A stretch of 35,306 nucleotides of DNA from contig JAKPPT010000064.1 of NCBI GenBank assembly GCA_029547205.1, forward strand, positions 1-35,306, in the 5' to 3' direction. Both the position numbers and the translations under genes were made by a program. This stretch comes from Spirochaetota bacterium (GTDB lineage Bacteria > Spirochaetota > Spirochaetia > Treponematales > UBA12059). This document shows positions 1 to 35,306 of the stretch, one piece after another. The notes under the pieces are model-generated. The model was not told the origin of the DNA, did not search any database, and saw only the letters and a program-made list of their open reading frames with translations. Position 1 is the stretch's first letter; each line of letters begins with the position of its first letter.

Positions 1-451
1 TTATATCCGCCTCATACCAAGTTTTATAAACTTGTTCCGCTTCCCATTTTGTTCTGCCATAGTCATTAAAATAATTTATTGCACCATCCTCCCCTGTATT
101 CGGTGGTGCAAAGCCATATACAGCAACTGAGCTTGTAAAAATGATATGTTGTATACCTTTTTCTGAACAAACCTTTACAATATTTTCAGAACCCTTAACA
201 TTGACTTCATCGTAAAGACTTCTTGGGCTTACATCATCGCGATGTTCTGCAGCTAAATTGATTACTGCGTCACAGGGCTGCAGTGCTTGCGATAGAGCTT
301 CATAATCTCGTATATCTGCAATAGTAACCTTGTCTGGGAAAAATTTGGAAGGATTTTTATCAATTATCTTAAAATTGATACCAGCATGAGAAAGGCGCTG
401 ACATAAACGAGAACCAATAAAACCTGAACCACCAATTATAGTTACTTTCAT
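1..451 (-). CDS. NAD-dependent sugar epimerase/dehydratase (extended SDR), 3' end outside window
   Basis: Only the first 150 or so codons are present; the gene runs off the left edge. It starts at the ATG at 449-451, which overlaps the stop codon of the upstream glycosyltransferase by one base (TAATG). The N-terminus MKVTIIGGSGFIGSRL is the dinucleotide-binding GxxGxxG loop of extended short-chain dehydrogenases. Further on, INLAAEHRDD, a TSSVAVYG segment and YGRTK give the usual catalytic Ser and YxxxK pair. Family members epimerise, reduce or dehydrate nucleotide sugars in the cytoplasm. As the last visible gene of the polysaccharide operon, it probably supplies another sugar or modifies a lipid-linked sugar. 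The exact substrate cannot be told from this fragment. Confidence 0.85.
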   Translation of the reverse strand, partial: MKVTIIGGSGFIGSRLCQRLSHAGINFKIIDKNPSKFFPDKVTIADIRDYEALSQALQPCDAVINLAAEHRDDVSPRSLYDEVNVKGSENIVKVCSEKGIQHIIFTSSVAVYGFAPPNTGEDGAINYFNDYGRTKWEAEQVYKTWYEADI

Positions 452-1500
452 TATTGACATTCCTTATATAGCTTTAAATACTCATTTACCATTTTATCAA
501 TTTTGAATTCTTTTTCATATGTATCACGTGCTGCCTTTTTATAACTTTCTATATTTCCTCTCATAATTTTTAATATTGCCTGTACTGCATGTTCAATGTT
601 ATTTTCTATTGCAATACCATTTTCACCATTAAGTAGTTCGGTAACACCACCAACAGCAGAAGCAACTACGGGTACACTGGATGCAAATGCTTCAATAATT
701 GATACGGGTAATCCTTCATAATTAGAAAATAACACAAAGAGATCGGCATAGTGTAAATATTTACGTGCATCTTTAATTTCACCCAAACAAAATGTGTTAT
801 ATGGTAAATCTTTTACTTCATATTGATTGCCAATCCAATAAAAAGCAAACCCTTCTTTTCCTAATCTTTCTGCTACCTTTAGAAAAATATCAAATTTTTT
901 GGGGGGTTGTAATCGAGCTATGGATATAATAATTTTTTCATTATTCTTATGTAATGTTAAAATATTCTGATTTTTTTTATCATTTATAACTAAATCCTTT
1001 ATTCCGTTTTTTATTGTATAGCAATTTTTAATGTTACAACTTATAAGATTTTTATAATCATAATCACTTACAGGTACTAAATATTTACAACGGTTCTTTA
1101 ATAACTTTTCTAACAATAAAAATATTTTATTTGCTTTTAGTATTGTATCAAATCCATGAACTGTATAAATAACTTTTTTCCTTTGTTTTTTTCCGGCAGC
1201 TATACGCCCCCACACACCAGCTTTGCTTGAATGTAAATGAATTACATCATAATTGTTACGCTTAATGATTTTTTTTATAAAAAATATCGCCTTTAAATCA
1301 TTTATTGGAGAAATTTCTCTTTTAAAATATTTACATGGATATTGCTGGACATTTTTATCAAGCAAAGACCATAGCTCACCCTTTTCACTTGCGACAACTG
1401 TTACAGAATGTCCCCTTTTTATTAATTCATTAGAAAGCTCTAAAACAACACTCTGAGCTCCGCCAAGTGATGATAAAGTTATTATTTGTAAAATGTTCAT
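451..1500 (-). CDS. Glycosyltransferase family 4
   Basis: The 349-residue protein has the GT-B layout of retaining GT4 enzymes. The N-terminal domain opens with MNILQIITLSSLGGAQ, where the Gly-rich loop contacts the acceptor. The C-terminal donor-binding domain carries the EX7E motif in EGLPVSIIEAF, followed by SVPVVASAVGGVTELL. It would transfer one sugar from a nucleotide donor to the growing lipid-linked repeat unit at the cytoplasmic face of the inner membrane. Its start overlaps the end of the upstream gene by four bases (ATGA), so translation is probably coupled. The gene is AT-rich. A run of six C followed by six A in the coding strand (near 894-906) is a possible slippage site. Donor and linkage are not predictable. 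Confidence 0.9.
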   Translation of the reverse strand: MNILQIITLSSLGGAQSVVLELSNELIKRGHSVTVVASEKGELWSLLDKNVQQYPCKYFKREISPINDLKAIFFIKKIIKRNNYDVIHLHSSKAGVWGRIAAGKKQRKKVIYTVHGFDTILKANKIFLLLEKLLKNRCKYLVPVSDYDYKNLISCNIKNCYTIKNGIKDLVINDKKNQNILTLHKNNEKIIISIARLQPPKKFDIFLKVAERLGKEGFAFYWIGNQYEVKDLPYNTFCLGEIKDARKYLHYADLFVLFSNYEGLPVSIIEAFASSVPVVASAVGGVTELLNGENGIAIENNIEHAVQAILKIMRGNIESYKKAARDTYEKEFKIDKMVNEYLKLYKECQ

Positions 1501-2807
1501 AACTCTTCCATGATTATCTTATTGTATTTTTTTCCAAGCTCACAATAATTATATTGGTTTATATTTTCATTATAAGTATTTTTTATTTCTAGATGTTTAT
1601 TAATTTTTTTGTTATATATATCTAATATATATTCTTTTAAATTTTCAATAGTATCTAAATCGTTATAAAAGACAAACCCGCAATTTGTTTCTTTTATTAT
1701 ATCCTCAATTTCTGCACCTTTTTCACCACTAATTAAAGTTATAATTGGCTTTTTAAACATAAGATATTCAAAAAATTTACCTGTTAATATTCCTTGTTCT
1801 TTTTTACTATTCCAGGTTGCCATAACTAAGCTATCGGATGATTCAAGAATAGACAACACTTCCTTTCTAGGTAAATAACCTTTACATATTAATACATTTT
1901 CTAAAAAGTATTTTTTTGCAAATCTTGTAGCAATTTCAGTATCCTTTCCTGCATATATAAATTTTATTTTTTGTAAATCGATTTTCTTTTCTACGGCTAG
2001 TTTAGATAAAGCTGAAAATAATGGACTTAAATCTCTTTTCCCTTCATACAAGACACCAGTATAACTAAAAACTAATTCATTATAGTTACTATTACACCTT
2101 GTTTCCAGATGAATATCCAGTAAATCCTCTTCATCAAATCCATTGGTTATGACAAAAATATTTTTTTTATAACTATTATTCATCTTATACTTTTTTAAAC
2201 CATGTGATACCACAACAGCACAATCGCTCACTCGAAATATTTTTTTTTGTATGCTTTTAAGAATCATTTTTAATACTGAATTGCAAACATATTCTGGTAC
2301 TATTGCATCTCGAATATCAATTACTAATTTTAATTTTTTATTTTTTAATTTTATATATTTTGCTAACATTAAAGTCCCTATTGGACCAAACGAAGCTATT
2401 ACATAATCATAGTTATAGTTTTTTATTTGTTTTTTTGCTTTATAATACCATAAAAATGAATTTAACAAATCAAATACTATCCACTTTTGTAAACCAAATA
2501 TATATTCTAACAACTTATTTATATATTTAACAAAATATTTTACTATATTTTTTTTATTTGATTGTTCATTATTTTTTATATTTTTCATTGTTCTTATATT
2601 TTCAAATATTTTATTACTATTGATATATTTAATATTTTTTTTGTTTTTAATATCATTTAATAATATTTCATCTGTAATTCCAAAATTTCCAGAAACAACA
2701 TCAACAATATTTCCAAGCCGTTCAAGATATTTTACAATCTTCGTTGTTCGTACTGCTGCAATTGTATTTGCTGGCGCGTAATAATACGAGATAAATAATA
2801 TTTTCAT
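1497..2807 (-). CDS. Glycosyltransferase, GT4-like
   Basis: This 436-residue protein begins MKILFISYYYAPANTIAAVRT, the typical start of GT4 enzymes of the WcaI/WbuB type. Late motifs are FIYAGKDTE, KGYLPRKEVLSIL and GKFFEYLMFKKPII, where the KxxEY segment stands in for the usual EX7E region. It is expected to add a sugar to the undecaprenyl-linked O-unit at the inner membrane. The gene is extremely AT-rich, with many Lys, Asn and Ile codons and long A/T runs, unlike the sugar-nucleotide genes of the same operon. This suggests acquisition as part of an exchangeable cassette. It overlaps both neighbours by four bases (ATGA). The glycosyltransferase assignment is firm; the sugar is unknown. Confidence 0.85.
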   Translation of the reverse strand: MKILFISYYYAPANTIAAVRTTKIVKYLERLGNIVDVVSGNFGITDEILLNDIKNKKNIKYINSNKIFENIRTMKNIKNNEQSNKKNIVKYFVKYINKLLEYIFGLQKWIVFDLLNSFLWYYKAKKQIKNYNYDYVIASFGPIGTLMLAKYIKLKNKKLKLVIDIRDAIVPEYVCNSVLKMILKSIQKKIFRVSDCAVVVSHGLKKYKMNNSYKKNIFVITNGFDEEDLLDIHLETRCNSNYNELVFSYTGVLYEGKRDLSPLFSALSKLAVEKKIDLQKIKFIYAGKDTEIATRFAKKYFLENVLICKGYLPRKEVLSILESSDSLVMATWNSKKEQGILTGKFFEYLMFKKPIITLISGEKGAEIEDIIKETNCGFVFYNDLDTIENLKEYILDIYNKKINKHLEIKNTYNENINQYNYCELGKKYNKIIMEEL

Positions 2808-3970
2808 TTTTGTAAATAACTCCTAGTTGTAGCAAAAGAATATGCAAATAAAATCCATAAAAATCGCCAATGCAATGTATCTACAAAATAAGAATTTACA
2901 TACATACCAAATAATATTGCTAGTAATAAAATATCTTTTTCTTTATAAGATTTATACAAAGGAAGTAAAAAAATAATTAAAGTAATTATTCCAAACAGTA
3001 AACCCCGTTCACCCAATATTCTATAAAATGTATTGTGTGCTGCTATATTGCTAAAACTCATATAATTTCCAGTTCCAATACCTATAATTGGTGAACGTGT
3101 TATCATTTTTAGAACATTATGGTGACTTTCAAATCTTTCTGTATCATATTGTTGAAGCCCAATACGTGATGTTAATAGCTCAATAATATTTGAATATTTG
3201 GTTTTAGCAAAGTTAAATCCAAAAATAAACAGTGGGATACATAACATTAATCCTAAAGTAAATAATTTAAATTTATTTTTGAATGATGATTTTTTAAATA
3301 AAAATAATAGTGAGAGAGCGACAAAAGCATTTAACCAAGCCGCTCTGGACATACTTAATATGACTCCAATAAAAAAGAAACTGAATAAAAGAATATCTTT
3401 TAGTTTAATTTTTATGAGAATTTTATCAAAAAAATACAATGCAGGGACAAGCAGAAATGGACCGCAAACATTTGGATCTTTAAAAAAACCAGTAAGCCTC
3501 CAACCAAATCTTATTACGTCTGTGCCTAAAAACGTTTTAGTATGTAGTAACAACGCTATAAAATATATTACAATATTGATACCTGCTGCATATATCCATG
3601 GCTTTATAATATCATCAAATTCAATATTACATTTCTGGAAAATATCTAACTCAAATAAAAACATTACCCATAAGTATATATCTATAATGAAAAACCTTAT
3701 ATTTGTGTTTGAAAAAACTATATTACTAAATAAGTATGGTATAATTGAAGTGGTTAATAGCAAAAACAAAACTACTATATGAAATATATTGTAATTTTTT
3801 TTATAATCTATAAAATATGAAATCAGTAATATAATAAATATATAATCGGCAATTGCTGGTTCAAAAAATACAAAACCATTAAAAAAAATATATAATTGTA
3901 GTAAAGCAAACCTGATTGTTTTAATTTTTAATATATCAATTCTTAAACTGTTTGTATTACTAAAATTCAT
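2804..3970 (-). CDS. O-antigen polymerase / ligase-like membrane protein (Wzy/WaaL fold)
   Basis: The 388-residue protein is almost entirely hydrophobic, with about ten predicted membrane segments. A longer periplasmic loop near residues 255-320 contains RFESHHNVLKMITRSPIIGIGTGN and AAHNTF (in that order). The pattern SHH..........P.iGiGxGn followed by HN is that of the Wzy_C / O-antigen ligase family. SMSRAAWLNAF earlier is the matching SRxxWl motif. Such proteins polymerise O-units or ligate the chain to lipid in the periplasmic leaflet. With a Wzx flippase in the same operon, a Wzy role is most likely, but sequence alone does not separate polymerase from ligase. It ends in a four-base ATGA overlap with the next gene. 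The start at 3970 has only a weak GAG-type ribosome site, and the gene is AT-rich. Confidence 0.8.
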   Translation of the reverse strand: MNFSNTNSLRIDILKIKTIRFALLQLYIFFNGFVFFEPAIADYIFIILLISYFIDYKKNYNIFHIVVLFLLLTTSIIPYLFSNIVFSNTNIRFFIIDIYLWVMFLFELDIFQKCNIEFDDIIKPWIYAAGINIVIYFIALLLHTKTFLGTDVIRFGWRLTGFFKDPNVCGPFLLVPALYFFDKILIKIKLKDILLFSFFFIGVILSMSRAAWLNAFVALSLLFLFKKSSFKNKFKLFTLGLMLCIPLFIFGFNFAKTKYSNIIELLTSRIGLQQYDTERFESHHNVLKMITRSPIIGIGTGNYMSFSNIAAHNTFYRILGERGLLFGIITLIIFLLPLYKSYKEKDILLLAILFGMYVNSYFVDTLHWRFLWILFAYSFATTRSYLQK

Positions 3971-3994
3971 GCTTAACTCGATATGATTTTTTTA

Positions 3995-5314
3995 TCACAG
4001 CTTAAACACTTTTCCATCTTCAATATGTACCTGTTTTACCGCATTGCGGGTGTCTACCACAAGCTGGGCTTTTTCTACAATATGGTCAACATCGAAACAG
4101 GAATGGTTGGTTGTAAAGACAACACAATCGGCACTGCTAATTATTTCATCAGTGAGTTGTACCCCTTTCCAGAGATGTCCATGTTCATCAATTACTTCTG
4201 GTATGTAGGGGTCATGATACATGACATGGGCGCCTTTCTTTGCAACATGTTCCATTACAAGCAGGGCGGGGCTTTCACGGGCATCATCGATATCGGGTTT
4301 ATAGGCAACCCCTAAAAACAAAACTGTGGAACCGTTCAAGGGCTTTTTATGTCGATTAAGCGCATAGGCAATTTTGTTCATCATACGGTAAGGCATGAGA
4401 TTGTTTATATTACCAGCGGTATTTATCATAGTGAGATCAAAATTAAAGCCCTTGGCAATATATTCAAGATAAAAGGGATCAAGTGGTATGCAATGGCCGC
4501 CGATTCCCGGTCCTGGATAAAAGGCCTGAAAACCATAGGGTTTACTTTTTGCAGCTTCTATAACTTCCCAAATATTAATATCCATTTTTCCTGCAAGCAG
4601 TGCAATTTCATTTATCAGCGAAATATTTACTAGTCGATAGGTGTTTTCGAGGATCTTCACCATCTCTGCTGCTCGGGGAGAACTTACGGGATATAAATGT
4701 TGTATTGCCTTACCATACAAGGCGAGGGCAATTTTTTGTGCCTCTTCGCCAAGGCCGCCAACTACCTTAGGTGTGTTTTCTGTTTTATAGTTTTTATTTC
4801 CTGGGTCTACCCGTTCTGGACTAAAGCAGAGCCAGAAATCTTCCCCTTCCTTCATCCCCGACTCGCGCTCAATAATGGGCTTCATAAAATCTTCGGTAGT
4901 TGTCGGATAGGTTGTACTTTCCAGGCTGATAAAGGTGCCTTTTTTCATATTTCTACCAATATCGACACAGGCACCTTCGATATAACTCATGTCAGGCTTT
5001 TTAAATTTGTCCAAAGGTGTTGGTACGCAGATAATGACTGCATCGCATTCGCCAATACGGGTAAAATCAGTCGTTGCAGACAATAGTTTTTCATGTACTA
5101 CTTTGGTAAGTTCATCATCTTCTATATCACCAATATAGTTACGACCTTCATTAACCGATTGTGCTTTTTTCTCACTCTTTTCAAAGCCAAGCACAGAAAT
5201 TCCTTTCCTGGCAAAGGTAACTGCCAAAGGCAGGCCTACATAGCCAAGACCGATAATGCCTACTGTTACGGTGTTTTTTTCAATTTTTTCTAGCAGTTCT
5301 TTATATAAGCTCAT
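3995..5314 (-). CDS. wbpA: UDP-N-acetyl-D-glucosamine 6-dehydrogenase
   Basis: This 439-residue enzyme of the UDP-sugar dehydrogenase family has the NAD loop GLGYVGLP at about residues 23-29. The catalytic Cys is in [13 protein letters not shown] (C275), and [18 protein letters not shown] marks the C-terminal UDP-binding domain. WbpA/WbpO-type members oxidise C6 of UDP-GlcNAc to UDP-GlcNAcA with two NAD+. Close relatives acting on UDP-glucose or UDP-ManNAc cannot be excluded by motif alone. The presence of wbpB, wbpE, wbpD and wbpI just upstream makes UDP-GlcNAc the likely substrate. The start has a GAGGAA ribosome site and overlaps the end of wbpD by four bases (ATGA). This is the first step of the diacetamido-mannuronate pathway. 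Confidence 0.88.
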
Positions 5315-5913
5315 ATTTGTTCCTCAATTCCTTTTCCATGTTGTATATACACCTTACCACATTCTGGACAGATAAGTTCATCGTTTAACTTTACTCCACA
5401 GCGGCAAACCCAGCCGTGTTGACGCGCCGGGCTCCCATAAATGAGAGCAAAGGCTGGGACATCCTTTGTTACAACACTTCCTGCACCTATAAAACAATAT
5501 TCACCCAGGGTGACTCCACAAACAATAGTGGCATTTGCTCCAATTGAAGCACCACGCTTCACAATAGTTTTTTTATATTCATGTTTACGTTCGATAAACG
5601 ACCGTGGGTTTATAACATTGGTAAAAACCATCGATGGTCCACAGAACACGTCATCTTCAATTATAACATCATCGTAGATTGATACATTATTCTGCACTTT
5701 TACCTTATCGCCAATTACTGCACGGCCACCTACGTTAACATTTTGCCCGATCGAACAGTGCGCACCTATTTTAGCACCGGCCATGATATGGGAAAAATGC
5801 CAGATCTTCGTACTTGTACCAATAAGAGCACCTTCATCTACATAGCTTGACTCATGGCAATAAAATATACCGCCATCGGCGGCAGGCTTTTCGATGAGTT
5901 CCTTATTTCCCAT
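5311..5913 (-). CDS. wbpD: UDP-2-acetamido-3-amino-glucuronate N-acetyltransferase
   Basis: The 200-residue protein is a left-handed beta-helix acyltransferase with repeated hexapeptides such as [20 protein letters not shown] and the segment [11 protein letters not shown]. These are typical of WbpD/WlbB. It would acetylate the 3-amino group made by WbpE using acetyl-CoA, giving UDP-GlcNAc3NAcA. The C-terminal tail holds four cysteines as CRC and CPEC (about residues 170-186), a probable small zinc knuckle seen in this subfamily. The ATG at 5911-5913 lies two bases after the wbpE stop. A GAGG ribosome site is embedded in the last codons of wbpE. Its stop overlaps wbpA by four bases. Confidence 0.88.
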
Positions 5914-5915
5914 GT

Positions 5916-7034
5916 TTACCTCGTATAAAACGATGCGATCGCATCGCAGACATACTCTACTTCATCATCATGTAATTCAGGGTACATTGGTAGAGCGATG
6001 ATTTCTTTACTTACCCGTTCTGCAACTGGGAAATCGCCTTCTCTATAGCCTAAATAAGCAAAGCACTTTTGGAGATGTAAGGGAATTGGGTAATAAATTG
6101 ATGTGCCGATACCGTTTTCTTTAAGGAATGTAGCTAGTTCATCACGCCGAGGTACAAGGATATTGTACACATAGTACACACCACGATTATTCTCAGTAAT
6201 TTTCGGAATTCGTACCTCTGCAATGCGAGAGAGCCGCTCGGTATAGTGCACAGCGTGGCGTTCGCGCATGGCGATCGATTCCTTCGTCCTCTGCAGCTTG
6301 AACCTGAGAATTGCCGCCTGGAGCGTATCGAGCCGGGAATTATAACCAATGTAATCGTGGTGGTATTTTATAGTACTGCCGTGCACACGATAACTCTTTA
6401 TTTTCTTATAAAGTTCTTCATCGTTTGTTACCATGAGCCCCGCATCACCATAGGCCCCCAATGTTTTGGTAGGAAAGAATGAATAAATACCGATATCACC
6501 GATGGTTCCTGCCTTCTTCCAATTTTCATTAATCTTAGTCTCCATGCCCCAGGCTTCTGCAGCATCCTCGAGCACTTTGAGATTGTAGGCACGGGCAAGA
6601 TCCATCACCTTTTGCATAGGAGTAGCTTGAACAAAGAGGTGGACTGGAATAATGCCAACTGTTTTTTTTGTAACCCTTCGTTCTGCATCACTCAAATCCA
6701 TGTTCAGTGTATCTGGATCCATATCGACAAAGACCGGTTTTGCTCCGAGCCGGGCTACACAGGAGGTTGATGCGAAGAATGTAAAGGTTGGCGTAAGTAC
6801 TTCGGCACCATCACGAAAACCCAGAATATCAGAACCGATTACCAGTGCATCACTGCCAGAAGCTACCCCTAGCGCATACCGGGCGCCGAGGAAGTCTGCC
6901 GCTTCTTTTTCAAATGCTGCGACCTCTTCCCCCAAGATAAAATCCCCCCGTTCCATGACACGAAGCACTGCGGCATCAAACTCATCCTTATGAGCGCGGT
7001 ATTCACGGGTGGATGTGTAAAATGGAACGTTCAT
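5916..7034 (-). CDS. wbpE: UDP-2-acetamido-3-oxo-glucuronate aminotransferase (DegT/DnrJ/EryC1 family)
   Basis: This 372-residue PLP enzyme of the sugar aminotransferase family shows the cofactor-stacking and Asp region [12 protein letters not shown] (Asp at about 157). The Schiff-base lysine lies in [16 protein letters not shown] (K190). It would transfer an amino group from glutamate to C3 of the 3-keto sugar produced by WbpB, and the reaction is normally coupled to it in the cytoplasm. The length matches the family. Base composition is balanced and unlike the AT-rich glycosyltransferases in the same operon. It lies between wbpI and wbpD with short spacing. The ribosome site AGGGAAG is about twelve bases from the ATG. 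Confidence 0.9.
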
Positions 7035-7058
7035 AATAGCGTATAACTTCCCTTTTAG

Positions 7059-8168
7059 TTATTTTTGCCAAGAAAGGAGAACATCAGCAATCTTTTTAGC
7101 CGTCATTCCATCACCATAAAGTGGTACTGAATCTCCATACTTTGGCATTGCTTTTAAAGTATCAACTATTGTTGTTTCATCAGCCCCTACTAGTGTATTC
7201 CATCCATGTTCAACGAGCTCACGCCATTCCGTCGTGTCTCGTAAAGTGATACATGGCTTTTTAAAGAAATAGGCTTCTTTTTGAACACCACCCGAATCGG
7301 TTACAACAAAAGAACATTTATTTTCTAGGGCAAGCATCTCAAAATAACCTACAGGATCTATCATGTGAATGTGAGATTTGAATTCTAAACTGTATTGGCT
7401 AAGGATTTTTTTAGTTCTCGGATGTATCGGAAAGACAAACTCTATACTATCAAATTTATTTAAGGCTTGTATGATTGTTGAGAGACGTTTATAGTCATCG
7501 GTATTCTCTGCACGATGCAGGGTTAAAAGGGCAAAATGGTCTGGCAAATCTTGTAATGATGATTCTGATTGATCAAGCGCTTTTGGCTGGTAATAAAGTG
7601 ATGCTTCGTACATGATATCACCGCATTGCACTACTGCTTTATTATCCGCCGAAGGATTGGTTATTCCATTATTAAAAATGCCTTCTTTTTCAAGGTTTAC
7701 TACTGCGGTGTCGGTTGGACAAAAAAGCCAGCTTGCAAGATGGTCGGTAAGTCTGCGGTTTTGTTCTTCTGGCATGACCATCATATAGGAACGCAGGCCA
7801 GCTTCTACATGTACAACCGGGACATGGAGCTTGGATGCCGCAAGAGCGCCCGCTAATGTAGAATTGGTATCACCATACACAAGTACTACATCTGGTTTAC
7901 GCTCGAGGATTGTGCTTTCTATACCCGAAAGCATAGCACCAGTTGTAGCACCATGGGTTCCTGATCCGATGCAAAGATTAACATTCGGTGTAGGGATCTC
8001 CATTTCTCGAAAGAAAATATCCGACATATTTTCATCATAATGCTGACCAGTGTGAACTATGGTTTCTCTTATTTTTTCTGCATAAAGGTTGGTCCGAATA
8101 AAGCGGCTGAAAACAGCGGCTTTTACAAATTGCGGCCTTGCCCCTACAACAGTTAGAATATTAAGCAT
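7059..8168 (-). CDS. wbpI: UDP-2,3-diacetamido-glucuronate 2-epimerase (non-hydrolysing)
   Basis: The 369-residue protein has the GT-B epimerase fold of the WecB/WbpI family. Signatures are VVGARPQFVKAA at the N-terminus, HTGQHYDENMSD, the EAGLRS and MPEEQNRRLTD segments, TLHRAEN, FPIHPRTKK and DSGGVQKEA. It would invert C2 of UDP-GlcNAc3NAcA to give UDP-ManNAc3NAcA. A WecB-type UDP-GlcNAc 2-epimerase is the alternative, but neighbours favour WbpI. The ATG at 8166-8168 is preferred over the TTG one codon upstream, because AAAGGA lies at a good distance from it. The start overlaps the last eight bases of wbpB. Confidence 0.87.
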   Translation of the reverse strand: MLNILTVVGARPQFVKAAVFSRFIRTNLYAEKIRETIVHTGQHYDENMSDIFFREMEIPTPNVNLCIGSGTHGATTGAMLSGIESTILERKPDVVLVYGDTNSTLAGALAASKLHVPVVHVEAGLRSYMMVMPEEQNRRLTDHLASWLFCPTDTAVVNLEKEGIFNNGITNPSADNKAVVQCGDIMYEASLYYQPKALDQSESSLQDLPDHFALLTLHRAENTDDYKRLSTIIQALNKFDSIEFVFPIHPRTKKILSQYSLEFKSHIHMIDPVGYFEMLALENKCSFVVTDSGGVQKEAYFFKKPCITLRDTTEWRELVEHGWNTLVGADETTIVDTLKAMPKYGDSVPLYGDGMTAKKIADVLLSWQK

Positions 8169-9258
8169 CAAACGATCCTTTCATTTCGATAGCGGAAAAA
8201 TTGACCGGAAGATCCACGGGGAGTCCTGTTTTTTGGCTCTTGTAGATTGCAAGGATAATCTCTAGCGCTTTTTTGCCTTTCTCTCCTGAAATAAGAGGAT
8301 CGCGGTTTTGCTCTATGGCATCGATAAAATCAGCATACAGGGCGCTATGACCAAATCCATACACAGTTGGAGGATCCTTTTCATCGGGATTAAGTACAGC
8401 GGATTCGGTATCACCAACCTGTTCAGCATCTGCAAAGCGCCAGGTTTCGATTTTATTAACTGCAAGACCACCTATTACTGCTGTTCCCTTTTCACCAAAT
8501 AGTGAAAGGGTTTCGTTCAAATTTTTTGGATACACTAGGGCGGAACCTTCTATAATACCCACTGCTCCGTTTTTAAATTCAACGATAGCGCTCCCAAAAT
8601 CTTCCGCTTCGATGGGTCGAGCAAAACGGCGTGTTACAGCTTGCACACGTACCGCATCTTCTCCGAGCATCCACTGCAAGAGGTCGATACCATGGGTACA
8701 CTGGTTCATGAGAGTCCCGCCATCGAGTTCCCATGTACCACGCCAAGGAGCTTCTGCATAGTAAGCATCATTTCTGTTCCATCGAATTTGTACCATGCCG
8801 TGATAGAGCTTGCCAAAGCGTCCCTGTTCCAAAGCCTTTCGGGCTCTCTGTATGGGAGCGTTAAAGCGGTTCTGAAAGCATACAGCTAGCTTTTTACCTG
8901 TCCGGTGTGATGCTGCAATCATGGCATCTGCATCTTGTGTAGAAAGGGCCATCGGCTTTTCGCAGATGACATGCGCACCAGCTTCTAAACAGTCAATTGC
9001 TATGGGCGGATGGTATCCCGACTCTGTTGCGATGGCACAGATGTCCGGTTTTTCCTTAGCAAGCATTTCACGATAGTCGCTATACACCCTAATGCAGGTG
9101 CCGCTTACCTGTGCTTCATATTCTTTAGCACGCTGTTCCGCACGTTCAATAATGGGATCGCATACCGCAAGAAGCGAAAGCCTATCTGCATTTTTAATAG
9201 CAGCTTCAATGTGTTTGTAACTTATCCTGCCACAACCGATGAGGGAAAGGGTATACAT
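8161..9258 (-). CDS. wbpB: UDP-N-acetyl-glucosaminuronate 3-dehydrogenase (Gfo/Idh/MocA family)
   Basis: This 365-residue oxidoreductase has the N-terminal Rossmann motif LIGCGRISYKHIEA and the family signature CEKPMAL near residue 100. In the C-terminal half, GGTLMNQCTHGIDLLQWMLG carries the catalytic His/Asp pair. In the WbpB/WlbA role it oxidises C3 of UDP-GlcNAcA, making the keto sugar used by WbpE. The protein is not a close visual match to P. aeruginosa WbpB and looks more like the general Gfo/Idh/MocA sugar dehydrogenases. The assignment therefore rests partly on its position between wbpG and wbpI. The start at 9258 has AAAGGAA ten bases upstream, two bases after the wbpG stop. Confidence 0.78.
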   Translation of the reverse strand: MYTLSLIGCGRISYKHIEAAIKNADRLSLLAVCDPIIERAEQRAKEYEAQVSGTCIRVYSDYREMLAKEKPDICAIATESGYHPPIAIDCLEAGAHVICEKPMALSTQDADAMIAASHRTGKKLAVCFQNRFNAPIQRARKALEQGRFGKLYHGMVQIRWNRNDAYYAEAPWRGTWELDGGTLMNQCTHGIDLLQWMLGEDAVRVQAVTRRFARPIEAEDFGSAIVEFKNGAVGIIEGSALVYPKNLNETLSLFGEKGTAVIGGLAVNKIETWRFADAEQVGDTESAVLNPDEKDPPTVYGFGHSALYADFIDAIEQNRDPLISGEKGKKALEIILAIYKSQKTGLPVDLPVNFSAIEMKGSFDA

Positions 9259-9260
9259 GG

Positions 9261-10370
9261 TTATTTTATTCCTTTTAATTTTTTATAAATATTTGCCAGT
9301 AATTTATAGAATTTTATTTCAGATCCATATTGAGTATGGGGTTTTTCAGGACGATTAACATACTCTTCTAACTCTTTTCGTGTCCAGCGCATTTTCTTTA
9401 AAAAATACTGCATATCCTCTTCCAAATCCCTTTCAGATGGATAGGCATATTTGCCCTGCAATTGCTCTAATGCTTGTTCACGTGTCATCTGTCCGGAAAT
9501 AATTAATGTTGAGAGATGCACTTTTCGTTTATCAACATTAAATTTTTCAGGCAAAAGGTAACCCTGATAAAAGCGAGTAAATATTGATTCATAATGTTTA
9601 TATGGATATGGTTTATACTGATAGTTTTCCTGCAAGATTTGCAATGCATCAAATTTATTGTAATTATCAAGATAATCCAAAAAGGAAATCCATCGAATGC
9701 GCCTAACATACTCATAATACACAAAATCAAATGTGCTAATTGCAGGAAAAGTCTTTATTTTAATATCTCGTGTCTTTGCTAAATTATAAATATTTTTTTT
9801 ATCAAATTTAAACCAATTCCAGTTTTCAGGTATTTTCATGCCTTCAGTGCTGGTATTTGTACCAGCAAGAATATACTTTATTCCATATTTTGCAGCCTGC
9901 TCATAGTCCACAGCTAACATTGCATTATCATATAATAACTCAATATCAATGACATCGGCATCAAAAAATGCCTGCATAAGTTCTCTATACTCATCCCAAT
10001 CGATAACATGAGTGTATAAATCTACTCCTAAACCTTCTACTAAATTTTTTATATTATTAGCTGCTAATTCACTGTCCCAACCATTATCCATATGAACAGC
10101 AAGCGGTCTTAGTCCTAATTCTTTTGCTTTTACGAGCGTATAGGAACTATCAACTCCACCGCTTACACCAACGATACAATCATATGGTTTATTTTTTCCA
10201 TCCTCTTTTATTTGTTTTACTAAATCATCGAGATGCACATTGATTCGTTTTTTAGGGTTTTTTAAAACATTTTCAAAATCTTTACAATAATTGCATATTC
10301 CATTTTCATCAAAAAAAATATCCTTCGCTGTTGTATCCATTAAACAGCGGGTACATTGCTGATAGCTCAT
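9261..10370 (-). CDS. wbpG: N-acetyl sugar amidotransferase (WbpG/PseA-like)
   Basis: This 369-residue protein opens with two cysteine pairs, CTRC at 6-9 and CNYC at 26-29, a probable zinc site. A PP-loop ATP pyrophosphatase motif SGGVDS follows at 70-75. This layout is characteristic of the N-acetyl sugar amidotransferase family. Members activate the 3-N-acetyl group with ATP and use ammonia to make an acetamidino group. The ammonia comes from the adjacent HisH/HisF pair. In P. aeruginosa O5, WbpG, HisH2 and HisF2 are all needed for the ManNAc3NAmA residue. The ribosome site TAGGAGAG overlaps the end of the hisF-like gene. The gene is AT-rich like the other two amidination genes. Confidence 0.87.
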   Translation of the reverse strand: MSYQQCTRCLMDTTAKDIFFDENGICNYCKDFENVLKNPKKRINVHLDDLVKQIKEDGKNKPYDCIVGVSGGVDSSYTLVKAKELGLRPLAVHMDNGWDSELAANNIKNLVEGLGVDLYTHVIDWDEYRELMQAFFDADVIDIELLYDNAMLAVDYEQAAKYGIKYILAGTNTSTEGMKIPENWNWFKFDKKNIYNLAKTRDIKIKTFPAISTFDFVYYEYVRRIRWISFLDYLDNYNKFDALQILQENYQYKPYPYKHYESIFTRFYQGYLLPEKFNVDKRKVHLSTLIISGQMTREQALEQLQGKYAYPSERDLEEDMQYFLKKMRWTRKELEEYVNRPEKPHTQYGSEIKFYKLLANIYKKLKGIK

Positions 10371-10373
10371 ACA

Positions 10374-11132
10374 TTACTCTCCTAAAGATTTACGTAATTC
10401 TTCATACTTTGGATATGAAATTAAAACTGCTCTATGTGGTCCATGATATACAAACATCGCACCAGCAGCACATGCATGTGCTCCTGCTTGTTTTGCTTTT
10501 ACAAAATCTTCTACAGTTGCTGCACCTCCGCAAACTATAACAGGTATTTTTACTGATTTTGATATTTCTTGAATGTATGATAAATTATAACCAGTTCGTG
10601 TACCATCTTTATCAATATCGTTTATAATTATTTCTCCTGCACCAAAACTTTCCATCAATTTGGCTGCTTCCAGAGGTTTATATGAAGTTTTTTCTGTTCC
10701 ATTTTTTATATACACAAAAGATCCAAGCAATGTTTTTTTTACATCTAAAGAAACAACTACTGATTGTGCGCCAAATTTTTTTGATAGTTCAGAAACCAAT
10801 TCAGGGGTTTTAAATGCCTGGGTATTGAGAATTACCTTTTCAACACCTATGCTAAATATTCTTTTTGCATCTTCAATAGTTTTTATGCCTCCACCATAGC
10901 CAATTGGCATAAAAGCTTCGCTTACCACTTCTTCTAAGTACTCAAAATCAATTGGCTTATTTTTTACAGTTGCTTCAATATCAAGAACCACGATTTCGTC
11001 TACTTCTTTGTCATTAAATATTTTAACAGTATTTATTGGATCGCCAACATACGTATGATTTTTAAACTGTATTCCTTTATAGAGTCCACGATTTCTTAAT
11101 AATAATACAGGAATTATTCGAGTGGTAAGCAT
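10374..11132 (-). CDS. hisF: HisF-like cyclase subunit of the sugar amidination complex
   Basis: The 252-residue (beta/alpha)8 barrel is of the HisF family. VVLDIEAT and INDIDKDGTRTGY hold the two catalytic-type aspartates, and PIGYGGGI and VICGGA are the phosphate-binding loops. In histidine synthesis HisF forms imidazole glycerol phosphate with ammonia from HisH. No other his gene is nearby. The gene sits directly between the HisH-like and WbpG-like genes, as in P. aeruginosa O5 where the paralogue channels ammonia to WbpG. It begins immediately after the hisH-like stop (TAAATG), so the two are translationally coupled. A housekeeping histidine role is less likely but would need the rest of the genome to exclude. 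Confidence 0.85.
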   Translation of the reverse strand: MLTTRIIPVLLLRNRGLYKGIQFKNHTYVGDPINTVKIFNDKEVDEIVVLDIEATVKNKPIDFEYLEEVVSEAFMPIGYGGGIKTIEDAKRIFSIGVEKVILNTQAFKTPELVSELSKKFGAQSVVVSLDVKKTLLGSFVYIKNGTEKTSYKPLEAAKLMESFGAGEIIINDIDKDGTRTGYNLSYIQEISKSVKIPVIVCGGAATVEDFVKAKQAGAHACAAGAMFVYHGPHRAVLISYPKYEELRKSLGE

Positions 11133-11744
11133 TTAATAATTCTCCAGGAAATTTTTTAATAATTGCATTCCAAATTTGTGTGATTTTTCTGGATGAAATT
11201 GAGCTCCTATAATGTTTTCATGTTCGAACATAGAAACAAACTCTGTTCCATACTTTGTAACTGTTAAAATATCATCAGTATTAGAGCAATCAACATAGTA
11301 GGAATGAACAAAATAAAACCTATTTTCTTGATTTTCCATTTCTGAAAATAATTTTGATTTTTTTATTGGTTTTGCAGTATTCCACCCCATGTGTGGTATT
11401 TTATAGGTATTTTCTAACTTAAAAAGTTTTGTCTCTGCATCAATAAATCCAAGACCAGAAAGGGTACCTTCTTCGCTTTTTTTTGTTAATAATTGCATCC
11501 CAAGACAGATTCCTAATATTGGTTTTTTATTTTCTAATATTTCTTTTTCCAATACGCTAATTAATCCGAGTTCTTTTAAATTGTGCATGCCGTTATCGAA
11601 GGCACCAACACCGGGAAGGATTAATTTTGTTGCACCCCTGATTTCCTCAATATTATTTGTTATTTTTGATTCAAAACCAATTTTTCGTATCATGTTTTGA
11701 ATTGATTTGAGGTTTCCAAGATTATAATTAATTATTACTAGCAT
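11133..11744 (-). CDS. hisH: HisH-like glutamine amidotransferase subunit for sugar amidination
   Basis: The 203-residue class I glutaminase shows the oxyanion segment LILPGVGAFDNGM and the nucleophile Cys80 in PILGICLGMQLL. The His184/Glu186 pair lies in GAQFHPEKSHKFG. It hydrolyses glutamine and passes ammonia to its HisF-like partner encoded directly downstream. In this operon the ammonia should serve WbpG-type conversion of an acetamido to an acetamidino group, not histidine synthesis. The ATG at 11742-11744 overlaps the last seven bases of the upstream glycosyltransferase. The catalytic triad is complete, so the subunit should be active. Confidence 0.87.
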   Translation of the reverse strand: MLVIINYNLGNLKSIQNMIRKIGFESKITNNIEEIRGATKLILPGVGAFDNGMHNLKELGLISVLEKEILENKKPILGICLGMQLLTKKSEEGTLSGLGFIDAETKLFKLENTYKIPHMGWNTAKPIKKSKLFSEMENQENRFYFVHSYYVDCSNTDDILTVTKYGTEFVSMFEHENIIGAQFHPEKSHKFGMQLLKNFLENY

Positions 11745-12994
11745 AAGTTATCCAATAAAAATTTTGAAAATTTTTCATGATTAGTAGTTGAAGAAAAATG
11801 CTCCTTAAATATTATTCTTGCATTTTTTCTTAATTCTAAATAATTTTGATATTTTTTAATTTTTAAATTATATGCTTCATTTAAAATTTTTATTACTTTT
11901 TCTTCATTATATTTTTCAATTAAAAAACCATTATATCCATTAATTACAATTTCTGGTATACCACCAACTGCTGTTGCAATTACTGGTATGCCACAACTCA
12001 TTGCCTCAACAATTGATACAGGCACCCCCCCCTCACTTTCGGAAAGAGTTATAAAATAATCATAAGAATTATTTTTATACATGTTAAATATCTCATTATT
12101 ATCTAAATGTCCAAATAAACGCAAGTTGATATCATATGATGAATGATTACAATTTATAATATTAATAATTTTATTATAATCTGGTCCATTTCCAAAATGA
12201 TGCCATATAATTTTTATTTTATGCATTTCAGATGTTTTTATTAAAATTTTGACAAGTTGATCAACTCTTTTAAGAGGAACTAAAAATGAACAGGATACTA
12301 ATTTTAATTCGTTTTCATTATTATATGTATTCAGTATATTTCTATCATTTGTGCCTAAATAAAATGTTCTTATATTATTAATATTATATTTTCTTTTCAA
12401 ATAATTTTCACCTGCTTTTGAAACAGTAAATATAAAATTAATATTATTTACATCATATTTCCTATATGGTATATAATTTTTTCGTCGTTCTTCTTCATAT
12501 AAATCATATCCATGAACTCGCGTAATTACTTTTATATTTTTATATTCTTTTTTAATGGCTAAAATACCTGAAGTACAGGCAGTAAACCAGAAAGTATAAA
12601 AGATATCATTAATACTATATTTACCATTTTTCAGATTATTTTTAAGCCATTGTTTTATCTGTATTTTTTTTAAATTATGTATAATTAAATCCTTTAATAG
12701 GAGAGGATTATTAAAAAACTTTTTAATATTTTTAAATTGTTCACGATATAAATCTATATCAAAAAATGAAAGAATTAAACATTTAAAAAGTAAAGCTTTG
12801 TTATTATTTAAATTTGTATTAAGATATATATTTTTAATATTGTTAACAGTAAAATCGTATGTACCTTTTTTTTCAAGTGGAACAATTTCAACGATAAAAT
12901 ATTGTGAAAGAACAGCGAGTTCAGGTTTTACAAAAGTATCTTCGGCAGCAATACTATATGGATACGATCCTGTAAATAAAATTATTCTTTTCAT
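11738..12994 (-). CDS. Glycosyltransferase family 4 with an internal poly-G tract
   Basis: The protein is about 418 residues, starting MKRIILFTGSYPY at the ATG at 12992-12994; a TTG three codons upstream is less likely. The donor-binding domain carries the EX7E motif in ESEGGVPVSIVEAMSCGIP, then IATAVGGIPEIV and NGFLIE. It is a retaining GT4 enzyme that should add a sugar to the O-unit on the cytoplasmic side. The gene is among the most AT-rich of the window. Against this background a run of eight G in the coding strand (12025-12032) falls inside the catalytic motif, and a one-base slip there would abolish function. It is the second gene of the operon after wzx. Confidence 0.88.
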   Translation of the reverse strand: MKRIILFTGSYPYSIAAEDTFVKPELAVLSQYFIVEIVPLEKKGTYDFTVNNIKNIYLNTNLNNNKALLFKCLILSFFDIDLYREQFKNIKKFFNNPLLLKDLIIHNLKKIQIKQWLKNNLKNGKYSINDIFYTFWFTACTSGILAIKKEYKNIKVITRVHGYDLYEEERRKNYIPYRKYDVNNINFIFTVSKAGENYLKRKYNINNIRTFYLGTNDRNILNTYNNENELKLVSCSFLVPLKRVDQLVKILIKTSEMHKIKIIWHHFGNGPDYNKIINIINCNHSSYDINLRLFGHLDNNEIFNMYKNNSYDYFITLSESEGGVPVSIVEAMSCGIPVIATAVGGIPEIVINGYNGFLIEKYNEEKVIKILNEAYNLKIKKYQNYLELRKNARIIFKEHFSSTTNHEKFSKFLLDNLC

Positions 12995-13016
12995 TATTCC
13001 CAACCCCTATTTAAGG

Positions 13017-14294
13017 TTAAGCTTTTACATAGTTATATTTACTATATTTAACGCTTAAAAAGATTGATAAGCCTGAAACAATTATTCCTGAAATTGATAA
13101 TAAAAGCATTGCTAACAAGTCATTCTTAAATAAAAAAGCAATATAAATTGCCAAAAACCTAAATAATAGATTTAGGCATGATGTTATCAATGAGATATAT
13201 TGCTTTTGAACTATAATATAAATAATAGAGATTGGACTGGAAACAAACCAGAAAACTGCCCATGGTGAAAGGATTTGCACATATAGACCAGCATTAATCC
13301 ATTTTTCACCAAAAACAAATACAAATAATTCTCTTCCAAAAAATAATAATATCAAACCAAATGGGAAAGTATATAAAAACAATTTTTTTATATATTTTTT
13401 TGTATAACTATATAATTCATTATTATGATATTTTTCACTAGCATTTTTAAAAAAAACCTGTCCAAAAGAAGCACCTATAATACTTATTGGTAATTGAATA
13501 ATTTTCAAACCAATTGAATATTGACCTGCAACATAGCTATCAAAATACATGTTTAATAAAACTGGAATTATCATCCAAGACAGTGTATTTATTAAATTAC
13601 TCCAAATATCATAAAGTAAAAAATTTTTATATTTGAAGATTATATTTCTTCTAGAAATTTTTTCCCAGCTTTTTTTTATATCATCAATAATGGAAAAAAG
13701 CAAAATTGCTACATTTATAATATTACCAATTAAGATTGCAAAAAGACGTGCTCCTAAGTTTAAAAAACCTATAAAACCTAAAAAGATAGATAATATATTT
13801 ACAAATAATGTTGGTATTACTTTATTATATGATATAATTTTAAATTTTTTATTACGTATTAACCAATAATTAGTTGATTGAATAAATCCTTGAGTTAATA
13901 ACAATAAAGGAACATAAAACCAATAATAACTTAAATTGCTTGCACCAAAATTATAATATATTTTATTACCAAAAACAAATAATAAAAACATTGATAATAA
14001 TGATATAATTAATGCAAATAGCCAAGAAACTTTTAATATAGCATACCCTTCAGCATCTTCCTTTGGCAAAGGAATCCCTTGATCATACCCTAAACATATT
14101 ATGGTACCAATTATACTTGTTATTGAAGTAAAAACTGCTAATTCTCCAAACACCTCAGGAGAAAACAAACGTGTCTGGATAGGTGAAAATAAGAAGTTTA
14201 ACGCTTGTGCAATCGTTGTACCACCAACAAGGGCAAGTACTGATTTTTTATCACCAGAAATATTTTTTAATCTATTACTTAGTTTATTTAACAA
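13017..14294 (-). CDS. wzx: Wzx-type O-unit flippase (MOP/MATE superfamily)
   Basis: The 425-residue protein has about twelve hydrophobic segments and the N-terminal pattern ALVGGTTIAQALNFLFSP then TRLFSPEVFG. This pattern is typical of polysaccharide flippases, in which the first helix is followed by a YxPexFG-like loop. It would move undecaprenyl-linked O-units across the inner membrane for polymerisation by the Wzy-like protein encoded later in the operon. No ATG precedes the conserved N-terminus. A TTG at 14292-14294 with AAGG eight bases upstream is the best start. It is the first gene of the minus-strand operon; no convincing sigma-70 promoter or JUMPstart (ops) element is visible upstream. 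Confidence 0.83.
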   Translation of the reverse strand: MLNKLSNRLKNISGDKKSVLALVGGTTIAQALNFLFSPIQTRLFSPEVFGELAVFTSITSIIGTIICLGYDQGIPLPKEDAEGYAILKVSWLFALIISLLSMFLLFVFGNKIYYNFGASNLSYYWFYVPLLLLTQGFIQSTNYWLIRNKKFKIISYNKVIPTLFVNILSIFLGFIGFLNLGARLFAILIGNIINVAILLFSIIDDIKKSWEKISRRNIIFKYKNFLLYDIWSNLINTLSWMIIPVLLNMYFDSYVAGQYSIGLKIIQLPISIIGASFGQVFFKNASEKYHNNELYSYTKKYIKKLFLYTFPFGLILLFFGRELFVFVFGEKWINAGLYVQILSPWAVFWFVSSPISIIYIIVQKQYISLITSCLNLLFRFLAIYIAFLFKNDLLAMLLLSISGIIVSGLSIFLSVKYSKYNYVKA

Positions 14295-14483
14295 TTTTAA
14301 ACCTTATATACTGATAATTTTATTTACTGCCACACCACAATCTTATATAGGCATGGTCCATTTCATATCTACACGACTCATCGCTACATCCATCTTTAAA
14401 AAGCTAAGGCGGTTTATTGTGCATTTAAAAACATATATTAATAACGTTTCTTTAATCTTCAATAACACACAAAGAGCTTCCTG

Positions 14484-14569
14484 CATACTGTACACACCCG
14501 GAATTCTTGTAGTATGCCCTGCATGAAGCTTTCTTTTCAACTTTCTTTCCCCCCGTCGCGGCCGAAACA
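14484..14569 (+). repeat. Imperfect direct repeat, copy 1 of about 86 bp
   Basis: This segment begins CATACTGTACACACCCGGAA and ends in CGCGGCCGAAACA. It aligns with 14690-14776, which begins CGTACTATACACCCGGAA and ends GCGGCCGAAACA, with substitutions and small indels between. The copies are about 206 bp apart. Neither codes for a recognisable protein, so they are probably decayed copies of a non-coding repeat. Confidence 0.55.
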
Positions 14570-14689
14570 TATTAAAAGGAGATATTCAAAAACCACCATG
14601 AACTTTTTTTATTTTACGATTGATTATTTTCCCATTCCCTCAGGACACGCCGGTTCCGAACTCCTTATCAGCTTACAACCAGCCTCCGG

Positions 14690-14776
14690 CGTACTATACA
14701 CCCGGAACTCCTGTTGTATGTCTGTATGGAGCCCTAAACCAAACTTCCCTCGTGCCACCCTGCCGCGGCCGAAACA
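14690..14776 (+). repeat. Imperfect direct repeat, copy 2 of about 87 bp
   Basis: Partner of the segment at 14484-14569. Best conserved are the TACACCCGGAA block near its start and the GCGGCCGAAACA block at its end. The middle is diverged, which indicates an old duplication. Confidence 0.55.
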
Positions 14777-14952
14777 CGCTGGCAGTACGTGTGGTCAAAG
14801 CCATGCATACAAATTCCTGCATTATGTAAACGGAATGCTCAGAGCATCAGCCTTGAACCTGTCGGAATTAAGATTATCACAGTGCACTCTCATTTTCAAG
14901 GCTTTTAGAGAAAATTTGTTCAAAATGTGAACAAACTGGCGCTGTGCCATCC

Positions 14953-15052
14953 TAATTCATCAATCACCGGGGGCGTGCCGTTCTAACAAACTGCCGCAGC
15001 GCTATTGCAAGCAAAGCACTTCAATGCGCTATTGTAATTCATCAATCACCGG
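14953..15052 (+). repeat. 18-bp exact direct repeat (two copies, 82 bp apart)
   Basis: TAATTCATCAATCACCGG occurs at 14953-14970 and again at 15035-15052, with a degenerate third version (TATTTCATTAATC) near 15066. Both exact copies are preceded at variable distance by AACAAACTG(G/C)CGC (14930 and 14985). The duplicated unit was therefore longer, roughly 40 to 70 bp. Confidence 0.6.
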
Positions 15053-15191
15053 CACGACGCTATTCTATTTCATTAATCTAAAAACGTCATCCTCATACTT
15101 AAATCAGGAGCGATATTGCAATCCACCACGCACAAGGCTGCAGTGTAATCATGCGTAGGCTTTACTCTGAACCCCACTCCTAGGTGTTCGT

Positions 15192-15381
15192 ATGCGCTCC
15201 ACACCGAACACCCAGTACTGTGGAGCAATGCGCCCCACACCGAACACCCAGTACTGTGGAGCAATGCGCTCCACACTGAATACCCAGTACTGTGGAGCAA
15301 TGCGCCCCACACCGAACACCCAGTACTGTGGAGCAATGCGCTCCACACCGAACACCCAGTACTGTGGAGCAATGCGCCCCC
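15192..15381. repeat. 36-bp tandem repeat, five full copies plus a partial
   Basis: Units start at 15192, 15228, 15264, 15300 and 15336 and a partial one at 15372, each beginning ATGCGCTCC or ATGCGCCCC. The two versions alternate exactly (CTCC, CCCC, CTCC, CCCC, CTCC, CCCC). Unit 3 has two further changes. Each unit contains an inverted repeat, GCTCCACA against TGTGGAGC, separated by 15 bases. The repeat length is a multiple of three, so it leaves open frames encoding a 12-residue repeat in several frames. No start context or domain supports translation. There are no spacers, so it is not a CRISPR. Confidence 0.9.
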
Positions 15382-15398
15382 ATCACAATCAGTGATGA

Positions 15399-15470
15399 TT
15401 ACTGAACCGATGTTTTATTTTCAGCGCCGAGCTTTTCAAGCTCGATAGCCAGGGCGGCATTTTCATATGT
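15399..15470 (-). pseudogene. 3' remnant of a second ankyrin-family gene
   Basis: Read on the minus strand this segment encodes about two dozen residues that include AALAIELEKLGAENKTSVQ followed by a stop at 15399-15401. The intact ankyrin gene beside it ends LEKLGAENKTSDSF. The shared DNA (35 bases identical, 15407-15441 versus 15481-15515) is offset by 74 bp, but the sequence before it differs. This is therefore the tail of a paralogue rather than a simple tandem copy. It has no start and cannot be functional. It indicates that a family of related genes recombined here. Confidence 0.65.
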
Positions 15471-16555
15471 TAAAATGAATCCGATGTTTTATTTTCAGCG
15501 CCGAGCTTTTCAAGCATCTTGATTATTTTGGTATATTGGACCTTCTTGTACTGGTCATCGGTTCTGTCCCGCATCAAATATGCCAACGCAAGTGGTGTAT
15601 AGCTGCCATCGAGATACACAAAAAAGAAATCTTCAAAGCCATAGCAGTCAACATACTGGTTGATATCGGCTCCAGCTTTAATGAGCATATCAACAACTTT
15701 GGGATTTGCAGATACCACTGCTGCAAAAAGCGGCGGTACCTCCGTTGGATCGGCAACCTCATATGGAACTTGTATCGAAAGGTAGTATGCCACGGCTTCC
15801 TCATACCCAAAGAGCGCAGCATCAGTTAATATCGATTTTATACTCCCATTACCGGAGTCAAATTTTATATAGGGATCCATGCCGGATTCAATGAGCAATT
15901 TTCGTATTTCCGGCTTAGTGTGCACCTCGAATAATGCCTGGTTATCTGCTAAGGATGCTCCTTTTTGTATTAAGGTTTCAACGAGTGCAATATCGCCTCC
16001 ATATGCTGCTACCTGAATAACAGGATAGGCATCTCCAGTCGTATAGTCGTCAGTCTTATAGTACACATATTCTGGTACTTTAGCTCCTTTAGTAAGCAAC
16101 AGGATTGCTTCTTCGGGAAACCCCGCGGCAATTGCCCATGCGAGCAATGATTGTTCTTTGTAGTTGCCCAATTTGATAGGATCATCGAGCTCAATGCTAT
16201 TGAGCTTATAGAGTATTTCAACAAGATCCCACTGCCGTGTGATGAGGGCGAAAGGAATATACTGAATGGTGTCTCCCTTTAATCCTGCTAGTGTTTTTTT
16301 GAATAATTCCGTATTGCCAGCAATGAGATATGCATACAGGTTATCGGCATAAGGCATTTGCGGACGTTTTGCTGCAGGAAGTTTCATAACTGCCTGCCAC
16401 AAGAGATTTGCTTTACTAAAGTATGACCAGTCTGGTGTCATGCTGTCGCGCAAGCATGCTGCAATGTATGAAAATGCTGCATCAATTATTGTGTAGTTTT
16501 TGTATACCGGGTTTTTAGCTGTTGATTTTGCCGTATCGAGTTCCTGATGCAGCAC
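15470..16555 (-). CDS. Ankyrin-repeat protein, probably 5'-truncated
   Basis: About 361 residues can be read from a GTG at 16553-16555. The body has ankyrin-type repeats such as SLLAWAIAAGFPEEAILLL, VIQVAAYGGDIALVETLI, and PPLFAAVVSANPKVVDMLIKAGADIN. These are protein-binding helix-turn-helix repeats with no enzymatic motif. The frame continues upstream of the GTG as IVRELLAAKADPLLV, itself the second half of an ankyrin repeat, until a TGA near 16613. No ribosome site precedes the GTG and there is no signal peptide. The gene thus seems to have lost its 5' end and now abuts the radical SAM gene 72 bp away. It could still be expressed by read-through from that gene. Treat as a likely pseudogene. 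Confidence 0.6.
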   Translation of the reverse strand: MLHQELDTAKSTAKNPVYKNYTIIDAAFSYIAACLRDSMTPDWSYFSKANLLWQAVMKLPAAKRPQMPYADNLYAYLIAGNTELFKKTLAGLKGDTIQYIPFALITRQWDLVEILYKLNSIELDDPIKLGNYKEQSLLAWAIAAGFPEEAILLLTKGAKVPEYVYYKTDDYTTGDAYPVIQVAAYGGDIALVETLIQKGASLADNQALFEVHTKPEIRKLLIESGMDPYIKFDSGNGSIKSILTDAALFGYEEAVAYYLSIQVPYEVADPTEVPPLFAAVVSANPKVVDMLIKAGADINQYVDCYGFEDFFFVYLDGSYTPLALAYLMRDRTDDQYKKVQYTKIIKMLEKLGAENKTSDSF

Positions 16556-16627
16556 GAGAAGCGGATCCGCTTTGGCTGCAAGTAGTTCTCTAACAATTGC
16601 TGGTGATCAGTAATGCAAAATGACCAA

Positions 16628-17515
16628 CTATTTTTTAAACCATACTGGTATTCCAATATTACCGGGATACACAGACGAAAGGTATTGCTTTGCCACCTTT
16701 TCGAGTGCATAGATGGTTTTAGGTGGCGTAGGAGGTATGGTATATCGATACATCGGATGGTAGGCACTGAGATGGAGCGGAATTGCAGCATCGATATCGG
16801 CAAGGAAGCGGGCTATCGATGCTATTTCTGCCTCGCTGTCATTTTTACCGGGAATAACGAGCGTGGTTACTTCTACATGAACGCCCATTCTCTTAGCAAG
16901 CGCAATAAAAGCGCATACTGTGTCCCGATTGCCGCCAAGCTCCTTTTCATACCACTCAACATTCCAGCTTTTGAGGTCGACATTGACAGCTTGTGTGTGC
17001 GCAAGGATATCCTGAGCAGGAGCTTCGTTAATGCAACCATTCGTAACGAGAATTGATGCAAGCCCCGCTCCGTGAGCGAGCGTACAGCAGGCACTCACAA
17101 ACTCGGCATGTATGAGCGGTTCTGAATACGTGTGGCTCATCGAAGGACATCCCGACTGCCGAGCGAGCGCAACGAGCGCTTCGGGTGTATAGGTTTCCAC
17201 AGGATAGTTCGTTGTCTGTGATATGTGATAGTTCTGGCAAAATGGGCAGTGTAAATTGCAGCTTACGTATCCAATGGAAAAGGTGCGCGTCCCCGGCATA
17301 AAGTGGTAGAGCGGCTTTTTTTCGATGGGATCGAGAGCCAGCGCCGATACTTTACCCCAATACGGAAGCCTCAGTACTCCTCCCTCGTTTTTCCGTACCC
17401 GACATATTCCGCTCTGCCCCGGCTTGATCACACACCGGCGAGGACAGAGCACGCAGGTTACCGTGCCATCAGGCTGCGTCTCGTAGTACTGTGCCTCTAC
17501 CGATTGGGTTTTCAT
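16628..17515 (-). CDS. amrS: AmmeMemoRadiSam-type radical SAM enzyme
   Basis: The 295-residue protein carries the radical SAM cluster motif CNLHCPFC (Cys86, 90, 93). It also has an N-terminal Cys cluster CVLCPRRC with a further Cys at 38. This double-cysteine layout, along with KKPLYHFMPGT just before the motif, is that of the AmmeMemoRadiSam radical SAM family, related to pyruvate formate-lyase activases. The substrate of the family is not established. The usual partners Memo and AMMECR1 are not in this window. The start at 17513-17515 overlaps the stop of the upstream small gene by one base (TGATG), and lnt precedes that gene. The three form one operon. A PflA-like activase is the alternative. 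Confidence 0.8.
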   Translation of the reverse strand: MKTQSVEAQYYETQPDGTVTCVLCPRRCVIKPGQSGICRVRKNEGGVLRLPYWGKVSALALDPIEKKPLYHFMPGTRTFSIGYVSCNLHCPFCQNYHISQTTNYPVETYTPEALVALARQSGCPSMSHTYSEPLIHAEFVSACCTLAHGAGLASILVTNGCINEAPAQDILAHTQAVNVDLKSWNVEWYEKELGGNRDTVCAFIALAKRMGVHVEVTTLVIPGKNDSEAEIASIARFLADIDAAIPLHLSAYHPMYRYTIPPTPPKTIYALEKVAKQYLSSVYPGNIGIPVWFKK

Positions 17516-17859
17516 CAGTGTATGATGTGAATGTAGCGCAGCGGCGTATCGACTTCAAATGGCTCATACCGTACGCCAACCGCACCTCTTCGAATCCAGA
17601 GCTTTACTTTTGAATACGATTCACCTTTTTCTGTAACAGGATTCGGAAGATTTTCTGCTGAGAGTACGTCTTCTACCCTAAATTCAAGCAGCATAGCTTC
17701 ATCGGTGCCTTCATCGACAATCAAGAGGAGTTTTTCCTTGTCATAGGGATGCTGACGCGCAGAACCGATAAACGCTACAGCATCCTGAGGTACATCGGCA
17801 TGTTTATGATAGAGTTCCAGATCATATGCTGGTTTATCAATAAAATCTCTGTAGCTCAT
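17515..17859 (-). CDS. Conserved hypothetical protein
   Basis: The protein is 114 residues, starting [16 protein letters not shown]. This ATG (17857-17859) is chosen over an upstream one because GAGGAGG lies five bases before it and because it overlaps the lnt stop as ATGA. I do not recognise a family. It is predicted soluble with mixed alpha/beta character. Segments such as LLLIVDEGTDEAMLLEF and VKLWIRRGAVGVRYEPFEV suggest a beta-rich fold. It has no Cys, no signal peptide and no membrane segment. It is coupled on both sides, to lnt upstream and to the radical SAM gene downstream, so it is probably a real and regularly translated gene. Confidence 0.75.
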   Translation of the reverse strand: MSYRDFIDKPAYDLELYHKHADVPQDAVAFIGSARQHPYDKEKLLLIVDEGTDEAMLLEFRVEDVLSAENLPNPVTEKGESYSKVKLWIRRGAVGVRYEPFEVDTPLRYIHIIH

Positions 17860-19514
17860 GTATACCTCCTCGTTATTACTATACAAAAAGCAAGAAAAAT
17901 TGCAAATACTGCAATAATCCAGTCCCCGAGCAGGGCATACGGAGTGAGCGTTCGTGTATAGATTGGTACAACAACACTGTCTGCGAGTGCCGTAAATACG
18001 GGAAACTGCTTGAGCACGGTACCATCAATATCGACAACAGCGGTGAGTCCTCCATTCGTGGAGCGCACGAGCGGCACTCGGTACTCGATGCTCCGATAGC
18101 GAGCTGCAACAAAATGCTGAATTTCTGCCGATACACGCCTCGACCAGGAATCATTGGTAAGGTTTAAAAGAAAATCGATGCCATTTTTCACAAAGATTCT
18201 ATTAAGATCCGAAAATGCATCTTCAAAGCAGATTGGTGCTGCAAACCGGACTTCCGAGCCTGTTCTGAGGGGCAGCGTAAAAATGGTGTACCGTGTGCCC
18301 ATTTCCCAGCCCGATGAGAGCCCAACTACCTCCTGAATAAATTTTCTGAATGGTTCAACATCCCAGAACGGTATCGATTCAGCAAAGGGCACAGGGTGTA
18401 TTTTAGCGTAGTCATCGACAATGGTGCCGTCCGGGTTTATGAGGAGTACCGAATTGGTTGCCTTAAACGTCTCCCAGTCGAGCACAACCGGAGCTCCCGT
18501 AAACAAATACACATTGTAGGTTTGCAGGAGAGAAACGAGCGGATTTCCGGGAGGATTTCGTTTATAGTAGGTAACTGATTCCTTCCAGGGACGCACGAGT
18601 GATGTTTCGGAAAAAACGAGTAAATCTGCCTGAGGGTTTTTTTCGAGGGCAGCCTGTGCTAGTGTCACGCAGGTTGTGAGCGTTTTTTGCCCGCCATCGT
18701 TTTCAAGCCAGTTATCGGTATTGTGCTGGACAAGTACCATGGAAACCTGATTTACCGGTTCTGGTAAAAACTGCATCCTGACAAAACCGTATGCACAAAA
18801 CAAACCGATGTAGAGGAGCGCGATTGCTGTCCACCCCCAACGCTCCACGTACCTCGTAAAATTTGAAAGCAGCATGCGCGGAAGGAGCAAAACCGGTTGC
18901 TCGTTCAGTAGATGCAGAGGAGCAAACACTTCCTCGTTTGCATGCATGCAGAGCGGCACGAGGAGTTCAGCAATACAGGCATTGAGGAGTGCGAGGACAA
19001 AGCTGATGCTGTACAGTCCAAAGAGCTCGACCACCTGATTGAACGGCAGAATGGTATTCCAGGAATACGGGAGCAAGCCCCAGGGATACCCTAAAAAGCC
19101 AAATGACTTTGCATACTCAAATACAGCCCAGATTACGGCAAACAAAAAAGGACGGAGTGTGCCTCCACGCTTGAGGGCACCAAATAGGTACCAACCGAGA
19201 AAAGCGTACACAACCATATAGGCAATAGTTGTAGTACCGAGTGTCCAGAACCTGAATCCCTTAAAAAACCAGAGCCAGAAACTTGAAAACCCGTGTGCTG
19301 CACCGCCAAACACCATACCGGTAACAAACGCGCGTTTATAGCTTCCTGCAAACCGTAATGCACAGTAGAGCGGTACGAGCGCTATCATTCCAAACAAGGG
19401 GTTTCCCCACACAAAGAGTTCATTGGGAATTGCAAGCGCCAGCAAGCCACTTGAAGCTAACCCTAACAGCACGAGGACAGGGAGCGGTTTTGTTGTTTCT
19501 TGTTGATTGCTCAT
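17856..19514 (-). CDS. lnt: Apolipoprotein N-acyltransferase
   Basis: This 552-residue inner-membrane enzyme has six or so hydrophobic segments in the N-terminal 245 residues. A periplasmic nitrilase-like domain follows, then a last membrane segment near 530. The catalytic triad is visible as Glu303 (FSETSL), Lys371 ([12 protein letters not shown]) and Cys429 (PICFEDAF). It transfers an acyl chain from a phospholipid to the N-terminal Cys of lipoproteins, the last step of lipoprotein maturation. That step is expected in a diderm with many lipoproteins. The ATG at 19512-19514 is preceded by AAGG and an extended -10 promoter. The stop overlaps the next gene by four bases (ATGA). Confidence 0.93.
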
Positions 19515-19534
19515 GGTTACTACCTTAAAGCCCG

Positions 19535-19543
19535 ATTATAGCA
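19535..19543 (-). promoter_or_regulatory. Extended -10 promoter for lnt
   Basis: On the minus strand TGCTATAAT is a perfect TATAAT with the extended -10 TGn. No good -35 box is present at 16-18 bp, which fits extended -10 promoters. Transcription would start near 19528, leaving a short leader with AAGG before the lnt ATG. It abuts the -35 of the divergent coaD promoter. Confidence 0.5.
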
Positions 19544-19572
19544 TTGACAGAGTAAAACTTCCACACTATCGT
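19544..19572 (+). promoter_or_regulatory. Sigma-70-type promoter for coaD
   Basis: TTGACA at 19544-19549, a 17-bp spacer and TATCGT at 19567-19572. The start point would be about 19579-19581, immediately before the ATG at 19582, so the message would be practically leaderless. This excludes the ATG at 19573 as the start. Confidence 0.5.
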
Positions 19573-19581
19573 ATGGTAATC

Positions 19582-20073
19582 ATGGTTAAAGCAGTTTTCC
19601 CGGGATCGTTTGATCCACCGACGTATGGACACCTCAATATCATTGAGCGGGCAAGTTCACTCTATGAAGAACTCTTTGTTGTTATCGCTGTCAATCGCAG
19701 CAAAGATTCACTCTTTTCACCCGATGAGCGTGTTGCATTTATGAAAAAGCTCATGGAACCGTACCCCAATGTTTCCGTGCATACCTGCGATACCCTCATT
19801 GTAGATTTTGCAAAAAAGCATGACTGTAAGGTGCTCATCCGTGGCGTGCGGAGCGTTCAGGATTTTTCGTATGAGTTTGAGCTCTCGATTATGAATAAAG
19901 GGCTCGATCCAGAGATAGAAACAATTTTTATGCCTACCGACACCAAATTTTTTGTGCTGCGATCGAGTGCTATTAAAGAGCTTGCATCGTTTGGCGGCAG
20001 GATAGAAACCATGGTACCGCCTATAGTCGCAGAAGGTATCCGCAAGAAATTCAGCTCTGCTTACAATTTATAA
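19582..20073 (+). CDS. coaD: Phosphopantetheine adenylyltransferase
   Basis: The 163-residue protein, [19 protein letters not shown], has the nucleotidyltransferase TxGH motif (TYGH). The usual CoaD segments [18 protein letters not shown] and [14 protein letters not shown] are also present. It transfers AMP from ATP to 4'-phosphopantetheine, making dephospho-CoA, the penultimate step of CoA synthesis. Length matches the family. The chosen ATG has no ribosome site but sits where the promoter predicts the transcript to begin; longer versions from 19507 or 19573 would lie upstream of the transcript. The CoA it makes feeds the acyl carrier protein encoded downstream. coaX, encoding the first CoA enzyme, is also nearby. 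Confidence 0.93.
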
Positions 20074-20092
20074 AATGTTGTCAAAATCTATC

Positions 20093-20121
20093 TTGACAAA
20101 TCATATAGGTTTTGTTAATCT
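20093..20121 (+). promoter_or_regulatory. Strong sigma-70-type promoter for rpmF
   Basis: TTGACA (20093-20098), a 17-bp spacer and TAATCT (20116-20121). The start would be near 20128, giving a leader of about 125 bases before rpmF. The leader has no clear terminator or known riboswitch. The DUF177 (YceD) gene often found before rpmF is absent. Confidence 0.65.
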
Positions 20122-20251
20122 TGATGGACACGGGGCAGATGAGGAACCCAAGCTGTGTGAAGCCTTGCTCGGGATGTCCTCTTGCGTTTTTTAAGAAAAT
20201 AGTGCATTATGGTACGGATTTTTTAGTATTCTTTTTGAAAGAGGTTATTCT

Positions 20252-20440
20252 ATGGCAGTACCCAGAAGTAAAACTTCCAAAGCTCGGACCAGCCGCAGGC
20301 AGTCAATAAATATGAAACTTACCGCACCATCACTCGTTTCATGCGGTAACTGCGGAAACCCGGTTCACTATCATCATGTATGCCCCAAGTGTGGTTTTTA
20401 CCGCGGCCGACAGGTTATTAATCCTGCAAGCGGTGAATAA
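20252..20440 (+). CDS. rpmF: 50S ribosomal protein L32
   Basis: The 62-residue protein begins MAVPRSKTSKARTSRRQS, the conserved basic L32 N-terminus. It has a zinc ribbon with CGNCG and CPKCG, so this is the four-cysteine (C+) version. L32 is a component of the large ribosomal subunit near the exit tunnel region. An AGAGG ribosome site precedes the ATG. The gene is followed by acpP, an arrangement common in bacteria where L32 is linked to fatty-acid genes. Between them lies a strong hairpin (20465-20510). Confidence 0.95.
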   Translation: MAVPRSKTSKARTSRRQSINMKLTAPSLVSCGNCGNPVHYHHVCPKCGFYRGRQVINPASGE

Positions 20441-20464
20441 GCCATTGTAAGACGGGCAATTATT

Positions 20465-20510
20465 CAGCCACTCAGAAAAACGCTTATGCAAGCTATTTTC
20501 TGAGGAGCTG
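20465..20510 (+). promoter_or_regulatory. Extended hairpin between rpmF and acpP
   Basis: Nested inverted repeats pair in register: CAGC (20465-20468) with GCTG (20507-20510), CTCAGAAAA (20471-20479) with TTTTCTGAG (20496-20504), and GCTT (20482-20485) with AAGC (20490-20493). GTTTT follows. The T run is short, so it may be a leaky terminator or a processing site that lets rpmF and acpP be expressed at different levels. Confidence 0.5.
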
Positions 20511-20566
20511 GTTTTGATGCATGATCCCTGGTAGATCGTGTAATTCCTTTAGAAAGGAGCATTTCG

Positions 20567-20800
20567 ATGGACGAGATTTTTGAAAAAATGAAGAAAATAA
20601 TTGCTGACAAGCTTGAAGTTGAGGAAGATAAAATCACCCTTGACGCCAGCTTCCGCCAGGATCTTGGCGCAGACAGCCTTGATACCTATGAACTTGTATA
20701 CGCAATTGAGGAAGAATTCAAGGTAAAGATTGATGATGAAAAAGCTAACGAATTTGAAACTGTTCGCGATGCTTATAACTTCATTAAATCTGCTCAGTAA
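20567..20800 (+). CDS. acpP: Acyl carrier protein
   Basis: The 77-residue acidic protein has the phosphopantetheine attachment site GADSLDTYEL (Ser37) and four-helix ACP spacing. It carries growing acyl chains for type II fatty acid synthesis in the cytoplasm. The start has a strong AGAAAGGAG ribosome site. It lies between rpmF and rnc. DTYEL replaces the more common DSLDxVEL wording but keeps the DSL core. The 4'-phosphopantetheine arm derives from CoA, whose synthesis genes coaD and coaX lie close by. Confidence 0.95.
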   Translation: MDEIFEKMKKIIADKLEVEEDKITLDASFRQDLGADSLDTYELVYAIEEEFKVKIDDEKANEFETVRDAYNFIKSAQ

Positions 20801-20854
20801 TTGTTTCCACACATTATTTACAGCAATGAGCCTTGCAAGGAGCATACTTACGGT

Positions 20855-21586
20855 ATGAATCCTGCGGGGCTCATTGATTTTCAGAACAAGCTGGGAATTA
20901 CCTTTAACGACGACCAGTTTCTTGTTACCGCACTTACCCACCGTTCTGCCTCGAATGAGATGGACATTCATGTACATAATGAACGTCTTGAGTTTCTTGG
21001 TGATGCCATACTTGGAATGGTAATTGCTGAAACGCTCTACAGGGAGCTTCCTCAAAAACCGGAAGGCGAGCTGGCACGCATTAAAAGCATTGTTGTCTCG
21101 GAGCGAACGCTTTCCGATATCGGTTTTGCGCTGGGCGTTGATAGTCTCCTCATCCTTGGAAAAGGCGAAGAACTATCAGGCGGCAGGACAAAGCGCGCCC
21201 TCATCGCCGACGCAATGGAAGCCTTATTTGCGGCCGTCTATCTCGATCAGGGCTTTGAAGCGGCAAAAAAACTGATTCTTACGCTCTTATATCCCGAAAT
21301 TGAAAAAGTGCTTCAGAATAAGCACCATCACGATTATAAATCACTCCTCCAGATTGTTTCACAAAAACTCTACAAGACCATTCCAGTCTATGTGATTAAA
21401 TCAAAAACAGGACCGGATCACGATAGAACCTACAGTATTGCGTGCGTTTTTAACGGAAAGGAATTTTCTCCTGCATCCGGTAAAACCAAAAAAGAGGCAG
21501 AACAGAAAGCCGCAGAGCTTGCGTATCACGCGCTCATTAAAAAAGGCGGAAAGCTAGCCCGCGAACTAACTGAGGGGATGAAGTAG
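20855..21586 (+). CDS. rnc: Ribonuclease III
   Basis: The protein is about 243 residues from the ATG at 20855, preceded by AAGGAG at a slightly long distance of 12 bases. A TTG at 20801 would extend it but has no ribosome site. The RNase III signature NERLEFLGDAILG holds the metal-binding Glu and Asp. ALIADAMEALFAAVYLD is the second metal-binding segment. A C-terminal double-stranded RNA-binding domain follows, with DYKSLLQIVSQK at its start and GKTKKEAEQKAAELAYHAL at its end. It cleaves double-stranded RNA such as rRNA precursors. It ends 11 bases from convergent coaX with no terminator between. Confidence 0.93.
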   Translation: MNPAGLIDFQNKLGITFNDDQFLVTALTHRSASNEMDIHVHNERLEFLGDAILGMVIAETLYRELPQKPEGELARIKSIVVSERTLSDIGFALGVDSLLILGKGEELSGGRTKRALIADAMEALFAAVYLDQGFEAAKKLILTLLYPEIEKVLQNKHHHDYKSLLQIVSQKLYKTIPVYVIKSKTGPDHDRTYSIACVFNGKEFSPASGKTKKEAEQKAAELAYHALIKKGGKLARELTEGMK

Positions 21587-21597
21587 GCACCCTCACG

Positions 21598-22359
21598 CTA
21601 TTTCACGGTTTTACATATTAAGTTTAATCCTATGAGTGTCAAATCGGGTTCTATCCTATCAAAAACAGAAACAAGCGGAGCGATGACTCTGTGAAGGCCG
21701 CCTGTTGCAATAACGGTGAGCGATCCCATCTCTTGCTTAAAACGGGCAACCATGTTCTCAACAAGCCCGGTATACCCAAGGACGATGCCGGACTGGATTG
21801 CCTGGATGGTGTTTTTACCAAGTACTCCTGGAGGTGCTTCGAGTGGAACTACCGGAAGCTGCGCGGTTGCTGAAGAAAGCGATGAAACTGCGGTAGCAAG
21901 TCCTGGAGCGATTGCAACACCGACTATTTTCCCCGAAGCATCAACTGCGGTAAATGTGAGTGCTGTACCAAAATCGATGATAAGACAGGCAGTTGAGCAC
22001 AGGTTCCATGCTGCAAACGAATTAGCCACTAAATCTGCGCCAATTTCATCGGGTGCAATAATTTCTACAGGAAGTTTTCCATACAGTGCAGGACCCATAA
22101 TAAGCGGTTGTTTTTGAAACAGGTGCACACAGAGCTTTTGCATAGCACCAGTGAGCTGAGGAACAACAGAACTTATGAGCGCTGTTTCAATGCGTGCAAA
22201 ATCGACAGAACGTTCGGAAAGTAATGCTTTTACGATTACTCCATACTCATCTTCGGTTTTACCGGGAACGGTACGAATCCGCAATGTCGACACGAGTGTG
22301 TCCCCATCAAAAACACCACCAACAATATTTGTATTACCAACGTCTAAAACAAACTGCAT
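21598..22359 (-). CDS. coaX: Type III pantothenate kinase
   Basis: The protein is 253-254 residues starting MQFVLDVGNTNIVGGVFDG at the ATG at 22357-22359. DVGNTN is the ATP phosphate motif, and GADLVANSFAAWN and IDFGTALTFTAVD are the other ASKHA-fold motifs. CoaX phosphorylates pantothenate, the first committed step of CoA synthesis, and is insensitive to CoA feedback in this class. Longer versions start upstream of the conserved N-terminus and are unlikely. It is convergent with rnc and divergent from the HAD gene, with a candidate promoter at 22394-22422. Confidence 0.92.
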   Translation of the reverse strand: MQFVLDVGNTNIVGGVFDGDTLVSTLRIRTVPGKTEDEYGVIVKALLSERSVDFARIETALISSVVPQLTGAMQKLCVHLFQKQPLIMGPALYGKLPVEIIAPDEIGADLVANSFAAWNLCSTACLIIDFGTALTFTAVDASGKIVGVAIAPGLATAVSSLSSATAQLPVVPLEAPPGVLGKNTIQAIQSGIVLGYTGLVENMVARFKQEMGSLTVIATGGLHRVIAPLVSVFDRIEPDLTLIGLNLICKTVK

Positions 22360-22393
22360 GCTGCCATCTTCGAACAAAAGTGTTCTTTTTGTC

Positions 22394-22422
22394 AATATAC
22401 ATGATATCGACATTGTTACCAA
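22394..22422 (-). promoter_or_regulatory. Candidate coaX promoter
   Basis: On the minus strand TTGGTA (22417-22422), a 17-bp spacer and TATATT (22394-22399). This predicts a leader of about 28 bases before the coaX ATG. The -35 match is moderate. Confidence 0.35.
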
Positions 22423-22435
22423 TATATTGTATAAC
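22407..22435 (+). promoter_or_regulatory. Candidate promoter for the HAD hydrolase gene
   Basis: TCGACA (22407-22412), 17-bp spacer, TATAAC (22430-22435), each matching five of six consensus bases. The predicted start is near 22442, four bases before the ATG at 22446. It overlaps the divergent coaX promoter. Confidence 0.4.
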
Positions 22436-22445
22436 CATACACGTC

Positions 22446-23129
22446 ATGATTAAGGCTGTTGGGTTTGATATTGATGGCACCCTGTATCCTTCTGCATCGC
22501 TCTATTTGCGAATGGTGCCAAAAACGATTGGACACCTGATATTTCTGCTCAGATATAACTGGCTCCGCACACAACTCCGTAACGATTCATTTGTACGAAG
22601 ATACGGGTTTGATACGGTAAGCAGTATCCAGGAATTTCACGAGAAAGAAGCTGAAACGCTTGCAAAGCACTTTGGCGGGAATTTTGACACAATCTATGAA
22701 ATTATGGAAACCTGTATCTATCAAAAGTCAGAAACCATGTTTAAGCATATCAAACTGTTTAATGGTGTCGAAACGCTTTTGCAAACATTACAGGAGAGGG
22801 GAATACCAACAGGAGCTCTTTCCGATTTCCCAGCAGAAACAAAGCTCGAGTATCTTTCTATAAAAAATTATTTCAATGTAATTATGACGAGTGAAGCTAC
22901 TGGAAAGCTTAAACCGTTTTCAGAGTCATTCATTAGGTTCTCAGAGGCTCTCGGTGTTGCTCCTGAACACATTCTCTATGTTGGCAATTCAGAAAAATAT
23001 GATGTGCTCGGTGCTAAGACTGCTGGTATGCAGACCGCGCTCATCAAACGAAGCTGGAAACGTTCACAAGCTGATTTTGTTTTTTCGTCTTACAAAGAAC
23101 TTGAAAACTATATTGTAACACACCTCTAA
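22446..23129 (+). CDS. HAD-superfamily hydrolase
   Basis: The 227-residue protein starts MIKAVGFDIDGTLYPS. HAD motif I is DIDGT (nucleophile and acid Asp), motif II is GALSDFPAE, motif III is the Lys in ATGKLKPF, and motif IV is YVGNSEKYDVLGA. Members are mostly phosphatases of small phosphorylated metabolites or nucleotides; the substrate here cannot be predicted. The cap region (residues about 15-100) is helical, as in subclass I. No ribosome site precedes the ATG, but the promoter predicts a nearly leaderless message. Longer frames upstream overlap coaX on the other strand and lack support. It is convergent with dnaE, with eight bases between stops. Confidence 0.87.
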   Translation: MIKAVGFDIDGTLYPSASLYLRMVPKTIGHLIFLLRYNWLRTQLRNDSFVRRYGFDTVSSIQEFHEKEAETLAKHFGGNFDTIYEIMETCIYQKSETMFKHIKLFNGVETLLQTLQERGIPTGALSDFPAETKLEYLSIKNYFNVIMTSEATGKLKPFSESFIRFSEALGVAPEHILYVGNSEKYDVLGAKTAGMQTALIKRSWKRSQADFVFSSYKELENYIVTHL

Positions 23130-23137
23130 AACACTTC

Positions 23138-26100
23138 TTAATCGAACCATGCATCCTGGACAACCGGAAGTGCTTTTATTCTGCCAATGATGTCCTGGTT
23201 TGCAGGGCAGCTCAATGCGTTATTAGCTTTAACGGTTACCAGATGATTATTCTCTGGAACATGGAATAATATTGAGCATTGACCGCGCTGTTCCATAAGA
23301 ATTTCTTTTAATGCATCAAGTGAATCTTCGCTTTCTATATGTGTAAGCGTTATATGTAATTCACGAACACTCTTTTGCTTTAGATCACTCGCATCAAGCA
23401 CTCTGGAAACTTTGAAGGAAAGCCTATTTCGTGACGGATCAATAGAGCCTGCTAAAAACATTATGGAATCTAGTATAAATTTATTTCTAAACTGCTCAAG
23501 CTCTTTTTCAAATACAACGATATCCATAACGCCGTCGTAACCTTCAATTTTGCCGAGCGCCATTGGTTTTCCTGTTTTGCTCCGTATTTCCTTAAAATCG
23601 ATTAATTGTCCAATGAGGGTATATTCTTTTGATGGAGAAGCACGCTCAGGATGCAAAAAATCTACCGAATTGCATCGTTCATATACCTGACGAAACTCAT
23701 CGAGTGGATGTCCTGAAAAATAAAAGCCTAAGTATTCTTTTTCAAACTTTAAGAGTTCCTGATAGCTGTATTCTTCAATTGGTTCCCAGACAAATGGAGG
23801 AAACCCTTCACAGCTATTGATATCAAACAAGTTGCCGGTTTCACATATTTCGAGTTTTTTCTCAACATAGCTCACCGCTTTTTCAAGATTGAGGAGGAGT
23901 TCCCTCCGGTTATGCCCGAGACTATCAAAACAGCCTGTCTTAATTAAAAACTCAAGTGTGCGTTTATTGCAGGCTTTAATGCCAACACGTTCAAGAAAAT
24001 CAAGAAAATCTTTGTATGCGCCACCTTTCTGCCGTGTTGCAACTATAAGCTGTGCGACACTTTCCCCTACTCCCTTGATACCAATGAGACCATAGACGAT
24101 TTCTCCATTGCATACTGTAAAATTATCTTCACTAATGTTCACATGGGGAGCTTTTACTTTTATTCCAAATGTTTTAGCTTCTGCAATGTACTGGGTTAAT
24201 TTATCTATATTATTTACTTCATTGGTAAGGTTAGCAGCTAAAAATTCAGCAGGATAGTGAGCTTTGAGCCAGGCTGTCTCGTATGCCAGAATTGCATAGG
24301 CAGCAGCATGGCTCTTATTAAACCCATACTCAGCAAATGGAACAAGAATATCAAAAATACGTTTTGCATCTTCTGCTTTATAGCCTTTTTTAACAGCCCC
24401 TTCGATAAAAGGTTTTTCTTCCTGCGCAAGAACATCGGCTTTTTTCTTTCCCATAGCACGGCGGAGCACGTCAGCACGGCCGAGCGAATAGCCGGCTATT
24501 TCCTGAGCTACCTGCATGACCTGTTCCTGATACACAATTACGCCGTACGTTTTTTTGAGGTACTTCTCAAGCGATGGATGCGGATACACAATCGGTTTTC
24601 TGCCAAACTTGCAGTCGATAAACTGAGGAATGTACGCCATTGGTCCTGGCCGGTAGAGCGCATTTAATGCAATAAGCTCTTCTATTGAACGCGGCTTTGC
24701 CTGAATCAAAATCTGTTGCATGCCCTCTGATTCAAACTGGAACACACAGACACTCTTTCCATCGCCGAGCATATCAAACGTTGCATCATCATCCTGTGGT
24801 ATTTTTTCTATATCGATGTCGATACCCTGTGATGCTTTAATGAGCGACAGCGTGTTTCCTATGAGCGTAAGCGTTTTGAGCCCCAGAAAATCCATTTTTA
24901 CAAGGCCACATGCTTCAATCTGATCCATAGTATATTGTGTCAATACCGCTCCGGATTTAGGATCTTTATAGAGCGGTACAAAATCGATTAGTTCCCATTT
25001 TCCTATTACGACACCAGAAGCATGTGTGCTTGCATTGCGTTTTTTGTTTTCCAGTTTTCGTGCAATCTCAAAGAGTTTCTGGTATCGCGGATCCTGCGCT
25101 TTTTCTGCAAGTGCTGGTGATAGCTCGATTGCCTTGTCAATTGTTATTTTTTGTTCTTCTGGAACCAAATCGGTAATGCTGTTTGCTTCATCAAAACCGA
25201 TGCCGAGTGCACGCGCTACATCTTTTACAACGGCTTTAGCCTTGAGCGTACCAAAGGTTATGATCTGTCCAACAGAGCTTTCGCCATATTTTTCCTTAAC
25301 ATAATTGATAACACGCTCACGATTCTCGTAACAGAAATCGACATCAAAATCGGGCATGGATATTCGCTCGGGATTGAGAAAGCGCTCAAAGAGAAGATCA
25401 TACTTTATTGGATCGATATTGGTTATTTGTATAGTGTATGCTACGAGTGACCCTGCCCCAGAACCGCGGCCAGGACCAACAAGTATACCATTGCGTTTTG
25501 CCCACCGTATAAAATCAGCCACAATCAAAAAGTAACCGACAAAATCCATAAAAATAATTATCGAAAGCTCATAGTCAAGCCGTTCGACAAGTTCCGGTGT
25601 TATAGTTTGATAACGCTCTGAAAGACCCCTGTTTGAAAGCCAGACAAGGTAGTGCGTCACCGGATCTTTGAGACGAACTGCAAGCTTGTTGCGTATATCA
25701 GCTGCAAGCTCGTCAGTCCCCATTTTACCAGCACGGGGATCCCAGCGCACGATAACCTCATTGCTCATCGCATCATAACGCTTCTGTATTCTTGCGACAT
25801 TTTCCTCATTTTGCACGCGAAGTTCAGGTGTAAACTCATCCGGGATTTTGTATTCGGGAAGTAGTGGTCCAGGAGCAGGGAATTTAATCGAAACCATTTC
25901 ATTTATGAGCAATGTGTTCGATAGCGCTTCTAGCACTTCACTGAACAGTTTTTGCATTTCCTCAGCAGTTTTGAGATAGAACTCATCACCGGGAAACCTC
26001 ATGCGTTTTTCATCGGTTACTTTTGCATTGGTGCCAATACAGAGTAAAACATCATGGGCTTCTGCATCAGATTTTTCGGTATAATGAATATCGTTTGTGG

Positions 26101-26707
26101 CTATAAGCGGAATTGAATTACGATGACCAATGTCGACAAGCGCCCTGTTTACAATAAATTCTTCTTTAATACCGTGATTCTGCAATTCAAGAAAAAAGTT
26201 TTCTTTACCAAAAAGCTCGCGATAGCGAAAAATGAGAGCCTCAGCTTCTTTATGTTTATTTTCTATAATAAGAGATGGTATTTCTCCTGCAATACAGGCT
26301 GTGCTGCAAATAAGATTATCATGATACCGCTCCAGAAGTTCCCAATCGATTCGCGGTTTACAGTAAAAGCCTTCGAGGTATGAATACGTATTGAGGTACA
26401 TTAAGTTACGATAACCTGCTTCATTTTTTGCTAATAAAATAAGGTGATAGTATTTATTTCCTGATTCAGAGCCTTTTTTTTCATGACGGGAATGCGGTGC
26501 TACATAAAATTCACATCCAATAATCGGATTTATTCCCTGTTCTTTACACACTTTATAGAAAAGATATGCACCAAACAAATTGCCATGGTCGGTTATGGCA
26601 AGACCGGGCTGTCCAAGACTCTTAGCTTTTTTAACGAGCGAATCAATACTGGCAGCTCCATCGAGGAGTGAATAATCGGTATGGTTGTGAAGGTGAACGA
26701 ACGACAT
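23138..26707 (-). CDS. dnaE: DNA polymerase III subunit alpha
   Basis: The protein is about 1189 residues, starting MSFVHLHNHTDYSLLDGA, the PHP domain of DnaE. The palm aspartates are in PDFDVDF (about residue 452) and in VKMDFLGLKTLT (about 605). A helix-hairpin-helix region and an OB fold (YTLIGQLIDFKEIRSKTGK) follow near the C-terminus. It is the replicative polymerase of the DnaE1 type. The ATG at 26705-26707 is chosen because family members begin here. There is no ribosome site, and a TATACT box ends seven bases upstream of it. It is divergent from lpdA. Confidence 0.95.
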   Translation of the reverse strand: MSFVHLHNHTDYSLLDGAASIDSLVKKAKSLGQPGLAITDHGNLFGAYLFYKVCKEQGINPIIGCEFYVAPHSRHEKKGSESGNKYYHLILLAKNEAGYRNLMYLNTYSYLEGFYCKPRIDWELLERYHDNLICSTACIAGEIPSLIIENKHKEAEALIFRYRELFGKENFFLELQNHGIKEEFIVNRALVDIGHRNSIPLIATNDIHYTEKSDAEAHDVLLCIGTNAKVTDEKRMRFPGDEFYLKTAEEMQKLFSEVLEALSNTLLINEMVSIKFPAPGPLLPEYKIPDEFTPELRVQNEENVARIQKRYDAMSNEVIVRWDPRAGKMGTDELAADIRNKLAVRLKDPVTHYLVWLSNRGLSERYQTITPELVERLDYELSIIIFMDFVGYFLIVADFIRWAKRNGILVGPGRGSGAGSLVAYTIQITNIDPIKYDLLFERFLNPERISMPDFDVDFCYENRERVINYVKEKYGESSVGQIITFGTLKAKAVVKDVARALGIGFDEANSITDLVPEEQKITIDKAIELSPALAEKAQDPRYQKLFEIARKLENKKRNASTHASGVVIGKWELIDFVPLYKDPKSGAVLTQYTMDQIEACGLVKMDFLGLKTLTLIGNTLSLIKASQGIDIDIEKIPQDDDATFDMLGDGKSVCVFQFESEGMQQILIQAKPRSIEELIALNALYRPGPMAYIPQFIDCKFGRKPIVYPHPSLEKYLKKTYGVIVYQEQVMQVAQEIAGYSLGRADVLRRAMGKKKADVLAQEEKPFIEGAVKKGYKAEDAKRIFDILVPFAEYGFNKSHAAAYAILAYETAWLKAHYPAEFLAANLTNEVNNIDKLTQYIAEAKTFGIKVKAPHVNISEDNFTVCNGEIVYGLIGIKGVGESVAQLIVATRQKGGAYKDFLDFLERVGIKACNKRTLEFLIKTGCFDSLGHNRRELLLNLEKAVSYVEKKLEICETGNLFDINSCEGFPPFVWEPIEEYSYQELLKFEKEYLGFYFSGHPLDEFRQVYERCNSVDFLHPERASPSKEYTLIGQLIDFKEIRSKTGKPMALGKIEGYDGVMDIVVFEKELEQFRNKFILDSIMFLAGSIDPSRNRLSFKVSRVLDASDLKQKSVRELHITLTHIESEDSLDALKEILMEQRGQCSILFHVPENNHLVTVKANNALSCPANQDIIGRIKALPVVQDAWFD

Positions 26708-26714
26708 AGCAAAA

Positions 26715-26743
26715 AGTATAGCAAGGAGCGTTCTACTGGTAAA
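26715..26743 (-). promoter_or_regulatory. Candidate dnaE promoter giving a leaderless message
   Basis: On the minus strand TTTACC (26738-26743), 17-bp spacer and TATACT (26715-26720), followed by seven bases and then the dnaE ATG. The predicted start point is on or next to the A of ATG. Confidence 0.4.
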
Positions 26744-26788
26744 GTAGAGCAGTCTTTGATACAATCGGTCTATAAAAACATGTTCTTG

Positions 26789-26814
26789 AGGAATAGTCCT
26801 TGTGACTATTTCCT
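26789..26814 (+). promoter_or_regulatory. Hairpin in the lpdA leader
   Basis: AGGAATAGTC and GACTATTTCCT pair with one bulged base around a CTTGT loop, ending about nine bases before the AAGGAGG ribosome site of lpdA. There is no T run, so it is more likely a leader structure affecting message stability or translation than a terminator. Confidence 0.35.
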
Positions 26815-26833
26815 TATAAAATAAGGAGGTATG

Positions 26834-28225
26834 ATGTTTGATGTAATTATTATCGGGGGAGGACCCGGCGGATATGTGGCAGCAGAAGAAGCAGGACTCT
26901 TAGGACTTAAAACAGCACTCATTGAAAAAGATGCGCTGGGCGGAACCTGTCTCAATCGGGGATGCATTCCTACAAAAAGTATGCTCAATAGTGTAAAGCT
27001 TTATAAGCATGCACAACACAGCGGTCAGTTTGGTATCACAGCAGAGCATGTTGCGCTTGATTTTTCTGCTCTCATGAACTGGAAAAACCAGAGTGTCACA
27101 AAGCTTGTTTCTGGTATTGAGTTTTTAATGAAAAAACACAGCATAACAGTCTACAAAGGGACTGGAACCATACTCGAGCCACACAAAGTTTCCATCGCTG
27201 AGACTGGCGAAGTTTTAGAAGGAAAACACATCATTATTGCAAGCGGATCAGAGCCTGCACTTCCTCCCATACCCGGTATCAAAGATAATGACTGCATACT
27301 CACAAGTGATTCGATACTTACTATTCAGGCACTGCCTGCATCGCTCTGTATTATCGGGGGCGGTGTTATTGGTATGGAATTTGCTAATTTCTTTGCATCA
27401 GCAGGAACCGAAGTCCATGTTATAGAAATGTTACCAGAAATTCTTCCCTTTATGGATGGAGAAGCAGTTTCTGTCTATAAACGCACACTCCGCACCATAG
27501 ATATTCATACGGGAGCTAAAGTGCTCGAAATCAAAGATAATAGTGTTATCTTTGAAGAACAGGGAACGCAAAACACCATAACTGCAGAAAAAATTCTCAT
27601 TGCTACTGGAAGAAAGGCTGTTTTTGATAAATCACAGTATGAAGCGATGGGTATTGCCTGCACCAATAAAGGTATTACTGTTGATGATTACTGTCGCACA
27701 TCGGTTCCGGGAATCTGGGCAATAGGCGATGTTACCGGACGAGCTCAGCTCGCGCATACTGCGAGCGCAATGGGTAGAGCCGTCTCCCTGTTTATTGCTG
27801 GTATCGAAAAGCGGAACGAAAAGCCGGAAGCCTCACGGATCCGTATTCCCTGGAACTATTTCCCCTGGGTCGTATACGGAGAGCCAGAATGTGCAGGCGT
27901 TGGTATGACAGAAGCGCAAGCTATAGCTTCAGGCATGGAAATTGTAAAAGCAAGCATACCCGCTCGCTCGAACGGCCGCTTCCTCGTGGAACAGGGTCAG
28001 ACTGGTCATGGACTTTGCAAGATGCTTGTAGATAAACGAACGGAAGTGGTAATCGGCGTGCATCTCGTGCTGCCCTATGCTGGAGAAATGATCTGGGGTA
28101 TGCAGTATGCGCTGGCTCACGGGGCAACCGTGTATGACATTGCGCAAACGGTATTTCCGCATCCCACGGTGAGCGAAATTATACATGATGCCGCTATAGC
28201 CTGCATTGGCGAGCTGCATCATTAA
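26834..28225 (+). CDS. lpdA: Dihydrolipoyl dehydrogenase (E3)
   Basis: The protein is about 463 residues. IIGGGPGGYVAAEEAG is the FAD-binding loop, and GGTCLNRGCIPTK holds the redox-active cysteine pair (CX4C). The second Rossmann motif for NAD is IIGGGVIGMEFANF, and ATGRKA is the FAD motif. The C-terminal HPTVSE supplies the catalytic His-Glu of the dimer partner. It reoxidises dihydrolipoyl groups of 2-oxoacid dehydrogenase or glycine cleavage complexes; no E1/E2 genes are near. AAGGAGG at 26823-26829 is too close to the first ATG (26831), so the second ATG at 26834 is preferred. Confidence 0.92.
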   Translation: MFDVIIIGGGPGGYVAAEEAGLLGLKTALIEKDALGGTCLNRGCIPTKSMLNSVKLYKHAQHSGQFGITAEHVALDFSALMNWKNQSVTKLVSGIEFLMKKHSITVYKGTGTILEPHKVSIAETGEVLEGKHIIIASGSEPALPPIPGIKDNDCILTSDSILTIQALPASLCIIGGGVIGMEFANFFASAGTEVHVIEMLPEILPFMDGEAVSVYKRTLRTIDIHTGAKVLEIKDNSVIFEEQGTQNTITAEKILIATGRKAVFDKSQYEAMGIACTNKGITVDDYCRTSVPGIWAIGDVTGRAQLAHTASAMGRAVSLFIAGIEKRNEKPEASRIRIPWNYFPWVVYGEPECAGVGMTEAQAIASGMEIVKASIPARSNGRFLVEQGQTGHGLCKMLVDKRTEVVIGVHLVLPYAGEMIWGMQYALAHGATVYDIAQTVFPHPTVSEIIHDAAIACIGELHH

Positions 28226-28229
28226 ACGA

Positions 28230-28694
28230 CTAGATAAGATCGGCAAATACAGCGCCCACGAGACCTGCAAGTTGTGCCGGTGCAAGGAGTACCTGTACTC
28301 CTCGCTTACCGGCACTCACCGATAGAGTATCCCACACGAGCGCTGTTTCATCGATATACGTTGAGAGTTGCTTCTTCATTCCAATAGGCGAACAGCCTCC
28401 CCGCACATATCCTGTCACCGGTTCTAGTTCTTTGAGTGGCAGCATTGCAATAGATTTTTGTCCAGCAGTTTTTGCAGCTTTTTTAAGATTAAGCTCACAT
28501 GAACCTGGAATAACAAACACGATATGAGTTCCATCGCCACCCAGGGCAACCAGTGTCTTAAAAACACGATCCAGTTCCAGACCAATCTTCTGTGCAACAT
28601 ACTGTGCCGAAAGGTCATCTTCATCGACAGGATACGTTAACACATCATGCGGAATCCGCTTCTGAGCAAGCAAACGGGTAACATTGGTTTCCAT
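28230..28694 (-). CDS. ybaK: Cys-tRNA(Pro) deacylase, YbaK/EbsC family
   Basis: The 154-residue single-domain protein is of the YbaK/ProX editing family, with the catalytic Lys46 in RVFKTLVA and the Gly-rich GGCSPIGMKK segment. The C-terminal stretch RGVQVLLAPAQL completes the fold. It hydrolyses Cys-tRNA(Pro) formed by prolyl-tRNA synthetase and so corrects mischarging in the cytoplasm. The length matches E. coli YbaK. The gene is convergent with lpdA, five bases from its stop, and divergent from the sigma-54 activator. No ribosome site is visible before the ATG at 28692-28694. Confidence 0.9.
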   Translation of the reverse strand: METNVTRLLAQKRIPHDVLTYPVDEDDLSAQYVAQKIGLELDRVFKTLVALGGDGTHIVFVIPGSCELNLKKAAKTAGQKSIAMLPLKELEPVTGYVRGGCSPIGMKKQLSTYIDETALVWDTLSVSAGKRGVQVLLAPAQLAGLVGAVFADLI

Positions 28695-28794
28695 ATTACA
28701 ACATTAAGCATTTTTCCTATCACTGTAAAGATGGCGTTTAGTACATTCTGTATGCATTAAATTACATGGATATAAAATGACTATGAAATACTTC

Positions 28795-28823
28795 TTGAAA
28801 ATAAAAAAATGTAAAATTATACT
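28795..28823 (+). promoter_or_regulatory. Sigma-70-type promoter of the RtcR-like gene
   Basis: TTGAAA (28795-28800), exactly 17 bp, and TATACT (28818-28823). The start would be near 28830, with a 43-base leader and AAGGAA before the ATG. The -10 is embedded in the dyad ATGTAAA / TTTACAT (28809-28829), a possible operator. Confidence 0.6.
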
Positions 28824-28829
28824 TTACAT
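28809..28829. promoter_or_regulatory. Dyad overlapping the RtcR-like gene's -10 box
   Basis: ATGTAAA at 28809-28815 and TTTACAT at 28823-28829 are seven-base inverted arms around a 7-bp AT centre that contains most of the -10. A further TGTAAAGAT half-site lies in the leader at 28842-28850. The placement fits repression or autoregulation by a dimeric factor, but the AT-rich context makes chance occurrence possible. Confidence 0.4.
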
Positions 28830-28872
28830 GAGCTAATGTTTTGTAAAGATACCAATTTTTAAGGAAAATCAC

Positions 28873-30342
28873 ATGCGACAAACCGCTGTTTCATTTTTAG
28901 AGAATGTAGCAGAAATTTCTAAAATAAATTATTTTTTGCACGATCTATACAAAAATCTCAATGAGAAGCTTGATTCACTTATTTTATACGTCGATAGCGA
29001 AATTGCCATTGAACCTGACTCTATCAATTTAGAAAGCAAATGGATTCAACAAACAAGACCAATAATACGCTATTATGAACATTCTACTACGCACAGAGCA
29101 ACATGGGAAATACTGGAAAAAACGTTAATTAAGCATGTGCAAACAGAGCGAGATTCCGTAATACACATTAATTCAATGTGCAAATCACATGTATTGCATT
29201 CAATGTTAATTCTTTCATATTATCTTGGATTTATACCAAAACCATCTACTATCTGGACTGGCTTAGAATCTACAGAAGGCATACGTTTTTTTCCAGTAAG
29301 CTTACCAATTAAGATTTCATTTACTTCCTATGCTTCAGATCATGTAGAAACTAATTTCAAAGCTCTATATAACAAAAATGTTCTCGAAAGTCCCAATCTC
29401 ATAGAAGCGCTTGATATTATTAATGCATGCTGCCAAATACCCGAAAGCAACCTACTTATTCTCGGAGAAAAAGGTACAGGTAAAAGCAGAATAGTTGAAG
29501 AACAAATTGGTCATATAAAAAACAAGATAGTTACCACTATCGTATGTGGATCATTGAACCGCGAACTAGCAATGAGCCAGTTATTCGGATACGAAAAAGG
29601 AGCATATACTGGTGCTATCAAGAGTCAAGCAGGTTTAGTACAAGAAGCAGAAAATGGAATATTATTTTTTGATGAAGTTCAAGATTTGCCAAAAGAAGTG
29701 CAAAGAATGCTCGTCAGATTTTTACAGGACAAAGAGCACCGCTACAGACCGGTAGGTTCAACAAAGGAATTTTGCTCAAATACAGAACTGATATTTGCAT
29801 CACATTTATCATTAGAAGCTCTACGAGAAACTATTGACGATGATCTCTTTGACCGGATTAGCCTTGTAACCGTTGAAATTCCACCATTGCGATCAATTAG
29901 AGCTGATATTCCAACAATTTGGAAAAGTGTCTGGAAAGAACATAACGTTATACTTGAATTCCCTGATGCACCTAATAATGATTTGCTTCAGGATTATTTT
30001 TCTACAGATATGCTTGAAGGTAACTTACGTACGCTTGTAGCATTATGTAAAATGATCAACATTTTTTATATTCAGACAAAAGATATAGAAAAATCATGCG
30101 AACTTGCTATTTATTCACAAAAAAATAAGAAATATTCAAATTCGAAAGATAGCGTAGATTCATCATGCAATACACATTATGTTATTGATTTTTCTAAAGA
30201 TCTAAAAACTATGACACAAGATTTTAAGAGAACTATTATTACCAGACTCTACCAACAGGCATATACAAACCAGCAGATAGCAAAGATTCTTCAAATTGAT
30301 GAAAAGACCGTTAGGAACATACTATCAGGAAATTTTTCCTGA
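28873..30342 (+). CDS. RtcR-like sigma-54 transcriptional activator with a CARF-like N-terminal domain
   Basis: The protein has 489 residues. The central AAA+ domain has Walker A GEKGTGKS (198-205), the sigma-54 loop GAYTGA (243-248), Walker B ILFFDE (263-268), an arginine finger near 328 and EGNLRTL (382-388) in sensor II. A C-terminal helix-turn-helix (about 465-486, QQIAKILQIDEKTVRNIL) would bind enhancer DNA. Residues 35-155 resemble the CARF sensor of RtcR, which in E. coli responds to RNA ends. In particular, TERDSVIHINSMCKSHVLHS aligns by eye with the RtcR HITTGTHxxQ segment, although the TGTH core is altered. Activators of this kind switch on operons by ATP-driven opening of sigma-54 promoters, and one lies directly downstream. 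Gene order matches RtcR systems, but rtcA and rtcB are absent. Confidence 0.85.
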   Translation: MRQTAVSFLENVAEISKINYFLHDLYKNLNEKLDSLILYVDSEIAIEPDSINLESKWIQQTRPIIRYYEHSTTHRATWEILEKTLIKHVQTERDSVIHINSMCKSHVLHSMLILSYYLGFIPKPSTIWTGLESTEGIRFFPVSLPIKISFTSYASDHVETNFKALYNKNVLESPNLIEALDIINACCQIPESNLLILGEKGTGKSRIVEEQIGHIKNKIVTTIVCGSLNRELAMSQLFGYEKGAYTGAIKSQAGLVQEAENGILFFDEVQDLPKEVQRMLVRFLQDKEHRYRPVGSTKEFCSNTELIFASHLSLEALRETIDDDLFDRISLVTVEIPPLRSIRADIPTIWKSVWKEHNVILEFPDAPNNDLLQDYFSTDMLEGNLRTLVALCKMINIFYIQTKDIEKSCELAIYSQKNKKYSNSKDSVDSSCNTHYVIDFSKDLKTMTQDFKRTIITRLYQQAYTNQQIAKILQIDEKTVRNILSGNFS

Positions 30343-30363
30343 TTTTAGGATTTTTTTCCTGAA
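30324..30363. promoter_or_regulatory. Paired dyads, candidate enhancer sites
   Basis: ATCAGGAAATTTTTCCTGAT (30324-30343) is a perfect dyad with 9-bp arms. TTAGGATTTTTTTCCTGAA (30345-30363) is a second, imperfect copy. Their centres are 20 bp apart, two helical turns, and about 112-130 bp upstream of the -24 element. This is a usual position for activator binding. The first overlaps the stop codon of the activator gene. The dyad could also act as a weak terminator. Confidence 0.5.
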
Positions 30364-30462
30364 TCTCTTATATTACTCCATACTAACTTGCGATTAATTT
30401 CATCAAATAGCACCAAATGTATTACTATGCAAATAAAATTATATGTTTTTTTCGTGTATAGT

Positions 30463-30480
30463 TTGGCATGTTTTTTGCTA
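30463..30480 (+). promoter_or_regulatory. Sigma-54 (-24/-12) promoter
   Basis: TTGGCATGTTTTTTGCTA matches the sigma-54 consensus TTGGCACG-N4-TTGCA at nearly every position. GG (30465-30466) and GC (30477-30478) have the required 12-bp offset. Transcription would start near 30491, just before the GAAAGGAGGTGA ribosome site of the next gene. It lies directly downstream of a sigma-54 activator gene. Confidence 0.88.
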
Positions 30481-30506
30481 CATAGCTTATAGAAAGGAGG
30501 TGAGTT

Positions 30507-31244
30507 ATGAGTTTATCAAATATCAATCTTAAAGTAGTAAAGATGGTTGGTAGCAAAATACTCATTGTTATTGAGTTGCAAAACTCTCAAACTCTGTGGG
30601 GAAAACCAATTACCATCAATTACTCCAACATGTATTTGCATATTTCATCAACCTTAAAAGACATAGGACATTCAAAAGTTCCGGAATTTTACTATGACGT
30701 ACAATATTTGGCATTTCCTAAAATATTGGAATTTGTCAATGGGAATATCGGCTTTGGCTATTGGCTAGATAAGACCAATACATTTATTGATTCCGGTACT
30801 TTTGAAGTAACAATTCCTACAAGTGCTTCAATTTCCTACGATGAATTTATCAGAGAGAAAATTGAACAACCACAAGAAAACACTAGAAATAACAAGGAGG
30901 ATACTATGAACAATAACGATTATATTAAAGGAAGAACTTTTGATGTGTTTCCCGAAGAAACCGATAGAAGATTTCTTTTCGACTACTATCTCTTTGACAT
31001 TGACACTGACGAAATTATAGAGCATGGCGCGATTATCGCATCAGGAAGTACTATAGATGAGGCAACAAAAGATGTAATATCAAAAATGCAGAAAAAGGTA
31101 GGCAATAAGATTTCAGAGCATATTAAAGTTCATTTGAATTACATAAATAATTTTAAAAAGCCACAAAAAGAAGACAGTACGCTTGAAAAATTATCTCAAG
31201 GCATAGCTCGTATGCTAAATGAAGCACTTAATAGCAATAAATAA
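30507..31244 (+). CDS. Unrecognised protein, first gene of the sigma-54 operon
   Basis: This 245-residue protein belongs to no family I recognise. Residues 1-115 look beta-rich and soluble (for example KILIVIELQNSQTLW and GTFEVTIPTSASIS). A polar linker at 116-135 (QENTRNNKED) follows, then a second mixed domain that includes RRFLFDYYLFDIDTDEIIEHG and a helical C-terminus. There is no signal peptide, membrane segment or Cys cluster. The ribosome site GAAAGGAGGTGA is close to perfect, so high expression is expected when the promoter fires. An internal, equally strong start at 30906 may yield the second domain alone. Its stop lies on the ribosome site of the Smr gene, so the genes are coupled. 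Confidence 0.75.
   Translation: MSLSNINLKVVKMVGSKILIVIELQNSQTLWGKPITINYSNMYLHISSTLKDIGHSKVPEFYYDVQYLAFPKILEFVNGNIGFGYWLDKTNTFIDSGTFEVTIPTSASISYDEFIREKIEQPQENTRNNKEDTMNNNDYIKGRTFDVFPEETDRRFLFDYYLFDIDTDEIIEHGAIIASGSTIDEATKDVISKMQKKVGNKISEHIKVHLNYINNFKKPQKEDSTLEKLSQGIARMLNEALNSNK
30906..31244 (+). CDS. Nested in-frame product of the sigma-54 operon
   Basis: AAGGAGG at 30894-30900 lies five bases before an ATG at 30906, inside and in frame with the 245-residue gene. Initiation there would give a 112-residue protein beginning MNNNDYIKGRTFDVF, the whole second domain. The site falls exactly in the polar linker between the two domains. The likely explanations are a fusion of two formerly separate genes through loss of a stop codon, or deliberate production of two isoforms. 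The domain is unrecognised. Confidence 0.55.
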   Translation: MNNNDYIKGRTFDVFPEETDRRFLFDYYLFDIDTDEIIEHGAIIASGSTIDEATKDVISKMQKKVGNKISEHIKVHLNYINNFKKPQKEDSTLEKLSQGIARMLNEALNSNK

Positions 31245-31257
31245 GGAGACTAAAACT

Positions 31258-31545
31258 ATGAAAGAACTCTGGGATTCTTTGGAAATTGATTTACATAAAA
31301 AGAATCTTAATGAGGCAATGCAAATTGTAGAAAAAAGCATTGAAAACTTTAAATTACAGAGCAAATCACTTGTTTTCATTACTGGTAAAGGTCTTCATTC
31401 AAGGAATAAGCAACCAGTTATCAAGCCTGAACTTGAAGGCTACCTAAAACGAAATGGATTCTGGTGGTCACACCCAAAAACTCCAAGCGGGCTTACAAAT
31501 ACTGGCCGCTACACTATAAAAACTTTTGCAGAGTATTTAGACTAA
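31258..31545 (+). CDS. Stand-alone Smr-domain protein
   Basis: The 95-residue protein is essentially only a Smr (small MutS-related) domain. IDLHKKNLNEAM holds the DxH motif (Asp11, His13). FITGKGLHSRN holds the GKG loop (43-45) and the GLHS extension found in MutS2-type Smr domains. Smr domains in SmrB and MutS2 act on nucleic acid, including mRNA cleavage at stalled or collided ribosomes. The usual Gly after DLH is Lys here, so activity is plausible but not certain. The ATG at 31258 has AAGGAGA eight bases upstream; an earlier in-frame ATG at 31219 lies inside the previous gene. It is the last gene of the sigma-54 operon. Confidence 0.82.
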   Translation: MKELWDSLEIDLHKKNLNEAMQIVEKSIENFKLQSKSLVFITGKGLHSRNKQPVIKPELEGYLKRNGFWWSHPKTPSGLTNTGRYTIKTFAEYLD

Positions 31546-31570
31546 TTTTGAAAATTCGTATAATAGTAAA

Positions 31571-31596
31571 AAATGGCTGCCTTTTGGCAGCCATTT
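31571..31596. terminator. Bidirectional rho-independent terminator
   Basis: AAATGGCTGCC (31571-31581) and GGCAGCCATTT (31586-31596) form an 11-bp stem with a TTTT loop. It is flanked by an A run on the left and a T run on the right, so it can end transcription from both sides. It lies between the convergent stops of the Smr gene and the large surface protein gene. Confidence 0.93.
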
Positions 31597-31599
31597 TTA

Positions 31600-34500
31600 T
31601 TATTCCTTGATAACTATCACTTTACGAATTTCGTCTATGCCTGGCGCGACTACTCGAATAAAATAGATGCCGCGTGCTACAGGGAGTCCTGCCATGTTTG
31701 TTCCATCCCAGACAAAATTGTACGTGCCTGCGCCAAGTCTTCCTCTGTGTAGCGTGGTAACAACATCTCCATCTAAGGTGAACACCATTACAGTTACCTG
31801 TCCTCCCTGTGCCAGGTCAAGCTGTACGGTAGTCCGCTCACGTTTGAGAACGTTAATAACGTTATTGAGAATCGTAACACCACCCTTTTGCTTGATTACA
31901 TCTTGAATCTTTATCTCCCAGAGTGCAAATGAGCGCGGATCACCCGGCACTGCTTCTCGAGCAAGGAACAGGTCTCCGTAGCGGAAAAGGAATCCAATCG
32001 TTGTACCGGAAACCATATCAGAATCGGCAGAGGGTATTAAGAAATTCCTGTTTGTTGATGGTAGCGGTGCAATGAGGAAGGGAGCAAGCGAGCGTGCATC
32101 GGTATTAGGAGCTCGGTTAAAGCCTGGCTTATAGACCGGGAGCCAGTACTGTAATGAACTGTCTCTTCCGGTAATGCTGAATATCAATGAAGAGTCAGGT
32201 GGGAATGCGCCATCAAAATACATGGTAAGTGGAATTGCTGCTAATGCAGCATCAGTGTAGGAAGCGGTTCGTGATATATCGAGTGCCGTGTAAATTGTGA
32301 TATCACGATCATAGAGCCTGCCTGTTCCATCGAATACACGCAACGTGCCTAGCTGGCTCACCGTAAGCGAGGGATCAGAACCTGGAGCATCTGCATGAAT
32401 GCCATCGCTTGCTGCAACAACATTAACAACGCCCATGCCGATATCTACAGCACGCCTCGAGGATGAATCCGCCTGGTTGCTGCGCAAATCGATAATTGTG
32501 TTTTGGAGGTTCATCTGTAGATACAGCATATCGCTTGCTGTAATGGCTCTATCGAGATTGAGATAGCAATCAACTACACCGCCGCCTACTAAATTCAAGA
32601 CAGTTACTGAATTGATTCCAAAAGCATCGGTACCGCTTATAGCAAAGTCAGCTGGAGCTAAACTCGTTGTACCCGGGAAAGGTCCCTGTAATATAGGTTC
32701 AGTAAACACAACATAGAGTTTTGTGTCTCCCTCGATTGCTGTTGTCAACCTGATACGGGGCGGAATTTTCTCAATACAGGCTTTTTCAGGTGAAGTAGTG
32801 TATGTAGGAAGTAAATTACCTGCAAGGTCGGTAATGAGCCCTATTGATGAATCGTACTTGAAATAAAACTGGCTTGTGTTTTTCCAATCATCACGTAAAT
32901 CATTATTTAGTATAGTAAAAAATCTATCATCCTTAACATTCTTAGGTACAAAATATTTATCAAAATATGGCGCCTGTACCTGTGTTGTAAATGAATCACC
33001 ACCATACCGGTAACCGATACTGGCATCATCTGAACGAAACTCAAACGCAGCAGGTGATGTTGGTATTGTACCGGTTGTAGGATAGGTTATACTGGTATCA
33101 CGCACTGCTTCAGAAGCACAAATTTCAAATGCCTCTATCCGTGTTTCACCTCCAGTATAAACATATGGAAGAATATCGAAATCGTCCTGGAGGCTATTAT
33201 AAACAATTTCAGGAGGCGCTGTATCCCACGTTCCACTGACTGAAACTGTAGCTTTTGAATAATTATTAGAATAGGTCACTCCTCCTGAAGCCCCCGGAAT
33301 TGTAATAGTCGACGCCAAATTGTCCAGAGCAGGCTCTAATGGATTACCATCATCATCGGTTATAAAATTATTATACATAGATTGGAAATTTCCTGTTGGT
33401 GCAATTGTGCCTGGTTCAAAATATCCTGGCCAATAGAGGTCTGAGTCAGATACAAACGACCAGCCTGCAACAGAAATATAGAGGCCATGCGCTCCATAAG
33501 CATTGGGTCCAGCCCGATAGAGGCCATTAACTTCGTAGTCAGCTGCGTTCACAGGATCGCGCGATTGCAATGATACCGTGCCATTCACAGTTCCGTATCC
33601 TGTAATGGTAAGAGTTCCGTTACCCGATATATGCCCGCCGTGTTCTAAAGTTGCTGCAAACGAGTTCTGACTTTTTACATTTTGCGCGCTCACAGGCGCG
33701 CTCGCATCTGCAATGGTAAAGCCAGAGTTTGTGCCAATATTTACTGGCTCTGAATACTTAAGCTGGATATAGTTGTGTCCGTCATAGTTCTGATATGAGG
33801 CAGTGCTGTGCGCGGCCTGCCCTATGCTCACTGCTACGAGTACTGGCCGACAGCGATCCACTGTAGCGGTATATGCTGGTTGCCCGTTAAAGTTATAATT
33901 TTGTACCATGGTTTTGCCATCTGCAGCGTAGAGCACGCCTTTAAGGAGAGCAATATCTGCTGTAGCAGTACGATGATTATTTGATCTATCTGTGCTAATG
34001 GCAACGACGGGCGAATTTCCTGTAGCGTCGGTATTCCATTTGCCTGAAGCTTTAACAAAGAAATACTGCAGGTCGCCTGCTCCGTCTGTGGAAACTGTAC
34101 ATCCAGCGTCTGTGTAAGTTCCTGTTATGGTATAAGTAAGGTTATTGATGCCGGCGCGCAGCGTAGAGCCAACTAGCGCTGTAGAAATTTCATTGTTGGA
34201 ATTTTCAACAGGAATATTGAATTCGACACGGATAACATCATCGTATACCGTCGCCGCCCAGTTTATCGATGGCCAGTTAAACTGCCAGTTTGTGTTTCCG
34301 CCACCATTCACGATTGCCTGCCCCGCGGTCGCGGCAGCAACAAAACCGCTGGTAGCTGTCACATTCTGCGCTGTCATGTTGAAGGCGACAGCATATGGCG
34401 TGCCCCACTGATTCGCGGTAACGGCATTTGTCGTATTGAATAAAGGATTCGAATTCGCGTTTGCCGGAATATTGAGCGTACAGGCACCCTGGTTCATACT

Positions 34501-35306
34501 AACGCCGTTATCATAAAAATTTCCTCCGACTGTAAGTGTTGAACCGGCAAGACCACCCGCGGCGAAAGCTGCGTTTGGAGCAGTTGAGAACAGACCAGTC
34601 CCAGCGTTGTATGTTCCGCCAGCGGGATAGTAAACGAGCGTTGGTGCTGGAAAGTACGCATAACGCGTATCGGCTCCTGTCCATTCAATATCATCAGGGC
34701 TATAAGCAGCCCCCCAAAGGGCAAGATTTGCGCTGGTCGTGACTGTCCTTCCCGCGATATTGAGATTCCCCCGGTAGAAGTACAGATTCCGGCACGACAG
34801 ATTCGCGCTAAGTACAAGGGTCGCGCCATTATGATCCAGAAACATATCAGTATTTGGCAAGCTGATGCCAGCACCTCCTGCCTGCCATGTACCGCCACCT
34901 GTAACCCGCACTCCCTGCGCGACAGCGCTCCAGGTCTGGGCACCTGTACTGGTTATATTTGCATTGCTTATGGTAATTGCTCCCGTTGCTGTAGCAGAAA
35001 TTGTAGTGCCTGCGTTCATGGTATTGTTGATTGTGAGTGTTGTGCCCGTCGAACTAAAGCCACCGGGCGCTGTGATTGCTCCATTGAGGTCTATCGCTGA
35101 ACCTGTGAGATTCATTGCGCCCGTAAGTGTCACTGTTCCTAGCCGCGTTGTCCCTGTGCCCGCATTCTGAGTAAGGCTCGCTGCTGTTATGGCTCCTGCA
35201 TCCGCTGTCGCTCCTGCATTGCCCGCAAAGTTATTCGCACTCACTACAACAACTGCTCCAAGCGGTGCTACGCCTGTGCCTATGGCTCCTGCACAAATAA
35301 CATTGC
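31600..35306 (-). CDS. Very large secreted beta-rich protein with FlgD-like Ig C-terminus, 5' end outside window
   Basis: At least 1235 residues are present; the frame stays open to the right edge, so the true start is missing (the GTG at 35244 is internal). The N-terminal part seen here is Gly/Thr/Ala/Asn-rich with repeating short strands such as GAITAPGGFSSTG and NAGTTISATATGAITIS. This resembles beta-helical filamentous haemagglutinin or adhesin repeats. The middle carries Ig-like segments such as KLYVVFTEPILQGPFPG. The last 90 residues (VMVFTLDGDVVTTLHRG, then YNFVWDGTNMAGLPVARG and YFIRVVAPG) match the FlgD-type Ig domain found at the C-terminus of many large spirochaete and other outer-surface proteins. 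It is probably exported and exposed at the cell surface. GC content rises towards the N-terminal repeats. Confidence 0.8.
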   Translation of the reverse strand, partial: NVICAGAIGTGVAPLGAVVVVSANNFAGNAGATADAGAITAASLTQNAGTGTTRLGTVTLTGAMNLTGSAIDLNGAITAPGGFSSTGTTLTINNTMNAGTTISATATGAITISNANITSTGAQTWSAVAQGVRVTGGGTWQAGGAGISLPNTDMFLDHNGATLVLSANLSCRNLYFYRGNLNIAGRTVTTSANLALWGAAYSPDDIEWTGADTRYAYFPAPTLVYYPAGGTYNAGTGLFSTAPNAAFAAGGLAGSTLTVGGNFYDNGVSMNQGACTLNIPANANSNPLFNTTNAVTANQWGTPYAVAFNMTAQNVTATSGFVAAATAGQAIVNGGGNTNWQFNWPSINWAATVYDDVIRVEFNIPVENSNNEISTALVGSTLRAGINNLTYTITGTYTDAGCTVSTDGAGDLQYFFVKASGKWNTDATGNSPVVAISTDRSNNHRTATADIALLKGVLYAADGKTMVQNYNFNGQPAYTATVDRCRPVLVAVSIGQAAHSTASYQNYDGHNYIQLKYSEPVNIGTNSGFTIADASAPVSAQNVKSQNSFAATLEHGGHISGNGTLTITGYGTVNGTVSLQSRDPVNAADYEVNGLYRAGPNAYGAHGLYISVAGWSFVSDSDLYWPGYFEPGTIAPTGNFQSMYNNFITDDDGNPLEPALDNLASTITIPGASGGVTYSNNYSKATVSVSGTWDTAPPEIVYNSLQDDFDILPYVYTGGETRIEAFEICASEAVRDTSITYPTTGTIPTSPAAFEFRSDDASIGYRYGGDSFTTQVQAPYFDKYFVPKNVKDDRFFTILNNDLRDDWKNTSQFYFKYDSSIGLITDLAGNLLPTYTTSPEKACIEKIPPRIRLTTAIEGDTKLYVVFTEPILQGPFPGTTSLAPADFAISGTDAFGINSVTVLNLVGGGVVDCYLNLDRAITASDMLYLQMNLQNTIIDLRSNQADSSSRRAVDIGMGVVNVVAASDGIHADAPGSDPSLTVSQLGTLRVFDGTGRLYDRDITIYTALDISRTASYTDAALAAIPLTMYFDGAFPPDSSLIFSITGRDSSLQYWLPVYKPGFNRAPNTDARSLAPFLIAPLPSTNRNFLIPSADSDMVSGTTIGFLFRYGDLFLAREAVPGDPRSFALWEIKIQDVIKQKGGVTILNNVINVLKRERTTVQLDLAQGGQVTVMVFTLDGDVVTTLHRGRLGAGTYNFVWDGTNMAGLPVARGIYFIRVVAPGIDEIRKVIVIKE

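Follow-up and report, generated by a model that had tools for sequence, protein, structure and literature searches.

The analyzed window, a stretch of 35,306 nucleotides from a Spirochaetota bacterium, contains a compact cassette (28873-31598) consisting of genes for a sigma-54 activator, an orphan protein and a Smr protein, closed by a terminator. In our best explanation, which we hold with a probability of about 55%, the cassette is a self-contained operon for stress or defence that was probably acquired horizontally. The three-gene arrangement itself is real, given an independent second copy with matching control signals. An earlier sequence-only reading had described an activator, dyads, a sigma-54 promoter, a two-domain protein, a Smr protein and a terminator in this region, and all of these parts were found where it had placed them.

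The three genes are encoded on the forward strand. The first (28873-30342) encodes the CARF-AAA+-HTH sigma-54 activator of 489 aa, as identified with Pfam, NCBIfam, PADLOC, hhalign and AlphaFold. It is followed by the orphan gene (30507-31244), whose two-domain product of 245 aa has a homologue, 52% identical, in locus L041 only, and by the gene for a stand-alone Smr-domain protein of 95 aa (31258-31545; PF01713). The Smr start was set at ATG 31258, which is preceded by an AAGGAG site; the start given by the ORF tool (31219) overlaps the upstream gene. The intrinsic terminator (31569-31598, forward strand) has a 13-bp stem and a 4-nt loop. No Rfam RNAs were detected in the window or in L041, and thus neither holds a known Y-RNA-like gene.

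The control signals of the operon are found near the end of the activator gene and ahead of the orphan gene. A -24/-12 promoter on the forward strand (30463-30479, TTGGCATGTTTTTTGCT) matches the sigma-54 consensus exactly, compared with approximately 0.12 sites expected at no more than one mismatch in the shuffled window. Genome-wide there are four exact sites and none for the reversed pattern, and RpoN is encoded in the same genome. Two GGA-N6-TCC dyads, predicted to act as enhancers, sit approximately 100-140 bp upstream of this promoter. The first (30324-30343, ATCAGGAAATTTTTCCTGAT) is a perfect 20-nt palindrome over the activator stop codon, with the core AGGA-N6-TCCT at 30327-30340 and a single occurrence in the 2.65-Mb genome, and the second (30347-30360, AGGATTTTTTTCCT) is a GGA-N6-TCC element 20 nt past it. 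For the dyad region, only 0.0017 dyads are expected in shuffled sequence.

The same layout is present in L041, a locus on a contig of the MAG 'Treponema sp.' (G017), which has the identical three-gene set in the same order and with the same regulatory arrangement. The expectation that the three genes should be found together elsewhere is borne out by this one independent locus. Identity between the two copies is 39% for the activator, 52% for the orphan protein and 41% for the Smr protein, and the setting of L041 has 63% GC, compared with 33% at the present cassette. Its promoter TTGGCACGCCGCTTGCT (3948-3964) is an exact counterpart placed before the orphan gene, and paired GGA-N6-TCC dyads (3821-3834 and 3852-3865) occupy the matching position at the end of the activator. 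In both genomes, one of the four exact sigma-54 sites directly precedes the orphan gene. From these signals, sigma-54 control of the orphan-Smr operon by the activator is a well-supported prediction, and the regulatory anatomy of the cassette is very probably as proposed.

The activator comprises a CARF domain (approximately aa 1-168), an AAA+ domain (aa 173-345; Sigma54_activat PF00158, E=8e-36 in Pfam) and an HTH (approximately aa 450-485). It matches the PADLOC profile RtcR_PspF1--CARF_AAA_HTH (E=2.5e-90) along almost its entire length, residues 20-483 aligning to positions 38-464 of 468, and hhalign gives a colinear match for the CARF domain (E=1.6e-4). The AlphaFold model of this domain (pLDDT 72, pTM 0.71) retrieved CARF-type proteins as 49 of its 50 best structure matches, the top one with Z 13.8 over 136 residues at rmsd 2.7, which confirms, at the level of the model, that the sensor has a Rossmann-like CARF fold. 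The motor motifs are GEKGTGK (Walker A), LFFDE (Walker B) and GAYTGA. The last of these carries a Phe to Tyr change in the sigma-54 contact loop; the L041 counterpart has GAFTGA.

The Gly-Thr loop after strand 4 of the CARF domain is lost in both copies (SMCKSHVL in the window, AAVENPVL in L041), whereas PspF1-type activators have SPGTP (SPGTPAM in the plasmid relatives) and E. coli RtcR has TTGTH. This loop is typical of the subfamily, yet it is not strictly required for the CARF fold. Its loss weakens the assumption that the activator shares the ligand of RtcR, and RtcR-like sensing of RNA ends is not assured. Sensing of damaged RNA ends, put forward in the sequence-only reading, is an inference.

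The activator is not RtcR itself, judging from its profile scores: it reaches 147.9 bits against the NCBIfam RtcR equivalog, whose cut-off is 650, and does not match the Pfam RtcR family (PF06956). Neither RtcA nor RtcB is encoded beside it, and RtcB is absent from the whole genome. It resembles RtcR in being a CARF-AAA+-HTH sigma-54 activator that adjoins its one target operon, which has a -24/-12 promoter, and in a possible link to RNA. However, it has no adjoining RtcA, RtcB or Rsr gene, belongs to a separate tree branch, has an altered CARF loop, and lies upstream of its target on the same strand. In the tree, its sister clade is formed by plasmid activators and not by E. coli RtcR (joint-clade support 98/99), although the position of E. 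coli RtcR is unsure due to its long branch. These Vibrio and Klebsiella plasmid activators, of the RtcR_PspF1 type, are the closest relatives outside spirochaetes (approximately 33% over 86%, E 1e-62). They adjoin defence-like operons encoding a MkoA-like helicase, a hypothetical protein and a DrmC/MkoB-like PLD protein. The plasmid activator stands after the helicase/PLD operon and retains SPGTP, whereas the activator studied here stands before the orphan and Smr genes and no longer has that loop. No exact sigma-54 sites were found at the plasmid loci, and no relatives of the activator were found in viral contigs.

RtcR relatives unlinked to Rtc genes have been reported near restriction-modification systems (PMC4012209), and RtcR homologues precede the CoCoNuT defence superoperons (PMC11090510). 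The sequence-only reading holds as regards an RtcR-like activator without adjoining RtcA/RtcB, a dedicated sigma-54 operon and an orphan plus Smr output, but RtcR-like activators outside Rtc and Ro contexts are not undescribed. The arrangement resembles type IV CoCoNuT, where an RtcR-like activator precedes an operon predicted to encode an RNA-targeting nuclease and sensing of cyclic-phosphate RNA ends has been proposed (PMC11090510). In contrast, our cassette has no McrB/McrC, helicase or HEPN genes, but two small genes and then a terminator. Among the papers searched, none describes an orphan plus Smr output under an RtcR-like activator, and no relevant one names both CARF sensing and Smr nucleases.

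The orphan protein matched no family in Pfam, NCBIfam, PADLOC or PHROGs. It had no sequence relative among solved structures, and BFVD gave nothing convincing. Domain 1 (aa 1 to approximately 121) is beta-rich, and its 17 top-ranking structural hits, obtained from a weak model (pLDDT 55), are all alpha-crystallin or CS domains with Z 4.9-6.9; it may tentatively be regarded as alpha-crystallin/CS-like. Domain 2 (aa 134-245) is predicted, at low confidence, to be beta-beta-alpha-beta-alpha. The Pfam candidates for this domain, DUF5395 (E=0.04) and RNase_J_C (E=0.09), were too weak to be believed. A Shine-Dalgarno sequence AAGGAGG with ATG 30906 (30894-30908, forward strand) marks a candidate second start at domain 2, which would give a 112-aa product. 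Its duplex energy is -11.2 kcal/mol, compared with -1 to -3 at the other internal ATGs, and the orphan gene of L041 has AAGGAG with ATG 4394 at the equivalent point (-12.4 kcal/mol). This conserved internal start suggests that the gene also yields domain 2 alone.

In Pfam, the Smr protein hits PF01713 with E=1e-7; it carries the motifs IDLH and TGKG, corresponding to VDLH and TGRG in L041. Its best relatives among solved structures are N4BP2, and by the motif definition in PMC3200294 its sequence is of family 2, the N4BP2/Cue2 type. According to PMC10897456, DxH is the hallmark of those Smr proteins that have catalytic activity and cut mRNA where ribosomes have collided. The protein is predicted to act as an RNA-cutting endonuclease. 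Family-2 Smr domains, e.g., N4BP2, can also nick DNA (PMC3200294), which leaves some doubt about RNA as the substrate. The protein shares the DLH and GxG motifs of SmrB, Cue2 and N4BP2, with the TGxG type as in N4BP2. What sets it apart is that this predicted nuclease is a stand-alone bacterial protein of 95 aa placed under a sigma-54 CARF switch of its own.

The cassette is rare. It occurs in two of the 394 genomes of the order, and the two known loci belong to one bacterial family. No orphan homologues beyond the source genome (G000) and G017 were found in 59 relatives, 393 genomes of the phylum or 394 of the order, and a pattern-based search of 84,980 species genomes returned one. Weak extra matches in the phylum search were chance-like, and the one at L042 is antisense to another long reading frame. 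Relatives of the orphan and Smr proteins were likewise absent from plasmids, phages and viral contigs. Within flanks of approximately 1.5 kb, neither partner gene accompanies the remaining CARF activators of the phylum (L012-L018), and the orphan protein and the divergent CARF occur solely together. The cassette has 33% GC between flanks of 43-47%, which fits acquisition, and it was probably acquired horizontally.

The best reading of these data is a horizontally acquired, signal-induced response to RNA damage or phage. The CARF domain would keep the motor inactive until a signal arrives, which could be a partner protein or an RNA fragment produced by RNA damage or during infection. The activator would then bind the dyads and open sigma-54 RNA polymerase at the single promoter of the cassette. 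This would produce the orphan protein, both full-length and as domain 2 alone, together with the Smr protein, an endonuclease most likely acting on RNA such as mRNA at stalled ribosomes, as SmrB and Cue2 do. The orphan protein may be a partner, targeting subunit or control of the Smr protein, and the cell would raise the nuclease solely upon sensed RNA damage or phage. We regard this stress or defence purpose as tentative, somewhat short of an even chance.

Alternatively, the cassette could have a housekeeping role under sigma-54, in ribosome rescue or in the quality control of RNA, with the activator sensing products of translation stress, the Smr protein cleaving mRNA at collided ribosomes and no role against phage. 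The DLH motif is that of SmrB/Cue2-type nucleases, RtcR reacts to the condition of the translation machinery (PMC9650030), and the cassette is stand-alone, with no known defence gene recognised beside it in the window. However, the very patchy occurrence, the low-GC island, the otherwise defence-like plasmid operons of the activator's clade and the two further Smr proteins encoded in the source genome make this explanation somewhat unlikely. The orphan protein could also chiefly regulate the activator, as RtcA/RtcB do for RtcR and PspA for PspF, leaving the Smr protein as sole effector. This agrees with the finding that RtcAB bind the CARF domain of RtcR and are required for its activation (PMC9650030) and with the exclusive co-occurrence noted above, and two products per gene would suit a binding partner. 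Nevertheless, a small ligand could equally switch the activator and the altered CARF loop is indirect evidence, and we consider such a feedback loop unlikely. Quite unlikely as a whole is the further proposal of an undescribed inducible immunity or RNA-surveillance system that would combine a CARF pocket remodelled for a new ligand or protein partner, a Cue2-like Smr ribonuclease, a two-form orphan protein and self-amplifying feedback on the sensor from cleavage products or the orphan protein.

The activator might instead act in trans as a receptor for cyclic oligoadenylate that the type III-B CRISPR system of the same genome produces. Contig C63 carries a Cmr locus that looks intact and includes Cas10, Csx1, CARF-ADA, a 22-repeat array, another CARF protein and a second CARF sigma-54 activator, and the CARF model is nearest to oligoadenylate-binding CARF domains in structure comparison. 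This role as a remote CRISPR effector is nonetheless improbable, as the other cassette carrier (a MAG 93% complete) shows no Cas10 relative, the Cmr locus and the cassette are on different contigs, the Gly-Thr pocket loop is lost, and RtcR gives no response to oligoadenylates (PMC9650030). That the cassette is a decayed passenger, an acquired defence operon whose function was lost in this lineage, would fit the low-GC island, the patchy occurrence and GAYTGA, but is hardly credible, as the three reading frames, promoter, both dyads, internal start and terminator are all intact and all of these except the terminator are seen conserved relative to a copy just 39-52% identical, which points to selection.

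Known targets of RtcR-like CARF switches are RNA repair and, judged from genomic context, defence superoperons, and the ligands of these switches are still debated. With a two-gene target operon, one promoter and one dyad pair, the acquired operon proposed here would be about the simplest system for finding a ligand. In addition, a stand-alone Smr protein from a bacterium, of the Cue2/N4BP2 type, would be governed by its own inducible switch, which would link CARF sensing to Smr nucleases. The conserved internal start makes it possible to test whether one gene yields two proteins.

The activator had also been assigned a sigma-70 promoter of its own. The candidate (28795-28823, forward strand, TTGAAA-17-TATACT) is weak, and the assignment was not supported, as the region has 13 promoter-like matches, about as many as chance predicts (12.9). 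The candidate is overlapped by ATGTAAA/TTTACAT, an inverted repeat at 28809-28829.

The cassette at 28873-31598 is a real, compact and conserved regulatory module. It consists of a sigma-54 activator gene (28873-30342, 489 aa), an orphan gene encoding a two-domain protein (30507-31244, 245 aa) and an Smr gene (31258-31545, 95 aa), all on the + strand, with a strong intrinsic terminator 3' of the Smr gene (31569-31598). Absence of the trio from other genomes would have counted against the sequence-only reading; the three genes do occur together, in identical order, at L041, the sole other cassette locus found (JAAYUR010000285.1 of G017, a 'Treponema sp.' MAG of the same family but another genus). 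This relationship also assigns the organism of the window to the spirochaetes. Identities between the two loci are 39% for the activator, 52% for the orphan and 41% for the Smr protein. Searches for the orphan protein in 59 relatives, 393 phylum genomes and 394 order genomes (overlapping samples), and likewise in GTDB contigs, plasmids, phages and viral contigs, yielded nothing beyond these two loci. GC content is 63% in the surroundings of L041, and 33% in the window cassette between flanks of 43-47%. The cassette is thus rare and patchy, which is most simply explained by horizontal transfer. Its upstream neighbour in the window, a YbaK-like aminoacyl-tRNA editing gene (28230-28694, - strand), lies outside the conserved part. 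L041 has a WYL-domain gene upstream (26-1267), a type of gene frequently found together with CARF genes (PMC4012209); 3' of the L041 Smr gene lies a small Asn-rich ORF (5085-5249) that the window lacks.

The sigma-54 promoter, TTGGCATGTTTTTTGCT (30463-30479), is an exact -24/-12 match 27 bases before the orphan ATG. The stringent pattern occurs at only four sites in the 2.65-Mb genome of the window (G000) and four in G017 (none in the reversed control), and in each genome the orphan gene immediately follows one of the four. RpoN is encoded in the window's genome. Upstream of the promoter, two GGA-N6-TCC dyads occur, at 30327-30340 and at 30347-30360; the first sits within a perfect 20-nt palindrome, unique in the genome, across the activator stop codon. 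Because the dyad pattern was derived from the window, L041 serves as the independent test; it carries two like dyads (3821-3834 and 3852-3865, the second across its activator stop codon) where shuffling gives about 0.008. The promoter and enhancer-like dyads of the sequence-only reading therefore hold, while the sigma-70 promoter it gave the activator itself is not supported, its matches not being above chance.

The activator belongs to the sigma-54 activators (PF00158, E=8e-36), and its best full-length match is PADLOC RtcR_PspF1--CARF_AAA_HTH (E=2.5e-90). Its N-terminal 172 residues alone have no PADLOC match; those of the L041 activator do (E=4e-4). However, the description 'CARF-like' proved correct, because profile comparison aligns the N-terminus end to end with CARF domains from seven further activators of the phylum (E=1.6e-4), and an AlphaFold model built from the window and L041 sequences (pLDDT 72, pTM 0.71) matches almost exclusively CARF proteins (Csm6, Cdn1, Card1, Can2, Cad1 and Csa3), the best at Z 13.8 with an rmsd of 2.7 across 136 residues. 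Judged from model and alignment, the fold is retained and the usual pocket signature is gone: the loop after strand 4 reads SMCKSHVL in the window and AAVENPVL in L041, compared to SPGTPxM in close relatives and TTGTH in E. coli RtcR. The activator falls outside RtcR proper, scoring 148 bits where the cut-off is 650, and the genome has no rtcB. In the tree, the two activators are sister to plasmid-borne ones from Klebsiella, Vibrio and Pontibrevibacter, with 98/99 support for the joint clade. The plasmid activators, which keep SPGTPxM, come after two genes, one for an unknown protein and one for a DrmC/MkoB-like PLD protein; in the Vibrio and Pontibrevibacter plasmids an MkoA-like helicase gene precedes both. 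One relative (Pontibrevibacter plasmid locus L065, 8731-10149) may no longer work through sigma-54, since it has lost the GAFTGA contact loop.

It is already known that RtcR-like activators can lie apart from Rtc genes and close to defence genes (PMC4012209; PMC11090510), so in this respect the module is not undescribed but a variant of the known CARF/sigma-54 kind. What appears new is its target, the orphan protein and a family-2-like Smr protein; our literature search, with few subscription papers in scope, found no description of such output and no paper naming RtcR or CARF together with the Smr domain in this sense.

The Smr protein (PF01713, E=1e-7) carries DLH and TGKG motifs (DLH and TGRG in L041). 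It shares the DxH-type motif with SmrB and Cue2, active nucleases that cut mRNA at collided ribosomes (PMC10897456), and TGxG with N4BP2, its best solved relative; the combination of TGxG and an LDxH-like motif characterises family-2 domains, which are usually eukaryotic (PMC3200294). RNA is a likely substrate but not a certain one, as family 2 can also nick DNA (PMC3200294). The genome encodes two further Smr proteins. The orphan protein has no match in four family libraries. Its first domain resembles alpha-crystallin/CS domains (Z 4.9-6.9) in a weak structure model (pLDDT 55), which is a lead only. The poorly conserved linker between the domains retains K-E and M in both loci, and its DNA reads AAGGAGG...ATG in the window (ATG 30906) and AAGGAG...ATG in L041 (ATG 4394). 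Pairing with the 16S end (-11.2 and -12.4 kcal/mol) is far stronger than at the window gene's other internal ATGs and equals that of L041's own first ATG. This conserved, strongly pairing internal start suggests separate production of the second domain (112 aa) as well.

The best supported mechanism is a CARF-restrained switch at one sigma-54 promoter. The CARF domain would hold the AAA+ motor in check, as it does in RtcR (PMC9650030), until a signal releases it; the dyad-bound activator would then open sigma-54 polymerase at the single promoter, and the operon would supply the predicted Smr nuclease and the orphan protein, the latter with a presumed role in the same response, which might serve defence or answer RNA damage. 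The signal could come from the type III CRISPR system present in the window's genome. This is possible but not needed, since no Cas10 relative was found in the other host, G017, a MAG. The CRISPR locus, on contig C63 at about 231,000-249,300 (L057, L060), is an intact-looking type III-B locus with Cas6, Cmr1-like, Cas10, RAMP, Csx1, Cas1-like and Cas2-like genes and a 22-repeat array. Its neighbours are the genome's second CARF sigma-54 activator, which matches RtcR_PspF2 (E=1.5e-114), together with a Cad1-like CARF-adenosine deaminase and a CARF7_DUF2103 protein; another CARF sigma-54 activator of the phylum (L018) likewise adjoins a CARF7 protein.

The other exact sigma-54 sites of the window's genome precede a small heat-shock protein gene (C57, 73498-73514, L054), a lipoprotein-like gene (C69, 98550-98566, L055) and, directly, a gene resembling those for sigma-70-family, RpoS-like sigma factors (C112, 31337-31353, L056), an arrangement that recalls the RpoN-RpoS cascade of Borrelia.
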